Below, piece by piece: positions 1 to 64,000 of a stretch of 64,000 nt of DNA. The notes beneath the pieces were generated by a model. It made no database searches. It was not told the origin of the DNA and saw only the letters and a list, made by a program, of their open reading frames with translations. The DNA comes from a virus. A program made the position numbers and the translations under genes. Position 1 is the stretch's first letter, and each line of letters opens with the position of its first letter. The stretch lies in IMG/VR virus record IMGVR_UViG_3300021963_009201, positions 62,001 through 126,000 of that record; one strand, written 5' to 3'.

Positions 1-1
1 G

Positions 2-3000
2 GATGCCCCCGCTAATCAATCTAGCTGGGTTATACCAACTCCAGATATCTTTTGGGATCCGTATATATCCACTCCATCTACAAAAGATATATTTATAGAA
101 CTTATTACCTCTGACGATGAAGGAAATTTTGGGGCTTTTACAGTTGATTCGTTAGGTAATGAGATTTTTATACCTAAAGAAAATATATTAGTAAATGGAA
201 CTAGTAACTGGGTAGATAAAAGCAGCCTATCACTAAATAGCGCATACTCAATCGGGGATACTGGACCAAGTGGTGGGATCATATTCTTAACACCCAATAC
301 GCCAGGTAACACTACTGGTAGATATTTTGAGGCGGCACCAGTTTCGTCTGAGACAATTGCCTTACCCCCAGCGTTAGGGGGTGGAAGTGTAAATACGGTT
401 GAATGGGCTCAGTCTGCCTTTTATGGTGAGTTGGTAGACGGCGCAAACTTAATAGATTTGTCGTCTGGACTTCAAAATACTGTAGATATTGTTGCTCAAG
501 GTAATACAGAATTTTCCGCCGCCCAGTATTGTTACGGTACGACTATAGGTGGCAATTCAGATTGGTATCTACCATCTTTGGGAGAAATGCAATTTGTTTT
601 AGATAACATTCTTTCTGGCGATCTTAGCGGAAAGACTTATTGGACTTCAACTCAGTACAGTGCCACAGAGGCGTATAGTATTCACTCCGTAAATGGTCAG
701 CAGACGGGACTCAAAGACGAAAACAATTATGTTCGTCCAATCCGTAGTTTTGAACTTGTAACTCCGCAATACACGGAGGAAAGTGGATACGTACATGTCA
801 TCGATTATTCTACCGACACTATAGAAATATCGTTAGATTTAACAGGTTTAACAAATTACCCAACTCAACGCGTTATTTATTCATCTTTTGAGGAAACAAT
901 ACCGGATGTTGCTTCTGGGGTGGTGGATGAAAATGGGCCGTGGGTTAATGGGATAAAGCCAAGAAAAAACTCTGATAACTACAATTTTAAAACTTTAGAA
1001 TTTTCTAGGTCAGATTTTGGAATACCAAATGACGAAAACCACATAGTTACGTGGATTGGGGTAAGTTCTAGTAATGATTTAGTTGTTGTGTGGACCGACA
1101 ACAATACAGTTAAACCGGCTTTTGACGTCGCCTGGAAAAATAATAGTTCTTTTGCCCCTAATAGCATTATTGAATCGGGCAGCGGTTCTTACACTTACTC
1201 TAGTTTTACCGTAAGGGCAAAATTAAAGGTAGACGTAAATGTCCAATGGAACCCAAAAATGCATAGCGGTTGGTTTTTTGATGCAGGACGTGAATACTAT
1301 TCGTATGCCGACCCCATTGAAGAAATAGCGTCACCAGGCTTAGACGGTGCGACATTAAATAGTTTCTACGCTAGAAGTGTTGTGCGCCAGGGTGCGCCAG
1401 TAATCGCAAAAGCCTTAAGTGCTACTCCAGTTGATTTAAGGAGAGTTTCATTCTTTGATGACGATATTAACTTAACGCTTAAAAATAGGCAATATTTGTA
1501 CGGGAATGATAGTGACACTCTGTATCTGGCTTACGACGACGTTTACGATGCAACCGTTTCTGACGTAACTTCAGGAACTGTTTTGGGTACTAATTACTCA
1601 ACTTCTACTAATCAAATCAACATTGGTACAACGTCTTCTAAAGAAAATATTTACGAAATTCAATATAAGTTGAAAAACTCTTATTATGTAGATAATGAGT
1701 CTATTAGTCCGAACGGAAATTTGGTTTCTAAATTTGTGTTTGATAGCACACCTTCGGATGCAACCCCATATAGTATTACCTACGAAAATTCAATTAGAGA
1801 CAGCTCGACACCCATAGATATTCCATTAAACCCAAATTATACAAGTATTGAAGAAGGGTTTATCTTTTTAAGCTTCAATGAATATGAGGCTTCAACACCT
1901 ATTGTAAGAGTTAGTCCCGGAACGTTAGTTGCTGACGGTGAAGATTATGCGTTAGTGACTATTCATTCGGTAGATGTGAATGGCAACCCTAAACCAAATC
2001 AGCAATATATAGTAGACACTAGTTTTGGTTTTTTTGAAGAATCAGAAACAAATTACGCAGTAGTTGTGACCGATAATGATGGATTCGCTTTTTTGACTCT
2101 TATATCTGAATATGGCGCAGATACTGAAACTGCAAATATAAACATCTCTAAGATAGTAGCAGACGGCTTAATTACTACTATTGATTTAACAGATATTACG
2201 GATTTATCAGAAGGTTTGCCTTCTGGGATCGAGCCAGCAGACTTTAGTATCGCAGCCGCAGAAGATCCTGCTGGAATAGATGGAGTAGACATATCTGGTG
2301 TTGGGGAAGTCATTGCGCAGTTGCAGTTTAACATTCAACCCAAATTTACTGAATCTTACCGACTTTATGCTACGGTAGACCCTAGCGCTATCCCGTCAGA
2401 TGGATTGAGTAGCACTAGCGTTTACGGCAAGGTGATAGATGCCGATGGTAACCCAGTCCCATATGCGTACGTATCCTACAAAAAGGGTAGATCCATTTAC
2501 GAACTGTTTACGAATACAAACGCAACCCCTGACGTAGGACCTAGTGCATCACCATCGGCTACTCCTATTTGGCCAAATTCTGGCAGGGTGCTTGCAAATT
2601 CCGTTGGCGTTTTCCAAATTGGGCCATTCACTTCTGCTACCCCGGGAGATTCTGGTTACTGGTTTGTCTCGGCAGAGACGTATTCTGCCAGCCCATCTGG
2701 CTTGATTGGGGATTGGGAGGCGACTGGAGATGTTGTTTTCTGGCAGGAATACCCAGCGAAACAAAATGCTGTTGTTTCCTCTAATTTGTCTATACCGGTA
2801 CCAACAAATCAGGATGGAAGATATTATATCTGGACCGATGAAAACGGCATCGTTAGGTATGGTTTACCTGTACCGCCGCCTGCAACGGTTAATGCATTTC
2901 CCACAACTTTTGACGAAGCAACCCCTACAGCTGGCGCAACTCCTGTTACTAATATATGGAGTCCTCCAAGATGGTATGCAATTAACCGTTACGAGCAGTA

Positions 3001-3085
3001 TCAACGTGGAATTCTAGGTGATGATTTTTATGTATATAGGATTTCAAATAGTCCAAATGTTCATCCAGATTATAGGGAATTTTAA
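2..3085 (+). CDS. Tail or baseplate adhesin-like protein, 5' end outside window
   Basis: The frame is open from base 2 with no stop, so the gene starts left of the window; about 1027 residues are visible. Visible residues about 86-250 resemble a DUF1566/Lcl-C-type domain: IGDTGPSGG at its start, then DWYLPSLGEM, TYWTSTQYS and a closing VRPIRSF, the usual pattern of that family. Around 630-715 there is a bacterial Ig-like (Big_1/invasin-type) repeat (VRVSPGTLVADGEDYALV, then VVTDNDGFAFLTL), and near 797-830 a second Ig-like segment (SVYGKVIDADGNPVP). Thr-Pro-rich linkers (ATP repeats) join them. Such domain chains are typical of exposed virion proteins that bind surfaces. The TAA overlaps the next ATG by one base (TAATG), so the two are translationally coupled. 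Exact virion position is not determined. Confidence 0.75.
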   Translation, partial: DAPANQSSWVIPTPDIFWDPYISTPSTKDIFIELITSDDEGNFGAFTVDSLGNEIFIPKENILVNGTSNWVDKSSLSLNSAYSIGDTGPSGGIIFLTPNTPGNTTGRYFEAAPVSSETIALPPALGGGSVNTVEWAQSAFYGELVDGANLIDLSSGLQNTVDIVAQGNTEFSAAQYCYGTTIGGNSDWYLPSLGEMQFVLDNILSGDLSGKTYWTSTQYSATEAYSIHSVNGQQTGLKDENNYVRPIRSFELVTPQYTEESGYVHVIDYSTDTIEISLDLTGLTNYPTQRVIYSSFEETIPDVASGVVDENGPWVNGIKPRKNSDNYNFKTLEFSRSDFGIPNDENHIVTWIGVSSSNDLVVVWTDNNTVKPAFDVAWKNNSSFAPNSIIESGSGSYTYSSFTVRAKLKVDVNVQWNPKMHSGWFFDAGREYYSYADPIEEIASPGLDGATLNSFYARSVVRQGAPVIAKALSATPVDLRRVSFFDDDINLTLKNRQYLYGNDSDTLYLAYDDVYDATVSDVTSGTVLGTNYSTSTNQINIGTTSSKENIYEIQYKLKNSYYVDNESISPNGNLVSKFVFDSTPSDATPYSITYENSIRDSSTPIDIPLNPNYTSIEEGFIFLSFNEYEASTPIVRVSPGTLVADGEDYALVTIHSVDVNGNPKPNQQYIVDTSFGFFEESETNYAVVVTDNDGFAFLTLISEYGADTETANINISKIVADGLITTIDLTDITDLSEGLPSGIEPADFSIAAAEDPAGIDGVDISGVGEVIAQLQFNIQPKFTESYRLYATVDPSAIPSDGLSSTSVYGKVIDADGNPVPYAYVSYKKGRSIYELFTNTNATPDVGPSASPSATPIWPNSGRVLANSVGVFQIGPFTSATPGDSGYWFVSAETYSASPSGLIGDWEATGDVVFWQEYPAKQNAVVSSNLSIPVPTNQDGRYYIWTDENGIVRYGLPVPPPATVNAFPTTFDEATPTAGATPVTNIWSPPRWYAINRYEQYQRGILGDDFYVYRISNSPNVHPDYREF

Positions 3086-6000
3086 TGGAACGTTTTGAAA
3101 ATATCACTTCCTCAGGTAATGAGAAGGCGATTCGAAGAGGTAAGAAAGTTCCAGACGGGGATATCAATCTTGCCTGGGCAAAATCTCCACAACTTTCTCC
3201 CGACAATAGTATGATTATTGTTGATACTTCTTCGACAATTGCCGAAAATATAAATTCTTCGGAATATCGCTCAGGTTTTATGTATGCAAATCACTTAGGT
3301 ATACTCCAAGATGAGTTTGGTAATGAAGTCATTTTTGATGAGTATCCTGCTATAGCGGACGAATTTACAGTCGAAGAAAATTATGATATCTCTAGTGATA
3401 ATGAGTTTATCAAAAGTCATGTTCTAGCTTTTCGCCATATAAGTAGATATTTCCACGTAGACCAAGAAAGCTTGGTTATGGATGACGAGCCCCTGACAAT
3501 TGATAGGGATACAATCATCGTCGAAGATGAAAATGGTAGAGAATATCTGGGTAAAGATGGTAAAAAAAGGTATAAAATTCGGTTAGTCAAGTCCGATGAT
3601 TACCTAGAGACCGATACGGCAATTGGGGTCTACAGGGTATGGGTATACGTCGATACTGATCTAAATGAAAGCTTGTACCTTAGGTATAACAAGGTTGAGC
3701 TTTCCGCTAATGGAAGATCTATTAAAAATCAACTTGTTAGTTATAGAGAGACTTTAAATCCTCAGCCATATTTTAACTACGTCCCGGAAGAATCTGACGT
3801 CGCTGATTTTGCGGCTAATGACAGAAAAATATATACTACAAAAACAACTTCGGAAAAAGAACAGATTATTGGAGTCCCCAAATCTAGTAGCGAAGGTAGC
3901 AAAGTTTACGTACCAAAAAAGGCAATCAGCGACCCTAGGGTTTTCCAACCTTTTAGGTGGCGTGTTGTTGCAAACTTTAACGAAAGGTACACCGTAGACC
4001 CTACGAACACGCAAAAAGTGATAAGGGCGGGAATTCTAAGTAGGGATATCCGGTACCCAAGGACCATATCGGCATTTGAAAATCAGGGTAGCGGAGTTAA
4101 GTATAATTATTTAAATCCTGCGACAAAATTTCCGTACATCTTCTATAATTTGCAAAATTCAGAATATAATCCAACCGGTGCAGAAATAGTTAACCCAATT
4201 TCCGAAAAAAGAGGTTATACTATTGTCGAAGATTTAGACCCTGCGATACAAAGCCCGTCAGATTTCACCGCTACCAATAGTAACGATACTTATAATTGGT
4301 TGTCAAATATGACGGTACCCTTAAAAAAGGTTTTAGGGAATGACGCAAAAGAGTATGCAGGGTATTGGATTGTTAATTTTGATACCGTTACGGAAGATGA
4401 ATTAAAAGAATTTGATGTTCTTGTTTTAGATGTTGAGTCCTTTTCTCTAGACCTGTCAACAGCATTGCCTAAAATTATGAGATTTGCCAGAGATTTTGGT
4501 GGTTCAATCTACATACCCCTTAATGGTAAATGGGACATTTTAGGGTTAGGGTTAAGATTAACTAAGCCTGTCCATCCTTATACCGGTAAGGTGAAGATGG
4601 AGCCCGGTACGTTTAGGACTGCAGTTATAGAAGAGAGCGACTACTTTGGTCTTGGAGATACTATTGTGTCATCCAGTAGTACGGATGAATTGTTCAATGG
4701 TCAAGGTGAGTACGGTGGTTGGGATTTTGAGTCTACAGCTTATTCATCTGTTTCGCCTTTTAAGTTTCACCCATCAGCACTATACGCTAAAGATAAAAGT
4801 TACGTTCAGTATTTTTGGGAAAACTCAGATCCAAAACCAACAGAAAATGACCTAAATTATTGGAAGCCACTTTTCTCCTGTCGCAGATTTGACGTAGTAA
4901 ATCAAAAGGCTGGAGATTCAACCCTTTATCCATTGACCGTAATTAAACGCTTTGCTTCTGGCGGCTCAATAATAGTCGATGCACAAAATATTATAGGTGA
5001 ATGCAATAGCTTAGTAGATTCAGTAAATATATCCCCAAGAAGACTACAAATACCCAATTATTTTAGCCAAATTAATTCGGGGAGGTTTGAAGGTTCTTAT
5101 AAGTTCGGTTGGAACTGGATTTTATCGGCAGTATCTCAAAGGCCACTTAATTCTTCTGATCAAGAAAATTATTCTTCAACATGGTCTTTTGAGTCTGACT
5201 GGAAACCTTCTTGGGTAATTAAAGGTGAAGTCTTAAAGGACCCAGAGAAGCTTAAGTACTCTTTTAATTATGAATCAAAAGATTTATCAAATCTGGCACA
5301 AAAGGCGTGGAGACGAAAACTTGCAATAAACTACAATGATAATCAGGGTCCTGTTTTTAAGACATTAAAGCAAATTATTGATGGTCAAATAGTTAAAGAG
5401 CTTGGGCAAGAATACCTAGCTAGGGTTGCACTATCTCCAAGAACTTATGTCCTGGAAACTACGAACGCTAACGTTAGCGTACCATCAACTTTGGATGGAG
5501 ATATGTTCCCGTATGCTTGGACTGAAAGTTATTCTCCTGAATTTATTATTCCCGAAGGTTTTGGTCCACACGTAGTTAAAGATGAACCTATGATGGCGCA
5601 GTATGCTGCAGGTCAATACGTAGATGTGACTTATCCCCCGCAACGCTTTGCGGTCAAGGTGAAAGCAGATTTCGAGGATAGTTCACAATCTACAGTTAGG
5701 CAAGTGACGACAATCCTAGCCAGGTATAGAGGTAAAGAAGTCTTAAAGAATGGGCAAATGTACAGCCATGTATCTAAGGCGCGAACCTGGACTGAACACG
5801 GTTCTAATCAAATTTTGTTTAATCGATTTTCTAAAAATTGGGGTGGACCTAGGCCTAATTCTATCTTATCTAGGAACGAGCTATTACTCGGTAATATGAA
5901 CTCATATCCCTACGCAGGTATAGTTGGTAACTATCGTATTGGTGATTCGGGTGAGGTTGTAAGGTATATACAGTATTCTTTAAATAGACTCCACGATATT

Positions 6001-9000
6001 GTAACATCGTTACTGACTAAGGGTATTAATGGCCCTACGCCGATAGGGATGAATCGATCCGAAGGGTACAATGAAGCTATGGCCTGGGCCTTAAAGTATA
6101 GGCGCCCATCAGGTCCGCTAAATCAAAACGGGATTTACGATCAAGCAACGGCCGATGCTGTTAGTGCATTAAAAGTTCTGGCAAATACAAGATACAAAGA
6201 CGGTATAGCCGATTCTGAATTCTTTGCAGTTCTTGGAAGTCAAATTCAGTTCTGGGGTATTACGACTGAAGCCAGTCAGAACACGAATAATGACGCGGGC
6301 TTTGCAACTAACCCATATACCTATTTGCGTTACACAAGTGAACCTAATAAGTATATGAATTTGCGGAGTGTTTCAGATTCATCTGTCCTATATAATTATG
6401 CGCAAATTTCTAATTCTAGAGAAAACTCAGATCGCATATCAGATATAATACTTATTCAGTACCCAAAAGTTTATAATTTTCAGTATGTCTCAATAGTTCC
6501 CTACCTACTTGGGGAGGGTAATGTTAATGTAGATTTTGTTGATATTAGGTTATCAAGAATTGATACTACAAGATTTACCGGCGATATGAATAATAAGGCT
6601 TGGCAGTATTATGAAATAGAAGAGCAGCCAGCTCCCGGGTTAGGTTGGACTCCCGACCTGCCAAGGATACTTTGGGCACAAACGCCAGGCGTACTGAATG
6701 AATCAGGCTTTAATTATACATCTTATGCTGTTTTAGAGTTCTTTAGTCAAGAAAATACACGACAGTACATCAAGATAATCCAAAGAGCCCTTCAGGTTAA
6801 TCCTGACGGAACCTTTGGTGCGAGCACTGCAGACGCTGCGCTAAGGTGGAAAACAAATAGGGCCTACAAGTGGGGGATCCCAATAGATAACACCTGGGGG
6901 CTTATATCTTCAGTGGAAAACATCCAAAAGTTACTTCATGTAACAGTTGATGGTTATTATGGTCCAGAAACAGAACGGGCAGTTATGGCCTGGCAAGCTA
7001 ATTGGGGCGGGGAAATACCAATAGATGGTTTCTGGGGGCCAATTACGCAAAAAGTTACGGATGAATTTTTCCAATATCTCGGTGGCTTACCTACTGTTAG
7101 AAGAATCAAGAAGCATTTACCAGAACCATATTTTGTATGGCCGCAGGATATACTCAGAGGTTACAGTAGCGCAAATGCATTAGTGAAAAATATTAATCGA
7201 TCAGGTTCAAGCGGCTCAAAAATAGACATACAAATACCCCAAAGTTCCAGGGCATTTGGTAATACGATTATTGTGGGCATATCATCTAGATCCAAGATTG
7301 CTTCTGGCAGTAATCAAGTTCAACTTGGCATCTCTGATATAACCGGCTACGGAAATGATACCGTTGGGTTCAACACTATATACGGGGGTGATGCAGTAAT
7401 AGACTATGAAGGCGTAGTTACCAAAACTTTCGATATTGTAGGCGACAGGGGTCCAATACAGCTGCAGCACGACTATAAGTCGACGGGTGCGCCAGGTTAC
7501 TTAACTGATGTAGAGTGGGGGATTGACCCGATTACCGAAGTTTCGTCAACTATCTTCCCTGGGTTTAATCCTTCCGAGGTTAGCCTATACAGAGTGGAAA
7601 GTAGTAACCCCAACGTTGAGGCTTTCATCTCAAAGGATGGAAAACTTTACCTAAGGACAGATGAAGTCATTAACAATAGTGAATCAAAATACAGTGAAGG
7701 ACAATGGCTTCCGTGTCCTCCCGATACACCTATGGATAAGGGAGAAATGGTAGCCTTTTCTTCTCGTACATCAACCTCTACAGTGATTGTAAATCCTTCG
7801 CAAAACCCCATTTACGCAATGGATGAGAATGGGAAAATGTTCCCCGGTGTGCAAACTGGCTTTGTTAGTAAGGCTGAAGGCATAAAGTTGCTTTGTGATT
7901 CTCAAGGTAGGCCAGTCGGGTTCCCCCAAGTCCCTTCCGGCGTTGGTCCCGAAGAAGCTCAAAGACACTATACGAGATTTAACCTCGATTTTTTTGTCTC
8001 GTCTACTTTTGTTCGTGTTGGTTTTTATGATAAAAAGCAAAAAGAATTCATTATTAACTCAGATGAATCCTCGATGAGTTATATTGAATATATTAATCGA
8101 GGCCCGGAGAATGTTTATATTGGCGTTGTTGCCGAGACAGAATCTATAGAGACTAAAAACTACCCGACAGTTGAAAACGGTTTTGGTCAAATACCATTTA
8201 AGTACGCAATGCCAGTTTATGGGATAACCGCAAAAAGCGCATCAAAAATAGGCATCGAACGAATTGACTCTAACTTGGGCATTTCCGATATATGGGGCAT
8301 CCCAATAAGGGCTGGTTCATTCAGCAGGGTTGTAAACGTGCCGTCAAATTCTGTGCTACCGATTTCTGGTTGGGTTTCTGAGTATCAGGGTAAAAACGTT
8401 AAAGCGTTTTATTCAGTTCCTGAGGCAAGTAAAATGGGATGGTCATCAGTATACGGTAGGCCATATATTGATGTTAAATCGGAAAATCCGACTGTTATAT
8501 CAACGGACGTGATACGTGTTAAGCAGGCTCCTATAGCTATGTTTGTTGAGCCAACACAGATTCCTTCTAATTCTGACCCCATTAAGCCAAGGTTTACTGT
8601 TTGGACGAGAAGCACCGCATATGACGAGTGGGTGCAAATATCGATGTCAGATATTGTCGACTACAATAGCTCAAATGGAACAATATATCTGAAAACTCCC
8701 TTGGCTGAAGAAGACCCAAATCTTGTAAAAGTTGACTATACATGCTTATCAAGAGTTTACGTCGCTAAAAAAATTAATGGTCAAAATGTTAATTTAAACC
8801 CTTATGTAAAATCTAGGCCAGAACTTATAGGTGTGCCGATTTACGTCTACATACTCCCAGCCTATGTTGTTAACGGTGACGGAGAGATTATTCCTGATTC
8901 GATTAATGAAGCAACCCTAAACATTGCAACGGATAATTCTATTCTAAACCAATTTAGTTCAACATATAATCCCCTAGCCCTTCATATAGGAACGGTTTTT

Positions 9001-9309
9001 GTTTCTACTGCAGCAAAAATGCAAGATATTACATTAATAGACACTAGGCGCAGAGGCGGGGGGCTTACGGAGACAAATAGCCTTTCTAAGTTTGAGTTAG
9101 AGAATCCAGAAATAGATTCATACTGGGATGTTAGTGCCTCATCTATGGCGAGCGTACAGTCGGGTGGTTTTGTTGTGATAAGGCTACCCAAAATGTTAAA
9201 ATTAGTATTCCCAGATACTAAAGACATAGAAGATATTATACGACGTAATATCTCTGCAGGTGTTGATTTTATGATCGAAGACCTAGAAGGGCGCCCGTGG
9301 GATGAATAG
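3085..9309 (+). CDS. Giant tail/baseplate structural protein with peptidoglycan-binding repeats
   Basis: 2074 residues, the largest protein here. Residues about 949-1050, 1228-1275 and 1278-1330 look like PG_binding_1-type helical repeats: GDSGEVVRYIQYSLNRL with NGIYDQATADAV, then IQRALQVNPDGTFGASTA, then LLHVTVDGYYGPETERAV followed by DGFWGPIT. These modules bind cell-wall peptidoglycan in lysins and spore proteins. No catalytic domain was recognised beside them, so the role may be wall docking by the tail tip. The remainder is beta-rich, Asn/Ser/Tyr-rich and unrecognised. It is the second gene of a tightly coupled run and overlaps the next gene by 8 bases (ATGAATAG). A tail-spike or tape-like role is possible; I favour a baseplate or tail-tip scaffold. 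Confidence 0.7.
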   Translation: MERFENITSSGNEKAIRRGKKVPDGDINLAWAKSPQLSPDNSMIIVDTSSTIAENINSSEYRSGFMYANHLGILQDEFGNEVIFDEYPAIADEFTVEENYDISSDNEFIKSHVLAFRHISRYFHVDQESLVMDDEPLTIDRDTIIVEDENGREYLGKDGKKRYKIRLVKSDDYLETDTAIGVYRVWVYVDTDLNESLYLRYNKVELSANGRSIKNQLVSYRETLNPQPYFNYVPEESDVADFAANDRKIYTTKTTSEKEQIIGVPKSSSEGSKVYVPKKAISDPRVFQPFRWRVVANFNERYTVDPTNTQKVIRAGILSRDIRYPRTISAFENQGSGVKYNYLNPATKFPYIFYNLQNSEYNPTGAEIVNPISEKRGYTIVEDLDPAIQSPSDFTATNSNDTYNWLSNMTVPLKKVLGNDAKEYAGYWIVNFDTVTEDELKEFDVLVLDVESFSLDLSTALPKIMRFARDFGGSIYIPLNGKWDILGLGLRLTKPVHPYTGKVKMEPGTFRTAVIEESDYFGLGDTIVSSSSTDELFNGQGEYGGWDFESTAYSSVSPFKFHPSALYAKDKSYVQYFWENSDPKPTENDLNYWKPLFSCRRFDVVNQKAGDSTLYPLTVIKRFASGGSIIVDAQNIIGECNSLVDSVNISPRRLQIPNYFSQINSGRFEGSYKFGWNWILSAVSQRPLNSSDQENYSSTWSFESDWKPSWVIKGEVLKDPEKLKYSFNYESKDLSNLAQKAWRRKLAINYNDNQGPVFKTLKQIIDGQIVKELGQEYLARVALSPRTYVLETTNANVSVPSTLDGDMFPYAWTESYSPEFIIPEGFGPHVVKDEPMMAQYAAGQYVDVTYPPQRFAVKVKADFEDSSQSTVRQVTTILARYRGKEVLKNGQMYSHVSKARTWTEHGSNQILFNRFSKNWGGPRPNSILSRNELLLGNMNSYPYAGIVGNYRIGDSGEVVRYIQYSLNRLHDIVTSLLTKGINGPTPIGMNRSEGYNEAMAWALKYRRPSGPLNQNGIYDQATADAVSALKVLANTRYKDGIADSEFFAVLGSQIQFWGITTEASQNTNNDAGFATNPYTYLRYTSEPNKYMNLRSVSDSSVLYNYAQISNSRENSDRISDIILIQYPKVYNFQYVSIVPYLLGEGNVNVDFVDIRLSRIDTTRFTGDMNNKAWQYYEIEEQPAPGLGWTPDLPRILWAQTPGVLNESGFNYTSYAVLEFFSQENTRQYIKIIQRALQVNPDGTFGASTADAALRWKTNRAYKWGIPIDNTWGLISSVENIQKLLHVTVDGYYGPETERAVMAWQANWGGEIPIDGFWGPITQKVTDEFFQYLGGLPTVRRIKKHLPEPYFVWPQDILRGYSSANALVKNINRSGSSGSKIDIQIPQSSRAFGNTIIVGISSRSKIASGSNQVQLGISDITGYGNDTVGFNTIYGGDAVIDYEGVVTKTFDIVGDRGPIQLQHDYKSTGAPGYLTDVEWGIDPITEVSSTIFPGFNPSEVSLYRVESSNPNVEAFISKDGKLYLRTDEVINNSESKYSEGQWLPCPPDTPMDKGEMVAFSSRTSTSTVIVNPSQNPIYAMDENGKMFPGVQTGFVSKAEGIKLLCDSQGRPVGFPQVPSGVGPEEAQRHYTRFNLDFFVSSTFVRVGFYDKKQKEFIINSDESSMSYIEYINRGPENVYIGVVAETESIETKNYPTVENGFGQIPFKYAMPVYGITAKSASKIGIERIDSNLGISDIWGIPIRAGSFSRVVNVPSNSVLPISGWVSEYQGKNVKAFYSVPEASKMGWSSVYGRPYIDVKSENPTVISTDVIRVKQAPIAMFVEPTQIPSNSDPIKPRFTVWTRSTAYDEWVQISMSDIVDYNSSNGTIYLKTPLAEEDPNLVKVDYTCLSRVYVAKKINGQNVNLNPYVKSRPELIGVPIYVYILPAYVVNGDGEIIPDSINEATLNIATDNSILNQFSSTYNPLALHIGTVFVSTAAKMQDITLIDTRRRGGGLTETNSLSKFELENPEIDSYWDVSASSMASVQSGGFVVIRLPKMLKLVFPDTKDIEDIIRRNISAGVDFMIEDLEGRPWDE

Positions 9310-12130
9310 ATACATCAATGATGCGATAGCCCTTAGGGGCACATCTACAATAGAGAGTGCGCCTTTCATGCTGCAGGCAGCTAAGGTAAACAAGGTCACT
9401 CTTGACGACCTTGTTGCTAGGCTTAATGATAATTCTATGTTTACTAATGCTGTCTTGGCGCTAGTTGATATGGGCAATATAGCCTCAGGGGTAACTTTAA
9501 GGAATGCATTGTCTGATGTGTATTCTCGGTTTGACGATATGTTTGATACAGCTAATTCGGTTTCCTTGATATTTGACAACAACGCGATGCTTCTTTCTTC
9601 GGAGATTAAAAGGCTTGAGTCTGAGTTGACATCATTGCAAAAATCGGTAGATAATTATTCATTTTTACTTTCTGACTCTAATGCATACGATTCAGTTTTT
9701 GTTGATGATTTTAGCGATACTGTGAACTTTGCGGAATTTGATTTTTCTATATTTCAATTTTTGACCGATAGATCTGGCATAAATTTTCAGCCATCAGAGC
9801 GCGCCCAGGTACTCACGGATGAAGGAGTTCTTGCTATGTCTCCTTCCACAAATATAGATTACCAGTCAACTGCTAAGATTTGGGCTTCGAATTGTGCGAG
9901 AATGTTTTTCCCGTCAAATAAAAATAATGCTATTGACAACATTACGGAATATGACAACTTAATGGGGTGGAGGTCTGTTGTCGAATCATCGTCTATAATC
10001 AATAGCCCTTTGGTATACTTTGAAAATTTGAATGAACCTAACTCGCTTCTTGGTGCGCAGTTTATAATCGAAGTGTCAGTTACTGAAGAAAAACCAATTG
10101 ACACGCTAGTTATAGATCCATTTACGGACTACCCATTTGAATTGGTGCAGGTGATTGGTTTTACAAGCGCTTCGGATAGTGAGGGTAAAAAGCTGCTACT
10201 TAAGCCCTTAACAATCGACGTTACAAAAAATATATTCTTTGAAAAAAATTCATATCAAAGATTTCATTTATATTTAAACCAAAAAATCTACACCAGAAAA
10301 GCTAATTCCACTTACAAGCCCGAAGCCGCGGCCGAGAATAGGTCCGCCCAGCTGCTGGAGGCGCAAGGTCGGCAGTCTGATGTAACGGTATCTTTAGGTG
10401 AAGGGGTTATCGATCTTCAACCTTACTGGAGAAAAGTGCTAGAGAATTTAGGCGAATCATTAGGTCAGCGTGATTCAGAATTGTTAAAATCTGGTCTTCC
10501 ATCGTATTGGAGTCTTTCTTCTGGTTTTGTTAACTTAGAATTAGAGGAAAGAGAGAATGGAGATTTACTCAATCGTTCGGTTAAGTTGGAAAGCGTTAAC
10601 GATTCGTATCTCCAGAATATGATGACACGATTTTTTGGAACACAAAATGGTGGAATTGGTTCATACTTTAGGTCACTCATAGAAAGATCGCATGGCGGAA
10701 ACCCTCAGTTAAATCCGCAGTTTAACTCAAACAATGTGTCGATGTTAAGACTATCACCGTATAGTAGGGTCGGTGATGATGAGTCTATTTTTAATGTTCC
10801 GATTAGTGATACCTCAAAGAATTACTATACGGAAATTTCCGAATCAGACGTAAGTTCAAGTGATTCATGGTCCGCTAAAGCAGATTGGCAGTCTTGGCCC
10901 GGCGGCGTAGTTGGTGGTACGATAGATGGGAACATAACGAACCGTAGGGTTTGGAGTGAGTCTCGCGGCGTTTGGTTGGAGGGGCCATCAGATAGCTTCT
11001 CGGCAGATACTTTATACCCTGGTGGCGGAGGTTATATCAGAGATGCGGCTAGTGCTGAAATATTGGATGCAATAGACCCAGATGACACGCCAAGTCCTGG
11101 CGGTACTGATCTTTATATTCCGACATTAAAATATAATGAAGCTTTTTACGCACCAAGATCTCCTTATACCTACAAATATGTGCTAGGCATAAGAAGTATG
11201 AAGCTCAAGCTATCTGGCCACAAGCAGAGGTCTATTTATGTTAGTAGGATTATTGGTACTCCTGGAGACATTTCGGCCCTGAAGTTAAAAGAATCTTCCG
11301 ATAATTTCCTATATAAAGACAATCTAGACACGGAATCATTAACGTCTGTTGAGTATTCAGTAACTAATCAGCCAGACATATGGAAAGAAGAAAGTTGGAC
11401 GCCGATACTGCCGGTTGATAAGGGTATAGTAAGGGGAGAAAGGTTGTTCCCAGACTCCAATGGTGTTTCTGTTTTTCGTTTCCCAGTATCTGATGGAACA
11501 GTTTCATTTTTTAAAAACGGAAAAGTTTTTGATGCGATCAAGCTTGGCGCAAATCTACTTAGAAGGCCTGGCAATAGTACCGTTTATGGGATTAACTTTC
11601 CTTTAACCGCATATTCATCAACCGATATTTTAACCTGCGATTATGTACCAAGCGGCGATAATCATGTAATAAGTTTTGATAATTTTTCTAATAAAGTTAA
11701 CTTGTCTACGTCTTATGCTGACGAAGATGGCCCTGGCCAAGCCTTCATTGGGAATTCTAATATTGAATATCAACTTCAATATAGTCCTTACGTGGACTAC
11801 GATAGTGTTAAGGCGCGTGGCTCGGAGTATGTACCAATATCGATTATTTTTCAAGATGGGTCCACTCCGTCAAACTTGACTAATTATTTGAGCAAGGAAA
11901 AAGTTTTATTAGATTCCTCAAGTCTTCAGTATTCATTCCTACAATCTGGGAATGTTATTATTTTTAATAAACCCGTAACACAAAAATTTAGGGTTTATTA
12001 TAGTTATTTTCCAAGCAATTTTCGCGTAAGGGTAATTCTCCGAAGCAATTACATTGAGCCAATCAGCCCTAAGGTGGACTATTACCAGGTAAAAACTCAA
12101 ACAAGAAAACCTGACGCAAAAAGGGATTAG
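9302..12130 (+). CDS. Tail structural protein, family member 1 of 4
   Basis: 942 residues. The N-terminal 120 residues are helical with a coiled-coil stretch (IKRLESELTSLQKSVD), followed by an acidic/aromatic strand (FVDDFSDTVNFAEFDF) and then a long beta-rich body. The C-terminus is a beta strand (SPKVDYYQVKTQTRKP). The same order - helical N-terminus, coiled coil, F-D-rich strand, a GxxTLP-like strand, discoidin-like middle, Tyr-rich closing strand - recurs in the next large genes, suggesting one diverged family. Starts by ATG inside the end of the preceding gene. Function inferred only from position in the tail gene run. Confidence 0.65.
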   Translation: MNRYINDAIALRGTSTIESAPFMLQAAKVNKVTLDDLVARLNDNSMFTNAVLALVDMGNIASGVTLRNALSDVYSRFDDMFDTANSVSLIFDNNAMLLSSEIKRLESELTSLQKSVDNYSFLLSDSNAYDSVFVDDFSDTVNFAEFDFSIFQFLTDRSGINFQPSERAQVLTDEGVLAMSPSTNIDYQSTAKIWASNCARMFFPSNKNNAIDNITEYDNLMGWRSVVESSSIINSPLVYFENLNEPNSLLGAQFIIEVSVTEEKPIDTLVIDPFTDYPFELVQVIGFTSASDSEGKKLLLKPLTIDVTKNIFFEKNSYQRFHLYLNQKIYTRKANSTYKPEAAAENRSAQLLEAQGRQSDVTVSLGEGVIDLQPYWRKVLENLGESLGQRDSELLKSGLPSYWSLSSGFVNLELEERENGDLLNRSVKLESVNDSYLQNMMTRFFGTQNGGIGSYFRSLIERSHGGNPQLNPQFNSNNVSMLRLSPYSRVGDDESIFNVPISDTSKNYYTEISESDVSSSDSWSAKADWQSWPGGVVGGTIDGNITNRRVWSESRGVWLEGPSDSFSADTLYPGGGGYIRDAASAEILDAIDPDDTPSPGGTDLYIPTLKYNEAFYAPRSPYTYKYVLGIRSMKLKLSGHKQRSIYVSRIIGTPGDISALKLKESSDNFLYKDNLDTESLTSVEYSVTNQPDIWKEESWTPILPVDKGIVRGERLFPDSNGVSVFRFPVSDGTVSFFKNGKVFDAIKLGANLLRRPGNSTVYGINFPLTAYSSTDILTCDYVPSGDNHVISFDNFSNKVNLSTSYADEDGPGQAFIGNSNIEYQLQYSPYVDYDSVKARGSEYVPISIIFQDGSTPSNLTNYLSKEKVLLDSSSLQYSFLQSGNVIIFNKPVTQKFRVYYSYFPSNFRVRVILRSNYIEPISPKVDYYQVKTQTRKPDAKRD

Positions 12131-12131
12131 C

Positions 12132-14024
12132 ATGACACAATTGTTACCATCTACAGAATATGAATCAAAGGCTATAGCTCTTATTATGGATATGAGATCA
12201 TTAATCTCAGAATCTAGCAAAGACAAGATTAATCCTAGGGTAATTGAGTCCAAATTTCGTGATATTCAAACTCGTTTTTCCGAAATAATTGGAAAACCAA
12301 TGACCCAATATGAACCTTTCGTCAAAGGAGAGCCGGCTAGGTCTGACAAGGTTAATAGGTTTTTAAGTTCGCTCCAAAAAGATATAAATATTTTAGAAGA
12401 GCAAGTTGAATTAATGAGAGCCTCTGCTGTCCACATTCACAATAATATGAAAACGCAACTAGAGCAGGCTAAGTTCGAAAATGAACAAGCTTTAAATAAA
12501 TTAAAAACTTTACAGTTATACACTAGTGCGCAAAATAACGAGATTACTATTTTTGGAGATTATTTAAATAGCGATAATTTAATTGACTACACAATAGTAG
12601 ACCCTGTTCGAAAAACAGTTTTAGAAAAACCGGGTCAGATTACACTTAGTAAAGTAAACTCAGTAAATAAAGACATAATGAATAGCGCCTCAGTAAAAAT
12701 CCTTTCAAATTCAAACGGCATACCTGGCCGACTAGTAGAGGTGCAAGAGGTTAATCCTAAGATAGAGCAACCGGGGGTAGCATACCCTGCGGTTATTGAT
12801 ACGAATGCATTATACAGGTTTACCGCTCAAAAAAACCCAATGAATAACCTTGACAATATCTTCGATGGTTCTCCAGTGACTTGGTTTGAATACGAAAAAA
12901 ACTTAGTTGAAGAGCCAGATAGGGTTAAAGCTTTAAATTTTGGTTTTAAGTATAAGTTTTCCGATTCTAATATTAATAAGCAAGAATCTAATTCTGTTGA
13001 TTTTGGCCTATCAAAAAATGAATTACTAGATTGGGCTGATGGTCCGTCTGGAGGTTCGTTAAAGTTGGAATTAGAATTCGATTTAAAGTCAATAAAAAAT
13101 ATCAATAAGATTGATTACACGCCTTTTGATCTAGAGGGAAACAAAAATCATCCAACCTTAATTAGGAGGGTTGAAATATCTACAGACAAGAATAGCTGGG
13201 AAACAATTTATCCTCTTAATGTGATAGTTACTTCTAGCGTAAACCTCCCAAGTATAGATGTAGGCGGAGACATTTCTATTAGGAATGCTACTTGGGCTCT
13301 AGATAATAAGGGAGTTCGTTACATACGTTTTTCTATTGAGCAATCAAAACCTATTGACGCAAAAATTGGTCACGTATATTACAAGACTCGACTCAGGACA
13401 CTAAGGGAAATTGAGCCAAATAGTGATCCACCAAAGGTTATAGAGAAGATAATTGGAGGCGAACGCGTAGAAGGGCCTATTCCTACCACTTCAAACCCAA
13501 CAAAGTATTATGATCCATCTTTTTCTATAGTTGAAGATACGAGTGGCGCAAACAATATTTATTCGTCTTTGGTGAAAAATGTAGAAATTTTTAAAGGTAA
13601 AAGATGGGCTATAGGTATTAGGGATATATCTATAGGTCAATCAGAGTATTCTTCATTTAGCGAAATTATTACTAAACCTTTTAAGATTAATGGGGTGATT
13701 GATAGGGTTTCTTTGGAGGCTAGTAGCTATATACCCCCTTCTTTCCCCTCGGATGTTTTATGGATTAAATATTTTGTAAGTCCTGATGATGGTTTATCTT
13801 GGCAGCAAATTTCTAGAGTACAAGATGATTATATTGGTGTCCCAGAAATTATAGCTTATAATGACAAAATCCCTTCAGAGTTTAGGGAGGCTAATGTCGG
13901 TTACTATAATACTAGAAACCCAGTTGGGAGTATTAGGCTTAAGGTTCAAATCAGTAGACCATCAGACAAAGCTTACCTAACACCCGCATTGTATTGGTAT
14001 AAGTTAAAGGTGAAAAGACGCTAA
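12132..14024 (+). CDS. Tail structural protein, family member 2 of 4
   Basis: 630 residues. It opens with about 130 residues of helix and coiled coil (ILEEQVELMRASAVHIHNNM, then KFENEQALNKLKTL), followed by ITIFGDYLNSDNLIDYTI and GQITLSKV, equivalent in position to the F-D strand and TLP strand of its neighbours. A mid-protein segment (GSPVTWFEYEK, LELEFDLKSIKNINKIDYTP, HPTLIRRVEISTD) looks like an F5/8-type-C/discoidin-like beta sandwich, which often binds carbohydrate. It ends in a strand, ALYWYKLKVKRR. It starts one base after the preceding stop and its TAA overlaps the next ATG. Likely a baseplate or tail-fibre-network component. Confidence 0.65.
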   Translation: MTQLLPSTEYESKAIALIMDMRSLISESSKDKINPRVIESKFRDIQTRFSEIIGKPMTQYEPFVKGEPARSDKVNRFLSSLQKDINILEEQVELMRASAVHIHNNMKTQLEQAKFENEQALNKLKTLQLYTSAQNNEITIFGDYLNSDNLIDYTIVDPVRKTVLEKPGQITLSKVNSVNKDIMNSASVKILSNSNGIPGRLVEVQEVNPKIEQPGVAYPAVIDTNALYRFTAQKNPMNNLDNIFDGSPVTWFEYEKNLVEEPDRVKALNFGFKYKFSDSNINKQESNSVDFGLSKNELLDWADGPSGGSLKLELEFDLKSIKNINKIDYTPFDLEGNKNHPTLIRRVEISTDKNSWETIYPLNVIVTSSVNLPSIDVGGDISIRNATWALDNKGVRYIRFSIEQSKPIDAKIGHVYYKTRLRTLREIEPNSDPPKVIEKIIGGERVEGPIPTTSNPTKYYDPSFSIVEDTSGANNIYSSLVKNVEIFKGKRWAIGIRDISIGQSEYSSFSEIITKPFKINGVIDRVSLEASSYIPPSFPSDVLWIKYFVSPDDGLSWQQISRVQDDYIGVPEIIAYNDKIPSEFREANVGYYNTRNPVGSIRLKVQISRPSDKAYLTPALYWYKLKVKRR

Positions 14025-16159
14025 TGAGCTTAAGTAACATTCAATATCAAAGAGTATTAGACAGTATTACGAGATATTATTACTCGTTAGGAAAATTTCC
14101 TTCTGAAGAACAGTTAAAGACTGACCTATCTAAGTACTTTTCCAGATACAGCTTAGGTTCTCCCGTTGGTTTTACGAACGGCATTTTTGCCGATGGTTTA
14201 AGGGCTTCTGCAGATGATATGAATGACGCTGTTTGTAAAACAATATCAAACTTAGACATATTGTACGAGACTATACAAGAGCAACTTAGTCAGTCTATGA
14301 CGTTGAACACGTATTTAAGTGCAAATTTAGAAAAATTAAAAATTAAGAGAAGAGCAATAGTCGCAAAAATAGATGAATTTCTTTTCTCAAATGCAAATAC
14401 AGATGGATATTTTTACAGTTTTGCGGATACTTTTGATAATTTAAACTATACAGATTTATCTTTGACAAGCGCATTTGTAGACATCATAAACGGTTCTGTT
14501 ACGTTACCAGTAAACAGCGATGCTACGGAGATTTTACCAGGAACAGCAATTGCAACAACTCAATTTGAGTTCTTTTTAGGCGAAAATTCAGTTCAAACTG
14601 GTATAGAGCGTTCGCCTTTTTCTTCGTGTCTGGATGGTCTTAGCAATACATACTGGTCTACAGAGATACTATCTGATTCCCTAGTTGATGCTACGTGCAG
14701 GGTCACTATGACGATGCCAAACTCTGCTGTGTCTGAAGTAGAGTTTTTCCCTTACGGCACATCACCTGTTCAAGTCCTACTCGAAACTAACGGTATTAGT
14801 GGGTATAGGGTCTTTGGTTCGTCCATTCAGGAAGGTTCAAGTAGAATGGTCTTTTCCGACAAGCTTGTTTATGCCTCTGCTCTGAGATTTACAATAAAGA
14901 AGAAGAAACCAGATTATACTCTAGAAACAGAAAGTGGCACAAAGTACGTTTATATATTTGGCGCAAAAGATATTAATATCATAAGGAAAGATTATGTAGA
15001 TGAAGCTACATGGGTTAGCCGGCCAATATCTATATCGAATGACCTAAGTTTAGACCATGTTCTAGATGCTGTTTCGCTCAAAGTGGATGAAAATGTATTA
15101 GATAACACTTTTATAAATTACTACGTATCTCTCGATAAGGGTATTTCTAGTCCATCTATGGGTGATTTTGATTGGAAGAAAATAACACCAATGACAGAAT
15201 CAGTCCTAACACCAGATATGACCGTAGGCTTTAACGGCGCTGCTACATCTGTTAGGTTTATAAGAAGATCGCCAACTGCAAATAATCTTCAATTATTACC
15301 CGAAGATTCGTTAAATCCAGACTCGCGAATTAGAAACCCCTTCACAAAAGATGGTATTGATCTCTGGAGGATTGCTGACTTAGGAACAGAGGATCCAATT
15401 CGATCTACCCTATCTCTTGAGGAGGGGGTTAACTGCCTCAGGGTTTATCACGTAGACTATCAAGCAGGCGCATTGAGTCTATCTTTTTGGGCGCCATATG
15501 TCAATGGGTCTAAAGAATCGGAACAAATTTTCTCTAGAATAGATACTAGTAACAACTTCTTTTGGGGCGGAGATATAGGGGAGAATTACAAGAGCGTTTA
15601 TATGGAGACTTTAATTTTCTCTGATTCTGATCAAAATATAGGTCTGAAAAAATTTTCAAAGTTGGATGCAAATTCTCGACTTTGGGACGTACATGTGCAT
15701 GTAAACGGAAGTAAGGTCGCTGAGTTGCCGGTAGGCGTTAATGAAATTAATATACCTTGGAGATTTTCTAAAGGTTTGAACCATATTGCCCTTACGTTGA
15801 CGATACCAAGGGCAACTCAGTCTAGGTATCCAAATGAGGGGTCTATAGAGTTGATGGAGGCAGAGTCGTTGTACTCTTACGGTTCCGTGAAGCTTGCTAA
15901 CTGGTCTTATGTAGATATATTTCAGTTACTAAATAATGCGGGGGAAGATTCTAATATATTTAGCATATACAAAGATGGTGAAAGAACCCAAATTGTTTCT
16001 AGGAAAAAACCTTCAAATAATTATAGGCTTTCCTATTCAACAGCTACTACACAGTCTAATGCGTCAATTAGGGTCCGAGCAGATCTTGGGCGCGCTTTAG
16101 CAAACTCATCTGTTTCACCATCTATTGATCTTTATCGGGTTAGGTTTAGGTATTCATAA
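14024..16159 (+). CDS. Tail structural protein, family member 3 of 4
   Basis: 711 residues with the family plan: N-terminal helices and coiled coil (LDILYETIQEQLSQSM, ANLEKLKIKRRAIVAKIDEF), then FADTFDNLNYTDLSL and GSVTLPV, then a discoidin-like centre (CLDGLSNTYWSTEI, MTMPNSAVSEVEFFPYG). A second beta domain follows (LYSYGSVKLANW region), and the closing strand is SIDLYRVRFRYS. ATG overlaps the preceding stop by one base (TAATG), and the stop overlaps the next ATG in the same way, so stoichiometric co-translation with its neighbours is likely. No enzyme motif is visible. Confidence 0.65.
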   Translation: MSLSNIQYQRVLDSITRYYYSLGKFPSEEQLKTDLSKYFSRYSLGSPVGFTNGIFADGLRASADDMNDAVCKTISNLDILYETIQEQLSQSMTLNTYLSANLEKLKIKRRAIVAKIDEFLFSNANTDGYFYSFADTFDNLNYTDLSLTSAFVDIINGSVTLPVNSDATEILPGTAIATTQFEFFLGENSVQTGIERSPFSSCLDGLSNTYWSTEILSDSLVDATCRVTMTMPNSAVSEVEFFPYGTSPVQVLLETNGISGYRVFGSSIQEGSSRMVFSDKLVYASALRFTIKKKKPDYTLETESGTKYVYIFGAKDINIIRKDYVDEATWVSRPISISNDLSLDHVLDAVSLKVDENVLDNTFINYYVSLDKGISSPSMGDFDWKKITPMTESVLTPDMTVGFNGAATSVRFIRRSPTANNLQLLPEDSLNPDSRIRNPFTKDGIDLWRIADLGTEDPIRSTLSLEEGVNCLRVYHVDYQAGALSLSFWAPYVNGSKESEQIFSRIDTSNNFFWGGDIGENYKSVYMETLIFSDSDQNIGLKKFSKLDANSRLWDVHVHVNGSKVAELPVGVNEINIPWRFSKGLNHIALTLTIPRATQSRYPNEGSIELMEAESLYSYGSVKLANWSYVDIFQLLNNAGEDSNIFSIYKDGERTQIVSRKKPSNNYRLSYSTATTQSNASIRVRADLGRALANSSVSPSIDLYRVRFRYS

Positions 16160-16491
16160 TGGCCATCTTTTATCAGGAAATAGATAGGAAGAAGTGGTTT
16201 TACGAGCCGGCTTCTAGCAGGTCTAGGCAGAGGTATCGTGGAGCGCGAGAAAGCTATAAGGTAAATTTAGAGATATCTTCATTTCTTTTTGACATAAATA
16301 ATATTAATAAAAAAATGAATAATTTAGTACAGACATCTTTACGACATGCAGCGTATATTGCGCGTGGGGTAGAGCTAGATCCGGTAAGCTACGCAGACAC
16401 ATTTACGGCACTAATAGGCTTCCTAGATATGTCATCTCAGGTTGAAGATTTAAAGAACAGGATTATCGAAATGGAGCGCAAGCATGTCTGA
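16159..16491 (+). CDS. Small helical tail-cluster protein
   Basis: 110 residues, basic N-terminus (WFYEPASSRSRQRYRGARES) followed by predicted helices (LEISSFLFDINNINKKMNNL, EDLKNRIIEMERKH) and a C-terminal coiled coil. It sits between two members of the large tail-protein family and overlaps both; it could be a connector or a chaperone. Its helical part resembles the N-terminal helical segment of the larger neighbours, so it may be a detached N-terminal domain. Not otherwise recognised. Confidence 0.55.
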   Translation: MAIFYQEIDRKKWFYEPASSRSRQRYRGARESYKVNLEISSFLFDINNINKKMNNLVQTSLRHAAYIARGVELDPVSYADTFTALIGFLDMSSQVEDLKNRIIEMERKHV

Positions 16492-17752
16492 ATCACTACA
16501 CTCTCGTATGGAGCACGCTCAGTATATGGGGCCAACCACGAGTGACAACTATAACGAAAGAGTTGAAAGAGCCTATAAGGACCTTGTAATGCTCTTGAAT
16601 AAAGTTGGCTTGGCCGATGAGGATGCAAACAATAGGTTTTCAAATCTTGTAAAAAATCATTTTTCTTTAATGAAAACTATGACAGATTTACAGTCACGCT
16701 TAACTGCGCTAGAGGATATCACAATATCTTCCCAACCGTATAAGTTGATTACATTTTTTAATAATTTTTATGACGATACAGATAACTTTAATGATACCGA
16801 GTTTGAAATATCAAGTTCACAAAAGTGTTCGATAGACAGTCGTCATGGTGTCATGACGTTACCTAAGATTTTTTCTAGTTCATCGTCGAAAATAGGCTAT
16901 AAGGACTCTTACGGTAATTTTGTTTTACCAGCTTCATTCGAAGCTTCTGCGTCTGGCATAACCAGTACGGCTGATTCCACATCTTCTTTAATATCTTCTT
17001 CAAATTTAAACAATAGTGTTATTGACGAACCGGGGAAGGTATGGGAAAGAAATGTAATTGTAAATTCGCCGAATGAAAATGGTGCTGAAGTTAATTTTTA
17101 TGCGCGAATTCCAACCGACATATCACCGAACGTAAATGCCAATGCCATTGTAATACACCCCTACCCAATGATGGGCGTCGAGCTTTTGGGGGTTTTCACT
17201 AGTTCGCAAGAGATGATTAACCTCAACTCTAACGACTCTTATTGGCCGGTTAACGCAGATAATTATTACCAGGACAATTTGGACGCAGTTGGGTGGATAG
17301 CCCCTGGTTCATGGACTGGTGACAGCATAGCTTCGTGTGGTCCAAAGATTTTTCATTTTGACCCAAAAAAAGTTAATGCAGTTAGGATTAGGTTAAAGCA
17401 AAGTGATTATTTTTTTGAAAGTGATAAATTTATATATTCTTATGGTTTGTCATTCTTTGATTTAAGGTATGATAAGTTTTTGTCAACAGGTAAAATTATC
17501 TTAAGAATGGACGCACCAACTGGCCAGACTATAAGCTCTATAGATAACGTAACGCCAAGCATTTTTAATGTTTCGGAAGCAGAACTGCCGTATGTTTTCT
17601 CTTATAGGGTTATATGGGAAACGGCAACATCAGGCGTTTATAGTCTTGATCCTGTGGCTTTTTCCGATAAAGTATGGATTGAGGTGCAGCTTGACGAGAC
17701 TATCGGGAAAGGTACTCCATCTCTTTCTGGTTTGAAAGTAGAATACAGTTAG
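16484..17752 (+). CDS. Tail structural protein, family member 4 of 4
   Basis: 422 residues, shortest of the family. Helical N-terminus with a coiled coil (MKTMTDLQSRLTALEDITI), then LITFFNNFYDDTDNF and a GVMTLPKI strand, Ser-rich linker, a beta sandwich (EVNFYARIPTDISPNVNANA, MMGVELLGVFT) and a closing strand GTPSLSGLKVEY. It is the last gene of the tail run: its TAG is followed by a 114-base untranslated spacer holding a crossed-helix element. The first ATG, 8 bases inside the preceding gene, is taken as start. Confidence 0.65.
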   Translation: MSESLHSRMEHAQYMGPTTSDNYNERVERAYKDLVMLLNKVGLADEDANNRFSNLVKNHFSLMKTMTDLQSRLTALEDITISSQPYKLITFFNNFYDDTDNFNDTEFEISSSQKCSIDSRHGVMTLPKIFSSSSSKIGYKDSYGNFVLPASFEASASGITSTADSTSSLISSSNLNNSVIDEPGKVWERNVIVNSPNENGAEVNFYARIPTDISPNVNANAIVIHPYPMMGVELLGVFTSSQEMINLNSNDSYWPVNADNYYQDNLDAVGWIAPGSWTGDSIASCGPKIFHFDPKKVNAVRIRLKQSDYFFESDKFIYSYGLSFFDLRYDKFLSTGKIILRMDAPTGQTISSIDNVTPSIFNVSEAELPYVFSYRVIWETATSGVYSLDPVAFSDKVWIEVQLDETIGKGTPSLSGLKVEYS

Positions 17753-17761
17753 TTAATCATT

Positions 17762-17836
17762 ACTATAGGTTTGGAGGGTGCGGAATCCCAGAGTGCAGTT
17801 GCTCCTTAGGATCCTATAGTTACTACCGCATCCTCC
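17762..17836 (+). other. Crossed inverted repeats between tail operon and next gene (pseudoknot-like or terminator)
   Basis: Four segments alternate as A-B-A'-B'. A (ACTATAGG, 17762-17769) pairs perfectly with A' (CCTATAGT, 17813-17820). B (GGAGGGTGCGG, 17773-17783) pairs with B' (CCGCATCCTCC, 17826-17836) with one G-U. Because A' lies inside the B hairpin loop, both helices together would form an H-type pseudoknot; alternatively they are competing hairpins. B' is followed by TTTAAATT, so the B helix could act as terminator of the tail operon, with A/A' modulating it. The next gene has its own strong Shine-Dalgarno 30 bases downstream. Confidence 0.55.
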
Positions 17837-17866
17837 TTTAAATTCTAGCACTACAGGAGACGCAAA

Positions 17867-18475
17867 ATGGCTTTATACTACGCAGGGCCAAGACCAGTAC
17901 TTAAGGGTCGCAATAGCAATAATATGGTAAACCCATATAAAGGCACAGCTGGCACCTACTCTTTTTACCCGCTTTATAGCACAGATCACGTACTTGATGG
18001 TGCGCCAAAAACGAATTACACACCAGGCTCCGGGGAGCATCCTCATGGCTTGAATCTTAGCCGCGTATACACGGGGCTAGAAAATGCCATTCAGCCACTC
18101 AAGTCGGCTGGTGATGGGGCCAGAATTGACGGTATGCGATTCCGTCCATTCGAAAGTAAAGGCGCTGCAGGTACAGTCGTCTTTGATGACTCCTTTGGTC
18201 ATATTACGAGAGAAACTGACTACTCATACAACCGTCGTTATGAGCATATCTACAAGTTCCAGAGACTGTCTGATCCAGGCCATGCTATAAGGTTTACCGA
18301 TGAAGACGGCGCTGCCGATTCTTTTGGTGCCTTTGCCCCATACGAGTACAAGGGTCCTGGCGATGGTGCTATTGGAACATCTTATGGTCAGACAGTGCCT
18401 GCAGGCTACGATAACGAGTATGGTCGAAATCGCGTAAACGAATGGCGTGGAGTTCCTTCAGCGCGAGCTCTTTGA
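17867..18475 (+). CDS. Probable virion-associated protein of unknown function
   Basis: 202 residues, rich in Gly, Tyr, Asp and Arg, without a signal peptide or membrane segment. Features include an early Gly/Pro-rich part (YYAGPRPVLKGRNSNN, TPGSGEHPHGL) and an aromatic, charged middle (FDDSFGHITRETDYSYNRRY). A strong ribosome binding site (CTACAGGAGACGC) precedes the ATG. It stands alone between the tail operon spacer and the small membrane genes, with better codon quality than its neighbours, which suggests high expression. I do not recognise the family; a minor tail, decoration or head-tail protein is possible. Confidence 0.6.
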   Translation: MALYYAGPRPVLKGRNSNNMVNPYKGTAGTYSFYPLYSTDHVLDGAPKTNYTPGSGEHPHGLNLSRVYTGLENAIQPLKSAGDGARIDGMRFRPFESKGAAGTVVFDDSFGHITRETDYSYNRRYEHIYKFQRLSDPGHAIRFTDEDGAADSFGAFAPYEYKGPGDGAIGTSYGQTVPAGYDNEYGRNRVNEWRGVPSARAL

Positions 18476-18477
18476 TG

Positions 18478-18486
18478 TGATATAAT
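18478..18486 (+). promoter_or_regulatory. Extended -10 promoter giving a leaderless mRNA
   Basis: TGATATAAT: a TGn extension plus a consensus TATAAT. The ATG of the downstream membrane-protein gene begins 7 bases after the last T, so transcription would start at or next to the A of the start codon. There is no Shine-Dalgarno between them. Leaderless mRNAs are common in Actinobacteria. No good -35 hexamer is visible, as expected for an extended -10 promoter. Confidence 0.6.
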
Positions 18487-18492
18487 TAGTGC

Positions 18493-18765
18493 ATGGAAAG
18501 AGAAACTTTACCAGCAGAAATTGCATGGTTGGGTCTTGTTGGGTACGTGTCTGTAGTCGATAGCTACTTATTGGCTACAGGCAAGGCCCCTATGACAGAC
18601 GCCTGGAGAAAAGCTTTAAAGCACCCATTAAACAGATGGGTCATAATATTGGCTTGGATTTTTACTACTAAGCACCTTTTCTTTGGAAACATCTTTCCTA
18701 AAGTGGATCCGTTTCGCGCTTTAGTTGTTATGGCTAGGGCGCTCAACAAGATTATAGGAGGATAA
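18493..18765 (+). CDS. Small membrane protein, actinophage DUF7427-like
   Basis: 90 residues with two hydrophobic stretches (IAWLGLVGYVSVVDSYLLA at about 10-28 and NRWVIILAWIFTTKHLFFG at about 47-65) and charged ends. The layout resembles small membrane proteins seen near lysis genes in actinobacteriophages; the specific family assignment is from memory and tentative. Its start lies directly behind an extended -10, so it is probably translated from a leaderless transcript. It is followed after one base by a second membrane protein; the pair may act as holin and partner. Confidence 0.6.
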   Translation: MERETLPAEIAWLGLVGYVSVVDSYLLATGKAPMTDAWRKALKHPLNRWVIILAWIFTTKHLFFGNIFPKVDPFRALVVMARALNKIIGG

Positions 18766-18766
18766 T

Positions 18767-19081
18767 ATGACAATAGATGTAAATTTATTGCAAATCCTAG
18801 TATCAATGATCCTTCCGCTTGTGGTTGGGATCGTCGTTAAGCAGGTTGCCCATCCGGCAGTAAGGTCAGTTACTTTAGCCTTCCTTTCGGCTGTGACAGC
18901 AATTGCTGCGACAGGTCTAGGTAATAATGGGGAGATTGGTACAGCAACCATTGCTGAAGCTGTTGTTAGCTTCATTATAGCTGTCGGCACTTACTACGGT
19001 TTGTGGAAGCCAACTGGAATAGCAGACAATGTAAACAATACTACAAAAAACTTTGGAATTACTTTAACAAAACAGCCTTAA
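18767..19081 (+). CDS. Holin-like two-helix membrane protein
   Basis: 104 residues with two or three hydrophobic segments (LLQILVSMILPLVVGIVVKQ, VTLAFLSAVTAIAATGLG, AEAVVSFIIAVGTYYGLW) and a polar C-terminal tail. Size and topology fit phage holins, which open the inner membrane to release endolysin. AGGAGG lies 5 bases before the ATG (TATAGGAGGATAATATG), an excellent ribosome binding site. The amidase gene is far away (41325), so a holin role is only an inference; it may be another kind of membrane protein. Confidence 0.55.
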   Translation: MTIDVNLLQILVSMILPLVVGIVVKQVAHPAVRSVTLAFLSAVTAIAATGLGNNGEIGTATIAEAVVSFIIAVGTYYGLWKPTGIADNVNNTTKNFGITLTKQP

Positions 19082-19145
19082 TACTTGAGACTAATGTGTC
19101 TTAAATGGTAGTATAACTTATATGTTGTTGCTTTGATTCTCGTAA

Positions 19146-19184
19146 AAATTACGGTCCTATCCTTTGTGGATAGGGCCGTAATTT
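19146..19184 (+). terminator. Strong intrinsic terminator, 17-bp stem
   Basis: AAATTACGGTCCTATCC (19146-19162) pairs with GGATAGGGCCGTAATTT (19168-19184) over 17 bp with a single G-U and a 5-base loop. The outer A/T pairs provide A-tract and T-tract on the two strands, so it could work in both directions. It closes the virion/membrane-protein unit and isolates it from the replication genes that begin downstream. Confidence 0.85.
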
Positions 19185-19206
19185 ATTCTAGGCAAGAATT
19201 TTGATA

Positions 19207-19215
19207 TGTTATAAT
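19207..19215 (+). promoter_or_regulatory. Extended -10 promoter for the replication/nucleotide operon
   Basis: TGTTATAAT, a perfect TGnTATAAT extended -10, lies directly behind the terminator and about 28 bases before the GTG of the first gene. No -35 hexamer is evident. It probably drives the long plus-strand run beginning at 19244. Confidence 0.55.
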
Positions 19216-19243
19216 AAGTTTTAACAAAGATATAAGGGTAACC

Positions 19244-19927
19244 GTGCAGGTTGAATCAGAAAAGCAAAATATAACAAAAGAAATCGCCGTTAAATACTTA
19301 AACCTGTATGTCGGCGATTCAGATTGGTCTAAACATATTGATACTCTATGGGCGAGGCTTTCTAAAAAGCATGATGAAACGCAAGCAAAAATTCTCTTGA
19401 AGAAAACTATCGCCTGCGCTACGATGCTGCCGGTTTACGATAGGACCAAGATTCCGGATAATCCCGAAAATCTGCTATTTTGGTGTCCAACATATCAGCA
19501 GTTTAGCGAAAAAGACTGGACAGAAATTTTCCTTGATATCGTTAATAAAGATGAGCAAATAGAAAGTTGGCGTCTAGAGTGCCAAAGGCTTGGTGTCGTA
19601 TACCCCATAGTTTATGCTCCATGGCCAAGGCAAGCTTTCAATTGGTTATTTAAGGCGGCGGAAGAATCTGGTCAGGTAACCGATGAAAATAGGGAGCAAG
19701 TTGAGAAAAGGTTTGAAAGACTAGTATTAACGTATGGTGGACTAGTAATTTGTCACATCTTTCAAAAAGAAGAGTATAAAATTAAGAAAAAAGTTCTTAA
19801 TTGGAGAACAGGTTATTTTTTTGAGAGATTAATATTTGACATTTACACAATAGATCAAGTCTTAAAGATTAAAAAGCAAGAATTATTAAAAACAAACAAA
19901 ACACTAGTAAAACAAATTCAGAATTAG
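19244..19927 (+). CDS. Unknown protein, first gene of nucleotide-metabolism operon
   Basis: 227 residues, GTG start chosen because AAGGGTAACC precedes it and it is the first start after the promoter. Mixed helical protein, Trp-rich centre (FSEKDWTEIFLDIVNK, APWPRQAFNWLFKAA) and a very Lys-rich C-terminus (KIKKQELLKTNKTLVKQ). No catalytic motif was recognised. Leading position ahead of the reductase gene suggests a role in nucleotide or DNA metabolism, or in early host takeover, but nothing in the sequence proves this. Confidence 0.6.
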   Translation: MQVESEKQNITKEIAVKYLNLYVGDSDWSKHIDTLWARLSKKHDETQAKILLKKTIACATMLPVYDRTKIPDNPENLLFWCPTYQQFSEKDWTEIFLDIVNKDEQIESWRLECQRLGVVYPIVYAPWPRQAFNWLFKAAEESGQVTDENREQVEKRFERLVLTYGGLVICHIFQKEEYKIKKKVLNWRTGYFFERLIFDIYTIDQVLKIKKQELLKTNKTLVKQIQN

Positions 19928-19939
19928 GAGACTGCAATT

Positions 19940-21964
19940 ATGCCTGACGAGGTTTCATACCTTTCGTTTAGCCTTCCGGAAGATTTTATAAAAGGCTACA
20001 AAAAAAGAGACGTACCATGGGGCTTCCCAATTGGTGCAGGGAATTCGCTTGGTGAGTTAACCTTCCTCACTAAGTACAGCCGACGAAAAGAAGATGGCGG
20101 AAAAGAACGATGGTGGGAAACTTGCAAGAGAGTTATCGAGGGTATGTTCTCTATACAAAAAGATTGGTGTAAGACTAATCGTTTACCCTGGAATGAGCGC
20201 AAAGCTCAGAACACAGCCCAAGATGCTTATGAAAGACTCTTTATTGGGAAGTGGACACCACCAGGTCGTGGACTATGGATGATGGGCACAAAGTTTGTTC
20301 ATGAGCAAAAAAACTCAGCCGCTCTACAGAACTGTAGTTTCCTGTCAACTGAGGGCATATCTCCAAGGTCGGTCCAAGACGCTGTGTGGCCATTCGTGAG
20401 GCTTATGGAGATGTCTATGCTTGGTGTTGGGGTTGGTTTCGATACTAAGGGGGCTGGCAAATTAGAGATTCATGAACCACTTAGTGATGTTAAGACTTTT
20501 GCGATACCAGATTCGCGCGAAGGTTGGTGTGAATCGGTGTCGGTTCTTTTGGAGTCCTACTTCTTTGCAAGTAGGCATACAGTTGAGTTTGATTATAGTC
20601 AAATTAGGCCATCGGGTGAACCAATTGGAGGATTTGGTGGCGTTGCTGCTGGTCCTGGTCCACTTATTGATCTTCATATTTCTTTAAAGAAACAGTTCGA
20701 AAATCGCAAGGGTCAAAGGATCACTTCTACTGACATAGTTGATATACAGAATAAGATAGGCAAATGCGTTGTTGCGGGTAACGTAAGGCGATCAGCAGAA
20801 ATAGCTCTCGGAGAATTTGGTGATCAAGAATTTCTTGATCTTAAAAACTGGGAGATAAACCCGGAACGCATGGGCGCAAACGGTTGGGGTCATACCTCTA
20901 ACAATTCAATAATCGCTAATGTAGGTCAAGATTTTTCGCATATTGCAAGCCTTATCGCGGAAAATGGTGAGCCCGGAATAGTATGGCTAGACTTATGTCG
21001 CAAGTATGGTAGGTTGGTGGATGAGCCAAACAATAAGGACTGGAGGGCTGCAGGCACTAACCCATGTAGTGAACAGACGCTAGAGTCAGGCGAATGTTGC
21101 ACCCTAGTGGAAAACTTTATCTCAAGGCATGATACATTGGAAGACTTTCATAAAACGCTAAAGATATCCTACCTTTATGCAAAGTCAGTTACATTGCTTC
21201 CTACGCATTGGCCCGAAACTAATGCGATTATGCAGAGAAACAGAAGAATAGGATGTTCCGTTTCTGGTCTTGCGCATTTCGCAGAGTCACGAGGCTGGAC
21301 AGATCTCCGTTCATGGTTAGATTCTGGATATGACTATATCCAAATGTTAGACAATAAATACTCTGAATGGTTAGGTTGCCGTTCCTCTATTAAGACTACT
21401 TCAATTAAGCCTTCGGGAACAGTCTCGTTACTGTTTGGCGTTACCCCGGGCGTCCATTGGCCGACGGCAGATGTTTATATACGCCGCATGAGGCTTGCAT
21501 CTAACGACCCGCTTATCGAGGCCTTAAGTGAGGCCGGATACCATACGGAGCCAGACGTTATGGATCCAAAGCATTCTGTTGTCGTGGAGATGCCTACAAA
21601 GGGGCCAGATGTTCGTACTGAACGTGAAGTCTCAATGTGGGAAAAAGCTCAGCTTGCTATTTTGGCGCAAAGGTATTGGGCAGATAATCAGGTATCTGTA
21701 ACTATTACTTTTAAGAGTGATGAAAAAGACCAAATCGGCCCATTGTTAAGCTCTATTGACGGTCAATTGAAGTCGGTATCAATGCTCCCACTATTAGAGG
21801 TGGGTGGCGCTTACGCACAAATGCCTTATGAAAAAATTGAAGAAGATGAATGGGATTCAAAGGTTAGGGGTGTTAAGCGCATTAATTGGACCGAATATTA
21901 TAAAGGCAAAGCGCTTGACGCAGAGGGCGAAAAGTTTTGCTCTAACGATACTTGCGAGATATAA
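19940..21964 (+). CDS. nrdJ: Adenosylcobalamin-dependent ribonucleoside-triphosphate reductase (class II, RTPR-type)
   Basis: 674 residues. Reduces ribonucleotides to deoxyribonucleotides using a cobalamin-generated thiyl radical. The core motifs are clear: NCSF with C132 (first redox Cys), NPCSEQ with C376 (thiyl radical Cys) and E378, and ECC with C387 (second redox Cys); the 11-residue spacing C376-C387 equals that of Lactobacillus leichmannii RTPR C408-C419. KPSGTVSLL is the phosphate-binding loop. The C-terminus carries CSNDTC, the CX4C thiol relay pair of the monomeric enzyme. At 674 residues it is somewhat shorter than the 739-residue prototype. GGAG lies before the ATG. It makes the phage independent of oxygen and of host class I enzyme, provided B12 is available. 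Confidence 0.93.
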   Translation: MPDEVSYLSFSLPEDFIKGYKKRDVPWGFPIGAGNSLGELTFLTKYSRRKEDGGKERWWETCKRVIEGMFSIQKDWCKTNRLPWNERKAQNTAQDAYERLFIGKWTPPGRGLWMMGTKFVHEQKNSAALQNCSFLSTEGISPRSVQDAVWPFVRLMEMSMLGVGVGFDTKGAGKLEIHEPLSDVKTFAIPDSREGWCESVSVLLESYFFASRHTVEFDYSQIRPSGEPIGGFGGVAAGPGPLIDLHISLKKQFENRKGQRITSTDIVDIQNKIGKCVVAGNVRRSAEIALGEFGDQEFLDLKNWEINPERMGANGWGHTSNNSIIANVGQDFSHIASLIAENGEPGIVWLDLCRKYGRLVDEPNNKDWRAAGTNPCSEQTLESGECCTLVENFISRHDTLEDFHKTLKISYLYAKSVTLLPTHWPETNAIMQRNRRIGCSVSGLAHFAESRGWTDLRSWLDSGYDYIQMLDNKYSEWLGCRSSIKTTSIKPSGTVSLLFGVTPGVHWPTADVYIRRMRLASNDPLIEALSEAGYHTEPDVMDPKHSVVVEMPTKGPDVRTEREVSMWEKAQLAILAQRYWADNQVSVTITFKSDEKDQIGPLLSSIDGQLKSVSMLPLLEVGGAYAQMPYEKIEEDEWDSKVRGVKRINWTEYYKGKALDAEGEKFCSNDTCEI

Positions 21965-21965
21965 T
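21960..21965 (+). promoter_or_regulatory. -10 element inside nrdJ end, leaderless configuration
   Basis: TATAAT overlaps the nrdJ stop codon and sits 6 bases before the ATG at 21972, the same geometry as the promoter at 18481. There is no Shine-Dalgarno for the downstream ATG, supporting leaderless transcription. No clear -35. Confidence 0.4.
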
Positions 21966-21971
21966 TATACT

Positions 21972-22310
21972 ATGGGCGCAGAAGACGATTTTGATTCTAA
22001 ATTTGAAGAAATAATAAGTCAGGAAAATTTTGAAGAAGCTGATTTTCAAAAAATTGCAGTTTCTGAGATTTCGGATACCTTGGCTAGTATCAGTTTCTTG
22101 TGCGCCCAATTGTCTAATCTTCTGAACGAGTCTTTAAAGACGGCAGAGATAGAAATCAGTGCATCGTTTATGGAAATTCTAAAAGAAGTAAAAGATGCAT
22201 CAGAAAAATTTAATGAAGAAATTTTAATTGAAATAGAATTTGGCGATACTGATGAAGATAATGAAGATGAAGAAGAAGAAGAGTCAGACGATCGAGACGA
22301 ACCATGTTGA
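21972..22310 (+). CDS. Small acidic protein with Asp/Glu-rich tail
   Basis: 112 residues from ATG at 21972, chosen because an upstream in-frame start would lie deep inside nrdJ. The N-terminal half is acidic and helical (SDTLASISFLCAQLSNLLNE, MEILKEVKDASEKFNEEI). The C-terminal 22 residues are almost all Asp and Glu, ending CysSTOP. Such tails can mimic DNA or mask nucleic-acid sites, but function is unknown. The acidic codons (GAAGATGAAGAAG) overlap, in another frame, the Lys-rich start of the following ThyX-like gene. Confidence 0.6.
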   Translation: MGAEDDFDSKFEEIISQENFEEADFQKIAVSEISDTLASISFLCAQLSNLLNESLKTAEIEISASFMEILKEVKDASEKFNEEILIEIEFGDTDEDNEDEEEEESDDRDEPC

Positions 22311-22995
22311 TCTATTAAGCAATGGTTATGTCCGATTGGTCGATAGTATGGGCTCCGACTTGTCGGTAGTAAATGCGGCAAGGGCATCATATGCTAAAGA
22401 GAGTTTTGAGATAGATGAAAATGATAAGAGGCTTATCAGGTTCTTAGCTAGAGAAGGGCATTGGTCTCCCTTTAGGCATGCATTTCTTACTTTTGAGTTT
22501 AAGGCCCCGTTAATGGTCGCTAGGCAGCATTGGAAGTATGTTGTAGGTTCGGATCACACGATGGACTCATGGAATGAGTCTAGCAGGAGATATATTACGA
22601 GTGATCCTGATTTTTATATACCTGGAGTAGAGCAGTGGCGTTTAGCTCCGGAAAATTCTAAGCAGGGATCTGGAGATTTTATCGACTCGGAATCAGGTCT
22701 CATGTTGACATCTAAATTGTTAGAGACCATAGACTACTGCATGGCTAATTATGAGATGGCACTAAATGACATTAATATAGCCCCTGAACAAGCTAGGCTT
22801 TTCCTGCCCGCCTATGGTATGAATGTATTGTATCGTTGGTCTTGCAGTCTCCAATCTGTAGGTTTATTTTTGAAACAAAGACAGCATGATACGGCACAGC
22901 ATGAGATCAGTGTTTACGCAAACGCTGTTTATGATTTAGTCAAGCCAATTTTTCCGGTATCTATTGACTCTATTATGGAGTTTTATGATGCATGA
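22267..22995 (+). CDS. thyX: ThyX-like flavin-dependent thymidylate synthase with an altered signature
   Basis: About 242 residues from ATG 22267; in-frame upstream starts at 22240, 22252 and 22261 are possible. The enzyme would methylate dUMP to dTMP using FAD, NADPH and methylene-tetrahydrofolate. ThyX features: ARASY near the start, FLAREGHWSPFRHAFLTFEF (the H-SPF motif), and WNESSRRY, the second half of the RHRxxSxNExSxRY signature. The first half is replaced by RQHWKY followed by an eight-residue insertion before SWNESSRRY, so the nucleotide-binding loop differs from the M. tuberculosis type. Neighbouring RNR and dCMP deaminase complete a dTTP supply route. A modified-pyrimidine-forming activity cannot be excluded. 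Confidence 0.8.
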   Translation: MKKKKSQTIETNHVDLLSNGYVRLVDSMGSDLSVVNAARASYAKESFEIDENDKRLIRFLAREGHWSPFRHAFLTFEFKAPLMVARQHWKYVVGSDHTMDSWNESSRRYITSDPDFYIPGVEQWRLAPENSKQGSGDFIDSESGLMLTSKLLETIDYCMANYEMALNDINIAPEQARLFLPAYGMNVLYRWSCSLQSVGLFLKQRQHDTAQHEISVYANAVYDLVKPIFPVSIDSIMEFYDA

Positions 22996-23158
22996 GTTAA
23001 TAGGGCTACTGCTCTACGCTTTCTTTGCTAGTTGGGCTATATTGATTGTGGTAAATCTAAAGGATTTGGCTATTACGAATTTAGCTCGGACTTTAGTTGC
23101 CTTAACCGCTTTTAGTCTTATGTATTTATCTGGAGTTTTTTTATATGTCTTTATTTAG
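22985..23158 (+). CDS. Small two-helix membrane protein
   Basis: 57 residues from the ATG at 22985 (GGAG 4 bases upstream inside thyX). Two hydrophobic segments, LIGLLLYAFFASWAILIVVN and LVALTAFSLMYLSGVFLYVF, joined by a short charged loop. It overlaps both neighbours. Not recognised; small membrane proteins among phage early genes are often superinfection-exclusion or host-interaction factors. Confidence 0.5.
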   Translation: MMHELIGLLLYAFFASWAILIVVNLKDLAITNLARTLVALTAFSLMYLSGVFLYVFI

Positions 23159-23615
23159 CCGTAAAGATTTACAGTTTTTAAAGCTGTGCACTGAGGGAGC
23201 CTTAATCTTTTCTACTTGCGGCAAAAAGCAGTATATGGCTATTTTAACCGATGAGGATTATATGGTTTTAGGTATGGGCTATAATGGTGGTCCGCCTAAG
23301 TCTCAGCATTGCGTTGATGGTGGTTGCGAAAGGTTTAGCCAAAATTCGCAGAATGGCTCTATATATGACAACTGCATAGCTGTTCACGCGGAGCAAAACG
23401 CACTTTTGCATTCGGATCACAGCTCTAAACCGACTAGGCTTTTCGTGAATGGTCCACCATGTTTCACGTGTGCTAAACTTATAGTGAATAGCAGTGTAAA
23501 AACAGTATTTTATATACGAGATGAAGACTATAAGGATTGGCCAAAAGTAGCAAGGTTTATGAAGTCTAATGGAGTAGAAGTATTGGGGTTTGCAAATGCC
23601 AGCACAAAAAATTAA
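23145..23615 (+). CDS. dCMP/cytidine deaminase-family zinc enzyme
   Basis: 156 residues. Zinc-dependent deaminase motifs: HAEQN with H81 and catalytic E83, and PPCFTCAK with C106 and C109, giving the HxE...PCxxC site of the dCMP deaminase family. C56 and C61 (SQHCVDGGCERF) may bind a second structural zinc as in T4 dCMP deaminase. It would convert dCMP to dUMP, the ThyX substrate, matching the gene order RNR - ThyX - deaminase. It overlaps the preceding and following genes. Confidence 0.88.
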   Translation: MSLFSRKDLQFLKLCTEGALIFSTCGKKQYMAILTDEDYMVLGMGYNGGPPKSQHCVDGGCERFSQNSQNGSIYDNCIAVHAEQNALLHSDHSSKPTRLFVNGPPCFTCAKLIVNSSVKTVFYIRDEDYKDWPKVARFMKSNGVEVLGFANASTKN

Positions 23616-23844
23616 TTACCTAGTTTTGTACCCTCACGATGCCCAAGTGTATGGCTGTTCAAGTAAAGAGATAGCTCTGCAATCACCGCCACCTGAAGGT
23701 TTTTCTATTGATGAAAAAATGGTTTTTTTTATTAGTATGGAGCCAGAAAATGGTAATCTAGTTTGGTACAAGATACCAAAAAATGAAGTTGTAAACGCAG
23801 AAATAGTTTACCCAAAATCAATGCAAAAGAAAAAGAAAGAATAG
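23596..23844 (+). CDS. Unknown small protein
   Basis: 82 residues from ATG 23596, overlapping the deaminase end by 20 bases. Beta-rich N-terminal half (INYLVLYPHDAQVYGCSSKE, MVFFISMEPENGNLVWYKI) and a Lys-rich tail (MQKKKKE). Not recognised; conserved position in the nucleotide gene run is the only clue. Confidence 0.5.
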   Translation: MPAQKINYLVLYPHDAQVYGCSSKEIALQSPPPEGFSIDEKMVFFISMEPENGNLVWYKIPKNEVVNAEIVYPKSMQKKKKE

Positions 23845-23845
23845 C

Positions 23846-24073
23846 ATGTCTGCACAAAAAATAAAGGTAAGTCTAGAACCGGGTCAGTCGTATGTTGTTG
23901 CTGATACGGTTATTTGGGAAGACTTGTCTTACACCATAAGGCAAATTGCCGATCAATGGGAAGATGGATCTGAAGAAAAATCACTCTGGTTAGAATATCT
24001 CAATTATTTTGAGTCACAGTATAAAGCTAATCTTCTGTCTGAGCGTTTCGAAGAAGAAGACGGTTGGAAATAG
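23846..24073 (+). CDS. Unknown small acidic protein
   Basis: 75 residues, start two bases after the preceding stop. Acidic, mostly helical (DTVIWEDLSYTIRQIADQWE, SLWLEYLNYFESQYKANL) with an acidic end. No motif recognised. It immediately precedes the first glycosyltransferase. Confidence 0.5.
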   Translation: MSAQKIKVSLEPGQSYVVADTVIWEDLSYTIRQIADQWEDGSEEKSLWLEYLNYFESQYKANLLSERFEEEDGWK

Positions 24074-24080
24074 GTGTTAA

Positions 24081-24908
24081 ATGATTGATCTTTGTGTAGT
24101 TTCTTACAATACAAAAGATAAGCTACAGAGATTGGTGGAAACCTTAGCCAGCGATTATAAGCCTGGACAGCTTAGTCTTTATGTGCTAGACAATAACTCT
24201 TCTGACGGAAGCGCTGAATACCTTGCGGATGTAGTAAGGCCTATGAACTGGCCAGGAGAAATTATTCTAAGCTCTTTTAATTATGGCTACGCTTTTGCTT
24301 GTAACCTTTTGGCTTCTCGTGGCAGTGGCAATATTGTTGGATTACTTAACGCTGACGTCTGGATGCGAACCCAAGATGTTGCGACAATTGAGAGTAGAAT
24401 GTACGAACTAGATGCGGAGGTCTACGGGCCAAAACAAAGAGACGAGTTTGGAAGAGTCACACATGCCGGAATATTTGGCACCAACTCTCAGCCCCAGCAT
24501 CGTGGCTGGAAGATACATGATCCAGCAGACAGACTTTTCCGCGATACCTTAGACGCTGTAACCGTATCGGGATCTGCATATTTTGTTAAAAAAACAGTTT
24601 GGGAAAACTTAACTTACGATCCTGAGTATATTAACCTGCTGGGCCACTTAGTTGGGACAGGATCTATACCTCTCTGGTCTGTTGCTTCTGACGGAGCTTT
24701 CCTCCCAACTCCACACTACTATGAAGAAACATGGTGTTCGTACTATGCTAGGCATAGAGGGCATAGAGTGGTGTATGATGGATACGTCTCAATAGGTCAT
24801 AGCTGGCATGCTTCCTCTGATGTTGGTGGAGAACCAGACTCGAAGTTTAAGGTTAGTCAATCTATCTTCAGGGAAGCATGTGACTTTATGGGGATAGACC
24901 ATGATTGA
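24081..24908 (+). CDS. Family-2 glycosyltransferase (GT-A fold)
   Basis: 275 residues. The N-terminus is a GT-A nucleotide-sugar domain: IDLCVVSYNTKDKLQRLVET, LDNNSSDGS (nucleotide-binding Asp), FNYGYAFACNLLA (the N-x-G-x-A-x-A-N-like motif of rhamnosyltransferase-type GT2) and LLNADVWM (DxD-like metal site). A C-terminal EETWCSYYARHRG resembles the acceptor-side ED/E motif. It transfers a sugar from NDP-sugar to an unknown acceptor: phage DNA base, virion protein or host envelope glycan. It heads a group of three GT2 genes interleaved with a MazG-like gene. Confidence 0.82.
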   Translation: MIDLCVVSYNTKDKLQRLVETLASDYKPGQLSLYVLDNNSSDGSAEYLADVVRPMNWPGEIILSSFNYGYAFACNLLASRGSGNIVGLLNADVWMRTQDVATIESRMYELDAEVYGPKQRDEFGRVTHAGIFGTNSQPQHRGWKIHDPADRLFRDTLDAVTVSGSAYFVKKTVWENLTYDPEYINLLGHLVGTGSIPLWSVASDGAFLPTPHYYEETWCSYYARHRGHRVVYDGYVSIGHSWHASSDVGGEPDSKFKVSQSIFREACDFMGIDHD

Positions 24909-25215
24909 TACGATTAGCTTACTCAACTCTTATTATAAGGTTGTCCAACAAAGAGGCATACTTCAGGATGTTAATAAAGAAATTAAGCGGCGAGACGAAA
25001 AATGGGGCGAACAAAAGCATGACCTTTCCGATTGGATGACTATTCTTGGGAGAGAGTTTGGAGAAGCCTGTAAAGAGGTAAGCGAAACAAAAATGGCAAA
25101 AGGGTTAACAGAAATGGCTCAAGCTATGGATAGACTTGACGGAGAATTGGTACAGGTAGTTGCCGTTTGTTTCTGTATCTTAGAAAAAATAAGGAATAAA
25201 AATGTTAATAGCTAA
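24901..25215 (+). CDS. MazG-like NTP pyrophosphohydrolase family protein
   Basis: 104 residues, all helical. The pattern RRDEKWGEQKHDLSDWMTIL, FGEACKEV and ELVQVVAVCFCILE follows small phage MazG-like/dUTPase-fold proteins, in which Glu/Asp residues of EExxE-type helices bind Mg-NTP. Not all canonical acidic positions are identifiable. A role in removing unwanted (d)NTPs or (p)ppGpp is inferred from the family. It overlaps both flanking glycosyltransferase genes. Confidence 0.6.
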   Translation: MIDTISLLNSYYKVVQQRGILQDVNKEIKRRDEKWGEQKHDLSDWMTILGREFGEACKEVSETKMAKGLTEMAQAMDRLDGELVQVVAVCFCILEKIRNKNVNS

Positions 25216-25897
25216 TATGGTAGGAAGAAATGAAGGCTCTAGGTACTTAGAAAATGTTTTACAACATTTAAGCAATATTGTAGACCTTATTGTCTTTACG
25301 GACGACTGCTCTGAAGATAATACGGTGGAAATAGCTTCGCACTACGCAAAAGTTTTTTCTACTAATAAACCTTTATTCTCTTCTAATGAAGGAGAATTAA
25401 GAAGCTTTGCGTGGTCAAATCTGTGCCAGTACGCTCAGTCTAATCGCGACTGGATTTTAGCTATTGATTGTGACGAAAAGCTTTGGTCTACAAGCCCAGA
25501 GTTTGATATGAACTCACTCCTCAATCAAGACAGGTTTGATGTTATTAATATAAAGTTTTTCCATATGTGGAATGAAACTCAGTATCGTGTGGACAAGTTG
25601 TGGGCACCAAATAACAGTTCAAGACTATTTAGATTTTATGATGGGGGCGTTTTTTCTGACAGGAAATTAGCATGCGGTTCTGAGCCTACGTATGTCAACG
25701 AGATGATTAGGCGTGGTAAATACTATAAGGATAGTTCACTTGTCATGCAGCATCTTGGGTATGTGCGCGACGAAGATAAAACCGCAAAATACGCAAGATA
25801 CATGGAACTAGACGGTGGGGATTTCCATCAAAAAAGCCATATCGAATCTATTATAGACCCAGAACCAACACTCTTGGACTGGAAAATCTATGCCTGA
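25202..25897 (+). CDS. Family-2 glycosyltransferase
   Basis: 231 residues. GT-A features: MLIANMVGRNEGSRYLENVL at the N-terminus, FTDDCSEDNTVEIA (nucleotide-binding Asp pair) and WILAIDCDEKLW (DxDE metal site). The C-terminal half has VMQHLGYVRDEDK, as seen in short GT2 proteins that glycosylate in LPS/EPS clusters. It overlaps the MazG-like gene by 14 bases and the next glycosyltransferase by 8. Acceptor unknown. Confidence 0.82.
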   Translation: MLIANMVGRNEGSRYLENVLQHLSNIVDLIVFTDDCSEDNTVEIASHYAKVFSTNKPLFSSNEGELRSFAWSNLCQYAQSNRDWILAIDCDEKLWSTSPEFDMNSLLNQDRFDVINIKFFHMWNETQYRVDKLWAPNNSSRLFRFYDGGVFSDRKLACGSEPTYVNEMIRRGKYYKDSSLVMQHLGYVRDEDKTAKYARYMELDGGDFHQKSHIESIIDPEPTLLDWKIYA

Positions 25898-26567
25898 AGT
25901 TAGCGTTATATTGACCGTCTACAAATCGCAATGGCTAAAAGAGTGTATTGACTCCGTTTTGAATCAATCTTATGAAGATTGGGAATTAATCATCCTGGAA
26001 GACAACTCTCCTGATCCAAATGTTAAAGAGATACTAAAGACATATAGCTCTCACTCCCGGGTTAAGATATTCTATTCTAACATAAGCGAAGAGGATAGGT
26101 ACAAGACCGCCCGCTACGCAACACTGATTAACTATGGCGTTAGACAGATGTCTAGTGGTAAGTATATAACCTACTTAAATGATGACGACTTCTATTATCC
26201 AGATAGACTCCAGAAGATGGTCGATAAGCTTTATGAAGAAAATGTTTATATAGTTTACGGAAATCAACAAGTAGTCGATGCAAGTGGGAATAATGCTGGC
26301 GTTAGAGGGGTTCTTGGCGTTATTGATAATGCTTGGGATAAAGTAGACCACAATTCAGTCATGCATTACAGGTCAATCTTTGACGAAGTCGACGGGTGGG
26401 AAGATTCCGCTACTGTTTGGGGTGGGGCTGATTCTTATTTCTGGAGAAAGATGACAGAAGCTGGCTATTTATTCCACCCCATAGAAGGCGATCCGCTTGA
26501 TGCCAAGAGGTATCATGAAGATGCTGTTCAGTGGAAAATCAGTTATAATGTATTTTTCCCAGAATAA
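25890..26567 (+). CDS. Family-2 glycosyltransferase
   Basis: 225 residues. Canonical GT2 start VSVILTVYKSQWLKECIDSV with LNQSYEDWELIILEDNSPD, then YITYLNDDDFYYPDRLQKM with the DDD metal-binding motif, and WGGADSYFWRKMTEAGY as the acceptor/catalytic Asp region. Third glycosyltransferase in a row; all three differ in sequence, so they probably act on successive or different acceptors rather than being recent duplicates. The run ends 11 bases before the next gene. Confidence 0.85.
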   Translation: MPEVSVILTVYKSQWLKECIDSVLNQSYEDWELIILEDNSPDPNVKEILKTYSSHSRVKIFYSNISEEDRYKTARYATLINYGVRQMSSGKYITYLNDDDFYYPDRLQKMVDKLYEENVYIVYGNQQVVDASGNNAGVRGVLGVIDNAWDKVDHNSVMHYRSIFDEVDGWEDSATVWGGADSYFWRKMTEAGYLFHPIEGDPLDAKRYHEDAVQWKISYNVFFPE

Positions 26568-26578
26568 AAGGAGCCTCA

Positions 26579-27211
26579 GTGAAGGAAGACGAGTACTGGA
26601 AAAAGGAAGCAGTTTTAAAAGATTTATTATTTGACTCCAACCTTCCTTTGACGGACATAGCTCACCAGCTTTATATGACAAGGCCTGAGCTGAACACATT
26701 ACTGAAAAAAACTGGCTTATCATGGGTAAAGAGAAATAACAGAAAACTTTCCCGGGGCCACTCCGCACTGACCCAAATTATGCAGAGGATCCTGCCAAAC
26801 GAAGAGATAGTCAATGAATTCCATATCGGCGAAAGACTTCGCTTAGATATATACTGTCCCTCCTATAATCTTGCAGCCGAGTATCATGGTAGGCAGCATT
26901 TTTTTTACTCTAGCCATTTTCATCAGGATATGGATGCCTTTCATGAGTCGGTAGAGCGTGACCGGAGAAAAGAAGAATTATGCCGTGAATCTGGAATAGC
27001 TCTTGTTGTTTTCCGTTTTTCTGATAAGATGGACGAAGAAGCAGTATTCCGAAGGATGTTGGAGGCAATAAAGTCTACTCCAAAAGTTGAAACCATCAAA
27101 AGTAAAAGAACCTATAAGGGCAATCATTACTATGAGAAGGTTAAAAAGCAAAATAAAGACTACCGAAAAGCAAAGTACAGAGAGTTAAAGAGAAAAAATG
27201 GATCTAAGTGA
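26579..27211 (+). CDS. HTH plus PD-(D/E)XK/Vsr-like endonuclease
   Basis: 210 residues, GTG start with AAGGAG 5 bases upstream. The N-terminal 60 residues form a helix-turn-helix-like segment (LPLTDIAHQLYMTRPELNTL). Residues about 90-155 resemble a Vsr/DUF559-type restriction-endonuclease fold: RLDIYCPSYNLAAEYHGRQH supplies D and E of the active site, then RDRRKEELCRESGIALVVF. The C-terminus is a Lys/Arg-rich tail (KVKKQNKDYRKAKYREL) suited to DNA binding. Likely a nicking, branch-specific or mobile-type endonuclease. It overlaps the helicase gene by 14 bases. Confidence 0.68.
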   Translation: MKEDEYWKKEAVLKDLLFDSNLPLTDIAHQLYMTRPELNTLLKKTGLSWVKRNNRKLSRGHSALTQIMQRILPNEEIVNEFHIGERLRLDIYCPSYNLAAEYHGRQHFFYSSHFHQDMDAFHESVERDRRKEELCRESGIALVVFRFSDKMDEEAVFRRMLEAIKSTPKVETIKSKRTYKGNHYYEKVKKQNKDYRKAKYRELKRKNGSK

Positions 27212-28655
27212 AGAGCTTGCGTACCCTTTAGAGTATCAAGTTTTTGCCCTTGCTATGAAAGAGCCAGGGGCTATAAGTTACTTTGTTGAGCATCTGCAGG
27301 ATGAGGCGGTCGGACTGTTAAGTGGCGATACAGGGCTGTATGAGCTCTATATTGCATTCAAGGATTTTCATACGAAAACCAACCTTGACCCAGTAGACCC
27401 TATAGCTTTTAGGGCATGGCTAGAATCGGAGTCCGATATATGGGATGCACTTGGCGGCATTGCTGGAGTAAATTTACTTATAGAATCTATATTGACTATA
27501 GAGCTATCTAATGTAGAATCTATAACTAAGATACTCAAACATCGGGCCAATAAACGTAGGCAAAAAAATCTTTTTCAAGATCTTCAGTTCCTTTTGAATA
27601 AAAAAGGCAATAAAACAGAAGAAGAAATAGATAAGATAAATACATTAACAGAACAAATTAGGTCTCTAGAAGGAGACCTAGATTACGACCCACTAGACCG
27701 GGTGACTACGGCGCCCGATATAGCATCGCGTGCGTCGATGTTGATGGAAGTTCCAGACTTTTTGCCCACCCCATTTAAAATGTACAATAAAGCCCTAGGG
27801 TATACAGAGGATGGTGGATATTTCCGAGGTGCTGTACATGCGATAGTCGCAATGTCTGGTTTTGGTAAGTCCACGTTTGCTAAAACATTAGTCAACTATT
27901 GGGTCGATCAAGGCTATAGTGCTTTATACATAAACTTTGAAGAAGCACAAACCCACTGGGAGCGAGTACTGATGAGTCAAATACTAGACGAAAACGTATA
28001 CGCTAACGCCGATCATTGGGATGAAGAAGAAAGAAAAGAACGTATTGCTAGGTTTACTGAAAAAATGAACGAATGGGGCGATAGGTTTATGGTACGCCAT
28101 GATCCTGATAGCTCATATTTTGACGACCTAGAATTGTGGCTCAAAGACATCATGGGCCATAATGAGCGAATGCCTGACGTAGTTGTCATCGACACTTTGC
28201 AGTCAATGTATACGAAGGGCGGTGGCGGAGCTAGGTGGCAGGAGTTTGAAAGGATGATGGTAAGGCTAGAGCGCCTGGCTAAAGCTATGAATGCGGTTTT
28301 TATAGTTACAAGTCAGCAAAACAGTAATGCCATTAAAGAAAAGCGTGATGTAATTGAGCAATCTGATATTGGCGGATCTTTAGCTATCATCCAGAAATCA
28401 TCTGTAGTTACTTTTATTACCCAGAAAAAATTGATAAGCAACGACGATTCAGAGGACGATTATCTGATGCAATTACAAATACCTAAGAATAGGATAACCG
28501 GTTCAACATTTAATTATGATCCGCCGTTAGTTAGGTACGATGACAACAGTAAATCTTATAAGGATTTCGAAATGAACTTTAACGATATGCCAAATTATGA
28601 TGCCTCCGGGGTTTTGGCTACGGAGATTTTTGGCCTTGGTGACATACATGCCTGA
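27198..28655 (+). CDS. dnaB: Replicative DNA helicase, DnaB-type
   Basis: 485 residues. N-terminal helical domain (about 1-170), then RecA-like motor: Walker A VAMSGFGKSTFAK (about 218-230), Walker B MPDVVVIDTLQSMY, FIVTSQQNSNAI as the H3-like sensor segment and SDIGGSLAIIQKSSVVTFI in the position of the H4/arginine-finger region. It unwinds duplex DNA at the fork and would pair with the AEP-type primase (30577-31779) and the DnaE-type polymerase (32219-35545). The GFGKS loop lacks the usual GxPxxGKT proline form. Overlaps both neighbours. Confidence 0.85.
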   Translation: MDLSEELAYPLEYQVFALAMKEPGAISYFVEHLQDEAVGLLSGDTGLYELYIAFKDFHTKTNLDPVDPIAFRAWLESESDIWDALGGIAGVNLLIESILTIELSNVESITKILKHRANKRRQKNLFQDLQFLLNKKGNKTEEEIDKINTLTEQIRSLEGDLDYDPLDRVTTAPDIASRASMLMEVPDFLPTPFKMYNKALGYTEDGGYFRGAVHAIVAMSGFGKSTFAKTLVNYWVDQGYSALYINFEEAQTHWERVLMSQILDENVYANADHWDEEERKERIARFTEKMNEWGDRFMVRHDPDSSYFDDLELWLKDIMGHNERMPDVVVIDTLQSMYTKGGGGARWQEFERMMVRLERLAKAMNAVFIVTSQQNSNAIKEKRDVIEQSDIGGSLAIIQKSSVVTFITQKKLISNDDSEDDYLMQLQIPKNRITGSTFNYDPPLVRYDDNSKSYKDFEMNFNDMPNYDASGVLATEIFGLGDIHA

Positions 28656-29454
28656 ATTTGAGTTATTTGAATTAGACGCAAATTCTATTAAAGATTTTCA
28701 AACATGTGCCTTACTGTACAGGTATAGACATGTAGATAAAATGTACGAGTCTATTGGGTCACGTGATTTAATGTCAATCAAATATGAAAACACGCTTAAA
28801 AAACTTATTGCATTTTTCTTCTATAAGAAACAAGGAGGTATTGTTCCTTCTGTTTCTGCACTATTAAATAGGTGGGAGAAACTATGGTTCCCAAAGGATA
28901 TGTCGGCATACGATATAGCTGTCGAAAAGCATGAGTCACTTTGGGGTAATGTTTCTAGTATGAACACAAAAGCTGTAAGCTGTATAATGAAGTTTTATGA
29001 AGATTTCTCTTTAGATAATAGGGACCCAATCGTTATTAACGAGGGCTTCACTACGGCACTGGATAGAGAGATTAGATTAAATGGAGTTTTCGATGTAGTT
29101 CTTAGGGATCCTAAGACTCGCGACATATCGGTAATCAAATGGCTGTCTAGTCCAAAACGCGCCAATCTAAGCGGTCTTTCTATTGACTTCTCTATCCTCA
29201 GGTATGCTTTTGAAACAAAGAATAAAAACTTAAAAGGCCTTGTTAATTATTATGCGTACGACATTGGCTCGGATAAGAATGAATTTATCCAGATTGACGT
29301 AAAAGATGAAGATATTAACAACCTAAAATACTGGGCAAGGCAGGTAGATAAAACGGAAATATTTGCACCAAGACGCGGTTTGACGAGCTATTGCAAAAAA
29401 TGCCCGTTTGATGATCCCTGTAAAAAGTTCAGTATTACAAGCGAAATGATGTAA
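28648..29454 (+). CDS. Cas4/AddB-like PD-(D/E)XK-fold protein, catalytic lysine motif degenerate
   Basis: 268 residues from ATG 28648; the earlier in-frame start at 28597 would lie in the helicase gene. The N-terminus DANSIKDFQTCALLYRYRHV and the C-terminus YCKKCPFDDPC match the cysteine arrangement (1 + 3) of AddB/Cas4-type Fe-S nucleases. However the nuclease core reads LNGVFDVVLRDPKTRDISVIKWLS: the usual G-x-I/F-D is present but the following D-x-K is replaced by VIK. It may bind DNA without cutting. Compare the intact relative at 36605-37393. It follows the helicase and likely serves recombination or ssDNA binding. Confidence 0.65.
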   Translation: MPEFELFELDANSIKDFQTCALLYRYRHVDKMYESIGSRDLMSIKYENTLKKLIAFFFYKKQGGIVPSVSALLNRWEKLWFPKDMSAYDIAVEKHESLWGNVSSMNTKAVSCIMKFYEDFSLDNRDPIVINEGFTTALDREIRLNGVFDVVLRDPKTRDISVIKWLSSPKRANLSGLSIDFSILRYAFETKNKNLKGLVNYYAYDIGSDKNEFIQIDVKDEDINNLKYWARQVDKTEIFAPRRGLTSYCKKCPFDDPCKKFSITSEMM

Positions 29455-29455
29455 G

Positions 29456-29596
29456 ATGGCAAATATAGGTTGTATTTTTGACGAAGAAACATCTGGTAAG
29501 CTCATGAGCTTATTAAGCTATTCAAAAAAAGATGTAAATGAGTTTTTGTCAGAGGCTATTAAATTAATGTACAAGGTAATTCACGGTAATGAGTGA
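29456..29596 (+). CDS. Small unknown protein (46 residues)
   Basis: ATG two bases after the preceding TAA, stop overlapping the next ATG by 8 bases (ATGAGTGA). Sequence is helical and amphipathic (GKLMSLLSYSKKDVNEFLSE). Fills the gap between the Cas4-like and HD genes exactly, as expected in this tightly packed operon. No function recognised. Confidence 0.5.
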   Translation: MANIGCIFDEETSGKLMSLLSYSKKDVNEFLSEAIKLMYKVIHGNE

Positions 29597-30260
29597 AAAA
29601 AAAGATATCTTAAATAAAATTATCGAATCTTCTAATACATCATTGACAGATAAAGAAATTGAAGATTCTATATTAGAGCCACTTCTTGCGGAGATAGAGC
29701 TAATAAGAGATCATTCAATAAGTTCTTTTGTTAGGTCGATGCTGTTAAGGGCTGACGAGTTTTGGAAGATACCTGGAAGTTTTGCCAGCGTATACCATCC
29801 GCCGGATGAAGATAATGATTTTGGGAATATTCTACATACAAAAAGGGTAGTAAGGGCGGCACTCATAATGTGCGCTAATCTTGTTTATTCTAACACTGAG
29901 ACGGATATAGTCATAGCAGCGTGCCTCTTACATGACTTAACAAAGGGTGTTACAGCTGAAAACAGCAAATTTGATTACGATGAGTTCCACGCTTATACTA
30001 TAGATAATTTTTATAATAGCGTCAAAAGGCAAGATCTTTTGAATTCCGAAACTCAATCAACAGTTCTCCATCTAGATGATCAAACTGTTGGTAAAATCTT
30101 GAGATTGGTCCACTGCCACGAAGGTGTAGATTCGAAGATACCGGAGACAAGGCCATTGGTGGAAGAAGAAATGATCGTGGCAAATGCAAATTCTATCGCT
30201 TCTCGACTCCACTGGATTGTTGATGGAGATTCTATTATTATGGATAGATGGCTGCTATAA
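29589..30260 (+). CDS. HD-domain phosphohydrolase
   Basis: 223 residues. HD-superfamily metal ligands are visible: H in NILHTKRVVRAALIMC, the HD pair in ACLLHDLTKG, H in LRLVHCHEGV and a later Asp in the C-terminal half. The family hydrolyses phosphate esters of nucleotides (dNTPase, nucleotidase or cyclic-nucleotide phosphodiesterase). In this setting dNMP/dNTP hydrolysis or cleavage of a host signalling nucleotide is plausible; the substrate cannot be read from the sequence. It overlaps the small gene before it and the zinc-ribbon gene after it. Confidence 0.75.
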   Translation: MSEKKDILNKIIESSNTSLTDKEIEDSILEPLLAEIELIRDHSISSFVRSMLLRADEFWKIPGSFASVYHPPDEDNDFGNILHTKRVVRAALIMCANLVYSNTETDIVIAACLLHDLTKGVTAENSKFDYDEFHAYTIDNFYNSVKRQDLLNSETQSTVLHLDDQTVGKILRLVHCHEGVDSKIPETRPLVEEEMIVANANSIASRLHWIVDGDSIIMDRWLL

Positions 30261-30439
30261 AGAGTAAAGAATGGTATTCCGGCATAACGTGCAAATGTTC
30301 CGGAAGAATTAATGCGTATAGCTTAACATATAATGAGAGTAGATCTTTTTATTATTTTAAGTGCAAAAAATGTGGAATTAATGGAAAATGGGTAGATCTA
30401 GCTAGAGGGTATTTTGAGTATAGAAAACATTCGTCTTGA
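30248..30439 (+). CDS. Small zinc-ribbon protein
   Basis: 63 residues from an ATG overlapping the HD gene end. Cysteine pattern ITCKCSG and FKCKKCGING gives CxC and CxxC knuckles 20 residues apart, separated by a beta hairpin (YNESRSFYYF), consistent with a single zinc ribbon. Likely a nucleic-acid- or protein-binding module in the replication gene block. Confidence 0.6.
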   Translation: MAAIKSKEWYSGITCKCSGRINAYSLTYNESRSFYYFKCKKCGINGKWVDLARGYFEYRKHSS

Positions 30440-30590
30440 AAAAAGAAATTGGCTTATCAATAATTTCCAATTGATTTTTAACCAAGGAACATACTACCGT
30501 TCCCATAAGGATATGTTTCAATTGAAGAAATGTCACTTGTGGAATATAAGTGAAGAAGAAGGCACGGTAATCATTCATGAGGCTTCCTGA
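30414..30590 (+). CDS. Small unknown protein, TTG start
   Basis: 58 residues. TTG at 30414 preceded by AGAGGG; the stop at 30590 overlaps the primase start (30577). It fills a 137-base hole between overlapping genes. Sequence is aromatic and basic (LEKRNWLINNFQLIFNQGTY, MFQLKKCHLWNISEEEG). No motif recognised. Reality rests on gene packing and the ribosome site. Confidence 0.45.
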   Translation: MSIENIRLEKRNWLINNFQLIFNQGTYYRSHKDMFQLKKCHLWNISEEEGTVIIHEAS

Positions 30591-31779
30591 TTCTGGCGAT
30601 AAGTATACCAACCAGTGGAAGTACGTTGAGGTGGCACGCTACGTAGAGGGTCTAGGTAGGGTGATACGCGATAAGGTTGGCAATGATCCAGTCTTTTACG
30701 ATACCGCAAAAATTTGCGATTACGCAGATAAAAACAGTAATCGTGGAATTTACACTTCCGTCTTTCAGTACAATGAGCCATCGTTATCCGAGTCGGTAAG
30801 GCTTGGGTCTCTATACTTCGACTTAGATTCTGACAATTTGGATCATTCGCACGAAGAAGTTAAAAAGTTGTACTCTTTCTTTAGCGATTTTATGCCAGAA
30901 AACTCTATACGAGTATACTTTACGGGGTTTAAAGGCTTCCATGTCGAATTGGAAGCTTTGACTTTAGGGGTAACCCCTAGCAATTCATTGCACGAGATAT
31001 TTAGGTATATCGCTAACGACATAAAAGGACAACTCAGCCTGGAAACAGTAGACTTTGCCGTGTACGACCCTAGGCGTATGTGGCGACTTCCTGGATCTAT
31101 GCATCAAAAAACCGGCTTATTTAAAAATGATTTATCTTTTGATAAAGATTTAATATTTAGTGATATTAAAACAATCCAGTCTTTTTGTCGCACACGTCGC
31201 ATTTTTGAGTTTGAAGAGCAAAAATTTGACCTAAAATCCAACGAATGGTATAGGTCGTATATTTATAAAAGGGAAGAAGAAAAGCAGGAAAGCAAATATA
31301 CTCAGCAGTATTTGCTCGATCGGTTCAGGAAGCAGGGGACGTCAGTCCTTAAGACAGTTGAAGAAGATAAGATTTTTGATCCGCAAAGATTGTTTAAAAA
31401 CTGTCCTTCCATCATGCGTATTTGGGAAAAAGCAGAAAAAGAAAAGCATCTAGAGCACGAAGAAAGACTATTTTTATGTTCAATTTTAACGTATTCAGAT
31501 GATGCACTTTTTTACCTGCATGAAATACTAAAGAATTGTGGTGATTATAATTTCGAAAAATCCCAAGCACATATTGACGACTGGATTAAGAGGAGGGAAC
31601 TTGGGATCGGTGGCAGGCCATATACATGCGACCGCGCTAATTCTGTTGGGGTTGGTTGCGGGAACTGTGATTTAGATAAAAGAAAAAAATGGATTAAAGT
31701 CGGAGATTCGTATGTTGAAACAGACGAAGAGTCTTCGCCTTCACCAATACGCTTTGCGTATACAAGACTAAAGGATTAA
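30577..31779 (+). CDS. Archaeo-eukaryotic-type primase with C-terminal cysteine domain
   Basis: 400 residues. N-terminal AEP (PriS-like) catalytic core: YFDLDSD with D82 and D84, then FTGFKGFHVELE, the sGxKGxH nucleotide-binding motif, and DPRRMWRLPGSMHQKTG carrying the third acidic residue and Arg. The C-terminal part (about 270-385) has four Cys (FKNCPSI, YTCDRAN, VGCGNC) in a helical context, like the PriL/PriCT Fe-S domain that regulates primer initiation. It would synthesise primers for the adjacent bacterial-type helicase and polymerase. It overlaps the small gene before it. Confidence 0.82.
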   Translation: MRLPDSGDKYTNQWKYVEVARYVEGLGRVIRDKVGNDPVFYDTAKICDYADKNSNRGIYTSVFQYNEPSLSESVRLGSLYFDLDSDNLDHSHEEVKKLYSFFSDFMPENSIRVYFTGFKGFHVELEALTLGVTPSNSLHEIFRYIANDIKGQLSLETVDFAVYDPRRMWRLPGSMHQKTGLFKNDLSFDKDLIFSDIKTIQSFCRTRRIFEFEEQKFDLKSNEWYRSYIYKREEEKQESKYTQQYLLDRFRKQGTSVLKTVEEDKIFDPQRLFKNCPSIMRIWEKAEKEKHLEHEERLFLCSILTYSDDALFYLHEILKNCGDYNFEKSQAHIDDWIKRRELGIGGRPYTCDRANSVGVGCGNCDLDKRKKWIKVGDSYVETDEESSPSPIRFAYTRLKD

Positions 31780-31781
31780 GA

Positions 31782-31994
31782 ATGGCAAACGATGAAGATT
31801 ATATACACGGTTTTTGCACAGACTGTAGAAATAAAATGTCTGATAGCTGGATGATGAATAACCCTTTTGCTCAGGGCGGTAAAGCGCCATCATGCCCAAT
31901 ATGCGGTGGGGTTGTTGCGGTCATGGATTCTCGGAAAGCTAAAAAGCAGATTAATAAAGCACAAAGAGATCGCGGCATACCGGTGGTAGACTGA
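31782..31994 (+). CDS. Small zinc-finger protein
   Basis: 70 residues. CTDC and CPIC knuckles (HGFCTDCRNKMS and PSCPICGGVV) make one C4 zinc ribbon, followed by a basic tail (SRKAKKQINKAQRDRG). The start is two bases after the primase stop and the end overlaps the next start by one base. Probably nucleic-acid binding; role unknown. Confidence 0.6.
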   Translation: MANDEDYIHGFCTDCRNKMSDSWMMNNPFAQGGKAPSCPICGGVVAVMDSRKAKKQINKAQRDRGIPVVD

Positions 31995-32206
31995 TGCCTA
32001 AGTATGACTTTAGGTGTCCAAAATGTTCAAGGGTTGAAGAATTTGACTATACAGATCCTGGCGCTAAATGTGAATGTTCTGGCGAAGCAGTCGATATGAA
32101 AAGGGTATACGCATTTGGTGGCACCCTATTGAAGGGTTCCGGTTGGTATTCTGTGGACAAAAGAAGGACTGATGGTGGAACAATCGGAATTGAAGATCCA
32201 ACTTAA
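31994..32206 (+). CDS. FmdB-family zinc-ribbon protein
   Basis: 70 residues. MPKYDFRCPKCSRVEEF followed by KCECSG matches the N-terminal zinc ribbon of FmdB/CxxC_CxxC_SSSS proteins; the tail (GGTLLKGSGWYSVDKRR) matches the family's common end. These are frequent in phages upstream of polymerase genes. Role unproven; transcription or replication accessory. Confidence 0.65.
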   Translation: MPKYDFRCPKCSRVEEFDYTDPGAKCECSGEAVDMKRVYAFGGTLLKGSGWYSVDKRRTDGGTIGIEDPT

Positions 32207-32218
32207 GAAAGAATTATA

Positions 32219-35200
32219 GTGAAAAACTGGTGCAATCTGCACGTACATACAACTTTCTCGATGCTAGATGGGCATGGGAAGGTAGATAACTATGCGGAGA
32301 GAGCCGCCGAGCTTGGTATGACTGCGCTCGCCCAAACTGACCATGGCAACATACATGGTTGGCTTGATTTCTATGACGCATGCAAAAAGGTTCACATTAA
32401 ACCAATACTTGGCCTAGAAGCTTACCAGGCAAGGAAGTCAAGGTTTGATCGCGACGAAGAAGAAAGGTCTGGTCCCGCACAGAACGAATGGGATCAACGA
32501 GGACCTTACCATTTGACTGTGCTAGCTAGTAATGCGTCTGGTTATAAAAACCTTATTAAGCTATCGTCCAGGGCCTATACGGAAGGGTTTTACGTTAAGC
32601 CTAGAATAGATCACCAATTAATATCTGAACATAGTGATGGACTCATAGTTCTCTCTGGCTGCCTGAATGGTGAAGTCCAACAGGCCCTTTTGCGTGGAGA
32701 TTACGATACTGCCATTAAGCACGCATCAACCATGCAAGATATTGTGGGTAAAGATAACTACTTTATAGAAATACAGGATCATGGTCTAGCTGAGCAGAAG
32801 AAGGTTAAGGAACAGACGTTAGAAATAGCGAAAAAGATTGGCGCTAAAGTTGTCGTCACTGGAGACTGCCATTACGTGAATAAGTCAGACGCACACTTTC
32901 ATGACGTCATGTTGTGTTCTGGCACTAAATCTTTTATAGATCAAGAAAATCGTTTTCGTTTTAGTGGCGATGAATTTTACTTAAAATCTTACCAAGAAAT
33001 GGAAGCTACCTTCAATTCAGAATGGCTAGATAATACGCTCTTGGTAGCCGAGATGGTAAACATCGACCTTAAGTTTGACGAATTCCATTTCCCCGAGTTC
33101 CCCGACGTGCCGGCAGGTGTCTCTGTCGAAGCATACTTAGAGGAATTGGTCTGGGAAGGGATAAAGAAAAGATACGGCGATCCAATACCTAGTGACGTTG
33201 TAGCGCGAACAACTCACGAACTTGGTGTTGTTGGTCGAATGGGTTTCCCCCATTACTTTCTGGTCGTTTCGGATATTGTTAGATGGGCAAAGAATAACGA
33301 CATTAGGGTCGGTTGGGGTAGGGGATCTGCCGCGGGATCGATTTTGTCGTATGCTTTGGAGATTACAAATTTAGATCCACTTAAATTTGGGCTTCTATTT
33401 GAAAGGTTCTTAGTAGAAGGCAGAAAGTCAATGCCTGATATTGATCTAGATTTTGACGACAGGCACAGAGATAAAGTAATTGAGTATGTAAGGTCAAGAT
33501 ATGGTAGAGACCATGTTGCACACATATGTACGTTCGGTACGGTTGGCGCACGAAGCGCTATACGCGACACTGCCAGGGTCTTGGGTTATGAGTATAAGGT
33601 CGGCGATGATATCGCTAAGCTAGTCCCGCCTGATGTACTTGGCGTATCTAAAACGCTAGACGAGGCGCTTGATTCTCCTGAGATGCGCAAAAAATATGAC
33701 TCAGATCCAGACGCTAAAGTCATTATAGATACAGCAAAAGGCATAGAGGGTATACATAGGCAAACGGGCATACATGCAGCAGGTGTGGTTATCTCTAAAA
33801 AGCCCTTAATTGAATATGTGCCAGTAATGCAGAAGGGCGAACAAGCGCCTGTTGTTACTCAATGGGACATGAATCGGGTGGAGCAAAATGGGCTTTTGAA
33901 AATTGATTTCCTAGGTTTACGGAATTTAGGTGTAGTTGATATGGCAGAAAAGCTTATTAATGAGCGCCACGGGATAGATGTCGACTGCTATAATCTCCCA
34001 TTAGATGACGACGCAGTGTACAAGTATCTTAGCGGTGGAAATTCTATGGGAATATTCCAGGTAGAGTCAAGGGGCATGCGCGATATGATGCTCTCTATGA
34101 GGCCGGATAGGATTGAGGACATCATGGCGCTCATATCACTTTATCGTCCTGGCCCACTTGGTTCTGGTATGGATAAAATATATATAGACAGAAAACATGG
34201 GCGCAAAAGCGCCGAGGTTCCACACCCAAAACTAGAAGACGTATTACAGAAGTCTCGTGGCGTCATGCTTTATCAAGAAGACGTAATCAATGTGGCTAGA
34301 GTATTGGCCGGCTTTAGTGCTTCTGAGGCTGATGACCTTAGGAAAGTTATTGGCAAAAAGCAAATGGACAAGGTCCACCTTTTGAGGGAGAAGTTTGTCG
34401 AAGGCTGTAAGAAGCACAGTGGTGTAAATGAAAATTTAGCGAATAAAATATATTCAGATATAGAATACTTCGCTGGTTACGGCTTCAATAAAGCCCACGC
34501 CGCATCGTATGCCGTTCTTTCCTATATTACGGCTTGGCTAAAATGTTTCTTCCCTATGGAGTATATGACGGCATTATTGACTTCTGTGGCTACGAATAAA
34601 GATAAGCTTTCGCCGTACCTTAATGAATGCAGAAAAATGGATATTAAAGTCCTTCCCCCGTCAATGAAGGACTCATCCTCTGATTTTACTATATCGGATG
34701 AAGATGAAATAATTTTTGGCTTTTCTGCAATTGATGGAATTGGCGACTCAAAAATACATGAAATTCTTGCCAATAGAGGCTCTACTAACATATGGGAATT
34801 CTTAAGGAATTGTGAATCCGGAGTAATAAATAAGGCCACACTTGAGCATTTGATAAAATCGGGTGCTTTTGATGAATTGTCCCCAGAAAGTAAAAGCGTA
34901 AACAGGTCTGACAAGCTTGATCTTTTAGAAATGGAAAAAGATGAGCTTGGTCTTTATGTGACTGACCACCCACTGTTGGAAGTTTGGGATTTTATTTTAC
35001 CAAAAGTTTCGTGCGATATAGAGAGTTTAAAAACCATATCTGATGGGGAATTAGTTAAGATAGGCGGAATTGTAGCCAAAAAGCAGTCTATTATGACTAA
35101 GGCAAATAAGCAAATGTACAGGCTTCAGATAGACGACGTAACGAGTAGCACTGAAGTTATAGTATTTCCCAAATACGCGCAAAAAGTGGTAGAAGCAAAT

Positions 35201-35545
35201 ATAGAATCAGGCTCGCTGGTTGTACTGAGCGGTAATGTAGCTTTTGAGGGTGATGAGGAAAATTTAATAGTTAAAATTTTATTATCTGATATAGAAAAGT
35301 TAGACATTTCATTACTTCATGGGGGGAAGCCAATTAGGTTATCGGTTCGAGAAAAACCACATTATGGCCAAATAGTCAAAATAAGTGATATAATCAATAA
35401 TGTGTCAGGAGACTGTCCAGTGTACCTTGAGTTCCCTGATGGCAACAATCTTATGACTATGAAGTTCAAAGGGTCTACTTCGTCGAGCATAGAGGAAGAT
35501 CTTAAGAAAATTATACAAATATTTGAATTTGAAATGGAGAATTGA
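32219..35545 (+). CDS. dnaE: DNA polymerase III alpha subunit (DnaE-type)
   Basis: 1108 residues, GTG start. Copies phage DNA. Domains: PHP (about 1-200) with NLHVHTTFSMLDGHG and TDHGNIHGWLDF retaining metal-ligand His and Asp; palm with VGWGRGSAAGSILSY and MPDIDLDFDDRHRD, which carries the catalytic Asp pair, and a further palm region near the RQTGIHAAGVVIS motif; fingers with SLYRPGPLGSGM; helix-hairpin-helix (FGFSAIDGIGDSKIHEI); and a C-terminal OB fold (VKIGGIVAKKQSIMTKANKQ). Length is near bacterial DnaE (about 1160). No separate epsilon exonuclease was found, so the PHP domain may proofread. It overlaps the next gene (TGATG). Confidence 0.93.
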   Translation: MKNWCNLHVHTTFSMLDGHGKVDNYAERAAELGMTALAQTDHGNIHGWLDFYDACKKVHIKPILGLEAYQARKSRFDRDEEERSGPAQNEWDQRGPYHLTVLASNASGYKNLIKLSSRAYTEGFYVKPRIDHQLISEHSDGLIVLSGCLNGEVQQALLRGDYDTAIKHASTMQDIVGKDNYFIEIQDHGLAEQKKVKEQTLEIAKKIGAKVVVTGDCHYVNKSDAHFHDVMLCSGTKSFIDQENRFRFSGDEFYLKSYQEMEATFNSEWLDNTLLVAEMVNIDLKFDEFHFPEFPDVPAGVSVEAYLEELVWEGIKKRYGDPIPSDVVARTTHELGVVGRMGFPHYFLVVSDIVRWAKNNDIRVGWGRGSAAGSILSYALEITNLDPLKFGLLFERFLVEGRKSMPDIDLDFDDRHRDKVIEYVRSRYGRDHVAHICTFGTVGARSAIRDTARVLGYEYKVGDDIAKLVPPDVLGVSKTLDEALDSPEMRKKYDSDPDAKVIIDTAKGIEGIHRQTGIHAAGVVISKKPLIEYVPVMQKGEQAPVVTQWDMNRVEQNGLLKIDFLGLRNLGVVDMAEKLINERHGIDVDCYNLPLDDDAVYKYLSGGNSMGIFQVESRGMRDMMLSMRPDRIEDIMALISLYRPGPLGSGMDKIYIDRKHGRKSAEVPHPKLEDVLQKSRGVMLYQEDVINVARVLAGFSASEADDLRKVIGKKQMDKVHLLREKFVEGCKKHSGVNENLANKIYSDIEYFAGYGFNKAHAASYAVLSYITAWLKCFFPMEYMTALLTSVATNKDKLSPYLNECRKMDIKVLPPSMKDSSSDFTISDEDEIIFGFSAIDGIGDSKIHEILANRGSTNIWEFLRNCESGVINKATLEHLIKSGAFDELSPESKSVNRSDKLDLLEMEKDELGLYVTDHPLLEVWDFILPKVSCDIESLKTISDGELVKIGGIVAKKQSIMTKANKQMYRLQIDDVTSSTEVIVFPKYAQKVVEANIESGSLVVLSGNVAFEGDEENLIVKILLSDIEKLDISLLHGGKPIRLSVREKPHYGQIVKISDIINNVSGDCPVYLEFPDGNNLMTMKFKGSTSSSIEEDLKKIIQIFEFEMEN

Positions 35546-35955
35546 TGGAATATTTGGCCCCAAAGGGTACCTATAGGGATCCATTTACTCGGCACTGCTG
35601 GAAAACTTGTGGGTCGTGCGGGAGGTGCGAGAATAAAGGCAGTAGATCTCAATGTAACGGCTGTAGCGGTAGGGTTGATGAGTTAGGGCAAAAAGTTCCA
35701 CATATTGACGACAGGTGCAGGTGTACCGAAGGTATTCTCCAGCTTGTAAATAAAGATGGGAAAATGTTTCAGGTTAGAATGCCGCGCAATCCTTTTGCCG
35801 GAACTGTAACTCATGAAGCAAAAAGTCAAGATGAACAAGACTACGAAGCCTACCTTAATGAACAAAGAGAAAAGTTTGACAACCCAAACTGGGATGCCGT
35901 AACTTTTGATGATGGTGGCAGTGTCCAGGATTGGTCTAACTCAAGGCGAGGGTGA
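35545..35955 (+). CDS. Cys-rich zinc protein downstream of polymerase
   Basis: 136 residues from ATG 35545. The first 60 residues have eight or more Cys (HCWKTCGSCGRCENK, QCNGCSG, RCRCTEG), enough for two or more zinc sites. The C-terminal half is acidic and polar (EAYLNEQREKFDNP). Coupled to dnaE by TGATG. It may be a polymerase-associated or DNA-binding factor; no family recognised. Confidence 0.55.
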   Translation: MEYLAPKGTYRDPFTRHCWKTCGSCGRCENKGSRSQCNGCSGRVDELGQKVPHIDDRCRCTEGILQLVNKDGKMFQVRMPRNPFAGTVTHEAKSQDEQDYEAYLNEQREKFDNPNWDAVTFDDGGSVQDWSNSRRG

Positions 35956-35957
35956 TA

Positions 35958-36137
35958 ATGATAAAAAATGTCTATGAAAATGGCGACTCAATAATTGAGG
36001 TTAGAGTCCATAAGGATGGCTATGTAGACTACTGGGTTCAGGTTGGTCAAGCTGGACTAATTCTTGATAGCGACAATATCCTCGACTTAACGCAACTGCT
36101 AAATGCTGTGTGTACAGAGCTGTTGGGAGAATTATGA
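35958..36137 (+). CDS. Small unknown protein
   Basis: 59 residues from ATG 35958. Beta hairpins followed by a helix (DYWVQVGQAGLILDSDNI, LLNAVCTELLGEL). Ends in ATGA overlap with the following small gene. Not recognised. Confidence 0.5.
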   Translation: MIKNVYENGDSIIEVRVHKDGYVDYWVQVGQAGLILDSDNILDLTQLLNAVCTELLGEL

Positions 36138-36283
36138 ATTTAGAAGATGATTTTATGGAAATTGGGAATACTGGCTTGATACCTATTGGTGAAGGTTTGT
36201 TTTGGGACAAGAAAACAAATTCAATAGTAGAACTAAAAAAGGAGGACGAAGATGACGCAGAAGAAGATGCCAAAAGAAGTTAA
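36134..36283 (+). CDS. Small acidic protein (49 residues)
   Basis: ATG overlaps the preceding TGA (ATGA), and GGGAG is just upstream. The end overlaps the metallopeptidase gene by 32 bases. Beta-type first half and a highly charged tail (KKEDEDDAEEDAKRS). Not recognised; supported by overlap pattern and ribosome site. Confidence 0.5.
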   Translation: MNLEDDFMEIGNTGLIPIGEGLFWDKKTNSIVELKKEDEDDAEEDAKRS

Positions 36284-36602
36284 AATAGGTCCATATAAAT
36301 TTCAGATCAAAAATGATAAACCATCAATGGACTCCGCCAGGGTCAGGTTCGAATCAATTGAAGCTATTGGGTTTACGTCAACTCATGAACAGTGTATTTA
36401 TGTTGATCCAGATTTAGGCGATGACATGCGAGCTGAAACACTTTTGCATGAAATTATACATGGCATTTGCGAGGCTACAGGCATCTCTACTTCTTTCGAC
36501 GAAAAAGAAGAAGAAACATTTATCGCAACAGTTACACCATTGCTATTAGATGTCTTGCGTAGCAATAGTGAAGTAGTCGACTATATGTTAGGTTTAGAAT
36601 AA
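36252..36602 (+). CDS. Small zincin-type metallopeptidase-like protein
   Basis: 116 residues, with AAAAAGGAGG upstream of the ATG. TLLHEIIHGICEATG contains HExxH, the zinc and catalytic motif of zincins, and EEEETF nearby may supply the third ligand (E of the gluzincin-type helix). A beta sheet precedes it (YKFQIKND, CIYVDPDL). Similar short phage proteins belong to the ImmA/IrrE or SprT-like group; which one is not settled. Possible role: cleavage of a host regulator or virion maturation. Confidence 0.6.
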   Translation: MTQKKMPKEVKIGPYKFQIKNDKPSMDSARVRFESIEAIGFTSTHEQCIYVDPDLGDDMRAETLLHEIIHGICEATGISTSFDEKEEETFIATVTPLLLDVLRSNSEVVDYMLGLE

Positions 36603-36604
36603 TT

Positions 36605-37393
36605 ATGACAGTTAAGCTATTAGATGAATTAAGCGATTTTGAGAAGTTATCCTTAATACCGATAAGTTACTCTAGGTTAAATACTCTTGATATGTGTGAA
36701 GCAAAGTATTTTTTTTCATATATCCTCAAAGAACCCCAAGCATTTGGACACGCCGCAACGTTGGGCAACATATTGCATAAAGTCTTAGAGGAAAAATTAG
36801 AACCAAACAAAACCATAAGCAAAGACGACTTAGAGACGTTTATCTCGGAATACCATAGTCAAATCCCTTCTTACGATCCAAAATCTGAAATACCGGATAA
36901 TTTCCTTGTCGACGGGGAAAATATGATAACCGAGTTTATCGACCGCCATGACGGAGAATCTTTCAGTATCGAGTACAAAGAAAAAGGGTTTAGCATAGTT
37001 ATAGGCAATGCCTTAGTCAATGGGTATATTGATAGGGTCGACATAGTTGGTGACACTCTTTACATTACTGATTATAAGTCTGGAAAACGTGAAGAATCCC
37101 AAAAGAAAATACCATTTAATGTCCAGTTGGGCATATACGCCCTTGCTATGAAGCGGGAATATCCAGATAAACAAATTCATGCGTCACTTTATTATCTTCG
37201 CTCCGGAAAGCAAAAAGGCCACCTCTATACAGACGATGACCTTAATGCTATTGAGTTATTGATTATGGAACTTGTTAATAAATTGATTAATAAGAATAAC
37301 TTCTCTTATACGCCAAACTCTTTTATATGCTCATTTTGCGATTACGCAAAGAATGGGGTATGCTCAGTTGGTGCTAAGAGGGCGCGACATTAA
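36605..37393 (+). CDS. Cas4/RecB-like PD-(D/E)XK exonuclease
   Basis: 262 residues. ISYSRLNTLDMCEAKYFFSY (N-terminal Cys), TLGNILHKVLEE (active-site His region), NGYIDRVD plus LYITDYKSGKR, the G-x-I-D...D-x-K catalytic core, VQLGIYALAM (QxxxY motif), and FICSFCDYAKNGVC (three Cys) completing a 4Fe-4S cluster. All catalytic residues are present, unlike the relative at 28648-29454. It probably degrades or resects DNA in recombination. Last gene of the long plus-strand run; its stop codon lies in the loop of a perfect convergent hairpin. Confidence 0.82.
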   Translation: MTVKLLDELSDFEKLSLIPISYSRLNTLDMCEAKYFFSYILKEPQAFGHAATLGNILHKVLEEKLEPNKTISKDDLETFISEYHSQIPSYDPKSEIPDNFLVDGENMITEFIDRHDGESFSIEYKEKGFSIVIGNALVNGYIDRVDIVGDTLYITDYKSGKREESQKKIPFNVQLGIYALAMKREYPDKQIHASLYYLRSGKQKGHLYTDDDLNAIELLIMELVNKLINKNNFSYTPNSFICSFCDYAKNGVCSVGAKRARH

Positions 37394-37408
37394 AAGGTTG
37401 CGCCCTCT
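37377..37408. terminator. Hairpin between convergent genes, both stop codons in loop
   Basis: AGAGGGCGCGAC (37377-37388) pairs with GTTGCGCCCTCT (37397-37408) over 12 bp with one G-U; the 8-base loop contains the TAA of the plus-strand gene (37391-37393) and the complement of the minus-strand gene's stop (37390-37392). No long U tract follows on either strand. It could act as bidirectional terminator or RNA-end stabiliser. Confidence 0.6.
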
Positions 37409-37554
37409 AGGTTTACGTTTGCCATAACCTCTAAGGGGTCAATGTCGATATGGGAAAGCTCATATGCTTGCCCTGCGGGGACACCGTAATCAACGAGGTC
37501 GCAAAAAACGTTATCGGTTACTATCTGGATGAGTTGTTCATTTACTGTATTCAT
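37390..37554 (-). CDS. Small orphan minus-strand protein
   Basis: 54 residues from ATG at 37554. Acidic and soluble (NEQLIQIVTDNVFCDLVDYG, HIDIDPLEVMANV). It is the only minus-strand gene amid 42 kb of plus-strand genes, with its own extended -10 seven bases before the ATG and no Shine-Dalgarno, which implies a leaderless mRNA. Not recognised; a small early regulator or host-takeover protein is plausible. Confidence 0.6.
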   Translation of the reverse strand: MNTVNEQLIQIVTDNVFCDLVDYGVPAGQAYELSHIDIDPLEVMANVNLEGATF

Positions 37555-37561
37555 GTCGCTT

Positions 37562-37570
37562 ATTTTAGCA
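37562..37570 (-). promoter_or_regulatory. Extended -10 promoter, minus strand, leaderless
   Basis: Read on the minus strand: TGCTAAAAT (TGn plus TAAAAT), 7 bases before the ATG at 37554. Same geometry as the leaderless promoters at 18478 and 21960. Divergent from the plus-strand promoter at 37596. Confidence 0.55.
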
Positions 37571-37595
37571 CTCTTTCTTATGTGTTGCAACTTTT

Positions 37596-37624
37596 TTGAT
37601 TTTTTTTCTTAATTAGTGTAAAAT
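37596..37624 (+). promoter_or_regulatory. Sigma70-type promoter for endonuclease/sigma-factor unit
   Basis: TTGATT (37596-37601), 17-base spacer, TAAAAT (37619-37624). A canonical host-type promoter, followed by ACGGAGG ribosome site and ATG at 37645. It would let host RNA polymerase transcribe the phage sigma factor gene. Confidence 0.65.
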
Positions 37625-37644
37625 TATCTTTTACGGAGGTTTAG

Positions 37645-38562
37645 ATGACTGCATCTTGGTCACCCATAGAGGATACGTTTCTCATAGAAAACGCTCACCG
37701 CATGTCTTATGAAGAGCTGTCATTATATCTGGATAAGACGCAGAATGCAATTAGGGAGAGAAGTATTATCCTAGATTGCGTATCATCGGTCTCGGGAGCC
37801 AAAAGCGTACACAAAGTCTGTGCTTACGCAGAATGTAGGAGAATTTTTAAAGTTAAAAAATCGGAGTACTTTAAAAATAATAAGATATTTTGTTCAGACG
37901 AATGCAAAAGTTTTTATGATGCACTTTTTTACCCAACTAAAGAAGAAATTGAAAAACAAATTACTGAGGGTAAAAGTTTTCAGGAAATATCCCAAAAGTT
38001 TAAAATGCCCCAAGGCGCTATGTATGAATGCTATTTGCGTTATGGTTTAAACGGACGTCCTAAAGATTTGGAAAAAATCTTATTGTTAAACCAACAAAAA
38101 TCTAAGGTAGAAAAAAGAAATACAGCACTAAATCAATCTGGCAGGTTTCCTATGACTAAGTTTAGGGGTGGCTATAAACCTTACCTTGGCGTCTCCGTAA
38201 GGAGCGGCTGGGAGAATAATGTTCTCTTATGGCTTAATCACCAGAGGATAAAATGGGATTATGAACCTGAGGTCTTTTACTTCAATGAAGTAAAGCGCGG
38301 AACTAAAGGTTATACACCTGATATATGGTTGAAGAAAGAAAAAATATGGATAGAAGTTAAAGGCTATCTATCGTCTGTTGATAAAACAAAAACAAAAAGA
38401 TTCAAAAAATACTACCCAGATCAATTTAAAAACCTGCATGTTATAACTAAAAATGATAAAGTAGAAAGTACAAAGTTTTTTCAAGATATGGGCGTACCAG
38501 TGTATGCTTTTTATGATGACATAAACGAAGGATTTAATCATTTACCAAATTGGATACACTAA
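37645..38562 (+). CDS. HTH + zinc finger + PD-(D/E)XK endonuclease
   Basis: 305 residues. N-terminus is SANT/HTH-like (SWSPIEDTFLIENAHRM, LSLYLDKTQNAIRERS), then a Cys4 finger (CAYAECRRIF and FCSDECKSF), a second HTH-like helix pair (SFQEISQKFKMPQGAMYE), and a C-terminal nuclease domain: VRSGWENNVLLWL (Glu), GYTPDIWL (PD) and IWIEVKGYLS (ExK). This matches T7-endonuclease-I/TnsA-like or intron-type endonucleases with modular DNA-binding fronts. It may be a Holliday-junction or site-specific endonuclease. It is the first gene after a sigma70 promoter, followed by the sigma factor. Confidence 0.72.
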   Translation: MTASWSPIEDTFLIENAHRMSYEELSLYLDKTQNAIRERSIILDCVSSVSGAKSVHKVCAYAECRRIFKVKKSEYFKNNKIFCSDECKSFYDALFYPTKEEIEKQITEGKSFQEISQKFKMPQGAMYECYLRYGLNGRPKDLEKILLLNQQKSKVEKRNTALNQSGRFPMTKFRGGYKPYLGVSVRSGWENNVLLWLNHQRIKWDYEPEVFYFNEVKRGTKGYTPDIWLKKEKIWIEVKGYLSSVDKTKTKRFKKYYPDQFKNLHVITKNDKVESTKFFQDMGVPVYAFYDDINEGFNHLPNWIH

Positions 38563-38569
38563 GGAACCT

Positions 38570-39421
38570 ATGCCTAAAGCTAAGTCTAAACCAAAAAAAG
38601 ATATTTCAAATCAATACTATACGCTGACAGAAGACGAGATACAAGACCTCATTTCTAAGGCTAAAGATGGCGTATCTAGCGCTCAAATGGAGCTTCTAAA
38701 GATATTTGAGCCTTTCCTGAGTAAATATGTAACGCTATTGCACTATGGTAAGTATAAACTTTCTGATTATGATATACGTCAGTTTATAAACCTTTTCGTA
38801 CCAGATAAAATGGTTGGCTTTTACCTAAAGCGCAATAAGCTTAATTCTGTGGGGCTTTCTAAGGTCCAGGAAACCGTACAGGGAATTAGATATATGGTGG
38901 AACGCTATGGCGACGAGGAGGATACAAGGCAGACTGTTCATCTTGCATTTCTTCAATGCCTAATGAATTATAAGAGGACAGAGTCTAAAGCTGGAGGTTA
39001 TGTTCCTTTTAGCGGGTATATTTATAGTTATTTTTATTTTATTTTAAGTAAACATGTTAAGACATTCCTAATTGATCAGCTTGGTAGAAAAACTTTTCCC
39101 TTAATCAGTGATGAGGATTTTGGCGAAACAGAATCTGACGAAAAGCCTCAAGGGTTTACTGCCCCACCTGAACCTTCGGTGGAGGACTTACTAGGGCCTG
39201 AGATAATTGACGAATTTTGGGTAGCTGGTGATACGGTTATCTTCCCTTTCGATAGAATCACTATGCAAGAACGGCAACTTTTAAAGTGGAGATTTGTTGA
39301 TGGTTACAAATCGAGCGAAATAGCACAAAGAATAACTGAACACCCTAATACCGTAAGGGAACATTTTAATAAAATAAGACTTAAATTAATGGATGCACTA
39401 ATGGAGAGCGAACTCTCTTAA
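38570..39421 (+). CDS. Phage RNA polymerase sigma factor-like protein
   Basis: 283 residues. A central sigma2-like helical region (TRQTVHLAFLQCLMNYKRTE, VPFSGYIYSYFYFILSKHVK) precedes a sigma4-type helix-turn-helix: ITMQERQLLKWRFVDGYKSS, then EIAQRITEHPNTVREHFNKI. Lys-rich N-terminus. It likely redirects host RNA polymerase to phage promoters, probably for the fibre, lysis and virion genes, which carry a shared ATTACTAATA motif. A transcribed spacer of only 7 bases links it to the endonuclease gene. Confidence 0.72.
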   Translation: MPKAKSKPKKDISNQYYTLTEDEIQDLISKAKDGVSSAQMELLKIFEPFLSKYVTLLHYGKYKLSDYDIRQFINLFVPDKMVGFYLKRNKLNSVGLSKVQETVQGIRYMVERYGDEEDTRQTVHLAFLQCLMNYKRTESKAGGYVPFSGYIYSYFYFILSKHVKTFLIDQLGRKTFPLISDEDFGETESDEKPQGFTAPPEPSVEDLLGPEIIDEFWVAGDTVIFPFDRITMQERQLLKWRFVDGYKSSEIAQRITEHPNTVREHFNKIRLKLMDALMESELS

Positions 39422-39446
39422 GTCCTAAGAAAGTGGATTAAAAATT

Positions 39447-39617
39447 ATGACAACTGCTACAAACGACATTTCATACGCAAGGGACTTTTGCCTTAATTGC
39501 GGGCACTATCATCGCAAGGATAACTCTAGTAAACCATTTGACTGCATGTTAGGCCATGACTGTAAATGTAAGGAAAAGAACTTTTTACCAAGAAAAAATA
39601 AGGGTTCTTTTGGTTGA
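39447..39617 (+). CDS. Small Cys-rich zinc protein (56 residues)
   Basis: ATG at 39447, stop at 39617. Six zinc-ligand candidates: FCLNCGHYH, FDCMLGHDCKCKEK, giving C2H2/C4-like coordination. Basic tail (FLPRKNKGSFG). Sits between the sigma factor and the fibre promoter region; possibly a transcription accessory. Ribosome site weak. Confidence 0.5.
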   Translation: MTTATNDISYARDFCLNCGHYHRKDNSSKPFDCMLGHDCKCKEKNFLPRKNKGSFG

Positions 39618-39625
39618 GTCAAATA

Positions 39626-39643
39626 CCTATTACTAATATAGGG
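39626..39643 (+). promoter_or_regulatory. ATTACTAATA motif in an inverted repeat before fibre gene
   Basis: CCTAT-TACTAAT-ATAGG (39626-39642) contains ATTACTAATA at 39629-39638. The same 10-mer occurs at 41284 and 42498, each in the short spacer before a fibre, lysin or holin-like gene. A small hairpin (CCACA-TAG-TGTGG, 39647-39659) follows. Candidate late promoter for the phage sigma factor. Confidence 0.4.
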
Positions 39644-39693
39644 TGTCCACATAGTGTGGGATAAATCTTTTATTTAAGCTTAAAGGACCAAAT

Positions 39694-40368
39694 ATGAGTG
39701 TTAGATTCCAATTCAACCGCGGCACTGCAGCAGCATGGACTGCGTCAAACCTTGTTTTGACCGCCGGAGAAATGGGTGTTGAAACTGATACTGGCAAGTT
39801 CAAGGTTGGCGATGGGACAACTGCCTGGAACTCCCTTAGCTACTCTTCTGGCCCAACTGGACCTACGGGCCCTATTGGACCTACGGGCCCAACCGGGTCT
39901 ACTGGCCCGACCGGACCTACTGGAGCTGCCTCTACAGTGACCGGCCCAACCGGGTCTACTGGCCCGACCGGACCTACTGGTGCCACTGGATCCACTGGTC
40001 CTACCGGGGCGGCCTCAACTGTGACAGGCCCAACCGGGGCATCCGGCGACTGGTCTACAGCGCAGACGCTTAACTCACAAAGTGGCACATCCTACACTGT
40101 TCAGTCCACGGATGTTGGGAAACTTATAGTCACAACAGGTGCTGGTTCTGGCGGTATTGTTACTGTTACGGTTAATACTGGGCTGGGGTTAGTTGCCGGC
40201 CAAAGAATAGACTTATTGCAAACGGGAACCGGCCAAATTAGCATTGCGGGTACTGCAACAGTTAATGGAACGCCAACCAAAAAGACTAGAGCACAATATA
40301 GTGCAGCCACACTTATTTGCACGGCCACTGATACCTACGTAATCGTTGGCGATTTGGCGGCTTCGTAA
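39694..40368 (+). CDS. Collagen-like tail fibre protein
   Basis: 224 residues. The first 50 residues ([34 protein letters not shown]) are the common phage fibre N-terminal domain that attaches to the tail. Residues about 51-128 are collagen-like Gly-x-y repeats ([13 protein letters not shown]), which trimerise. The C-terminal 95 residues form a beta domain ([28 protein letters not shown]). AAAGGACC precedes the ATG. The stop overlaps the adhesin gene start by one base (TAATG), so the two proteins are likely made together as fibre and tip. Confidence 0.85.
39850..40045 (+). repeat. Collagen-like tandem repeats
   Basis: In-frame 9-base units encode Gly-Pro-Thr (consensus GGCCCAACC or GGACCTACC). 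A longer block of about 60 bases, encoding [10 protein letters not shown] flanked by repeats, occurs twice. Such tracts change length by slippage or recombination and can alter fibre length. Confidence 0.8.
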
Positions 40369-41213
40369 TGCCTAGCACTGTTGGAATCGTTGCTTCGGGG
40401 GAGATGTTCCCATTTTTTACTGGAGGCACTGTTACTGTAGTAGGCGGATACCGAGTCCATAGATTTACTACTTCCGGCATAGCAACACTCACTATGGTTT
40501 ACCCTGGTGAAGTTAGTTATTTAGTGGTTGGTGGTGGAGGTGCTGGCGGCTCGAACGTCACAGGCACCTATAGCCGAGTGGGTGCTGGTGGCGGTGGAGC
40601 AGGTGGCCTTCGTACTGGAACCCTGTCGATCACCGGTAATCAGACCATCACGGTCGGCTCGGGTGGTACGGGGGCAAGCGCCGTGTCCGTAGGAGCGAAC
40701 GGAGGTAACTCCTCCATTGGGTCTCTTGTCATAGCCACTGGTGGTGGTGGGGGGGGAGCATCTTCGGTTGGTTCTAACGGAGGATCGGGCGGTGGTGGTG
40801 GTGCGCGGACAAGTGCGTCATTCGCTGGTGGAACCGGTGTCTCCGGTCAGGGATTTGCTGGAGGTACAGGCAACTACACCACGGCTGGCGCGCAACCCGC
40901 TGGTGGTGCTGGCGGTGGCGGAGCAGGCGCAGTCGGAGAATCGGGTATTGGCTCAATGACTGGTGGCGTTGGCCTCAGTATCTCGATTGCCGGAGTGAGT
41001 GAGGACTTTGCTGGTGGAGGCAACGGCGGTACTAATACGAACTCTGGCAACTCTACCAATATCGGATTCGGCGGAGGTCTGAGTGCTGGTGGAACGGGCG
41101 GAACCGCAACGTCAGGTACTGTCAACAAGGGCGCAGGTGGAGGCGGACACGCAGGTGGTGGAACTGCTGGTTCCGGTGGCTCAGGCGTAGTTATTATCTG
41201 GTATAAGATCTAA
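40368..41213 (+). CDS. Glycine-rich tail-fibre tip adhesin
   Basis: 281 residues, over one third Gly. N-terminal beta strands (GTVTVVGGYRVHRFTTSG, LTMVYPGEVSYLVVGGGG) lead into long poly-Gly motifs (GAGGGGAGGLRTG, GSGGGGGARTSAS) and a closing GSGGSGVVIIWYKI. This is the general plan of phage glycine-rich adhesins such as T-even gp38, where Gly motifs pack as polyglycine-II helices and loops between them contact the receptor. The local GC content is clearly higher than in neighbouring DNA. Variable Gly loops make it the prime host-range candidate. Confidence 0.78.
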   Translation: MPSTVGIVASGEMFPFFTGGTVTVVGGYRVHRFTTSGIATLTMVYPGEVSYLVVGGGGAGGSNVTGTYSRVGAGGGGAGGLRTGTLSITGNQTITVGSGGTGASAVSVGANGGNSSIGSLVIATGGGGGGASSVGSNGGSGGGGGARTSASFAGGTGVSGQGFAGGTGNYTTAGAQPAGGAGGGGAGAVGESGIGSMTGGVGLSISIAGVSEDFAGGGNGGTNTNSGNSTNIGFGGGLSAGGTGGTATSGTVNKGAGGGGHAGGGTAGSGGSGVVIIWYKI

Positions 41214-41269
41214 GAACGTCCTTTATGAGGGGTTGAACGCGGAAAGTACAAAACTGCGCAAATTTGATT

Positions 41270-41293
41270 TATACTATAGTATAATTACTAATA
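41270..41293 (+). promoter_or_regulatory. Palindrome plus ATTACTAATA promoter region of endolysin
   Basis: TATACTATAGTATA (41270-41283) is a perfect 14-bp palindrome overlapping TATAAT (41280-41285) and the ATTACTAATA motif (41284-41293). ATG-GTA-TAT-AAA-TAA directly behind forms a four-codon reading frame, possibly by chance. The endolysin ribosome site AGGAG and ATG follow at 41312-41327. Confidence 0.45.
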
Positions 41294-41324
41294 TGGTATA
41301 TAAATAAAAACTAGGAGAAAAATT

Positions 41325-42398
41325 ATGGGTTATTACCTATTGGACAATCCGCCAGCAAGTAGACAATTTTACCCTTCTCGCCAAAATGGTATCAGTGGTG
41401 GGGTTGTAATCCACACGACAGAAGGTTCCGGTGGCTATACGTCGGCAGAAAACACAGCAGGATTTATTTCTAGGCGATCTGACCCTGGTAGCTATCACTG
41501 TATAGTTGATTCAGAACCCAACACTGCAGTACAGATGATGCCAGATGACTATACGGCATTTGGAGTCGCAGCATCGGGATACAATAGCAAATGCTGGATG
41601 ATCGCAATTGCCGCACGTTCATCGGATCTGAACCCAGATAGTCCAGAGACTCAGACAGAGATTGATAACATGGGTCGCGAGATCGCAGCATTTTGGCAGC
41701 GTAATGGCATTAATGTAGCCGAAGCTTCACAGTTTATTGGTGAAGATGTTAAGGATCGACCAGGTCTCGCCCACCATGGCGATGTTCAGCCCTGGGACAG
41801 ATCTGACGCATGGTCCCGCAGGGAAGACCGGTGGGCCTTTGATGCGGCTTTACTACAGGCTATTGAGCGCCACAGTGGCACGGCCCCCATAGCACCTCCT
41901 ACCCCTACTCAGCCCGTCCCTGTGGCCCCGGAGAGCGTCTGGAAGCTCGGCTCCACTGGAGATAAGGTCAAGCAGATACAGGGCATTGTAGGGGTTGCCC
42001 AGGATGGTGTATTTGGCCCAAAGACAGAAGCAGCCGTCCGCCAATGGCAGTCAAATCTTGGCATCGGTGCTGACGGCGTCTGGGGCCCTCAGACTGAGCA
42101 GGCAACACATGATCTATTCGTCTTCCTCGCTAATCTATCAGCAGTAGAACAGACTGCACCGGATAACCCATTTTTTGTGGCTCTTAACAATGCAACTCAG
42201 CAGGTTCTCCGTATGGGGTCAAACGGCGATGCTGTAAAGATCCTTCAAGCCGGACTTAACGGCAAGGGCTATAGGCTCGTTGCTGACGGAGTATTTGGCT
42301 CAAATACGGATGGTGCTGTTAGGCGTTTCCAGGCAGATAGAGGGCTTCAGGCCGATGGTATTGTTGGGCCACGGACCTGGAATGCTCTTTTATCTTAA
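41325..42398 (+). CDS. Endolysin: N-acetylmuramoyl-L-alanine amidase with two peptidoglycan-binding domains
   Basis: 357 residues. Amidase_2 domain (about 1-190): [11 protein letters not shown] with the first zinc His (H30), SYHCIVD, and [17 protein letters not shown] with the other zinc His/Asp ligands; it cleaves the glycan-peptide bond of peptidoglycan. A Pro-rich linker ([17 protein letters not shown]) leads to PG_binding_1 repeat 1 (about 205-265, [26 protein letters not shown]) and repeat 2 (about 297-355, [29 protein letters not shown]). No signal peptide, so export depends on a holin. GC is higher than in flanking genes. Strong terminator follows. Confidence 0.92.
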
Positions 42399-42437
42399 GA
42401 AATAGTTTTTAACAACTATAATTTAGCTTGGACATAC

Positions 42438-42469
42438 AATAGGACCCCACTAGGGGTCCTATTTTTTTT
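42438..42469 (+). terminator. Intrinsic terminator after endolysin
   Basis: AATAGGACCCC (42438-42448), loop ACTA, GGGGTCCTATT (42453-42463), then six more T. An 11-bp perfect stem with U tract; textbook Rho-independent terminator. Confidence 0.92.
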
Positions 42470-42490
42470 GTATTCTTGTTCTTCATAAAT

Positions 42491-42512
42491 ATAAGTTATT
42501 ACTAATACTTAT
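42491..42512 (+). promoter_or_regulatory. ATTACTAATA motif before membrane/coiled-coil gene
   Basis: ATAAGT-TATTACTAAT-ACTTAT: inverted repeat flanking the same ATTACTAATA core (42498-42507) found at 39629 and 41284. It lies directly behind the terminator and 35 bases before the next ATG, as expected for a promoter. Confidence 0.45.
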
Positions 42513-42542
42513 GTTGTCCGTCCACCACGTAAAGGGTACTCG

Positions 42543-42980
42543 ATGCTATTGACTATACTGGCAGAACTCCCTCAATGGCTAAACAATTTAGCCACAGATT
42601 TAGGGACTTTATGGCCTATCGTGCTTTTTGTAGGTGCGGCGTACGGCTTAATAAAATGGATCACTAGAAAATTCCAGCAAGAAGTAAAAGAGCTTATCAT
42701 AGGAGAGGTGGAACCTATTAAGGCAGAGTTCAAAAACAATGGTGGATCATCCTTCAAGGATTCTGTAGACAGAATAGAAGAAGGCTATAAGAGCGTCAGA
42801 ACAGATTTAGATCATATGAAGTCCGACATTGATTGCATAAGAGCGGATATATTGTCTATAGCAAAAAAGTCCCAAGACGATCATAGAGCCCTGAGGGATA
42901 TGATCAAAAGTCTTGAGACTAAAAATGACAATATGTGGCAAGAAATTCAAAAAGTCAAGCCTAAAAAAACAGACTTTTAG
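42543..42980 (+). CDS. Single-TM membrane protein with cytoplasmic coiled coil (holin-like/LysZ-like)
   Basis: 145 residues. One hydrophobic segment (LWPIVLFVGAAYGLIKWI, about 23-40) and then a long charged coiled coil (SFKDSVDRIEEGYKSVRTDL, SLETKNDNMWQEIQKVK). Proteins of this design sit next to lysins in actinophages, where they act as holin, antiholin or spanin-like helper. Its position after the amidase supports a lysis role. Its stop overlaps the convergent minus-strand gene by four bases. Confidence 0.62.
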   Translation: MLLTILAELPQWLNNLATDLGTLWPIVLFVGAAYGLIKWITRKFQQEVKELIIGEVEPIKAEFKNNGGSSFKDSVDRIEEGYKSVRTDLDHMKSDIDCIRADILSIAKKSQDDHRALRDMIKSLETKNDNMWQEIQKVKPKKTDF

Positions 42981-43303
42981 GCGCGACCTTCATTCTGCGC
43001 ATCTTTAATTAAAGAGTATCTTTGAAAGGTCTCGCTAGACGTAAGTGCAAACCCAATCTCTGCAGCTTTTGTTATTGCTGCGTGCAGGGAGTCTAGATCT
43101 TGCATTGATTCACCGTTTAATGGTAGTGCGAGGCCAGAATATACGTCGATATTTTCAAAATTGCCAATGTTTGCCTTCCTATTAACTCCGCAGATAAAAA
43201 CCGGAACTGTTGTAACAGCAATACTTGACAGAGTTTGCTCAATGGCTTCTTCAATTGGGGAGTTGTTAGTCTGGTCTTTTGCAGTTTTTGATATATTAGG
43301 CAT
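42977..43303 (-). CDS. Unknown small protein, last gene of the minus-strand block
   Basis: 108 residues. Hydrophobic-core sheet and helix pattern (IAVTTVPVFICGVNRKANIG, DSLHAAITKAAEIGFALTS). Translationally coupled to the dNMP kinase gene (8-base overlap). Converges tail-to-tail with the plus-strand lysis unit. Not recognised. Confidence 0.5.
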   Translation of the reverse strand: MPNISKTAKDQTNNSPIEEAIEQTLSSIAVTTVPVFICGVNRKANIGNFENIDVYSGLALPLNGESMQDLDSLHAAITKAAEIGFALTSSETFQRYSLIKDAQNEGRA

Positions 43304-44084
43304 GAATGCGGCTTATCTCTTTCTTTATCGTGTTTAATGAAACTTCAGCTTGTTGTTCTATAGACATATTATCAGTATCTATAATCGAATCTATAATTTC
43401 TTCTCTAATTAATTCAACTTGTTCCGATTTATGGTTAAGTTCACTATCTGGCATTGTGTAGCCGTCACGTTTATTTAGGCGTTCAAGCCTGACTTCTGGT
43501 GAAGCATCAAATCTAATTAATATTCCACCAGGCAGTGATTTTATCATCTCTGCCTCATTTTCGTAGCGCACATCCGAGATTAGGCATACATATCTATCGA
43601 TTGTTTCATTTTCCTCATCAGGATCAGAGAGGAGTGTAGCAGATCTTTGGTAGGCTTTACGTTTCGCCCATTGGGTAAAACAGTTTTCATACTGCTCTCT
43701 GCAGATTTCGCCAGCTTTTTGTAAAAAGGCCCTTGGTTTAACATCGTCGTTAATGGGCATTGGGAGTGATGCTATGTCTTTAGTCGTTTTTATAAATTGA
43801 TCATATGACGGAGCACCATAAAGTGGACTACCACCAAAAAGGTCAAATAGCACTTCGTGGAGCTGAAAAAGAATTCTATCTTCTTCTTTCTCTCCCTTAG
43901 TCATCCTCTTGATAGAAGCCATTTCGTAAAGCGGCATTGCGAAAAAACTGTGATCCCAAACTACTCCATTATGGTGGTCGAACTTGATAGTGTGAGATGG
44001 TACTATAGCATTAGCTACGCTAGTCTTACCCGTTCCTGCCCTGCCGCAAAGTCCTATTATAATTGGGAATTTATCTTTATCCAT
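43296..44084 (-). CDS. Deoxynucleoside monophosphate kinase
   Basis: 262 residues. P-loop GLCGRAGTGKTSVAN (about 11-25), lid and substrate regions, and VCLISDVRYENEAEMIK with a Walker-B-like Asp, followed by LIRFDASPEVRLERLNKRDG, the pattern of phage dNMP kinases such as T4 gp1. It phosphorylates dNMPs, possibly modified ones, to dNDPs. Completes the nucleotide pathway of the plus-strand operon but is under a separate, inverted-repeat-flanked promoter. ATG 44084 lacks a Shine-Dalgarno. Confidence 0.8.
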   Translation of the reverse strand: MDKDKFPIIIGLCGRAGTGKTSVANAIVPSHTIKFDHHNGVVWDHSFFAMPLYEMASIKRMTKGEKEEDRILFQLHEVLFDLFGGSPLYGAPSYDQFIKTTKDIASLPMPINDDVKPRAFLQKAGEICREQYENCFTQWAKRKAYQRSATLLSDPDEENETIDRYVCLISDVRYENEAEMIKSLPGGILIRFDASPEVRLERLNKRDGYTMPDSELNHKSEQVELIREEIIDSIIDTDNMSIEQQAEVSLNTIKKEISRIHA

Positions 44085-44098
44085 GAGATGTGTTGTGA

Positions 44099-44144
44099 CA
44101 CTCCTGTAGAGCTTATATTGTAGATGAGCTATTATACAGGAGTG
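44099..44144. promoter_or_regulatory. Inverted-repeat operator around dNMP kinase promoter
   Basis: CACTCCTGTA (44099-44108) and TACAGGAGTG (44135-44144) are perfect 10-bp inverted repeats, 26 bases apart. One arm overlaps the -10, the other lies in the transcribed leader, so the pair works as DNA, suggesting a repressor site that could loop or block. Confidence 0.5.
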
Positions 44145-44160
44145 CCTTTCCTTAAATCAA
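44131..44160 (-). promoter_or_regulatory. Sigma70-type promoter for dNMP kinase
   Basis: On the minus strand: TTGATT (44160-44155), 18-base spacer, TATAAT (44136-44131). Predicted transcription start is near 44124, about 40 bases before the kinase ATG. Confidence 0.65.
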
Positions 44161-44161
44161 G

Positions 44162-44275
44162 TTACTTATTTTTACTACTTCTTCTTTTAGCGTAGTAATG
44201 AATCCCTACAAGTACGGCTCCACCTATTATCAAAGCTATTGCTTGGGTAATTTTTGTTCTTACGAATATCTTCAT
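44162..44275 (-). CDS. Small single-TM protein (37 residues)
   Basis: ATG 44275 to TAA 44162. Hydrophobic core TQAIALIIGGAVLVGIHYYA followed by a basic tail KRRSSKNK, a clear inside-positive membrane anchor. It ends right at the -35 of the dNMP kinase promoter. Unknown function; short membrane proteins like this are common in phage early regions. Confidence 0.5.
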   Translation of the reverse strand: MKIFVRTKITQAIALIIGGAVLVGIHYYAKRRSSKNK

Positions 44276-44389
44276 AGTAACACATGCGCATATGGCTATC
44301 TAACCAAACGCGCGTTCGCAACCATTCCGCTACCGCACTGCCACCAAGCTGTAATCTAAGGCCTTAAATAAAAATCCTACTGCCTTTAT

Positions 44390-44465
44390 AAAAAAAGCGT
44401 GTGATCTAAGGCTCTAGTCAAAAAAGCTTAAAAGAAAAAGCTATTCAGCAGATTTTAGATCACGC
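44390..44465 (-). terminator. Possible terminator with T-run behind small membrane gene
   Basis: On the minus strand GCGTGATCTAA (44465-44455) can pair with TTAGATCACACGC (44409-44397, two-base bulge), followed by seven T (44396-44390). An inner stem AGCTT/AAGCT (44425-44442) sits in the loop. A related TTAGAT copy lies at 44353-44358. Function as terminator is likely, exact fold uncertain. Confidence 0.4.
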
Positions 44466-44704
44466 TCTACGCGGCTTTGCGCGCGCCATCGCACCATATT
44501 ATAGAAATTCATAGTCCACCACATAAAAGACATGGCTATGAATCCAGGTTTTGAGTAAAAGTACGAATATGCGAACCAAGGGATAGAGTGTAGGAGCACT
44601 ATCAGCCAACCCCACCACTGCTTGCGACCAACAAAAAACGTACCTGTTATCCCCATGATTTCAAAACAAAACAGTACCCAGGTCCAGGTTACTTCCGCAT
44701 CCAT
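44441..44704 (-). CDS. Three-TM membrane protein, PnuC-like
   Basis: 87 residues from ATG 44704 (GAGG 10 bases upstream); an earlier ATG at 44737 is possible. Trp-rich hydrophobic segments WTWVLFCFEIMGITGTFFVG, WWGWLIVLLHSIPWFAYSYF and FIAMSFMWWTMNFYNMVRW, then a charged tail. The GxxxVGRKxWWGW and Y-x-x-x-x-W elements are reminiscent of half-size PnuC/NMN transporters seen in phages, but the assignment is tentative. Confidence 0.5.
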   Translation of the reverse strand: MDAEVTWTWVLFCFEIMGITGTFFVGRKQWWGWLIVLLHSIPWFAYSYFYSKPGFIAMSFMWWTMNFYNMVRWRAQSRVERDLKSAE

Positions 44705-44729
44705 TGAATTTAGACCTCTAATCATAAGT

Positions 44730-44754
44730 GATAGCAAGATTATATATTACTATC
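44730..44754 (-). promoter_or_regulatory. Promoter with inverted repeat for the three-TM protein
   Basis: GATAG...CTATC (44730-44734 and 44750-44754) flank a minus-strand TATAAT (44744-44739), so a bound dimer would cover the -10. No clear -35. Transcript would start near 44732. Confidence 0.45.
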
Positions 44755-44834
44755 ATATATGCATATACTGCGCATTTCAAGTTCCGCTACCTGGAGCGAC
44801 CATGGTAAAAGCCCTAGTTTTTCTGGGGCCTTTA

Positions 44835-45122
44835 CTATTGTTCGTCTGGTTCGTAAAACTCATATTCCTCATCGGTATACGGGTTATACCCATAGTCTTC
44901 CCCCATGACGATCATTGAGCCTTGAAGATAGTCTATAACTTCTTGTCCGGCATTCGGATCCCGCAAAAGATGCTCTTCTGAAACTTGCTCGATAATCCAA
45001 CTTGAGCAGATAGAGCTGGGTGAAGCCGGGTCAGATGCTTCAAAGATCAGATCCGTTAACTTAAGGCCATCCCAGTCTTGCTTAGAATAAACTACTATTG
45101 TCGACTTATAGTATTCTTCCAT
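44835..45122 (-). CDS. Unknown acidic small protein
   Basis: 95 residues from ATG 45122 (AAGGAGAGGTG directly upstream). Soluble, acidic; ends in a tyrosine/glutamate-rich tail (YNPYTDEEYEFYEPDEQ). Central part STIVVYSKQDWDGLKLTDL. No family recognised. Confidence 0.55.
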   Translation of the reverse strand: MEEYYKSTIVVYSKQDWDGLKLTDLIFEASDPASPSSICSSWIIEQVSEEHLLRDPNAGQEVIDYLQGSMIVMGEDYGYNPYTDEEYEFYEPDEQ

Positions 45123-45131
45123 CACCTCTCC

Positions 45132-45890
45132 TTATAGCCAAGTCATATTATAGGCTGAAGGATTGCTAGTTGCAACCTTATTTTCTATAGAGACTTCTAT
45201 TTCGGTTTTCTGCTCTTCAAGCTCTATGTAGGACAGTTTAAGGTCACATAATTCATTGAGCCTTTGAGATAAATCGTCGGAAAGTTTTTTGGATCTTTTA
45301 CGAAGCTCTTTAACTTCTTCTATTAGTTCGTTCGGTATCCCAATTTGAAGCTCTTTTTGAAGGTGATCGATTTCGTCAAAGCACTCAAGAAGCCTCTTCT
45401 TTAATTGGGCGTTTTCTATTAAAACGTTAGAACCCTTAGGAGCGTCTACTTTAACAACCCCAACCGGCCTAACGGCCGTATAGCCACGTTCAAGGGAGGC
45501 ATTAAGGTAGCCCTCCTCAATAATGCCGGCAGAACTTAACGCTTTAAGTATTCTTGTGTACTGCGTCCAGGTAATTTCTTTTTCAATATACAGATGGTAA
45601 TGACCAAGTTGCGAAGACGGATAAACCGCTATTGGTATGTCAATATCTATAACTGGGGCATGTTTTCCGTTATCACACTTAGAAGAGATAAGATTAGAAA
45701 CTTCAGGCTCTGCCTCTACAGTGATTTGCTGGAATCCTTGAGAATTTGGAATAACTACATACTCTCCATTAACTATAGCAAAAGAATCCTGAAACTCTTG
45801 CTTAGTTAAGTCGACTTGAGAGGAGTGCAGAAATATGCGCTTTGGGGTGAGTTTTTTCTTAGCTGGTTTAGGTAATTTAAATTTTGGCAT
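45132..45890 (-). CDS. Phage protein with conserved core and C-terminal coiled coil
   Basis: 252 residues from ATG 45890 (a TTG at 45902 would overlap the upstream stop). Basic N-terminus (PKFKLPKPAKKKLTPKRIF), then a compact core APVIDIDIPIAVYPSSQLGH plus YHLYIEKEITWTQYTRILKA and GYTAVRPVGV, and a C-terminal coiled coil (NELIEEVKELRKRSKKLSDD). The core has a D-x-D-x-P...GHxHLYID-like rhythm known from uncharacterised actinophage proteins; I cannot name its fold, though a degenerate primase-like nucleotide-binding core is conceivable. Confidence 0.55.
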   Translation of the reverse strand: MPKFKLPKPAKKKLTPKRIFLHSSQVDLTKQEFQDSFAIVNGEYVVIPNSQGFQQITVEAEPEVSNLISSKCDNGKHAPVIDIDIPIAVYPSSQLGHYHLYIEKEITWTQYTRILKALSSAGIIEEGYLNASLERGYTAVRPVGVVKVDAPKGSNVLIENAQLKKRLLECFDEIDHLQKELQIGIPNELIEEVKELRKRSKKLSDDLSQRLNELCDLKLSYIELEEQKTEIEVSIENKVATSNPSAYNMTWL

Positions 45891-45898
45891 TGTGGGAC

Positions 45899-46237
45899 TC
45901 AATTTGGGAATAGTAAAGCATCATCAAGACTTTGATATATATAATCGTGATAATCCGGATTAACAAGGTGAACGTATAATCCGCCAAGTATAAAAGCGCT
46001 ATACGAGTTATCATTAGTATCATGTGCTTTCATGGCGTAACCTACACCATCAAAAGTCTTTAATTGTTGTTTTTCAGATATTTTTAAAAATTTAATATCA
46101 AAAACAATATCATGTAGACATAAATCATCTACAACTTTTTCTGTAATTGCGTTGCAATCTTGTAGTTCTAAAAGGAATGATCGCGACGGTATCAAAGAGC
46201 TTGCGTCTTGATCTAGACTATCTCTAAAAAAGTGCAT
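45899..46237 (-). CDS. Unknown protein
   Basis: 112 residues from ATG 46237, chosen because CTTGGAGAAAT precedes it and the longer frame would run back through a terminator. Alternating beta strands (LHDIVFDIKFLKISEK, SYSAFILGGLYVHLV) and a helical end (HDYIYQSLDDALLFPN). Not recognised. Confidence 0.5.
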   Translation of the reverse strand: MHFFRDSLDQDASSLIPSRSFLLELQDCNAITEKVVDDLCLHDIVFDIKFLKISEKQQLKTFDGVGYAMKAHDTNDNSYSAFILGGLYVHLVNPDYHDYIYQSLDDALLFPN

Positions 46238-46252
46238 ATTTCTCCAAGTAAA

Positions 46253-46287
46253 AGAGTCGGCGCCCCCAACACTAGGCGCCGACTCGC
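46253..46287 (-). terminator. Intrinsic terminator, 11-bp GC-rich stem
   Basis: On the minus strand GAGTCGGCGCC (46287-46277), loop of ten bases, GGCGCCGACTC, then TTTT (from 46256). Perfect 11-bp stem. It ends the transcript that includes the tRNA-like element and the small genes upstream, and separates it from the gene at 46237. Confidence 0.85.
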
Positions 46288-46318
46288 CCTTTGCCCTACC
46301 ACACAAGCGCAAAGGTTA

Positions 46319-46360
46319 GTGGCCTTTCGGGAATCGAACCCGAACTAGTCCGTAAGGCCT
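46319..46360 (-). other. tRNA-like element: acceptor stem and T-arm only
   Basis: Minus strand: AGGCCTT, ten bases, TCGGG-TTCGATT-CCCGA (perfect T stem with consensus T loop), then AAGGCCA. The 7-base ends pair over 6 bp, but D- and anticodon arms are absent and no 5' half that could complete a full tRNA lies upstream. It starts at the stop codon of the preceding gene and precedes a terminator. Either a decayed phage tRNA, a copy of the 3' end of a host tRNA (attachment-site-like), or an RNA-end processing signal. Confidence 0.5.
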
Positions 46361-46571
46361 ATTTCCAGTCCATAATGGGAATAGATTTTTCTATCTTATT
46401 CCAAAGTTTTTTAGAGACAATATACCTCTCGTCATTATGGGGTACTGGCGTATCGCTTTCGCAAGCATGTCTCATTTTATGAAAAAATTCTACTATAGCG
46501 GCATTTAAGTAACATGCTTCCATGTAGGTTAGGTTGAATACGAATTTATTCTCACCCTCAAATTTTTCCAC
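46359..46571 (-). CDS. Unknown small helical protein
   Basis: 70 residues. Helical, aromatic (TYMEACYLNAAIVEFFHKMR, SKKLWNKIEKSIPIMDW). The stop touches the tRNA-like element. Two bases separate it from the upstream gene. Not recognised. Confidence 0.5.
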   Translation of the reverse strand: MEKFEGENKFVFNLTYMEACYLNAAIVEFFHKMRHACESDTPVPHNDERYIVSKKLWNKIEKSIPIMDWK

Positions 46572-46573
46572 GT

Positions 46574-46801
46574 TTAGTCCTGATCGTTTTGGGGTGGATT
46601 TATTTTGTATTCGTAATCAAGAGCTGCGTCTTTGTTAATGAAAAGCATTTCCTTGTACTGCCAGGCAAACCCCCTCTTGGGGAGTATGCTTCCGGTTTCA
46701 GTACAGTACTGGGGTGTTTCACCCATATTTATTATCTTTATGGCAGTGCCTATATCTGTTTTTCTGGTTGTTGTAGTTTTACCGCTTCTACCTTTGCCCA
46801 T
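46574..46801 (-). CDS. Unknown small basic protein
   Basis: 75 residues, AAAGGTAAAAA before ATG 46801. Basic Thr-rich N-terminus (GKGRSGKTTTTRKTDIG) that superficially resembles a P-loop but lacks the fold context, then a beta-rich part (GFAWQYKEMLFINKDAALDY). Function unknown. Confidence 0.5.
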   Translation of the reverse strand: MGKGRSGKTTTTRKTDIGTAIKIINMGETPQYCTETGSILPKRGFAWQYKEMLFINKDAALDYEYKINPPQNDQD

Positions 46802-46819
46802 TTTTTACCTTTCTTTGAG

Positions 46820-46888
46820 TACCCCTGGAAGGATTTGCACCTTCTTCTCTAACAAGGTTAGTGTTTTACTTACGTAAACTAAAGGGGT
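46820..46888 (-). tRNA. Atypical tRNA-like gene (69 nt), possible Lys(CUU)
   Basis: Minus strand: acceptor ACCCCTT pairs with CAGGGGT over 6 bp; D stem GTTT/AAAC with a loop lacking GG; T arm GAAGG-TGCAAAT-CCTTC. The anticodon arm is odd: CTAAC-CTT-GTTAG folds as a 5-bp stem with a 3-base loop; if a 7-base loop forms, CTT is central but position 33 is C instead of U. Variable region is very short. Either a degenerate tRNA or an unusual functional one. Position between small genes in a tRNA-bearing region supports a tRNA origin. Confidence 0.5.
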
Positions 46889-46955
46889 CCGATGCGGTTA
46901 GAGCCCACATCTATTTATTAAATTATATTTAGTTTTCAACCATTAAGGTTGTCTG

Positions 46956-47126
46956 TCATATGTCCGGACATATGGCTTTAATTTCTCTAACTTGTTTTTC
47001 GGACATATTAAAGAGCTTAGATAAATCTTTTGTTGATTTGTTCTTGAGAAGATTCATGACTATTGATTCGAGCAGCTTCACTCGACGAAGTAAATCCTGC
47101 TCTTTAATTTCGTCATAGTGGTTCAT
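46956..47126 (-). CDS. Small HTH protein with palindrome in its own 3' end
   Basis: 56 residues, ATG 47126 to TGA 46956. A helical N-terminus (EIKEQDLLRRVKLLESIVMN) is followed by a likely helix-turn-helix (STKDLSKLFNMSEKQVREI). The reading frame ends in an 18-bp perfect DNA palindrome. A small DNA-binding regulator, perhaps autoregulatory. Overlaps the upstream gene end by four bases. Confidence 0.6.
   Translation of the reverse strand: MNHYDEIKEQDLLRRVKLLESIVMNLLKNKSTKDLSKLFNMSEKQVREIKAICPDI
46957..46974. promoter_or_regulatory. 18-bp perfect palindrome CATATGTCCGGACATATG
   Basis: Perfect dyad, with a half site (CGGACATAT) again about 35 bases away inside the same HTH gene. Typical size and symmetry of a homodimeric repressor site. 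Confidence 0.5.
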
Positions 47127-47554
47127 GCTTCCCTCTTTGCCATTTTTCTTTCAAAATCTTTACGTTTTTTAGCGTAACTGTTGGGATTCATGCTTTTATA
47201 AGCCCCCCAGCATCCATCGCAGTCTTGTTGGGGCGCTCTAACAGCGCCATAATAGGGGTGTTTTTTACAAAGGTTCAGTTTAATTTTAACTGGGTTTTTT
47301 GGGTTCTTTGAGGTCCTTTTTCTAACTGCAGACTCTTTACTGTCTCCAGCAATAGCTTCCTGAGGGACCCCAATGGAAGATGCTACGACCGTGTCCGCGG
47401 CGCTATGCAGGGCATCATGTATCCGGGTTATCGTTTCAACTTGATCTAAATCAAAAGTTGCAATATTATTCTTTATTTTATTGACAGCACGGTCAAACAT
47501 CTTAGTGAGAAATTCGATGTCTTCTTTACGTTCTAACCTAAAATATTTAGCCAT
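47123..47554 (-). CDS. Unknown protein with Cys/His zinc site
   Basis: 143 residues. N-terminal helices (IEFLTKMFDRAVNKIKNNIA, ETITRIHDALHSAADTVVAS), linker rich in Ser/Lys, and a zinc-type knuckle LCKKHPYYG with DCDGCWGAYKS, then a basic tail. May bind nucleic acid. Overlaps the HTH gene and the next upstream gene. Confidence 0.5.
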   Translation of the reverse strand: MAKYFRLERKEDIEFLTKMFDRAVNKIKNNIATFDLDQVETITRIHDALHSAADTVVASSIGVPQEAIAGDSKESAVRKRTSKNPKNPVKIKLNLCKKHPYYGAVRAPQQDCDGCWGAYKSMNPNSYAKKRKDFERKMAKREA

Positions 47555-47738
47555 TACTGTTCACCCTATAGGTATATCGATCTCCAAACACTTTTTCAGC
47601 AATGTCTCTTACCTGCTTTGTTGAGCAGGAAGATGTGCTGGCATAGTTTCGGCTATAGCTCTTACCAAGACGTTTATCGTCTTTATATTCTATATAGTTA
47701 AAAGAACTACTTCGTCTTTTTTTATTTCTTCTTCCCAT
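47547..47738 (-). CDS. Small basic protein
   Basis: 63 residues, very basic N-terminus (GRRNKKRRSSSFNYIEYKDD) and a C-terminal helix (STKQVRDIAEKVFGDRYTY). It begins 11 bases after the tRNA-Arg end. Unknown; possibly RNA or DNA binding. Confidence 0.45.
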   Translation of the reverse strand: MGRRNKKRRSSSFNYIEYKDDKRLGKSYSRNYASTSSCSTKQVRDIAEKVFGDRYTYRVNSNG

Positions 47739-47749
47739 TTTTCACCTTG

Positions 47750-47824
47750 CGCCCCCTGAGGGACTCGAACCCCCGACCTAGCGGGTAGAAACCGCTTGCT
47801 CTAATCCGGCTGAGCTAAAGGGGC
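47750..47824 (-). tRNA. tRNA-Arg (UCU)
   Basis: Full cloverleaf on the minus strand: acceptor GCCCCTT/AGGGGGC, D arm GCTC-AGCCGGATTA-GAGC, anticodon stem AGCGG/CCGCT with loop TTTCTAC (anticodon TCT at the centre), variable AGGTC, T arm GGGGG-TTCGAGT-CCCTC, discriminator G. CCA is not encoded. It decodes AGA, a codon more common in AT-rich phage genes than in many hosts. The upstream gene's TAG lies within the tRNA's 5' end. Confidence 0.95.
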
Positions 47825-48243
47825 ATGTTTAGTATTAGTTTATTAAAATCTTCTGGTTTAATAATATCAAAAAATTTAACTGTTTCTTTATCAATCCACA
47901 AATGAATAGTTAATTTACTATCCTTAAACTGATCGAGGCATACACCACCATTATAGTACGCAAGTACCGTACTATTGATATTATTAAATGGTTGAAAATA
48001 CCTTACAATGTGCAGTGGCGAAGAAGAATACATATTAGTCGAAAAAACTTTTAGAAACGCAAAGTTATTTATATATATTTCGGTTAATTGTTTGACATAT
48101 TCATTTTCTATAGGGCCGCTGTAGTGGTAAAACCTATTTTCGGAATCAACGACATAATACAAACCAAGCAAGAACGAGCTTTCTTCGTCGTCCATAGTGC
48201 TTTCGGAGGTTATTATGTCGCTGATTCTTACTTGGTTTTTCAT
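47815..48243 (-). CDS. Unknown protein overlapping tRNA-Arg
   Basis: 142 residues. Beta-rich with aromatic strands (SSFLLGLYYVVDSENRFYHY, NGGVCLDQFKDSKLTIHLWI). The last codons overlap the tRNA gene by ten bases. Coupled to the upstream gene (ATGA). Not recognised. Confidence 0.5.
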   Translation of the reverse strand: MKNQVRISDIITSESTMDDEESSFLLGLYYVVDSENRFYHYSGPIENEYVKQLTEIYINNFAFLKVFSTNMYSSSPLHIVRYFQPFNNINSTVLAYYNGGVCLDQFKDSKLTIHLWIDKETVKFFDIIKPEDFNKLILNMPL

Positions 48244-48572
48244 GACGCGGAAAAATTACTCTTTGCTCTTAAAGTCTTGACAAAACGAATTCGTTCCTCA
48301 ACGGAGGCCTTAAAGCGTAAAGCGGTAATCCTCCATTTATCTTCTTCGGCTTTAAAACTGTACCACATATTATTATTCCATTGTGGCCCAAGTTCTGCTT
48401 TTTTCTCGGAAAATCTACCTTTTTGTGCGGCAAGCTGTATTTCTACGTCTCTTAACAGAACGTTTAATTCATCCAACCACATTCGGTAATCCTTCGAAAG
48501 TATGTCAATAAATTCGTCGGTTTCTTTCCTTACATCTTTTGCAACTAAGTTTTTAAATTTTTCTGTTGACAT
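48240..48572 (-). CDS. Unknown coiled-coil protein
   Basis: 110 residues from the third codon-start option ATG 48572 (an ATG-type start at 48581 adds three residues). Helical throughout (EFIDILSKDYRMWLDELNVL, RDVEIQLAAQKGRFSEKKAE), with charged heptads. Possibly a scaffold or structural accessory; not recognised. Confidence 0.5.
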   Translation of the reverse strand: MSTEKFKNLVAKDVRKETDEFIDILSKDYRMWLDELNVLLRDVEIQLAAQKGRFSEKKAELGPQWNNNMWYSFKAEEDKWRITALRFKASVEERIRFVKTLRAKSNFSAS

Positions 48573-48580
48573 TTCGACCA

Positions 48581-49342
48581 TTATTTTTCACCATATACAA
48601 AGTTGTAGGCTTTTTCTATATCCTGTTCAAATAAGTCCGTCAAATGTCCGCCGCCTCTCAAAACGTAGGCGGGAGAATACGTGGGCAAAATCGGCCATGG
48701 GCCTAACCACAATATCCTTCCTCGTTCTTCGTTAATTGACATTTTGGCGGGCAAAACTGCACAAGTAGCAATTAAACCCATAGTGACTATTAACTTAGGT
48801 TTTAAAACCTGGATTTCAGAATGAAGAAATGGTATACATGATTCTATTTCTTCAATTGTATGTTTACTTTTAGACTTTTTGGAACATCTGTTCACGAAAG
48901 TCATACATATTCTACTAGAAGTAAAACCGGCTTTTGAAGCACTATTTGAAAAATACTCCATACTTAATTTATCGAAGTACGGAGTATCAGATACAAACAT
49001 GATGTCAGGGTCTGAGACATTCCAGAATGGGATTGTGGCATCTGGATTGGCATCTTTGCACTTTCTGCAGTTCTTGGTTATTACGTGAAGATCTTCAAGA
49101 GTTTTATCTACTTGCAAATCTTCAAAGCTGTAGTCCCGCAGTTCGTTTAGAACCATCTGGACATCTGCTTTGTTCAAGTATTTACTAAGAACTAAATCTA
49201 TCTTTTCAAAAAGATTAGAATCCCCGATACCAATGGGGATCCTAGTCTTTGGGCGAAAAGTGCTGGAAACATTTTTCGATAGTGCTTGAGCTACTAATTC
49301 GATTACTTCTAGTTCATCGAATTCTTCGCTTGTATCATCCAT
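48581..49342 (-). CDS. Family-4-like uracil-DNA glycosylase fold with altered catalytic motifs
   Basis: 253 residues. Four Cys (C92, C95, C153, C169; the 16-residue spacing of the last pair matches family-4 UDGs) suggest a 4Fe-4S cluster, and the C-terminal half (LKPKLIVTMGLIATCAVL, LPTYSPAYVLRGGG) follows the UDG fold. But motif 1, normally GEAPGxxE/D, reads FVSDTPYFD, and the catalytic His of the T-x-HPS/A motif is Ser (TYSPAY). It may bind uracil or modified DNA without excising, or act on another substrate. It lies next to SSB, in the DNA-repair part of the block. Confidence 0.72.
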   Translation of the reverse strand: MDDTSEEFDELEVIELVAQALSKNVSSTFRPKTRIPIGIGDSNLFEKIDLVLSKYLNKADVQMVLNELRDYSFEDLQVDKTLEDLHVITKNCRKCKDANPDATIPFWNVSDPDIMFVSDTPYFDKLSMEYFSNSASKAGFTSSRICMTFVNRCSKKSKSKHTIEEIESCIPFLHSEIQVLKPKLIVTMGLIATCAVLPAKMSINEERGRILWLGPWPILPTYSPAYVLRGGGHLTDLFEQDIEKAYNFVYGEK

Positions 49343-49761
49343 TAGAACGAGCTAGGAGCTGCGCTTTCGGTAGAGGTTGTTGCAGCCTGTGTGCCACTGG
49401 TAGTTCCTTCTGAGCGACCACGTGAGGCATAGGTGATGTTTTCTGCTACAATCACAACTTTAGATGACTTCTTATCATCTGTAGACCAACGCTCTTGTAC
49501 TAGTCTACCGATTAAGCGAATTTGACTTCCTTTAGAAAGTTTTCCGCTGCTAATCTGATTTCTTACAAATTCGCAGTTTCGTTTATTTTCTTCACTATTA
49601 AGGTAGTATGTGACATCAAAATAGCCAGTACTGTTATCGGAACCTTTTTCTGAACCTGCGTAGTCAACCGCAACACGAAACTTTGCGATGTTGTCTGTTA
49701 CCATCTCGGGGTCGGCTACGACTCCGCATGTAAGGTTAAGGTTGTTGTTTGGGTCTATCAT
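49342..49761 (-). CDS. ssb: Single-stranded DNA-binding protein
   Basis: 139 residues. OB-fold pattern: NLTCGVVADPEMVTDNIAKF with FRVAVDY, FDVTYYLNSE, LSKGSQIRLIGRLVQERW and VVIVAENITYASR, as in bacterial SSB. The Ser/Thr/Ala-rich tail ends APSSF instead of the acidic DDDIPF, so it may not recruit host SSB partners. Protects ssDNA at the phage fork. Coupled to the UDG-like gene by a one-base overlap. Confidence 0.82.
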   Translation of the reverse strand: MIDPNNNLNLTCGVVADPEMVTDNIAKFRVAVDYAGSEKGSDNSTGYFDVTYYLNSEENKRNCEFVRNQISSGKLSKGSQIRLIGRLVQERWSTDDKKSSKVVIVAENITYASRGRSEGTTSGTQAATTSTESAAPSSF

Positions 49762-49968
49762 TTAATTGCTTTCTAGTGGATTAGCTTTTACTGATCTGAG
49801 TCCGCTGGCTATTTCTTCTAGCCATTCGGCTGTTTCTATTTTTGCTTCATTTAAACCGACAAAAGTAGAAAGATGCTGGCACAAAGATATCGTCAAATGA
49901 AAAATTCCATTTTTTATTTCTTCTTTATAGTCACCAACATCTGTAGTGCTGCTTTGCTGCTCTTCCAT
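49762..49968 (-). CDS. Unknown small acidic protein
   Basis: 68 residues, helical (EIKNGIFHLTISLCQHLSTF, ETAEWLEEIASGLRSVK). Lies between MerR-like and ssb genes and overlaps the former by one base. Not recognised. Confidence 0.5.
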   Translation of the reverse strand: MEEQQSSTTDVGDYKEEIKNGIFHLTISLCQHLSTFVGLNEAKIETAEWLEEIASGLRSVKANPLESN

Positions 49969-50273
49969 TAAGCTCCTACTTTCCTCGAAAGAGCTGTGTC
50001 TATAATTCTTCCCAGCTCCCTTTTATCCTTATAACCCTTGTCATAAAGCATAGATATAATGGGTTTAGGGTCTAGAGATTTGTATGTTAATAACTGTAAG
50101 TTTAGGATATCGTTAAGGGAATAAATCCTATAGTTATTTAAATCTCTTTTAGATTCCGGATATTTTCCGGATTTTTCTCTATTAGCTATAGTTAAGGGTG
50201 TTACGTTCAATATTCTTGCTACTTCTCCACGAGTGAAGATTGGATTAGCTATAGCGCCAGATGCAATACTCAT
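49968..50273 (-). CDS. MerR-type HTH regulator
   Basis: 101 residues from ATG 50273. The N-terminal winged HTH of MerR proteins is clear: FTRGEVARILNVTPLTIANR then KRDLNNYRIYSLNDILNLQL. No metal or drug effector domain follows, only a short helical dimerisation part (KPIISMLYDKGYKDKRELGR). A 13-bp inverted repeat just upstream is the probable binding site. It likely autoregulates and controls the genes that follow (small protein, ssb, UDG-like). Confidence 0.7.
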   Translation of the reverse strand: MSIASGAIANPIFTRGEVARILNVTPLTIANREKSGKYPESKRDLNNYRIYSLNDILNLQLLTYKSLDPKPIISMLYDKGYKDKRELGRIIDTALSRKVGA

Positions 50274-50284
50274 ACAAAAACCTA

Positions 50285-50323
50285 CTTTACTATATAACAA
50301 TATACACTTTTTATATAGTAAAG
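50285..50323 (-). promoter_or_regulatory. 13-bp inverted repeat upstream of MerR-like gene
   Basis: CTTTACTATATAA (50285-50297) and TTATATAGTAAAG (50311-50323) are perfect 13-bp inverted repeats with a 13-base spacer. The minus-strand region contains TATATT/TATATA -10-like sequences within the repeat, so the element overlaps the promoter, as for MerR-type operators. It lies 12 bases before the ATG at 50273. Confidence 0.6.
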
Positions 50324-50342
50324 GTTATATACAAATATGTAA

Positions 50343-51176
50343 TCATACCGTAGAGAAACTATTGATAATTTTTACCATCATCTCTCGGGAGTTCATGCCG
50401 TAGGCATTACCTGCCTCAACGCAAAAATGGTCGAGAGTGTTACGGAATGTCGGATCTACTTCTTCGTTAAATCCTTCTCCATTCATTTGCGCTTTAGGGC
50501 TTTCCCATTTTGTTTCCAATATCTTTAAAAGAGAGAGTTTTTCCCACTCCTTAAAGTAGTACCGAACAGCGTCGGGATGGTTTGATTTAGATGCGCCAGC
50601 TGGGATCCCCCGTTGCATACAGTGGATTACCGTATCTTGGAGGTCTAGGTTCCAGCCTGAATTCCAAACCATATTATAAGCCTGCTGGACGCCTTCTGCT
50701 AGACTCCCGCAGGGCTCATAAATTTCGTGTACAGGATTGCAAAGGTTTGAGTTAAAGTATAGGTTTAAAAGTGGCAGCATAAAAACGCGGTCATCCCAAC
50801 CATACAATGGCTCATTCCTGCAATAAACACGAATTAAAACTGGATTATAGTGCTCATCAAACATCACGTAGTAAGTTGTCCAGGGTATAGGGAGATTAAA
50901 CCCCTCTACAGCGGTCCTACTATCTATAAAGTCTTTACGGGCAAACGCTAACTCTACATATTGTACAGAGGGTGGTCTTTCAAAGACTATGATACGTTGA
51001 TTATCGGAAATCCATCTTACAGCAGGAGGAAGAAAACCAAGATCTTGCCTACCGTGGCTGGTGAGACTACGGAATATATCCCCCGCAGATTTTTCTGGAA
51101 GAGGGATTGTACCGGCACTGTGGTATACACCACTTACTGTATCGGTTGATGAGTTAATTTTAAGTTCAATTTTCAT
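50343..51176 (-). CDS. E2-like protein (Prok-E2_D / PRTRC protein B type)
   Basis: 277 residues. Predicted ubiquitin-conjugating (E2/UBC-like) fold of the PRTRC-B family: FLPPAVRWI and VFERPPSVQYVEL, LPIPWTTYYVM, RVYCRNEPLYGWDDRVF, then LPLLNLYFNSNLC, which places the presumptive acceptor Cys at C146 after the LP-x-x-N strand. The C-terminal 120 residues are helical. It would accept the ubiquitin-like protein from the E1 at 59077-59859, although no biochemical data exist. The neighbour at 51173-52072 is a diverged paralogue, coupled by a four-base overlap. It ends the block before the MerR-like operator. Confidence 0.68.
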   Translation of the reverse strand: MKIELKINSSTDTVSGVYHSAGTIPLPEKSAGDIFRSLTSHGRQDLGFLPPAVRWISDNQRIIVFERPPSVQYVELAFARKDFIDSRTAVEGFNLPIPWTTYYVMFDEHYNPVLIRVYCRNEPLYGWDDRVFMLPLLNLYFNSNLCNPVHEIYEPCGSLAEGVQQAYNMVWNSGWNLDLQDTVIHCMQRGIPAGASKSNHPDAVRYYFKEWEKLSLLKILETKWESPKAQMNGEGFNEEVDPTFRNTLDHFCVEAGNAYGMNSREMMVKIINSFSTV

Positions 51177-52072
51177 TTTAATAAATCCCAGAAAAACTTA
51201 GAGAGCTCTACATGTCCGGCATCTTTAGTTCTGTCCAATAGTGCCGTATTTTTATCAAAGTAGTTTACAAGATCGCCAAATGTGCAGTCTCCAAATTGAT
51301 GAACGTCAAGTGCTCGATAAGAAAGCCCTAGAACTTCTTCCATGGATAGTTTAGCCCAAGAAGCAAAGAATTCATTTGAGTAAATGTGGCAACCCATTTC
51401 CTTTGGGAAGTATTCGGTAATCATGGTTGTAAGATCGTTATTAAAGGTATCAGTCCAAAACCCATTTATCGCATCAAGGACAAACGCAGAAAAATTATTA
51501 TATTTCTCTGGATCATTAATTGGATGGAAACTGCCCCAGCAGATCGAGGCGTCAGGGTAAATGTTGGTTACTGGCAATGCATAAAGCTGGTCCGAAAAAC
51601 TGTTTAGCGGACTAGGCCTGCAGAAAACCTTTACACTAGGTAAATGATCTTTTTCAAATCCACTGAAAAACCAGACAGTCCATGGAATATTTATATTAAA
51701 AGAGAAAGTTTCGGGGTAAGGTCTTTCGCATTCGCAACCATAGTCTGGATCACAGCTATCCCAATGTTCAAAATCTTCATCTTCTAATTCACCTTGAACA
51801 TCTTGATACTTAATAGTGCAGTTGAGTGGCGGACGCTCAACCGCTATGGTGGACATATCTCGGGAAATCCACCTAGTAACCGGCGGTAAGATGTCTGTAG
51901 AATTTTTGGTGTTTTTAAAAAAGTTCTTTGATACGTTAACCATATTGGAATTTGATTGTTCCATAATCCCGTATCTAAAGTCTACACCAAATTCTGATAT
52001 AGTTATTTCTTGTTCTATTTGTGAATTGGGTGTTTCAAGGTTTGATTCACCTGTATCAAGCGCTTGCGACAT
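51173..52072 (-). CDS. E2-like protein (Prok-E2_D / PRTRC protein B type), second copy
   Basis: 299 residues. Same plan as its neighbour: ILPPVTRWIS, VERPPLNCTIKY, NINIPWTVWFF, KVFCRPSPLNSFSDQLYALP, then VTNIYPDASICWG with candidate catalytic Cys C178. An inserted acidic, Cys-containing loop (DSCDPDYGCECERP) lies between strands and may bind a metal. The identity to the first copy is in motifs only, so the duplication is old and specialisation is likely. Both lie about 7 kb downstream of the E1/Ubl genes but in the same transcription direction. Confidence 0.7.
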   Translation of the reverse strand: MSQALDTGESNLETPNSQIEQEITISEFGVDFRYGIMEQSNSNMVNVSKNFFKNTKNSTDILPPVTRWISRDMSTIAVERPPLNCTIKYQDVQGELEDEDFEHWDSCDPDYGCECERPYPETFSFNINIPWTVWFFSGFEKDHLPSVKVFCRPSPLNSFSDQLYALPVTNIYPDASICWGSFHPINDPEKYNNFSAFVLDAINGFWTDTFNNDLTTMITEYFPKEMGCHIYSNEFFASWAKLSMEEVLGLSYRALDVHQFGDCTFGDLVNYFDKNTALLDRTKDAGHVELSKFFWDLLK

Positions 52073-53177
52073 GTTGGGTGTACACCTTACCTTCCGGTAT
52101 CTCGGTAGTCATAGGATTTGAAAAGACTTCTTTTATTCCTTTTGATTGTATTGAATCTAGGAAAATATCAAACGTCTTTTCTTTAGTTTCGTTATCGTAA
52201 AGTGATTCAACGAGTACTGTATTCGTACTTAAATCTATAAGTCGATAAACCATGTGACCAAAACCGATACGCATCGATTGAATTTCTAGGTCTTGAATGG
52301 GCAAATCGGAAGCTTCATCTGCGCATTCTACACTTGATACACTTAGCTGCATTGGTGTCCAAGTTTCTGGACTATAGTGCGAGCAGTTTTTTTGGTTTTC
52401 CCATGAACAAGGTGGGTTAAGGGAGTTTTTCTCTTTCTTTACAGACGGGCAAGCGCAACTATGCTGAAGTTTTGACTCTCGATCGAAAGTGTAATGGCTA
52501 CTTTGCGTAGTAACGAGCTCTACACTCACAGGCTTTGAGGCAGTAAAGTATTCACATGTTGGTTTTAAATTTCCGTCAACTTCAATAGCGGCACAGATAT
52601 CATTGACATCGAAGACGTCTTTCCCGGTCAGTGTGAAGCAATCAACTATGTAGGAATAGTTTATATGCTTTGCTTTTTGTCCTTTGGGCAAATATATTTC
52701 TAAAACAAGTTTTTCATTATCGTCAACATTGACTACAGCAGCACCAGATAGACTATGGTCTTCTGGTACGATAATGTCGCGTATTTCGCTAAAACAATCG
52801 TGTGCTGGCAGTACGAAAGCGTTATTGCCTTCTACATCATTTACATTGATAAATAGTCCACTACCATCTGTAAAATACTTTTCTCCGTCTGGCCCTGTAA
52901 CGATTTGGGTGCTACTAGAAAAGCCTGGTAGTGTTTGCTGTTCGTTTGTTGACTCGACATTAAAATCTTTTACAAAATCGCCACTTATAGTCGACTTTAT
53001 TAGTTGGCTCAATGTAAGGTCAAAGGAGTCTACTAGGCCCCCTGGAAGCTTCTGGGCTGCACTTACGTGCCAAGGCTGCTCGGAGTCATCTACGAGCTCC
53101 TCTGGCCCTACAGGGCCGTTTACGGGCTCGTCTGGTGTATTGCTGGTGTTTGTAAAGGTAGAAATAATGTCATCCAT
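52056..53177 (-). CDS. Unknown Cys-rich protein in conjugation-gene block
   Basis: 373 residues. N-terminal Ser/Pro-rich region (PDEPVNGPVGPEELVDDSE), then beta strands (KLVLEIYLPKGQKAKHINY, YIVDCFTLTGKDVFDVND), a Cys cluster (HSCACPS, PPCSWENQKNCSHY) probably binding a metal, and a C-terminal sheet (RIGFGHMVYRLIDLSTNTVL). Overlaps the E2-like gene start by 17 bases, which ties it to that unit. It may be a substrate or partner of conjugation; not recognised. Confidence 0.5.
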   Translation of the reverse strand: MDDIISTFTNTSNTPDEPVNGPVGPEELVDDSEQPWHVSAAQKLPGGLVDSFDLTLSQLIKSTISGDFVKDFNVESTNEQQTLPGFSSSTQIVTGPDGEKYFTDGSGLFINVNDVEGNNAFVLPAHDCFSEIRDIIVPEDHSLSGAAVVNVDDNEKLVLEIYLPKGQKAKHINYSYIVDCFTLTGKDVFDVNDICAAIEVDGNLKPTCEYFTASKPVSVELVTTQSSHYTFDRESKLQHSCACPSVKKEKNSLNPPCSWENQKNCSHYSPETWTPMQLSVSSVECADEASDLPIQDLEIQSMRIGFGHMVYRLIDLSTNTVLVESLYDNETKEKTFDIFLDSIQSKGIKEVFSNPMTTEIPEGKVYTQHVASA

Positions 53178-53178
53178 T

Positions 53179-53766
53179 TTAAGTCCAACTTAAAGAGAGT
53201 TTATCGTGGATAATAGCGTTTTGTGTTTCTAGGGTATTGCTAAGGTTGGTGAAATTTTCTTGAAGCTCTACATTGGCCTTCTTTTCTCGAATAAGGTCAG
53301 ACTGTAGAGTGGCGACAAGTTTATTCAGCCTGATTTTTTCATCATCATATCCAATGAATTCGGCGCCAAAAATTTTTGAAACACTGGTGAGACAGTAGCC
53401 GGATAGGGTTTGTTGGCTGCTGATTAGTGATTCTTGGATTTCGATTTCACTTAGGTTGGTGAGTCGATGTATCTTTATCCAATCAATAATTAGGCTTAGT
53501 TCTTGTACTGTGGTTGTTTTGATGGTATGTGCGGGGAGTATGTTGATGATTGAGCTGATGTTCATTACTTTTTCTGGAAACATTCCATAAATGTAATGTG
53601 TTTGATGTCTTTCGGTTATTTTTTCTGCTATTTTGATGTTTATTGTTCGTTGGTCTGAGTAGTATTTAAATCCCAGGAATTCAAAATAGTCTTCGTAAGA
53701 CATTGAGTGGTTTCTTAGATTTTCAATAATGACATTAGCTATTAAGAGTTGCTGCTTTTGAGACAT
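53179..53766 (-). CDS. Unknown helical protein
   Basis: 195 residues. Helices throughout with a C-terminal coiled coil (LNKLVATLQSDLIREKKANV, NFTNLSNTLETQNAII). Start overlaps the previous stop by one base. Possible scaffold; not recognised. Confidence 0.5.
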   Translation of the reverse strand: MSQKQQLLIANVIIENLRNHSMSYEDYFEFLGFKYYSDQRTINIKIAEKITERHQTHYIYGMFPEKVMNISSIINILPAHTIKTTTVQELSLIIDWIKIHRLTNLSEIEIQESLISSQQTLSGYCLTSVSKIFGAEFIGYDDEKIRLNKLVATLQSDLIREKKANVELQENFTNLSNTLETQNAIIHDKLSLSWT

Positions 53767-54050
53767 TATTTGCCCTTAAAGTTAATTTTGATATCATGAA
53801 TATTCACGATATCGTCTAGTAGTAGTTTGTAGACGTCGCCTTGGCAGACGGCAAGGGATGTCATTTCTGGGTGTATCTTTTTGGCTATTGTGTAGGCTTT
53901 GGATAGCAGTTCGATGCTTGTGTAGATTTGGTGTTCGCTATCGTCTACTACTAATAGTCCTGTGTTATTCTCCGCTAGGTGCAGCTGAGTTTTCTCCAGC
54001 CATGTTTTCCATGGGTTGTTCAGGCTCAGTATTTCCGTCTTCCACGACAT
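53766..54050 (-). CDS. Unknown small protein with an unusually long gene overlap
   Basis: 94 residues if ATG 54050 is the start; this lies 86 bases inside the upstream gene in another frame. No ATG, GTG or TTG closer to the junction exists until M64, which would leave 33 residues. Sequence after the overlap is a normal alpha/beta protein (GLLVVDDSEHQIYTSIELLS, SLAVCQGDVYKLLLDDIVNI). Either true overprinting or an unconventional start near 53965. Confidence 0.45.
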   Translation of the reverse strand: MSWKTEILSLNNPWKTWLEKTQLHLAENNTGLLVVDDSEHQIYTSIELLSKAYTIAKKIHPEMTSLAVCQGDVYKLLLDDIVNIHDIKINFKGK

Positions 54051-54351
54051 CGGTTGCGTACTCCAGTGTTTCTATCATAAGTTTACGCAATTCTTTTACT
54101 TTTCCTGTAAAAATCTTTTGCTTTTCTTCTGTCTCGGTTTCGAGCAGTGACATGAATGCTTCAATGAATACGGCTTGTTCTGCTAGTCCGACTGTTAGTG
54201 TTGCTAGTTGTTGTTCTAGTGTTTCTAGTTTAGCCGTAGAGTTCTGTAGTTCTTCATTGATATATCTTTGGGTGGACTGTAGTGCACCGTCTACTTTTGA
54301 GTAGAAAAAATCTAGGTCCGCTTGAGTTGCGTCTGGCGATTGTTCTTTCAT
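53965..54351 (-). CDS. Acidic coiled-coil protein
   Basis: 128 residues. Long coiled coil (RYINEELQNSTAKLETLEQQ, AVFIEAFMSLLETETEEKQK) and an acidic Pro/Glu-rich end (EDGNTEPEQPMENMAG). Overlaps the genes on both sides, by 86 bases downstream and four upstream. Likely a structural or scaffold partner; not recognised. Confidence 0.5.
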   Translation of the reverse strand: MKEQSPDATQADLDFFYSKVDGALQSTQRYINEELQNSTAKLETLEQQLATLTVGLAEQAVFIEAFMSLLETETEEKQKIFTGKVKELRKLMIETLEYATDVVEDGNTEPEQPMENMAGENSAAPSGE

Positions 54352-54953
54352 AGTGTCTCAAACCATTCTAGGTTGGAATTGGCATATGCGTTTAAGCATA
54401 AGTCAACTCTGTACGAGATTTCTGCTAGTTCAACTCTTGTTACTTTAATTGAATCTGTTGATAGTGGGCTTGACATGTCTGGTAGGAAAGCTCCGGACGA
54501 TGATTTGTTTGCTTTGAAGTGTCCGCATTTGAAGACGAATGATGTTTGGTCGTATTCGTTCTCGCCTTTGCGCCAGTGATGGGATTTGAATATGCGTGAT
54601 ATTGGTTTCCCATCTTGGCCTGTACCGCCACCGTAGAATACTATACCTTCGCTTGTTGGTACTCCAAGTTTTTGGTTGGCTGGGTAGATTACTTCTCCGC
54701 GCCCGCTAGTCACTGTTTGCAGGTATGTTGCAAATAGTATTGAGTCAACAAATGTTTCTGTGTGAGATTTCAGGGATGCGTCTTGCCCTGTTGCGCCAAT
54801 ATCTATACGGAATTTTCCGATTGACAGTATTGGCTTGATTGATAAGAACCCACTCGCCGATGGAGATTTGAACCATTTTTTGTATAGGTCTGGTATTATT
54901 TTCTTATCGTTTGTTTCTACTACTATTTGTTCTTCGTCAAAGTTCAAATCCAT
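54348..54953 (-). CDS. Unknown protein downstream of AAA+ ATPase
   Basis: 201 residues. Beta-rich with conserved-looking segments FLSIKPILSIGKFRIDIGAT, GIVFYGGGTGQDGKPI, SFVFKCGHFKANK. Starts eight bases after the ATPase stop, so it is probably co-translated with it. Might be the substrate or partner of the ATPase. No family recognised. Confidence 0.5.
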   Translation of the reverse strand: MDLNFDEEQIVVETNDKKIIPDLYKKWFKSPSASGFLSIKPILSIGKFRIDIGATGQDASLKSHTETFVDSILFATYLQTVTSGRGEVIYPANQKLGVPTSEGIVFYGGGTGQDGKPISRIFKSHHWRKGENEYDQTSFVFKCGHFKANKSSSGAFLPDMSSPLSTDSIKVTRVELAEISYRVDLCLNAYANSNLEWFETL

Positions 54954-54961
54954 TTATTTCC

Positions 54962-56542
54962 TTAAAAAGATGTCATAATTGGTTGCCGTTTTCCACCAGT
55001 TTTCTTTCCACCCAAGATGATCTCTGCATCTTTTAGTTGGTCGGAAGATGCCCAGTCCCATTCGGCTATTGCGCGTTTGTACATGTCGAGGACTGTTTCG
55101 CGGTGTTTGGTCCACATGCGATTTTGTTGTGTCGGTATTAACGATTCAATATCGTTTTGTTCGACTTTACGTTTGTCTTTTACTGAAATCTTAAATTTCG
55201 CTTCACGAATAAGCGCTTTTATTTCAGCGCCTGTGAATGTATCTGACTGTTCCGCAAGTGTCTGTAGGTTGAATCGTTCTGAGTCTGCGCCAAGGTGGAT
55301 TCCGAAGATGCCAATACGCTCTTCTAATGATGGGAGTCCGACAAACATGATTTTGTCAAACCTGTCAGCGCGTAACATCTCTGGGGAAATGTGTCCAATT
55401 TGATTTGCAGCTGCCATCAGTAGTACATTGTCTGGTAGTTCTTGGATGCCTGTGAGAAATTCACCATGTACACGAGATGTTGTACCGCCATCACCTTGGT
55501 AGTCTCCAACGGAGAGGTCGCGGCCAAGTTCGTCCATCCAGATTACTAGTGGGGCCATGGAGCGAATTTGAGAGAACGCTGCACGCATTCGTTTTTCTGA
55601 CTCGCCGATGAATTTATCCATCATTTGACTAATGCCGAACTTGGCGAGGTCTAGACCAAGTGTTGATGCAGTTGCTTCACATATCGCAGATTTGCCTGTA
55701 CCTGGTATTCCGACAAATAGTACGCGCCGAAGAGGCATAATATCGAGCTCTGCGGCTTCTACGGGGTTGTTCCAGGTCCAGACAACATTGTCGATGAGCT
55801 CTTTGGCGAGGTCAAGACCGCCGATGTCGTTAAGTGCAATTTTGGGGCGACGTATTTCAAGGATGCCGCCCTGTTTTACTCGATCCATTTTCCACTTAGC
55901 GATGAATTCCGGGTCGACAGTTTTACGCTCGTTTATGCTGAGCATAGAGACTTGGATAAACTCTTGCTCGGTAAGACCAAGTCCCGCTTTAACAACCTTG
56001 TTGAGATCAAGATCTTGATTGAATAGTATTTTATCTTTAGAAAAGATTGAAGCAGAAAGGAATGTTAACTCAGATTCGGTCGGGTATCCAGGATGACACA
56101 CAACAAAATGTTTTGTTAACTCAGGTGGCACTTCATCATTGCAGGAAAGCGCAATAAATTGGGTTTCAATATTTTCCAGGTTATTAGATAGCACAGCAGT
56201 GCGGTATTTGCTGTAAGCCGTGAGGAAAAGACCAATAAGTTTTTCTGCTAATTGGTGAGCATTTTCGAAAATAAAACATGCCTTAGCGTCCATTACATGG
56301 TCGATAGCCATACCTAGGTCATGAATTGGCGCCTCTTGTAAGTCGCCTGCTTCTGCACTACCTATCTCGCCAAGAATTGTCTTCCATGTGTTGTCGCGCC
56401 AAACAACTAGACCATTAACAGCGTCGAGCCTGTACACGTCTTTTGTGCTGACGCTACATATTATTTCTGTTATACGCTCAGGTTCTAGGGTGTTTACCCA
56501 GATTAGAGGGGAACCAATGCGGATGTGTTGGATCATTTCCAT
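54962..56542 (-). CDS. AAA+ ATPase, Ycf46-like
   Basis: 526 residues. N-terminal domain (about 1-160) resembles a degenerate P-loop fold (IRIGSPLIWVNTLEPERITE, ACFIFENAHQL). A classic AAA+ core follows: Walker A GIPGTGKSAI (278-287), Walker B PLVIWMDELGRDL, sensor-1 LLMAAANQIG, arginine finger LRADRFDKIMF and a helical lid (TGAEIKALIREAKFKI). This two-part plan is that of Ycf46/FtsH-like remodelling ATPases. Located in the same transcription block as the ubiquitin-like system, it could unfold conjugated substrates, but that link is inferred from position only. Confidence 0.8.
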   Translation of the reverse strand: MEMIQHIRIGSPLIWVNTLEPERITEIICSVSTKDVYRLDAVNGLVVWRDNTWKTILGEIGSAEAGDLQEAPIHDLGMAIDHVMDAKACFIFENAHQLAEKLIGLFLTAYSKYRTAVLSNNLENIETQFIALSCNDEVPPELTKHFVVCHPGYPTESELTFLSASIFSKDKILFNQDLDLNKVVKAGLGLTEQEFIQVSMLSINERKTVDPEFIAKWKMDRVKQGGILEIRRPKIALNDIGGLDLAKELIDNVVWTWNNPVEAAELDIMPLRRVLFVGIPGTGKSAICEATASTLGLDLAKFGISQMMDKFIGESEKRMRAAFSQIRSMAPLVIWMDELGRDLSVGDYQGDGGTTSRVHGEFLTGIQELPDNVLLMAAANQIGHISPEMLRADRFDKIMFVGLPSLEERIGIFGIHLGADSERFNLQTLAEQSDTFTGAEIKALIREAKFKISVKDKRKVEQNDIESLIPTQQNRMWTKHRETVLDMYKRAIAEWDWASSDQLKDAEIILGGKKTGGKRQPIMTSF

Positions 56543-56549
56543 TTTAGTC

Positions 56550-56780
56550 CTAAAAAGTAAGTTGTATATCGGTTTCGATATTTGAATCTTTAGCCCACTG
56601 GTAAAGATTGGTTTTTTGATTTGGGGTAGATGCCCTATAATACCTTATGAAACGGTAGTTATTGTCTTTATAGAATATCCCTGGTGGGAACCTAGCGCTG
56701 TCTTGAGGTTTTGTTAATACGGAAACGTTTGTAGTTCCAATCATAGTGGTGTACATTCCGTAGTATAGGGTTTTATCCAT
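56550..56780 (-). CDS. Unknown small basic protein
   Basis: 76 residues from ATG 56780 (an earlier start at 56831 would overlap the upstream gene by 59 bases). Sequence rich in Tyr and Arg (FYKDNNYRFIRYYRASTPNQ) with beta strands (YTTMIGTTNVSVLTKP). Starts 8 bases inside the upstream gene. Lies just before the AAA+ gene. Not recognised. Confidence 0.45.
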   Translation of the reverse strand: MDKTLYYGMYTTMIGTTNVSVLTKPQDSARFPPGIFYKDNNYRFIRYYRASTPNQKTNLYQWAKDSNIETDIQLTF

Positions 56781-57300
56781 ACGAATAATCGCTTTCCCTG
56801 TGGTGACCTTTTTCTTCTCTACTTGAGGCAATTTGAATTGCTTGTACTTTATCGAGAAGTTTTCTTGCGGATTCAGAAGCTATTCTGGCTGCAATTTCTT
56901 GAGCTTCTGCGAGCTCTATAATTGCCTCTAACGTTGAAAGTTCTATGTATTCTTTTTCTGCAGCAGCCATTGCATTTGCTTCGCGTTCTTGGGCATTCTT
57001 TGCGGAAGTTCCTAGCGCAGTTTTATATTTACGCTTGTATCTACCTTCTGCCAATTTGTAGTGGGCGCGCGCAATACCAGCAAATCTTGCAATCCTACCA
57101 TAGTTGTTTGAAGTGCGTGCGACTAAAGACATTAAATCTTGAACAGTTAGATCTACATCTGAACTTGTAGGCATCTCTATAAAAGAAGATCCTGCACTGC
57201 CTGGATCTGAAACTATTAAGGAGATTATTTGCTCTAGCTCTGGGCCAAGAACATCTATGAGTATCTGTTCTGCGCGATGTATTGGTGAGTCAGGGTTCAT
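56773..57300 (-). CDS. Unknown helical protein
   Basis: 175 residues. Long alanine- and glutamate-rich helices (AQEREANAMAAAEKEYIELS, IIELAEAQEIAARIASES) suggesting a coiled-coil rod; N-terminal acidic part (PIHRAEQILIDVLGPELEQI). GGAG lies before the ATG. Not recognised; possible scaffold protein. Confidence 0.5.
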   Translation of the reverse strand: MNPDSPIHRAEQILIDVLGPELEQIISLIVSDPGSAGSSFIEMPTSSDVDLTVQDLMSLVARTSNNYGRIARFAGIARAHYKLAEGRYKRKYKTALGTSAKNAQEREANAMAAAEKEYIELSTLEAIIELAEAQEIAARIASESARKLLDKVQAIQIASSREEKGHHRESDYSYG

Positions 57301-57319
57301 TATTCTCCTTTGCTTGGGG

Positions 57320-57355
57320 CCGGTCTACACTTCCGGAGCAATAGGTGTAGACCGG
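57320..57355 (-). terminator. Perfect 11-bp hairpin between genes, no U tract
   Basis: CCGGTCTACAC (57320-57330) and GTGTAGACCGG (57345-57355), loop 14 bases, between the HTH gene stop and the next gene. The minus-strand transcript continues with CCCCAAGC, not U. It could be an actinobacterial-type terminator without U tail, an attenuator, or an RNA processing site. Confidence 0.55.
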
Positions 57356-57370
57356 TTCCCTAGGCAATTA

Positions 57371-57679
57371 TCAGACGAAGAGCTCGTCTACTTCGGCGTT
57401 GGTAAGCTTCTGGATGTCTTCGACCTCATGGTCAATGACACGGCTACCGGTGATGCGAGCTGGGCGGAAAGACTTAATCGCTGACTCGCGATTAGGTGCC
57501 TCTACCCAGAAAGTACCAGTGATTTCGTAAACGCTTGAACCGTTGTTGCGGGTCCAGTTAGCCTTCATGGCTGCAGCAGAAGGGACGGTGATCTTAAGAG
57601 CCTTAGCAACCTCTTTGGTGCTCTTGCCCTTTTCGAACATCGAGACAGCCTTCTCTCGCTTTGCGTCGGTTAATGCCAT
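57371..57679 (-). CDS. HTH protein, abundant-type
   Basis: 102 residues from ATG 57679 (GGAG 10 bases upstream). An HTH of homeodomain/resolvase type (REKAVSMFEKGKSTKEVAKA, LKITVPSAAAMKANWTR) is followed by a beta domain (SSVYEITGTFWVEAPNRESA). GC-rich codon use, unlike most neighbours, points to high expression. Likely a DNA-binding regulator or a nucleoid-like protein. Flanked by 11-bp hairpins on the downstream side. Confidence 0.6.
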   Translation of the reverse strand: MALTDAKREKAVSMFEKGKSTKEVAKALKITVPSAAAMKANWTRNNGSSVYEITGTFWVEAPNRESAIKSFRPARITGSRVIDHEVEDIQKLTNAEVDELFV

Positions 57680-57711
57680 TTTAAATTTCTCCTTGTGCAT
57701 TTTATGCAAAA

Positions 57712-58755
57712 TTATTGTATATTCTGATTATCGTAAAAGTTAGAGTTTGCGTTATTCAAAAGGCGTGTAAGTTCAGACAACGAATATTTTATCCATTCTT
57801 TTGGATTATTATTCGGAGTCAAACTAAACCAGCATGATTCCATTGGTGTAGATGTCGAATTGCCGCGATAGTGAACTACGCCTTTTGGAATAACGGCCAT
57901 ATTATTTTGCAGGTGCGTCTTAACTAGACACGACCAACTCATCCAAGCGCTATGTAATAGATCCCTATTACTGTATAGCAAATAGTGTCTGAATTCGTCG
58001 TAGGTAAGACAACCTATATCATACAAGTCTAAAAGATTTTCTGCAACTAAATTCCAGTATAGTTGTTTGGAGCTCCAGTTATCTCTAAAAGACATTGCAG
58101 TATTTGTAAACCTAATCCAACTACCCGAATGCTTTAGTCTGTCTTTTGTTGATAGTATAATTTCTATAGTTTCTTCGCCAAAGATAGACATAAGATCGGC
58201 GTGGATATAGCTTACGGAGCCACTTGCGGAAGATCGAATAGCATCTGTAAGGTTGCCATTCCATGTTTTTGCTTGTGGCCATTTTCTCTCAATTTGTTCA
58301 AAAGTAGAAACATTTTTTTCTACTAAAAACAAACGAGAGTAATCGATAGAAAAGTTTTCTATCAATTCTTGAGGTTCAACGGATAACTCGGGTAAGAGTA
58401 TACAATATCCGGAACTAAGATCTACATCTATTGATTTTTTTTCTTGAAGTGAGATCTGTCTTTTTATGGAGACATTATAGGAAGACTCTTCAATGAAGTC
58501 AATAGGTACGGAAATGCCTAAAAGGTCTAGACCTTTTCGTGTGGGCACCCATATATCTGCCCTTCTTCCCCTTTTACTTCTGGGGTGCAGGTCTTGCTTT
58601 CTTTTTATATATCTATTAGAGAGCAGTTCTATTCTTGAAGGCAGAAATTCGTGTTGAGTAACTAGTTTTGCGCTTCTTAATTCTGTAGAAGTAACTGCTT
58701 TATTTGACGCAATAAACCTAAGGAGTTTTTTTGCGCTAACGGAAATTTTATCCAC
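57712..58755 (-). CDS. Winged-helix protein with unknown C-terminal domain
   Basis: 347 residues, GTG 58755 with GAGG five bases upstream. Residues 1-90 look like a winged helix (KLLRFIASNKAVTSTELRSA, RRADIWVPTRKGLDLLG). The remainder has alternating strands and helices (VSYIHADLMSIFGEETIEII) with an SAM- or nucleotide-binding-like rhythm, but no signature. It follows the Ubl gene after a hairpin and precedes the HTH gene. May regulate the conjugation operon or phage transcription. Not recognised. Confidence 0.55.
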   Translation of the reverse strand: MDKISVSAKKLLRFIASNKAVTSTELRSAKLVTQHEFLPSRIELLSNRYIKRKQDLHPRSKRGRRADIWVPTRKGLDLLGISVPIDFIEESSYNVSIKRQISLQEKKSIDVDLSSGYCILLPELSVEPQELIENFSIDYSRLFLVEKNVSTFEQIERKWPQAKTWNGNLTDAIRSSASGSVSYIHADLMSIFGEETIEIILSTKDRLKHSGSWIRFTNTAMSFRDNWSSKQLYWNLVAENLLDLYDIGCLTYDEFRHYLLYSNRDLLHSAWMSWSCLVKTHLQNNMAVIPKGVVHYRGNSTSTPMESCWFSLTPNNNPKEWIKYSLSELTRLLNNANSNFYDNQNIQ

Positions 58756-58773
58756 ATATGCCTCTTGTTTCTC

Positions 58774-58814
58774 CTCTGCGGCAGAGAGCTTTTTGATCGC
58801 CCCCTGCCGCAGAG
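58774..58814 (-). terminator. Perfect 11-bp hairpin closing the ubiquitin-like gene set
   Basis: CTCTGCGGCAG (58774-58784) and CTGCCGCAGAG (58804-58814), loop 19 bases, directly after the Ubl gene stop at 58831 and before the GTG at 58755. On the minus strand the 3' arm runs into GAGGAGAAAC, so the stem may also restrict ribosome access. No U tract. Confidence 0.55.
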
Positions 58815-58830
58815 AAAACTAATGTGACTA

Positions 58831-59076
58831 TTAGCCCTTTTCGCCAGCGCGACGATGGAACTCAATGTTGTCACCAGACTGGATGACATAGTTGTCGTCC
58901 AGTTTTTCCTTACCCTTGTAAGCGTTTGCGTCGCCTGGGATGCCCCACATCGACCCAAACTGCTGACGAAGTTCAGAAACGCTCTTACCTACGTGATTAC
59001 CGGGATTGTTGTAAACACCGTAGCGGATCTGTGCTGAGCCACCGCTCTGCGATCCTGGGGATGATGCTTGCTGCAT
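58831..59076 (-). CDS. Ubiquitin-like (beta-grasp) modifier protein, PRTRC protein C-like
   Basis: 81 residues. Ser/Gly-rich N-terminus (QASSPGSQSGGSAQI), then a compact domain with RYGVYNNPGNHVGKSVSELR and the end DNYVIQSGDNIEFHRRAGEKG. A last strand followed by a short Arg-containing tail and terminal Gly is how MoaD/ThiS/ubiquitin-like modifiers end, and the ending F-x-x-x-A-G-x-K-G recalls PRTRC protein C. Start codon directly adjoins the E1 stop (no gap); the Shine-Dalgarno lies in the last E1 codons, so modifier and E1 are tightly co-translated. The Gly is already C-terminal, so no maturation cut is needed. Confidence 0.72.
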   Translation of the reverse strand: MQQASSPGSQSGGSAQIRYGVYNNPGNHVGKSVSELRQQFGSMWGIPGDANAYKGKEKLDDNYVIQSGDNIEFHRRAGEKG

Positions 59077-59859
59077 TTATGCTCCTTGGTATACTAATTC
59101 GTTAACGTTAACGCTTCGGTCAAAACTCTGGGCTAACCCGGCTTCTAAGTCAAAGAAATATTCACAATTAGAAGCCGGATCATTACCTTCAACAATGACC
59201 ATATTAAACCGTGCCAGCAATGCTGCTGTTACGGCCATATTCGTGGCAAGAAGCTGCGTCCCTCCTTCGAGTTCAGCCCTCTCTTGACACGAAAGTTCAC
59301 CAGGGTTACGGTCAGGAGGATTTACGTACTCCTCATGCCAAACCGCAGGGTGATCTACCAGCTCAATACCATCACGCTTAGCGTAGTGGTACGTAGAGCC
59401 AAAGTACTTTTCATCATTTCCGCCCAAAAATACGTCGACATTATTAATTTTAGAGGCCGCATCTATTAGCTGTTTCCTTGCTTTGAAGTTATCAACTACA
59501 GCAAAAATGATATCTTTTTCGACAATTAAGTCAGAAGCAGCTATTTTTCCTGCCGGCTTAGAGCCATCTGCTTCCTTGTCATCATCTTTTGCCCCCTCAA
59601 CTTTATCGACTACCCAATATGGCATAGGGATTATAAACGTTTTGTCAAACTGGGGGACAAGTTCTGAAGCGAGAACTTCAGCTTTATTGCCTACGCCATT
59701 AAAAAACTGACGTTGCTTATTCTTTGCTTCGAAGTTGTCACCATCAACTATGACTAGCGCTGACCCTGGCATTCTCCATTCTAGAGTCATAGCGATAGAC
59801 CTAGAAAGCAGGGAGCCAATACCGCCTGCGCCAACGATAATTACTCTGCGCTCTTCCAT
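59077..59859 (-). CDS. E1-like ThiF/MoeB-family adenylating enzyme
   Basis: 260 residues. Rossmann-type ATP site GAGGIG (10-15), then LVIVDGDNFEAKNKQRQFF with the D-x(n)-N-x-x-R-Q motif typical of E1/ThiF enzymes, and IIFAVVDNFKARK (second acidic motif). ELSCQERAELEGGTQ presents Cys C191 in the position of the E1 catalytic or crossover cysteine; TNMAVTAALL is the conserved Asn/Ala helix. It would adenylate the C-terminal Gly of the Ubl encoded next to it and form a thioester. An acidic 20-residue loop (DDDKEADGSKPAG) is inserted after residue 90. Overlaps the zinc-protein gene by one base. Confidence 0.88.
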   Translation of the reverse strand: MEERRVIIVGAGGIGSLLSRSIAMTLEWRMPGSALVIVDGDNFEAKNKQRQFFNGVGNKAEVLASELVPQFDKTFIIPMPYWVVDKVEGAKDDDKEADGSKPAGKIAASDLIVEKDIIFAVVDNFKARKQLIDAASKINNVDVFLGGNDEKYFGSTYHYAKRDGIELVDHPAVWHEEYVNPPDRNPGELSCQERAELEGGTQLLATNMAVTAALLARFNMVIVEGNDPASNCEYFFDLEAGLAQSFDRSVNVNELVYQGA

Positions 59860-60431
59860 TAAAACTCCTCGTAATTTATGTGAATATAGTCATTTGTTGC
59901 TGCTGACGACAAACTTTGAATGACTAATTCATCTTGGTAATAATCTTCACATACTGTAATACCTGCACTGATTTTAGGGTTCTTTATGTAATGAATTACA
60001 AAATTACGCAAGGGTTTGCAGTATTCAGTGTATTGGTACGAGCATGTAAAGCAGTCATTGGAAAATGAGTCTTGATACACGTTTTCCCAAATATCTTGAG
60101 GGACTTCTTCTGTATCATCCCAGCTCACTGGGTATGAACATGTGCAATCCATCATAGACTCTTCGCAGCAAATCATTAAAGGATCACTTGATGCGTAAAA
60201 GTCTTTAATCTGTTCTATAACAACTGTTGGTGCAGTAGCAACAAAAAGATCCCAGTCTTCTTCAGTAAAACCAACGCCACACGATTCGCATGAGTGTTCG
60301 TTAAATTCGACTAGATCTTTGCAGTTGGGATTCAAACATTCAACTAGTAGAGCACTCTCGTTATGGGAGCTTGATGCTATATCTATATTGCAGTAGGGAC
60401 AATTGGGAAGATCTTCTTCCATTTCACTCAA
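59859..60431 (-). CDS. Cys-rich zinc-finger protein of the conjugation operon
   Basis: 190 residues, acidic. Zinc knuckles: NCPYCNIDI and VECLNPNCKDL, then CESCGVGF, followed by a second region with ICCEESMMDCTCSY and FSNDCFTCSYQYTEYC. Thus two or three treble-clef or ribbon modules are likely. Co-translated with E1 (TAATG). Such proteins next to E1/E2 genes are candidate E3-like adaptors or substrates. Not assigned to a family. Confidence 0.62.
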   Translation of the reverse strand: MSEMEEDLPNCPYCNIDIASSSHNESALLVECLNPNCKDLVEFNEHSCESCGVGFTEEDWDLFVATAPTVVIEQIKDFYASSDPLMICCEESMMDCTCSYPVSWDDTEEVPQDIWENVYQDSFSNDCFTCSYQYTEYCKPLRNFVIHYIKNPKISAGITVCEDYYQDELVIQSLSSAATNDYIHINYEEF

Positions 60432-60481
60432 ATAGGAGTAACACTCAAGGCAGTAGCCGTAGTGCTCTTTATTTGAGTGAT

Positions 60482-61753
60482 TCAGCCTTTTCCCAGCGCA
60501 TCACCGACTTTATCTGCTGCGCAGTAAAGTTCGAGTTTATCTTGAGAGTTGTTTTTGGTCCATAAGTATATTGGTTTTTGAACGCTTCGTTCTATGTCGA
60601 TGTCGTTGGAAAACAGCCCCATTGCTTTGCGGTGTGCTACTACATTGGGTACAGTTTCGTTATCGAACATAATATACTGATGACAGGACAGGCATCGACG
60701 CTTATCTTTGTCTACTTTGACAAACTTCACGGAACAAAACGGACAATGTGTATCGTTTTCGCTGATGCAGGCGATAATAATATTATCTTTGATAGGGGGA
60801 AAATCTTCAGGAAGCGTAACTTCTTTAGCTTGAGGTACAGTGCTGTAGCCTGTAGTTGAAGTTCCACCCGCACCGTACCCGTAGGAATAGTCGGTATAAC
60901 CGTATGAGCCAACGCCAGTTTTTCCGTTAGCTGTAGGTGTGTATACTTTCTTGGAAACTTTACCCATCCATACATCAATATCTGGCGAAGGGTCAGATTT
61001 TGGGAATGAATCAAATACCTGCCCTGGGTCAAGAGAAAATACTCCACCAGGAGTTTGTAACTCAATATGGTATTCTGTAGCATTATTGTTAATATTCTTC
61101 CGCCAACCATAGGTTATATGAATACCCGGAAAATCTGCCTGATCTTTATGGTCAGTGCCGGAAGCAAATGCTGGCATGTTTGGGTGGCTGTGAGCGGAGC
61201 CGACTAGGTAGACATGTTCCGGCTTCTCTTTAGCTATAGACTCGTGGTCATAAGCACAGTCAGCCGCCGTGTTTGTTTGGTCGGGAACTAAAACTCCCCA
61301 TCCGTCGCCTTCGTTTTCGAGACCAAAAAAGTTTGGATCATAAGTAAGGAGTACTATCGACTCGGTGCCGTGCTTGTCTTCGACAGCCCTAAAGAAATCG
61401 TCCATTTTTTGAACCATTTCATAAGGAATTCTAGGAAGCGTATACTCTGCGCTAGTAGAAAGAGTTTCCAAGTTAAGTTCTTGTTCTGTTGCTACAGTAA
61501 CAGAACGGGAAATAATAGTGGAGACAACTTTGAAAATTGTCGGCCTTGTACTAGTCTTGGTCGTCTTATTAGTGTCTGTATAGCTATATTCTTCTACCGT
61601 CATTAAGTAGTAGAAGTTATAGCCATGGGCTTCAATATGTTGGCAAATATCATCTACATTTCCAACGAAGCATGGCATTCCATTTGGTAGGTCAAAATAA
61701 GTTAATTCTTCCAGCGGAATTAACTCAAACTTATCTTCTGATACTTCTGTCAT
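60482..61753 (-). CDS. JAB/JAMM-domain isopeptidase with zinc ribbon
   Basis: 423 residues. The JAMM motif is intact: HSH (188-190), P-N-M-P-A-F-A (x7), S198-x-x-D201, with E131 (ESIVLLTYDP) a candidate for the remote Glu. It would hydrolyse Ubl-protein isopeptide bonds. The N-terminal 110 residues form a separate alpha/beta domain (PLEELTYFDLPNGMPCFVGN). A linker rich in Gly/Tyr (GTSTTGYS) leads to a C-terminal zinc ribbon HCPFCSVKF...RRCLSCHQY (about 330-365). Lies between the zinc protein and the E2-zinc fusion. PRTRC protein A is a comparable JAB-containing neighbour of ThiF. Confidence 0.85.
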   Translation of the reverse strand: MTEVSEDKFELIPLEELTYFDLPNGMPCFVGNVDDICQHIEAHGYNFYYLMTVEEYSYTDTNKTTKTSTRPTIFKVVSTIISRSVTVATEQELNLETLSTSAEYTLPRIPYEMVQKMDDFFRAVEDKHGTESIVLLTYDPNFFGLENEGDGWGVLVPDQTNTAADCAYDHESIAKEKPEHVYLVGSAHSHPNMPAFASGTDHKDQADFPGIHITYGWRKNINNNATEYHIELQTPGGVFSLDPGQVFDSFPKSDPSPDIDVWMGKVSKKVYTPTANGKTGVGSYGYTDYSYGYGAGGTSTTGYSTVPQAKEVTLPEDFPPIKDNIIIACISENDTHCPFCSVKFVKVDKDKRRCLSCHQYIMFDNETVPNVVAHRKAMGLFSNDIDIERSVQKPIYLWTKNNSQDKLELYCAADKVGDALGKG

Positions 61754-61776
61754 TACAGGTCCTTGTTGAGGTTAGT

Positions 61777-63279
61777 TTAAGAAAGTACTAGTTTTGCGTA
61801 GCAGCTTTTGCAAACTGGCTGCGAATAGTTATCGTCTAAATATTGAATATTTTCTTTATAAACAAGAGATTTACATTGGCAAATAGAGTATTCTGTTACG
61901 CAGTCTGAGCAAAGTTTAGCTAAAGACATTTCCTGGGTAAAAGGATCAAGGTGTTCAATCAGGGCAAGATCCTCGACTGCTGTAGGGTATGAACAGTTAG
62001 AGCAATGCTCAACTTTGGTACAAGCTACGCACATATCGTTACTGATTAACGATTCTTCATCTTCATGAAAACTATAACATTTCTGACACTGAAACAAAGT
62101 CACACATGAAGAGCAGTGAAAGTTTTCATTGTAAAAAGCCATGTCGGCATAATGCTTATGAGTGTCACATGAAACGCAAATAGCTAATTTTTCTTCTGCG
62201 CACCAAGTGCATGCATAACCGTTTTCAAAGCTTATAACATTTGAAGACCCATAGATTTCTCCGCAAAGTTTGCACGACGTAATGTGATCAGAAAACGGTA
62301 TAAGCGGCTTATGTTCTTCTGCTGTTTTTATCGTTTTGCTTTCAGCACTCCTAAAAGCGCTTTGAATCTTAGTCAATACATCTTTATTTGACGGAGGCTC
62401 AAGATCTTCTCGAATAAACTTTTGATAATTTTTTGGAGTATTTTGATCTCCGTAATATGCGCGGTACTTGCCATCTACCGCCATTCTCAATGTGTAGTAA
62501 GAACCATCTTCACCATCGTAGTGCTTCGTCTGATCATCAATATCTTTTACAATGACGGGAATCCAAAGGCTACCATCTAGGGTCCAATCAGCGCCTTCTT
62601 GGGATGATTTACCTTCCCAAGCCTCAGGGTCCCAGAGGTAATTATATTCGATATTGTTTTCATATTTCTCGGCGTAAAAACGTGGGCCATCTGTTTCTTT
62701 CATGTTGGCGTCATTATATGCTTCAGTGCCGCCAGCGCGCTCAACGAGATTTGCTATTTTTTGACCAAGGTTCAAGTGTGATATAGATGGTTTATTGTGA
62801 TAAAGACATATCCAGCCGACACCATTACCGTTGCCATAGCCTTTGCAATTTAAGTTTGGCAAGTTCACATGAAATAAAACTTGATCAAGACTAGTTATAG
62901 GTGTCGGAGAGTAAAAGTGTCTAGCACCAAAAAATTCATTATCAACAAAATCGCCAATTACAATACGATACGGCATTGCAAGGTCGTAGTGGACGGCTTC
63001 GGTATCCCCTTCGGAACCGCCCCATATGACCCTATATACGCCTGGAGTATGCTGAAATACTACCTGACAATGCCCAAGGGCTTGACGGATCATTAACGTG
63101 CCCGATCCGTCAAGCGGCAATATCCCGGTATCAAAAAATGCTATATCACTTATTGACTTAAAAACAGCATTCAACTCTTTTGTTTCAGTATTTTCTATAT
63201 TACCGACAACAATAGAATTTTTAACTCCCTGATCACTTAATTCAATAAAGGAACCTATTTTTGGGTCAACATATGACAT
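61777..63279 (-). CDS. E2-like domain with long C-terminal zinc-finger array
   Basis: 500 residues. N-terminal E2-like part: FFDTGILPLDGSG, CQVVFQHTPGVYRVIW, AMPYRIVIGDF, ARHFYSPTPITSLDQVLFHV then NLPNLN and GVGWICLYHN, which parallels PRTRC-B/Prok-E2_D proteins, with C158 the presumptive acceptor. After a region of about 150 residues come at least seven CxxC pairs (TSCKLCGEI, ACTWCAEEK, CVSCDTHKH, HCSSCVTL, QCQKCYSF, CVACTKVEHCSNC, LCSDCVTE, SICQCKS, VCKSCYAK) at about 328-498, as in RING/LIM-type treble clefs. A fused E2-E3-like enzyme is the simplest reading. Gene heads the E2-JAB-zinc-E1-Ubl set. Confidence 0.72.
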   Translation of the reverse strand: MSYVDPKIGSFIELSDQGVKNSIVVGNIENTETKELNAVFKSISDIAFFDTGILPLDGSGTLMIRQALGHCQVVFQHTPGVYRVIWGGSEGDTEAVHYDLAMPYRIVIGDFVDNEFFGARHFYSPTPITSLDQVLFHVNLPNLNCKGYGNGNGVGWICLYHNKPSISHLNLGQKIANLVERAGGTEAYNDANMKETDGPRFYAEKYENNIEYNYLWDPEAWEGKSSQEGADWTLDGSLWIPVIVKDIDDQTKHYDGEDGSYYTLRMAVDGKYRAYYGDQNTPKNYQKFIREDLEPPSNKDVLTKIQSAFRSAESKTIKTAEEHKPLIPFSDHITSCKLCGEIYGSSNVISFENGYACTWCAEEKLAICVSCDTHKHYADMAFYNENFHCSSCVTLFQCQKCYSFHEDEESLISNDMCVACTKVEHCSNCSYPTAVEDLALIEHLDPFTQEMSLAKLCSDCVTEYSICQCKSLVYKENIQYLDDNYSQPVCKSCYAKLVLS

Positions 63280-63282
63280 AAT

Positions 63283-63681
63283 TTAACTTTCGTTTAAATT
63301 CAAAAACTTATTTAAGGCTTCATCAATTTCTTCATCAAAGTCGCCAAAAGCCCAAGCTAACCAGCTCGGGTCAGATTCGGCTAGATCAAGAATTTCCTTG
63401 CGTTTCCTTAAAACGTCTAATGGCTCAAGAAGTTCGGCAACCCGGCTTAAACCTTTAGATAAACCAATAAGCTCTTCCTTGTTGTGGCTAATGTGCATAA
63501 TTGGAACAATTATTGGATTGCCATCTAAGGTAAACTTATTAACTATGTTATCAATTCGGGTTTCCAGCGCCTCGATTTGAAGATCTATTTCTTTTTTTGC
63601 GAAAGAAGCGCTGGAAGCGTTAAAGCGGAAAGTGTCAATAGGTTTTGACGCTTTATTATTTTCAAGTGGTTGATGTGTCAA
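63283..63681 (-). CDS. Unknown helical protein
   Basis: 132 residues. Coiled-coil-like N-terminal half (AKKEIDLQIEALETRIDNIV) and an acidic helical end (DLAESDPSWLAWAFGDFDEE). It precedes the E2-zinc gene by three bases and overlaps its upstream neighbour by 20, so it belongs to the same unit. Not recognised. Confidence 0.5.
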   Translation of the reverse strand: MTHQPLENNKASKPIDTFRFNASSASFAKKEIDLQIEALETRIDNIVNKFTLDGNPIIVPIMHISHNKEELIGLSKGLSRVAELLEPLDVLRKRKEILDLAESDPSWLAWAFGDFDEEIDEALNKFLNLNES

Positions 63682-63907
63682 ATCTAAATCCCTTGTGATT
63701 TTGACTTCGTTTCTGCAGGTAGTCTACTATTTCTCTTACGGACCACCATGCAGTGCATAGTGCAACTATGCTTCGAGTAATAAGTCTTATGATGTATTCT
63801 TCCTTAGTGCCATTAAATGGGTTTGTGCCGCCTGGGCCCTGAACGTCAAAGTAGATATTATCTAAGAAAAGTTGAATTTGCTTTACTGTTTCGGTTTTTT
63901 GTTCCAT
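63662..63907 (-). CDS. Unknown small protein at head of the conjugation unit
   Basis: 81 residues from ATG 63907. Helical with an aromatic core (TVKQIQLFLDNIYFDVQG, LCTAWWSVREIVDYLQKR). No Shine-Dalgarno is obvious. It is the first complete gene of the minus-strand block inside the window; the promoter may lie beyond the right edge. Not recognised. Confidence 0.5.
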   Translation of the reverse strand: MEQKTETVKQIQLFLDNIYFDVQGPGGTNPFNGTKEEYIIRLITRSIVALCTAWWSVREIVDYLQKRSQNHKGFRFDTSTT

Positions 63908-64000
63908 AGTCCAATTTGTTTTGAGTCTTGAGATTAATGTAATATGTCTTTTTAATTTTAAGTTCTAAGCGTCTATTTAAAAATTTAGAAATTGCTCCGA

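Follow-up and report, generated by a model that had tools for sequence, protein, structure and literature searches.

To our knowledge, ubiquitin-like (Ubl) conjugation in bacteria is known mostly from defence operons, in which one E1 is accompanied by one E2. PRTRC-like cassettes and prokaryotic E2s are already known, from NCBIfam names and from Iyer et al. 2006, whose account of operon type 6d lists a Ub-like protein with a C-terminal Gly, a JAB protein, an E1-like protein and one E2-like protein with a conserved Cys, in which a downstream His is absolutely conserved (PMC1779556). No phage E1-E2 cassette is described in that account of type 6d. The phage genes analysed here have in common with it the Gly-ended Ubl, the JAB, the E1-like protein and E2-like proteins with a Cys, while the downstream His is not conserved in our E2 alignments.

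The window, by which we mean the whole 64,000-nucleotide stretch analysed, runs from base 62001 to base 126000 of a virus record 190,033 bp long (G000); its proteins have matches in phage families of DnaB-like helicase, ribonucleotide reductase and virion structural proteins. Proteins of the actinobacterial WhiB family are encoded in G000 as well as in the records G001, G002 and L060, with a WhiB-like pattern in many other loci, which suggests that the phage hosts are Actinobacteria. The genes under study, with their predicted products, are as follows:

50343-51176, minus strand: E2a, 277-aa predicted conjugating enzyme, diverged and Prok-E2_D-like; Cys146 codon at 50739-50741, Asn138 eight residues upstream
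51173-52072, minus strand: E2b, 299-aa predicted conjugating enzyme, diverged and Prok-E2_D-like; Cys178 codon at 51539-51541, Asn170
52056-53177, minus strand: P3, fast-evolving 373-aa protein; the last 17 bp of its gene overlap the start of E2b
54962-56542, minus strand: AAA ATPase of CDC48/PAN-like type, encoded within this run of genes (PF00004 3.8e-25, TIGR01243 5.1e-36)
58831-59076, minus strand: Ubl1, predicted 81-aa ubiquitin-like modifier with C-terminal HRRAGEKG
59077-59859, minus strand: E1, ThiF-family activating enzyme (PF00899 E 1.9e-10) with GAGGIG, VVDN and the catalytic-type Cys191 in GELSCQER
59859-60431, minus strand: Cys-rich Zn-binding protein, a homologue of the C-terminal region that JAB has in 14 of 17 phage loci (hhalign E 4.8e-11)
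60482-61753, minus strand: predicted JAB/JAMM isopeptidase with the motif HSHPNMPAFASGTD (PF14464 E 9.7e-5)
61777-63279, minus strand: E2c, 500-aa protein whose N-terminal half is E2-like (LPN...GWICLY) and whose tail of repeated CxxC resembles zinc fingers; Cys158 codon at 62806-62808

The original prediction had singled out the two neighbouring proteins of 277 and 299 residues for their common motifs and assigned them to the pattern of PRTRC protein B/Prok-E2_D. All these motifs are present as quoted, in the pairs LPPAVRWIS/LPPVTRWIS (LPPxxRWI), FERPP/VERPP (ERPP), PIPW/NIPW (PW) and PL..D..LP..N, together with C146 and C178. BLASTP aligns E2a with E2b at E 1e-19, with 23% identity over 258 aa, and both are sisters with support of 98/96 in a tree which has long branches and predates the wider locus set described below; judged by their sequences, they are tandem paralogues. 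In the window the end of E2b and the start of E2a overlap by 4 bp (ATGA). The Gly that follows the catalytic Cys, near-universal in E2-D proteins, is lost in E2a (CNP/CRP/CTP).

Single-sequence searches placed these proteins poorly. Against PF14460 (Prok-E2_D) E2b scored 16.4 bits and its orthologues in G002 and L060 21.5 and 16.7 bits, all under the gathering cut-off of 25, and neither E2a nor its L060 counterpart gave a match to that family. None of ten window proteins scanned matched NCBIfam TIGR03737 (PRTRC protein B), PHROGs had no family for E2a, E2b or E2c, and the PADLOC defence models matched none of the three. Searches with E2a and E2b by tblastn against 50,697 phage records and by single-sequence scans of IMG/VR found nothing, and no E2 was found in PDB sequence searches. 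The sole match of E2b in tblastn against plasmids, at E=3, was a Nostoc plasmid protein that is itself Prok-E2_D at E 8e-46 and sits in a cluster with JAB and ThiF. Starting from this match we gathered a reference set of 13 plasmid E2-D/PRTRC-B proteins of Cyanobacteria, Proteobacteria, Bacillus and Chloroflexota.

Against this set, hhalign with a profile of E2a, E2b and their two orthologues gave E 5.8e-10. None of 200 column-shuffled profiles did as well, the reversed profile came nowhere near, and eight other families used as decoys reached E 0.072 at best; these controls rule out that E2a and E2b are chance motif look-alikes. Profiles of the enlarged families (E2A and E2B, in capitals) matched E2-D at E 3.9e-9 and 1.4e-6, respectively. 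In the joint alignment with the plasmid proteins one Cys is common to 19 of 19 sequences, with an Asn seven or eight residues upstream, and the His of the HPN motif of classical eukaryotic-type E2s is absent at that place from E2a, E2b and plasmid E2-D, E2c having LPN. Hence the assignment to PRTRC protein B/Prok-E2_D holds, with the formal cut-offs not reached: single-sequence Pfam search returned 16.4 bits for one protein and nothing for the other, while profile-profile comparison was significant and supports E2a and E2b as diverged relatives of that family with the putative catalytic Cys kept. An AF2 model of E2b had a mean pLDDT of 53 (70-78 in the core). With this low-confidence model Foldseek found no PDB match at E under 1.4, unrelated spike proteins ranking top; in a second structural look against 504 chains, all 50 matches listed were E2 enzymes by title, at Z 3.8-4.8, values so low that we give the model no more than a supporting role.

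The third protein that had been proposed as E2-like, E2c, is most likely related, on weaker evidence. The family profile of its 17 orthologues matched the combined E2a+E2b+E2-D profile at E 2.9e-7 (prob 93), and the N-terminal 330 residues of E2c matched it at E 1.2e-5, as none of 200 shuffles did. Since plasmid E2-D alone gives just E 3e-4 (prob 38), we regard membership of E2c in the same superfamily as probable, not proven. The alignment pairs E2c LPN with TN of E2b and C158 (GWICLY), kept in 17/17 phage loci, with the catalytic Cys; C158 replaces C145, earlier taken as the equivalent residue. E2c and E2b did not align significantly in BLASTP, an hmmsearch started from the E2C profile matched E2C only, and the AF2 model of E2c (mean pLDDT 33) was unusable. 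The C-terminal half is a run of CxxC pairs. In two close relatives a fourth E2-D-like paralogue, E2d, was detected (L006 1574-2275, L007 1499-2272; E 5e-9 against the combined profile), which was not found in the window's own record.

The presence of one E1 and one Ubl, also part of the original prediction, stood for the E1 and was less certain for the modifier. A single ThiF match occurs in the whole 190-kb record, and one Ubl is PRTRC-C-like: Ubl1 aligned with PRTRC-C/phage Prok_Ub at E 4e-4 (0/100 shuffles) and has the AGxKG tail in common with them. Just outside the window lies a second beta-grasp candidate, Ubl2, with internal PGG/PSG and a short tail (L008 12336-12605, in G000), so the count of one Ubl applies to the window and may be too low for the phage. 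Ubl2 has copies in two relatives (L006 823-1092, L007 789-1061) and a weak ThiS likeness (PF02597 E 0.055 in L006); a comparison with PRTRC C, equalled by 59 of 100 shuffles, revealed no relation, and the 22 remaining loci with an E1, which extend at most about 10 kb to either side of it, contained no match. Tblastn of E1 against the 50,697 phage records gave no match. In the PADLOC scan JAB reached E 0.042 and E1 was weakly similar to E1-E2 models (best 5.6e-4), and scores stayed under the NCBIfam PRTRC equivalog cut-offs (14.3 of 101.8 bits for PRTRC_A, 22.4 of 144.75 for ThiF). PRTRC-type signatures are nevertheless there, the E1 SC motif column in 13/13 sequences including plasmid PRTRC ThiF and the JAMM in 7/7. 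Among ten proteins scanned there was no sulfur-transfer gene, and P3 had no significant family match in Pfam, PHROGs or NCBIfam. P3 and the 559-aa gp197 of Bacillus phage KLEB27-3 were considered as relatives of the protein upstream of plasmid E2-D genes, and profile comparison showed no relation. A tRNA-Arg(TCT) gene lies at window positions 47749-47824.

Scans of IMG/VR with aligned E1 sequences yielded 37 loci. The 13 loci L080-L092, whose ThiF is distant, were excluded for lack of any match to E2A, E2B or E2C, and 24 were kept, with E1 identity of 52-88% and contigs of up to 267,766 bp. Of these 24, 23 have E2C (the exception, L062, begins too near E1 to include it) and 20 have E2A and E2B; the remaining four stop short of them. 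After removal of eight near-duplicates sharing more than half of their 21-mers (L061, L062, L066, L068, L073, L074, L076 and L078), the final set consisted of 16 loci and the window, 17 in all; E2A and E2B were counted in 13, since L006, L070, L071 and L079 end before that place. L072 and L077, both on the one 267,766-bp contig (IMGVR_UViG_3300042868_009074), were counted as two loci; this contig carries two diverged copies of the whole cassette, either through genuine duplication or because two phages were joined in assembly.

The triad is not private to the contig studied, as could have been the case, but recurs in the related phages, in all loci long enough. Gene order is constant where covered (E2C, JAB, E1, Ubl1, AAA, E2B, E2A), the AAA ATPase is present in every locus covering its place, E2B adjoins E2A in every covering locus, and the pair is retained together in 13/13 distinct loci. 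The Zn protein is fused to JAB in 14 of the 17 phage loci. The Cys residues named at the outset are not missing from close homologues: C146 occurs in all 13 E2A and C178 in all 13 E2B sequences, no other Cys column reaching 80% in either family, and the Asn of the -8 column (Asn138, Asn170) is likewise kept in 13/13 each. The E1 Cys in SCQ(E/Q/D)R, the JAMM pattern and the Ubl1 C-terminus HRRAGEKG are each found in 17/17.

Sequence conservation differs greatly among the seven proteins. Mean identity over the 13 loci was 69% for E1 and Ubl1, 57% for AAA, 55% for E2C, 45% for JAB, 30% for E2A and 26% for E2B, so the tandem E2s change fastest of the seven, and E1 and Ubl1 are well conserved. Between the window phage and G002 identity was 86% for E1, 60% for E2a and 40% for E2b; it was lower still for P3 (36%) and for a 195-aa protein (53179-53766; 25%), both among the most variable of 27 gene pairs. 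As dS was saturated for most genes in the two closest phages, dN/dS was left aside.

We consider it likely that the phage has a PRTRC-like cassette in which a single Ubl and a single E1 supply three active E2s. The phage would thus encode its own system of ubiquitin-like conjugation: Ubl1, ending in a free Gly (AGEKG), would be adenylated at that Gly by the ThiF-type E1 and then taken onto the conserved Cys191; E2a Cys146, E2b Cys178 and E2c Cys158 would bind it as a thioester and hand it on to acceptor proteins, and the JAB protein would take it off again. Partner recruitment or an E3-like activity is the probable role of the Cys-rich tails, one at the C-terminus of E2c and the other in the Zn protein, which relatives carry joined to JAB. 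With the chemistry of ThiF-type E1, E2 and JAMM proteins known and the residues intact, activation of Ubl1, thioester transfer, conjugation and removal make up the most economical reading of what is observed, namely homology, intact active-site residues, gene set, gene order and conservation across phages; from these we infer the thioester chemistry, the conjugation, the identity of targets and the division of labour among the E2s. E2a and E2b may be substrate-facing, which would explain their fast divergence against near-constant E1 and Ubl1. The three E2s may serve different targets, several kinds of protein being tagged in infection; a complex of E2b with E2a, their action in series, or a split by modifier (Ubl1 versus Ubl2) could equally account for their number. 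The AAA ATPase may possibly act as an unfoldase for modified proteins.

The constant adjacency of the tandem genes, their 4-bp overlap in the window, their sister position in the tree (98/96) and joint retention in 13/13 distinct loci, together with the altered motif directly after the E2a Cys, would all suit an obligate E2b:E2a pair, in which one partner carries Ubl1, and the second holds the acceptor in place and either makes Ubl1-Ubl1 chains or limits the range of targets. The eukaryotic model of an E2 with a helper E2 variant is Ubc13-Mms2, and Mms2-type helpers lose the catalytic Cys, but here it is kept in 13/13 of both families; we hold an obligate pair to be possible, though somewhat unlikely. 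If true, the phage would have two functional conjugating units, E2b:E2a and E2c, and not three independent E2s. The same invariant Cys, with the Asn at -8, both among the few invariant residues in 13/13 of each family, makes it very improbable that the two proteins are degenerate RWD-like scaffolds of E2 fold that have lost catalysis, as their very low sequence conservation and sub-threshold Pfam score might suggest. A wider picture is rather doubtful in our opinion: phages of about 200 kb, probably of Actinobacteria, would possess a Ubl system of eukaryotic layout, with an invariant-tail modifier, one E1, a chain-building or targeting E2b:E2a pair, an E2-zinc-finger protein serving as E2 and E3 in one, a deconjugase and, for the tagged proteins, an AAA unfoldase of CDC48-like type, the E2s being the variable, target-facing part.

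Two other readings concern what the cassette is for. A sulfur carrier or thiolation pathway (ThiS/MoaD-like), whose E2-like proteins accept thiocarboxylate sulfur and are not conjugators, would fit the resemblance of E1 to ThiF/MoeB and the weak likeness of Ubl2 to ThiS (PF02597, in L006), but an intact JAMM isopeptidase stands alongside in 17/17 loci, there are three E2-type catalytic centres, and the ten proteins scanned included no sulfur-transfer gene, so we give this pathway little credence. Counter-defence, with Ubl1 put on host defence proteins or host Ubl systems, or competing with them, and E2 divergence reflecting an arms race, is a view of purpose and therefore compatible with the conjugation mechanism. 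It agrees with E2A and E2B being the least conserved of the seven cassette proteins (30 and 26%, against 69% for E1); but the E2s match no defence families, fast divergence fits relaxed constraint equally well, and related cassettes reside on plasmids with no known link to defence. We consider this purpose unlikely, though less so than sulfur transfer. In this phage lineage three E2s accompany one E1 wherever a locus allows the count, the modifier tail is invariant and the tandem E2s diverge fast. E2 specialisation can thus be put to the test in a small bacterial system, and the question arises what the virus tags, and why.

Of the known systems, the cultured Bacillus phage vB_BauM_KLEB27-3 (OM634661) is like the window phage in carrying ThiF, JAB (annotated with a PRTRC_A domain) and a Ubl with the AGxKG tail in gp194-gp199, so that a phage-borne version is already partly annotated. 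Its E2-D-like, JAB, ThiF and four-repeat Prok_Ub genes are close together, gp196 being the E2-D-like one (hhalign E 4e-13 against the combined profile). It differs in having a single E2, with one match in the whole record, and in its Ubl, a four-repeat polyprotein (PF14454). The latter, gp199 (L053 2074-2781), annotated as hypothetical, consists of four tandem Prok_Ub repeats each ending in KAGVKG, polyubiquitin-like, near E2, JAB and ThiF. An unannotated 15.8-kb human faecal scaffold named 'Bacteriophage sp.' (MT835919, L054) likewise bears JAB, ThiF and E2-D-like genes at 7-924, 885-1682 and 6445-7140. On a Bacillus halotolerans plasmid (L017 158-5495) uracil-DNA glycosylase, MerR, ThiF and E2-D genes occur together, and in the window phage the uracil-DNA glycosylase, MerR and E2 genes are also together, at 48581-52072.

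No report of a multi-E2 phage cassette was found in our literature search, and as most subscription journals and preprints lie outside its coverage, absence from print is not claimed. As far as the searches show, what looks new is that a phage lineage conserves a set of three E2s, with scores under the Pfam cut-off. One plasmid does have two E2-D genes: pSEA2 of Vibrio alfacsensis (NZ_AP019851) resembles the phage in carrying two E2-D-like genes (L055 6555-7283 and 10632-11360) beside one PRTRC C and one ThiF, but these are plasmid-borne and split by other genes, and no third E2 was seen. With Prok-E2_D (PF14460)/PRTRC protein B (TIGR03737), of which NIES25_69080 of Nostoc linckia NIES-25 plasmid2 (L004) and WP_027196672.1 of Paraburkholderia sprentiae (L018) are examples, the window E2a and E2b have in common profile homology over about 130 columns, the P..N(8)C active-site block, the absence of the HPN His and the neighbourhood of JAB, ThiF and a small Ubl. 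They differ in falling under the curated cut-offs, in the long extensions of most phage orthologues and in standing as two tandem copies accompanied by a third, Zn-tailed E2.

Follow-up and report, generated by a model that had tools for sequence, protein, structure and literature searches.

A block of minus-strand genes within a 64,000-nt stretch of viral DNA (hereafter the window) very likely encodes a phage-borne, reversible ubiquitin-like protein-tagging system, with the JAB peptidase predicted to occur in two forms in the lineage to which the window belongs. The original prediction had placed a ubiquitin-like protein (Ubl), an E1, a zinc protein, a JAB and an E2-like protein in one operon. 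An ORF check of the window found all five at the claimed sites (Table 1), the operon was confirmed and is larger than first described, and the claim of a full Ubl/E1/E2/JAB set in one phage is strongly supported. Gene content, gene order, conservation, folds and motifs, and a frameshift signal were computed; the whole of the chemistry, the choice of E2, the target and the purpose of tagging are what we infer.

Table 1. Coordinates of the block and of neighboring features in the window
Feature	Position	Strand	Description
Conserved gene	63283–63681	−	132 aa, G130; first of the block in relatives
E2a (P0004)	61777–63279	−	500 aa; divergent E2-like domain with invariant C145 and C158; LIM-like zinc tail
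JAB/JAMM isopeptidase	60482–61753	−	423 aa; own C-terminal zinc ribbon (C337, C340, C354, C357)
Slippery heptamer G_GGA_AAA	60488–60494	−	JAB frame, immediately 5' of the JAB stop codon
Putative zinc extension of JAB	59859–60488	−	209 codons, −1 frame; conventional ORF (59859–60431) starts at TTG 60431
Putative stimulatory hairpin	60424–60480	−	7 nt 3' of the heptamer; 11-pair outer stem
E1-like (ThiF) adenylyltransferase	59077–59859	−	260 aa; candidate catalytic Cys191
Ubl	58831–59076	−	81 aa; disordered N-tail of ~14 aa, then beta-grasp; C-terminus ...HRRAGEKG
Strong hairpin	58763–58822	−	directly 3' of Ubl; MFE −41.7
AAA+ ATPase	54962–56542	−	PF00004, 3.8e-25; next conserved gene past Ubl in relatives
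E2b	51173–52072	−	299 aa; Prok-E2_D-like; candidate catalytic Cys
E2c	50343–51176	−	277 aa; paralogue of E2b; candidate catalytic Cys145

Conservation and distribution of the block

The E1 stop codon adjoins the Ubl ATG without a gap (CCAAGGAGCATAAATG), which bears out the predicted abutment of these two genes. A further 44 IMG/VR loci carry the conserved block, with its genes in the same order as far as each contig extends. As it recurs in these 44 other viral loci and dN/dS for Ubl is ~0.05, with synonymous sites near-saturated, the block stands far above chance. Strong purifying selection acts on Ubl and E1, which are its best-conserved parts.

The phages carrying the block form a clade of ~170–270 kb, and all four contigs longer than 130 kb that contain the sheath gene of the window phage also carry Ubl. 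WhiB is encoded in each of the 16 records tested, and therefore the hosts are probably actinobacteria, a phylum known for the Pup system, which is unrelated to Ubl tagging. The suggestion that the phage is lytic is only partly supported, by the lack of a tyrosine integrase in the virus record, which is itself possibly incomplete. No direct DNA match to sequenced phages was obtained; tblastn with E1, Ubl and E2a had no match in GenBank phages, nor did a scan of bacterial genomes with the E1 alignment. A search of the open literature, whose coverage leaves out most subscription journals and preprints, found no described phage Ubl conjugation system.

The Ubl, E1 and E2-like proteins

The 81-residue protein had been proposed as a beta-grasp candidate ending in a free Gly. 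Its AlphaFold2 model (pLDDT 78.6) is a beta-grasp with the strand/helix order E-E-H-E-E-E, and the best PDB matches of the model in Foldseek were ubiquitin, SUMO, NEDD8 and ISG15 (probability 1.00, E values of 6e-4 and up). All 29 distinct sequences keep Gly81, as the last residue of an HRR(A/S)GEKG tail; some relatives end in GEKG-SL. On the strength of the model, this protein is predicted to be a ubiquitin-like beta-grasp protein with a C-terminal Gly.

Among the profile searches that had been recommended, PF00899 was matched by E1 above its cut-off (E = 1.5e-10), Prok-JAB by JAB slightly below its cut-off (E = 9.7e-5, 22.7 bits, cut-off 25) and PF14460 by none of 30 E2a members, and the PRTRC C model had no match. 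The predicted E1 motifs are conserved among 21 relatives: R50-Q51, K59, D123, C191 and GAGGIG are invariant, except for the A and I of GAGGIG, which are present in at least 90%. With its GxGGxG, its Arg/Lys/Asp motif and its candidate catalytic Cys, the protein is assigned by sequence to the E1/ThiF superfamily, and UBA5 is its closest solved structure.

Matches of E1 to ThiF/MoeB models, together with a C-terminal Gly of the kind common to ThiS and MoaD, would also fit a sulfur carrier, in which Ubl and E1 act like ThiS/MoaD and ThiF to yield a thiocarboxylate for thio-modification and JAB frees the carrier. JAB can accompany sulfur-carrier systems (PMC1779556). We consider this role very improbable: the Foldseek matches listed were ubiquitin, SUMO and NEDD8 rather than ThiS/MoaD, no rhodanese or sulfur-transfer gene was recognized adjoining the block, and three conserved E2-like proteins with an invariant Cys are present. 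In a tagging cycle, E1 would adenylate Gly81 of Ubl, hold Ubl as a thioester on Cys191 and hand it to an E2 cysteine, most likely that of E2b or E2c, for joining to target lysines within the infected cell.

E2b and E2c are adjacent genes (50343–52072) outside the region covered by the original prediction, ~7 kb from the main block and past a terminator-like hairpin. E2b matched PF14460 below the cut-off (E = 0.0076, 16.4 bits, cut-off 25); across the families, this model matched 5 of 13 E2b members (best 2.1e-4) and 7 of 19 E2c members (best 0.014, below the Pfam cut-off). The two proteins are similar to each other (2e-15, phmmer), the candidate catalytic Cys (LPVTNIYPDASIC in E2b) is invariant in both families, and E2c was found in all 15 large phage records. 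E2b and E2c appear to be the best E2 candidates in the window.

E2a had been taken as the E2. The case for its E2-like character is indirect: it has a profile link to E2b/c (hhalign, 93.6%), and the E2c profile finds E2a-length ORFs in relatives (E values of 7e-5 to 5e-4). On the other hand, Pfam E2 models matched 0 of 30 E2a members, and comparison of the E2a model with the PDB found no UBC fold. Direct hhalign comparison of E2a with PRTRC proteins gave no profile match, and a Foldseek search of viral models returned only its own family and unnamed proteins. As the least supported of the E2-like candidates, E2a was rejected as the sole E2. Its sequence points to a third, more divergent paralogue beside E2b and E2c, with a tail resembling LIM domains, and it may work alongside these two in an E2-like or ligase-like role.

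The JAB peptidase and its putative frameshift extension

The JAMM motif of JAB is intact, as predicted, and E131, H188, H190, S198 and D201 (HSH-x7-S-x2-D) are invariant among 21 relatives. This E...HxH-x7-S-x2-D arrangement identifies JAB as a putative JAMM/JAB metalloprotease that would strip Ubl from its targets and probably also mature Ubl in those relatives with the GEKG-SL ending.

The Cys-rich zinc protein had been described as the product of its own gene. Its ORF is present, but it is probably not a separate gene. JAB and the zinc domain form a single ORF in every testable distant relative, and the two are split only in the lineage of the window, in the −1 frame in all three members. 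In two of these members, the window and L002, no ATG, GTG or TTG occurs 5' of the first CxxC of the zinc ORF, and this ORF is better read as an extension of JAB. The heptamer G_GGA_AAA is identical and in identical phase in 3/3 members; it occurs in phase 6 times in 92,726 codons, and 3 of these 6 are the JAB–zinc junctions of the lineage. The hairpin that follows has z = −4.6 in the window (75 nt), with z values of −6.3 and −2.4 for the homologous hairpins, and is separated from the heptamer by 6–8 nt across the three members. Two double compensatory pairs were found in its outer stem, although three sequences are few for covariation. The hairpin of the third member is weaker.

The in-phase heptamer, a spacer within 5–9 nt, the downstream structure and their conservation correspond to a predicted canonical −1 programmed frameshift signal. 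This arrangement is most likely explained by −1 frameshifting from JAB into the zinc ORF, which would extend JAB. Expression as a separate gene, by an internal start or through coupled initiation at a non-standard codon, with the heptamer being incidental, could draw on the in-frame ATG upstream of the zinc ORF in L003 and on a CTG that overlaps the JAB stop codon in the window. This alternative is improbable given the missing conventional start in the other two members, the otherwise rare heptamer, the compensatory pairs and the fused ORF of distant relatives. With frameshifting, the lineage would produce the 423-aa JAB and, when the downstream hairpin drives a −1 slip at the heptamer, a 631-aa form that gains the zinc tail always present in distant relatives. 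In the lambda tail genes G/GT, a −1 frameshift at a G_GGA_AAR-type slippery site likewise gives a phage protein an additional C-terminal domain; the lambda frameshift extends a tail chaperone, whereas that of the window would extend a de-conjugating protease.

Related systems, possible role and flanking elements

Profile comparison supports the proposed kinship to PRTRC proteins for E1 and JAB, as probable distant homology. Pairwise hhalign probabilities, which carry no database correction, were 99.2% for E1 with PRTRC ThiF, 97.7% for JAB with PRTRC A, 94.3% for E2b/c and 17% for Ubl with PRTRC C, a weak likeness. Scores fell far short of the curated NCBIfam models (TIGR03735–03738; ThiF, 22.6 vs 144.75 bits; A, 14.3 vs 101.8 bits; B and C, no match), and ParB and the PRTRC E/F partners had no match among the ORFs neighboring the block. 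As the curated models go unmatched, the block is not classed as a PRTRC cassette; its E1, JAB and E2b/c are nonetheless probably distant relatives of PRTRC proteins. In PRTRC plasmid cassettes (e.g. Cupriavidus pMOL28, L106), a single operon likewise encodes C (a Ubl), B (an E2), A (a JAB) and ThiF, in the order B-A-ThiF, and includes probable homologues of E1, JAB and E2b/c. In contrast, the block resides in phages, has Ubl last rather than first, and has three E2-like proteins, zinc extensions and the frameshift, without ParB, E or F.

Vibrio phage D69 and Salmonella phage Arash carry JAB, E2_D-like and ThiF proteins as well, and D69 also has a tandem triple Ubl ending in TGTKG. Their sets are much nearer to PRTRC, show no E2a–zinc protein or frameshift, belong to phages of Gram-negative hosts, and have JABs only 27–29% identical to that of the window. 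Their PRTRC HMM scores (A, B and ThiF) are partly circular because both sequences are in the seed alignments; independent evidence comes only from the NCBIfam values and from the match of the D69 Ubl (3e-5).

Bacterial ubiquitin-like conjugation has been studied mainly as host defense. CBASS type II Cap2/Cap3 and Bil share the E1, E2 and JAB logic of reversible conjugation, but they are bacterial rather than viral, E1 and E2 are fused in the PADLOC CBASS models, and the window E1 is only weakly similar. PADLOC E1–E2 models match this E1 at 3e-4, and host defenses use related enzymes (PMC10097602), which would fit interference of the phage machinery with a host ubiquitin-like defense (CBASS, Bil) or other immunity. 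Such counter-defense seems unlikely, since a complete conserved cascade exceeds the needs of a decoy and no defense gene was recognized adjoining the block. Conjugation might instead act on virion assembly rather than on host proteins, as proposed for TAPI (Ubl) and TAPK (JAB) of lambda/T1 tail assembly. This Ubl–JAB pair resembles that of the window, and tail gene clusters of phages are known to contain such pairs (PMC1779556); a core function would be consistent with the conservation of the block throughout the testable part of the clade. We nevertheless doubt this role, as the described clusters are structural modules without an E1/E2 set and the recognized structural genes of the window phage lie elsewhere on the plus strand.

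With some hesitation, we suggest that this actinobacterial phage clade may depend on its own tagging cycle (three E2s, one E1 and one JAB) to remodel the host proteome, with one lineage balancing two JAB forms by frameshifting. A full set under strong conservation in phages that look lytic would place Ubl conjugation on the attacker's side. Conservation throughout the testable part of the clade, three E2-like proteins and a putatively frameshift-controlled de-conjugating enzyme would offer a six-protein system for testing the role of prokaryotic ubiquitination in infection.

The hairpin after Ubl averages −34.6 over 29 loci, compared with values of about −13 to −24 downstream of other genes; a T-run follows it in 14 of 29 relatives, and not clearly in the window. 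The AAA+ ATPase gene is found in 44/44 surveyed loci (partial in L014). Related ATPases occur in Aeromonas, Rhizobium, Rhodobacter and Mycobacterium phages with no Ubl, E1, E2 or JAB detected nearby; these phages and the terminator-like hairpin weaken the case for the ATPase as a dedicated partner. At the opposite end of the block, the 132-aa gene precedes E2a in every locus whose contig extends that far.

Composition and conservation of the block

All five genes named in the original prediction were found on the minus strand with the claimed motifs, and together they likely encode a reversible ubiquitin-like (Ubl) conjugation system. Tagging may serve host takeover, virion assembly or counter-defence. 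The 81-residue Ubl matched no curated model in a family profile search. Its AlphaFold2 model, built from 29 sequences, has the secondary-structure order E-E-H-E-E-E (pLDDT 78.6) with a disordered N-tail of 12 residues. The top structural matches in the PDB (probability 1.00, E from 6e-4) were SUMO1, ISG15, NEDD8, a variant of ubiquitin, a domain described as ubiquitin-like, and the ubiquitin of Caldiarchaeum in complex with its Rpn11 homologue. The predicted fold thus agrees with the proposed beta-grasp. The terminal Gly is kept in 29/29 distinct sequences. Two distinct Ubls (loci L037 and L046) carry two residues beyond it (GEKG-SL), so that protease maturation would be needed there, resembling the C-terminal processing of ubiquitin precursors.

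With 41.1 bits, E1 scored above the cut-off of 28.1 for Pfam ThiF, and UBA5 was its nearest solved structure by profile. JAB fell slightly below the Prok-JAB cut-off (22.7 vs 25 bits). Across 21 sequences of each protein, the invariant residues were G10, R50, Q51, K59, D123 and C191 in E1, and E131, H188, H190, S198, D201 and a four-Cys zinc ribbon in JAB.

IMG/VR scans returned two close loci (L002, also listed as L014, and L003, also listed as L015) and about 40 distant ones. Within contig limits, every relative has the order G130 (a conserved 132-aa gene), E2a/Zn, JAB, Zn, E1, Ubl, AAA+ ATPase, G200 and G123. Identity between the window and its two close relatives was 89/81% for Ubl and 88/86% for E1, and lower for JAB (about 60%) and E2a (54%). 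The dN/dS of Ubl was 0.04-0.06, with near-saturated synonymous sites. Ubl was present in all four contigs of >130 kb that hold a relative of the window phage's tail sheath. One record (IMGVR_UViG_3300042868_009074, 267,766 b) contains two different complete Ubl modules (L038 and L052) about 215 kb apart; either two phages were co-assembled, or the module is truly duplicated.

Features of the window
Feature	Position	Strand	Remark
E2a	61777-63279	minus	the "E2" of the original prediction; no curated model matched
JAB	60482-61753	minus	
Zn	59859-60488	minus	
E1	59077-59859	minus	
Ubl	58831-59076	minus	
Post-Ubl hairpin	58763-58822		without clear T-run
347-aa protein	57712-58755		between Ubl and AAA+
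AAA+ and ~200-230-aa protein	54348-56542		
E2b	51173-52072	minus	adjoins E2c, outside the originally predicted block; sub-threshold Pfam Prok-E2_D match
E2c	50343-51176	minus	adjoins E2b, outside the originally predicted block; sub-threshold Pfam Prok-E2_D match

The JAB-Zn junction

The Cys-rich zinc protein had been proposed as a separate gene, a reading that is probably wrong. Its ORF has no usual start codon upstream of the first CxxC in the window or L002, and JAB and the zinc domain form a single ORF in every testable distant relative. The split is confined to the window, L014 and L015, each time into the -1 frame. At or just upstream of the JAB stop, all three carry a GGGAAAA heptamer in X_XXY_YYZ phase; among 92,726 codons of block genes this in-phase heptamer occurs six times, three of them at the JAB/Zn sites. 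A hairpin follows at a spacing of 7, 6 and 8 nt (z-scores of -4.6, -6.3 and -2.4 for a 75-nt fold). All seven core pairs of its outer stem are kept in the three sequences (CACTCAA/TTGAGTG, CGTTCAA/TTGAACG and CGTTCAA/TTGGACG), with two double changes. Judged from sequence, heptamer and hairpin are a canonical -1 signal, and the gene would yield products of 423 aa and 631 aa.

E2-like proteins and known systems

The E2 assignment held in part. Pfam E2 models matched 0/30 E2a members, the E2a model found no UBC fold in the PDB, and its tail matched LIM domains. E2b and E2c are related to each other and share one cysteine invariant across 46/46 aligned members, and they appear to be better candidates than E2a for the transferring enzyme. 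E2a most likely represents a divergent E2 paralogue, because it is linked to E2b/E2c by profile (93.6%) and the E2c profile detects ORFs of E2a length and position in related phages (E 7e-5 to 5e-4). In one relative (L020:4407-6390, and L021), the E2a ORF ends at 359 aa (...EEGPF), with a zinc-rich ORF behind it in the -1 frame; in some phages E2a may therefore be split from its zinc tail as well.

The suggested kinship with PRTRC plasmid cassettes was supported by profile comparison for E1 (PRTRC ThiF, 99.2%) and JAB (PRTRC A, 97.7%), and E2b/E2c aligned with PRTRC B at 94.3%; identity of the block as a PRTRC cassette was not supported. Among 50,697 phage records there was no DNA match and no E1, Ubl or E2a protein match. 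JAB matched Vibrio phage D69 and Salmonella phage Arash, both with PRTRC-like JAB, E2_D-like and ThiF genes annotated as hypothetical or structural proteins; D69 also has a triple Ubl ending TGTKG. Phage-borne Ubl systems are thus not confined to this clade. No paper describing one was found in the literature searched. Two Gram-positive plasmids, one actinobacterial, carry JAB and ThiF pairs without an annotated Ubl (Rubrobacter marinus, L107; Lysinibacillus, L112).

Host and flanking genes

WhiB is encoded by the window phage and 15/15 large related records; in a control of 14 genomes it matched only in Corynebacterium. The DNA polymerase is DnaE-like, and among its annotated full-length matches Streptomyces phages rank highest (about 39%). 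From these matches we infer that the phages are very probably actinobacterial. The source IMG/VR virus record (190,033 bases, of which 62001-126000 form the window) yielded no tyrosine integrase. It encodes a tmRNA (Rfam RF00023, 98.3 bits; L098:3796-4188, G000 about 129,796-130,188, minus strand), and 15 related records gave just tRNA-sized or fragmentary matches. The tag predicted for this tmRNA, ADEYVCDWDAEMATLLEEEGALV, is long and lacks the usual terminal -LAA degradation signal.

Folding of the 100 nt behind Ubl is by far the most stable in the block (mean -34.6, compared with -24 after JAB-Zn and about -13 to -20 after the other block genes), and a T-run lies behind the hairpin in 14/29. 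The transcript therefore appears to end at Ubl, which would make the AAA+ gene a conserved neighbour rather than a shown member of the block. Related ATPases are also encoded by other phages in which no Ubl system was detected in the vicinity. The 347-aa protein is found only in this lineage; its N-terminal region reads as winged-helix-like and the remainder as methyltransferase-like, with no family match. Phages of Aeromonas, Rhizobium and Rhodobacter (L102-L104) share the pairing of a related AAA+ ATPase with a ~200-230-aa protein after it, accompanied in Rhizobium phage RHph_I4 by DUF1257/DUF2997 genes.

Follow-up and report, generated by a model that had tools for sequence, protein, structure and literature searches.

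In the window (the whole stretch of 64,000 nucleotides analyzed here, taken from an IMG/VR virus record of 190,033 bases), we found a cassette of genes that, judged from sequence and structural models, looks like a complete ubiquitin-like protein-tagging system. Its E2-like protein with a C-terminal zinc array, E2a-Zn (E2a below), very likely works in a ubiquitin-like pathway, and is probably the main E2 of a conjugation pathway that the phage encodes and that is akin to the PRTRC (type 6d) systems of plasmids. The genes of the cassette follow in their order on the minus strand, with the evidence for each call in brackets.

63662..63907, minus strand: p81, small protein, first gene of the cassette (synteny)
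63283..63681, minus strand: p132, directly upstream of E2a-Zn (synteny)
61777..63279, minus strand: E2a-Zn, E2-like core plus C-terminal zinc array, 500 aa, ATG start
60482..61753, minus strand: JAB/JAMM metalloprotease (JAB), 423 aa, with a C-terminal 4-Cys zinc site (Prok-JAB, hhalign)
59859..60431, minus strand: Zn190, Cys-rich 190-aa protein (ORF list, synteny)
59077..59859, minus strand: ThiF-type E1, 260 aa (Pfam ThiF, E = 1.5e-10)
58831..59076, minus strand: predicted ubiquitin-like modifier (Ubl), 81 aa, ending in RRAGEKG (AF2 beta-grasp, structural alignment)
57712..58755, minus strand: p347, closest relatives only (synteny)
57371..57709, minus strand: p112, HTH-like, closest relatives only (Pfam scan, synteny)
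56773..57300, minus strand: p175 (synteny)
56550..56831, minus strand: p93 (synteny)
54962..56542, minus strand: AAA+ ATPase, 526 aa, conserved in the cassette (PF00004, E = 4e-25)
54348..54953, minus strand: p201, conserved in the cassette (synteny)
53965..54351, minus strand: p128, conserved in the cassette (synteny)
53766..54050, minus strand: p94, conserved in the cassette (locus comparison)
52056..53177, minus strand: p373, closest relatives only (locus comparison)
51173..52072, minus strand: E2b, second E2-like protein, 299 aa, motif LYALPVTNIYPDASICWG (paralog profile, 5.5e-43)
50343..51176, minus strand: E2c, third E2-like protein, 277 aa, motif VFMLPLLNLYFNSNLCNP (paralog profile, 7e-55)

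The genes are tightly packed, with gaps mostly below 80 bases, several overlaps and one 588-base gap before p373. The window also carries a tRNA-Arg (tct) gene at 47749-47824. The AAA+ proteins of the window and its relatives have a flexible tail, often with an aromatic or basic tip (VSWKI, AFKW, KGNW), which is a possible docking motif.

The initial annotation had described a 500-residue reading frame with Cys158 in GVGWICLYHN (sequence context GNGVGWICLYHN), and both the frame and the cysteine were confirmed. The following features were located within it.

62665..63174, minus strand: E2-like core, residues ~36-205 (AF2 model, joint profile alignment)
62854..62856, minus strand: codon AAC of Asn142, predicted counterpart of the HPN-type active-site Asn of E2s (alignment)
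62806..62808, minus strand: codon TGT of Cys158, predicted thioester cysteine (alignment)
61801..62274, minus strand: zinc array, residues 336-493, nine CxxC pairs and a CxC (sequence pattern)

Homologues of E2a, 40 distinct sequences including the window's own, lie in the same gene order on viral contigs, which indicates that the reading frame is a real gene; their overall identity to the E2a of the window is 35-54%. In the E2a alignment of 33 rows, Cys158 is kept in 33/33, and so is Cys145, a residue absent from the earlier description. A single-sequence scan of viral contigs with E2a gave no match. With the AAA+ protein as query, the same contigs yielded 16 loci, almost every one of which carried the cassette, and the E2a alignment search then gave 46 loci on 45 viral contigs of up to 268 kb, several of which are near-duplicates. 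Wherever the contig was long enough, the order p132-E2a-JAB-(Zn)-E1-Ubl-AAA+-p201-p128 was constant, and p81 preceded p132 in most relatives. One 268-kb contig, IMGVR_UViG_3300042868_009074, carries two divergent copies of the cassette (L005/L039 and L008/L059), reflecting either joined phages or a real duplication.

By tblastn with E2a, no match was obtained in 50,697 phage records or 72,556 plasmids. In a scan of approximately 85,000 bacterial and archaeal genomes just one contig matched, indicating that the cassette family is essentially viral. This contig (L068, PXAT01000157.1; 10.4 kb) belongs to an Ectothiorhodospiraceae MAG, carries p132-E2-JAB-Zn-E1-Ubl and is probably a phage contig binned with the MAG. 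Regarding the host, a WhiB-family gene (Pfam E = 4e-14) is present upstream of the cassette in the phage of the window and in most relatives; in the former it lies at L084:823-1395 (G000), just upstream of the right end of the window. WhiB proteins are characteristic of Actinobacteria and of the phages that infect them (PMC8612146), and the large phages that carry the cassette therefore probably infect Actinobacteria.

The C-terminal tail of E2a (residues 320-500) contains 20 Cys. At least seven CxxC pairs had been claimed for it; the array is indeed present, and the count was too low, since nine pairs were found (336/339, 357/360, 368/371, 389/392, 398/401, 417/420, 426/429, 457/460 and 490/493). 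When tails were shuffled with their composition kept, the mean was 2.1 pairs, and nine were reached in 1 of 20,000. The pairs form repeated CxxC-x15-29-CxxC units with short linkers between them, and their conservation is modular: Cys 336, 339, 357, 360, 398, 401, 417 and 420 are kept in 28-31 of the 33 rows, making the sites 336-360 and 398-420 near-universal, and the others vary.

The array had also been called RING-like, LIM-like and treble-clef-like, and these terms fared differently. The RING spacing (C3HC4 cross-brace) fails in the protein of the window, and even a permissive pattern was matched by just 2/40 sequences, so that this reading was dropped. The treble-clef/LIM-like description is weakly favored by the sequential CxxC pattern and by low-scoring structural matches to FYVE, PHD and LIM domains (Z ~3), whereas the strict LIM pattern (C-x2-C-x16-23-H-x2-C-x2-C-x2-C-x16-21-C-x2-C/H/D) was found in 0/40 E2a sequences; a long-linker LIM variant fits residues 336-401. 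A treble-clef-like array of sequential CxxC/CxxC type is weakly supported, and no more can be said of its class.

The E2a of L046 lacks the array. In L055 and L064 the E2 ends in EEGPF, and the array follows immediately in the -1 frame. This indicates that the core function can do without the array, which is an add-on to a constant E2 core. In L055:8929-10895, and at the same positions of L064, the E2 stop codon falls inside CCTTTTTAG, and the -1 frame is open into the array. This arrangement is identical in two separate metagenomes and may reflect either a gene that is truly split or a -1 frameshift that is programmed.

As for its job, binding of substrates or partners is the likeliest, and a built-in substrate or E3-like module in E2a is plausible; whether the array chooses substrates is, in our estimate, an even bet. 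It may instead bind nucleic acid or a replication partner and place the E2 near DNA with no E3-like role; this reading is compatible with the E2 core, and we regard it as rather unlikely. Arrays vary in length and site number, as such a role would allow, and 27/40 distinct E2a sequences (for example L050:8929-10569 and L046:8908-9990) end in PF, often in an acidic context (DEEPF, ESPF, EEGPF) like the C-terminal tip of SSB. On the other hand, the E2a of the window has no PF tail, and the array gave no match to a DNA-binding family.

For the E2-type core that had been proposed for E2a, the evidence from direct comparisons was weak. E2a itself matched no family in Pfam, NCBIfam, PHROGs or PADLOC and gave no profile match above the cut-off of Prok-E2_D (PF14460). 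All 33 members searched against Pfam gave scattered weak matches alone, mostly to zinc domains, and a profile search of the PDB gave no E2 and weak matches that were again mostly to zinc proteins. The AF2 model has a mean pLDDT of 83, with strands at residues 60-124 that come before Cys158. Structure prediction and fold comparison, the check suggested initially, gave a divided answer: E2 chains recur among the top-ranking rows over residues 41-236 of the model (Z 2.7-3.5, rmsd ~6), yet at these low Z values they are tied with unrelated folds. Foldseek against the PDB gave nothing significant, with LIM rows at E = 0.02. In BFVD, A0A7R7G2H5 (E = 3e-10) and A0A6J5MFC0 (E = 3e-5) are structural matches to E2a; both are viral and otherwise unlinked to the cassette. 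Direct alignment of E2a with plasmid PRTRC_B by hhalign was weak (E = 0.024) and was equalled by 2/100 column shuffles, and is unconvincing as a stand-alone proof.

The decisive evidence for the E2 call came from the paralogs, which form a bridge in sequence from E2a to PRTRC_B and Prok-E2_D. When the profile of the E2a core was compared to all ORFs of the loci, weak matches were obtained to genes downstream of the AAA+ gene. These genes make up the paralog family. In the window its members are E2b and E2c, neither of which appeared in the initial annotation; in 14/14 relatives with enough sequence (among L002-L017) they stand in tandem as a pair. Some of these relatives are near-duplicates, and one of them, L004, has a triplet. 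The three tandem E2-like paralogs at L004:14179-16849 bring the number of E2-like proteins in that phage, with its E2a, to four. A profile built from the paralogs alone found E2a members at 1.2e-5 and 7e-4 and PRTRC_B at 0.0045; the PRTRC_B profile found paralogs of the E2b/E2c type at 1.7e-6. Across the three separate-profile searches, no unrelated ORF of the set appeared at E <= 10. These searches are free of joint-profile bias, though the paralog set was gathered iteratively. The E2a closest to the paralog profile is that of L068.

In a joint alignment, which leans towards agreement because its profile took in all three groups, the equivalent of Asn142 is kept in 40/40 E2a, 53/54 paralogs and 14/14 PRTRC_B, and that of Cys158 in 40/40, 52/54 and 14/14, respectively. 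One paralog (L004:15959-16849) clears the Pfam cut-off for Prok-E2_D (35.7 bits versus 25), and E2b stays under it (E = 0.008). Since a paralog passes this cut-off and E2a does not, we name E2a a divergent relative of Prok-E2_D instead of filing it as a member. An E2 role is the best reading of E2a and is supported, indirectly, by the profile links through the paralogs, the Asn...Cys pair and the neighboring E1, JAMM and Ubl genes.

The same joint alignment revealed that in E2a alone an insertion (roughly 8-17 residues) separates Asn142 from Cys158, adjoining the invariant Cys145, so that Cys158 could instead belong to a disulfide or to a metal site. E2a might then be a zinc protein with a degenerate E2 fold and a structural or scaffolding role, in which C145, C158, His137 and His161 bind metal, and the real E2s would be E2b and E2c. 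The insertion in the active-site loop, and an invariant C145 that is missing from the relatives of E2a and sits beside the invariant C158, speak for this, as do the plain Asn...Cys loop of the E2b/E2c-type proteins, some of which match Prok-E2_D, and the many other zinc sites in the E2a chain, JAB and Zn190. However, Cys158 aligns with the catalytic position, Asn142 is conserved, His161 is conserved less strictly (~30/40 in the joint alignment), and E2a adjoins JAB and E1 in the PRTRC order B-A-ThiF. We consider the scaffolding role unlikely.

The partners expected of an E2 are encoded next to it. The modifier, like E2a, was recognized by no family in the libraries searched; the best structural rows of its model (Z 8-9) were FUBI, TtuB, ubiquitin, MoaD and RAF Ras-binding domains, all of the same superfold. 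GEKG is present in 26/26 aligned modifiers and forms the final residues in 23/26, and the other three carry two extra residues (GEKGSL, GEKGNI and GEKGSK). These extensions fit trimming by the JAMM protease, whose catalytic residues E131, H188, H190, S198 and D201 are each kept in 26/26. The protease matched Prok-JAB just under the Pfam cut-off (E = 1e-4) and PRTRC_A by hhalign (92.3%, E = 5e-7). Its 4-Cys site (337, 340, 354 and 357) is invariant, and a Zn190-like region is found inside the JAB protein in many relatives, showing that zinc modules recur across the cassette. In the E1, the motifs GxGGxG and NxxRQ and Cys191 are kept in 21/21 aligned rows, and hhalign matched it to PRTRC_ThiF (98.8%, E = 4e-17). 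PADLOC gave only weak E1-E2 matches to the E1, and tblastn with the E1 gave no match in 50,697 phage records and one weak match in 72,556 plasmids. ThiF and ubiquitin-fold proteins with a terminal Gly are also common to the thiamine and molybdopterin pathways, and TtuB and MoaD are among the best matches above, but a sulfur-carrier or cofactor ThiS/ThiF pathway, in which the Ubl would end as a thiocarboxylate and no protein would be conjugated, is very improbable, as no sulfurtransferase gene was recognized among the cassette genes searched, and as neither a JAMM protease nor E2-like proteins, for which there are three genes per phage, are known to act in such pathways.

With E2a taken as the main E2, the anatomy of the cassette suggests the following pathway, all enzymatic steps of which are predictions from sequences and models. 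Where the 81-aa modifier is made with residues beyond its final Gly, the JAMM protease would remove them. This Gly would be adenylated by the ThiF-type E1, which would then pass the modifier to its own Cys191, from which it would move to Cys158 of E2a, and perhaps also to the Cys of E2b and E2c. E2a would transfer the modifier to target proteins, the likeliest being host proteins whose alteration would serve the phage, or factors of phage replication or assembly. The tandem LIM-like array may serve as a built-in module for binding substrates or partners, shortening or replacing the need for a separate E3. The JAMM protease would also reverse conjugation, and the AAA+ ATPase probably acts on tagged proteins by remodeling or extracting them. 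A more specific version, in which E2a as a single-chain E2/E3 tags selected host proteins and the AAA+ ATPase hands these over for unfolding or to the actinobacterial 20S proteasome of the host, is improbable; if true, it would mean that a virus takes over the protein turnover of its bacterial host with a second tag beside Pup.

Most bacterial ubiquitin-like systems known so far are cassettes of plasmids or defences against phages. A conserved Ubl-E1-E2-JAMM set in large phages would reverse this picture and prompt the question of which proteins the phage tags. With three E2-like genes but a single E1 and a single modifier, the cassette offers a small natural system for the division of labor among E2s. 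The zinc array of E2a, which some phages have, some lack and some encode in another frame, amounts to a natural experiment on the origin of an E3-like module.

The premise that eukaryotes keep E2 and RING E3 separate was too strong: BIRC6 and UBE2O are eukaryotic E2/E3 hybrids, whose single chain has both E2 activity and an E3-like function. They differ from E2a in having unrelated accessory domains and no zinc array of its type. The companion statement, that no phage enzyme of this layout has been described, agrees with the searchable full-text literature, in which we found neither such an enzyme nor a description of the cassette. The word 'ubiquitin' is absent from the main text of a 2026 jumbo-phage review and of the 2020 huge-phage paper.

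Among known systems, row 6d of the operons of Iyer et al. (2006) comprises a Ub-like protein, a JAB, an E1-like protein, an E2-like protein and a helical protein (PMC1779556); in our own reading, from gene content, this is what later databases name PRTRC, for which we compared 14 plasmid regions. Both PRTRC and the phage cassette have separate genes for an Ubl with a conserved C-terminal Gly, a JAB, an E1 and an E2, and the order B(E2)-A(JAB)-ThiF(E1) corresponds to the phage order E2a-JAB-(Zn)-E1. The E1 and JAB match the PRTRC profiles but fall far short of the TIGR cut-offs, and the best partner of the phage Ubl is PRTRC_C, a weak profile match (E = 0.003). Unlike PRTRC, the phage cassette is phage-borne and has three E2-like genes, the zinc array of E2a, an AAA+ ATPase and an Ubl placed after the E1. 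PRTRC_F and PRTRC_E profiles gave no match to p81, p132, p175, p201 or p128, no ParB-related protein was recognized among the cassette genes scanned, and a PRTRC_B search of viral contigs found none. Because it has no recognizable helical or ParB partner, and adds three E2-like proteins, the array and the AAA+ ATPase, we regard the cassette as a relative of PRTRC and not a member.

Cap2 and Cap3 of CBASS likewise use E1, E2 and JAB activities for ubiquitin-like conjugation through a single C-terminal Gly, and in Cap2 the E1 and the E2 are fused in a protein whose conjugation target is the cGAS-like nucleotidyltransferase itself (PMC10097602). In contrast, the E1 and E2 of the phage cassette are separate genes, the predicted modifier is a true ubiquitin fold, and no CD-NTase was matched among the cassette genes scanned. 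The Caldiarchaeum ubiquitin operon is alike in its compact Ub-E1-E2 set, its zinc helper protein and a JAMM (Rpn11) that trims pro-ubiquitin; its small RING E3 is a separate protein of the cross-brace type, whereas the phage has a fused, sequential LIM-like array (PMC5654768). No sequence link between this operon and the phage cassette was found. Given the known PRTRC, Cap2 and archaeal operons, the cassette is notable for being phage-borne and for the fusion of its E2 to zinc sites.
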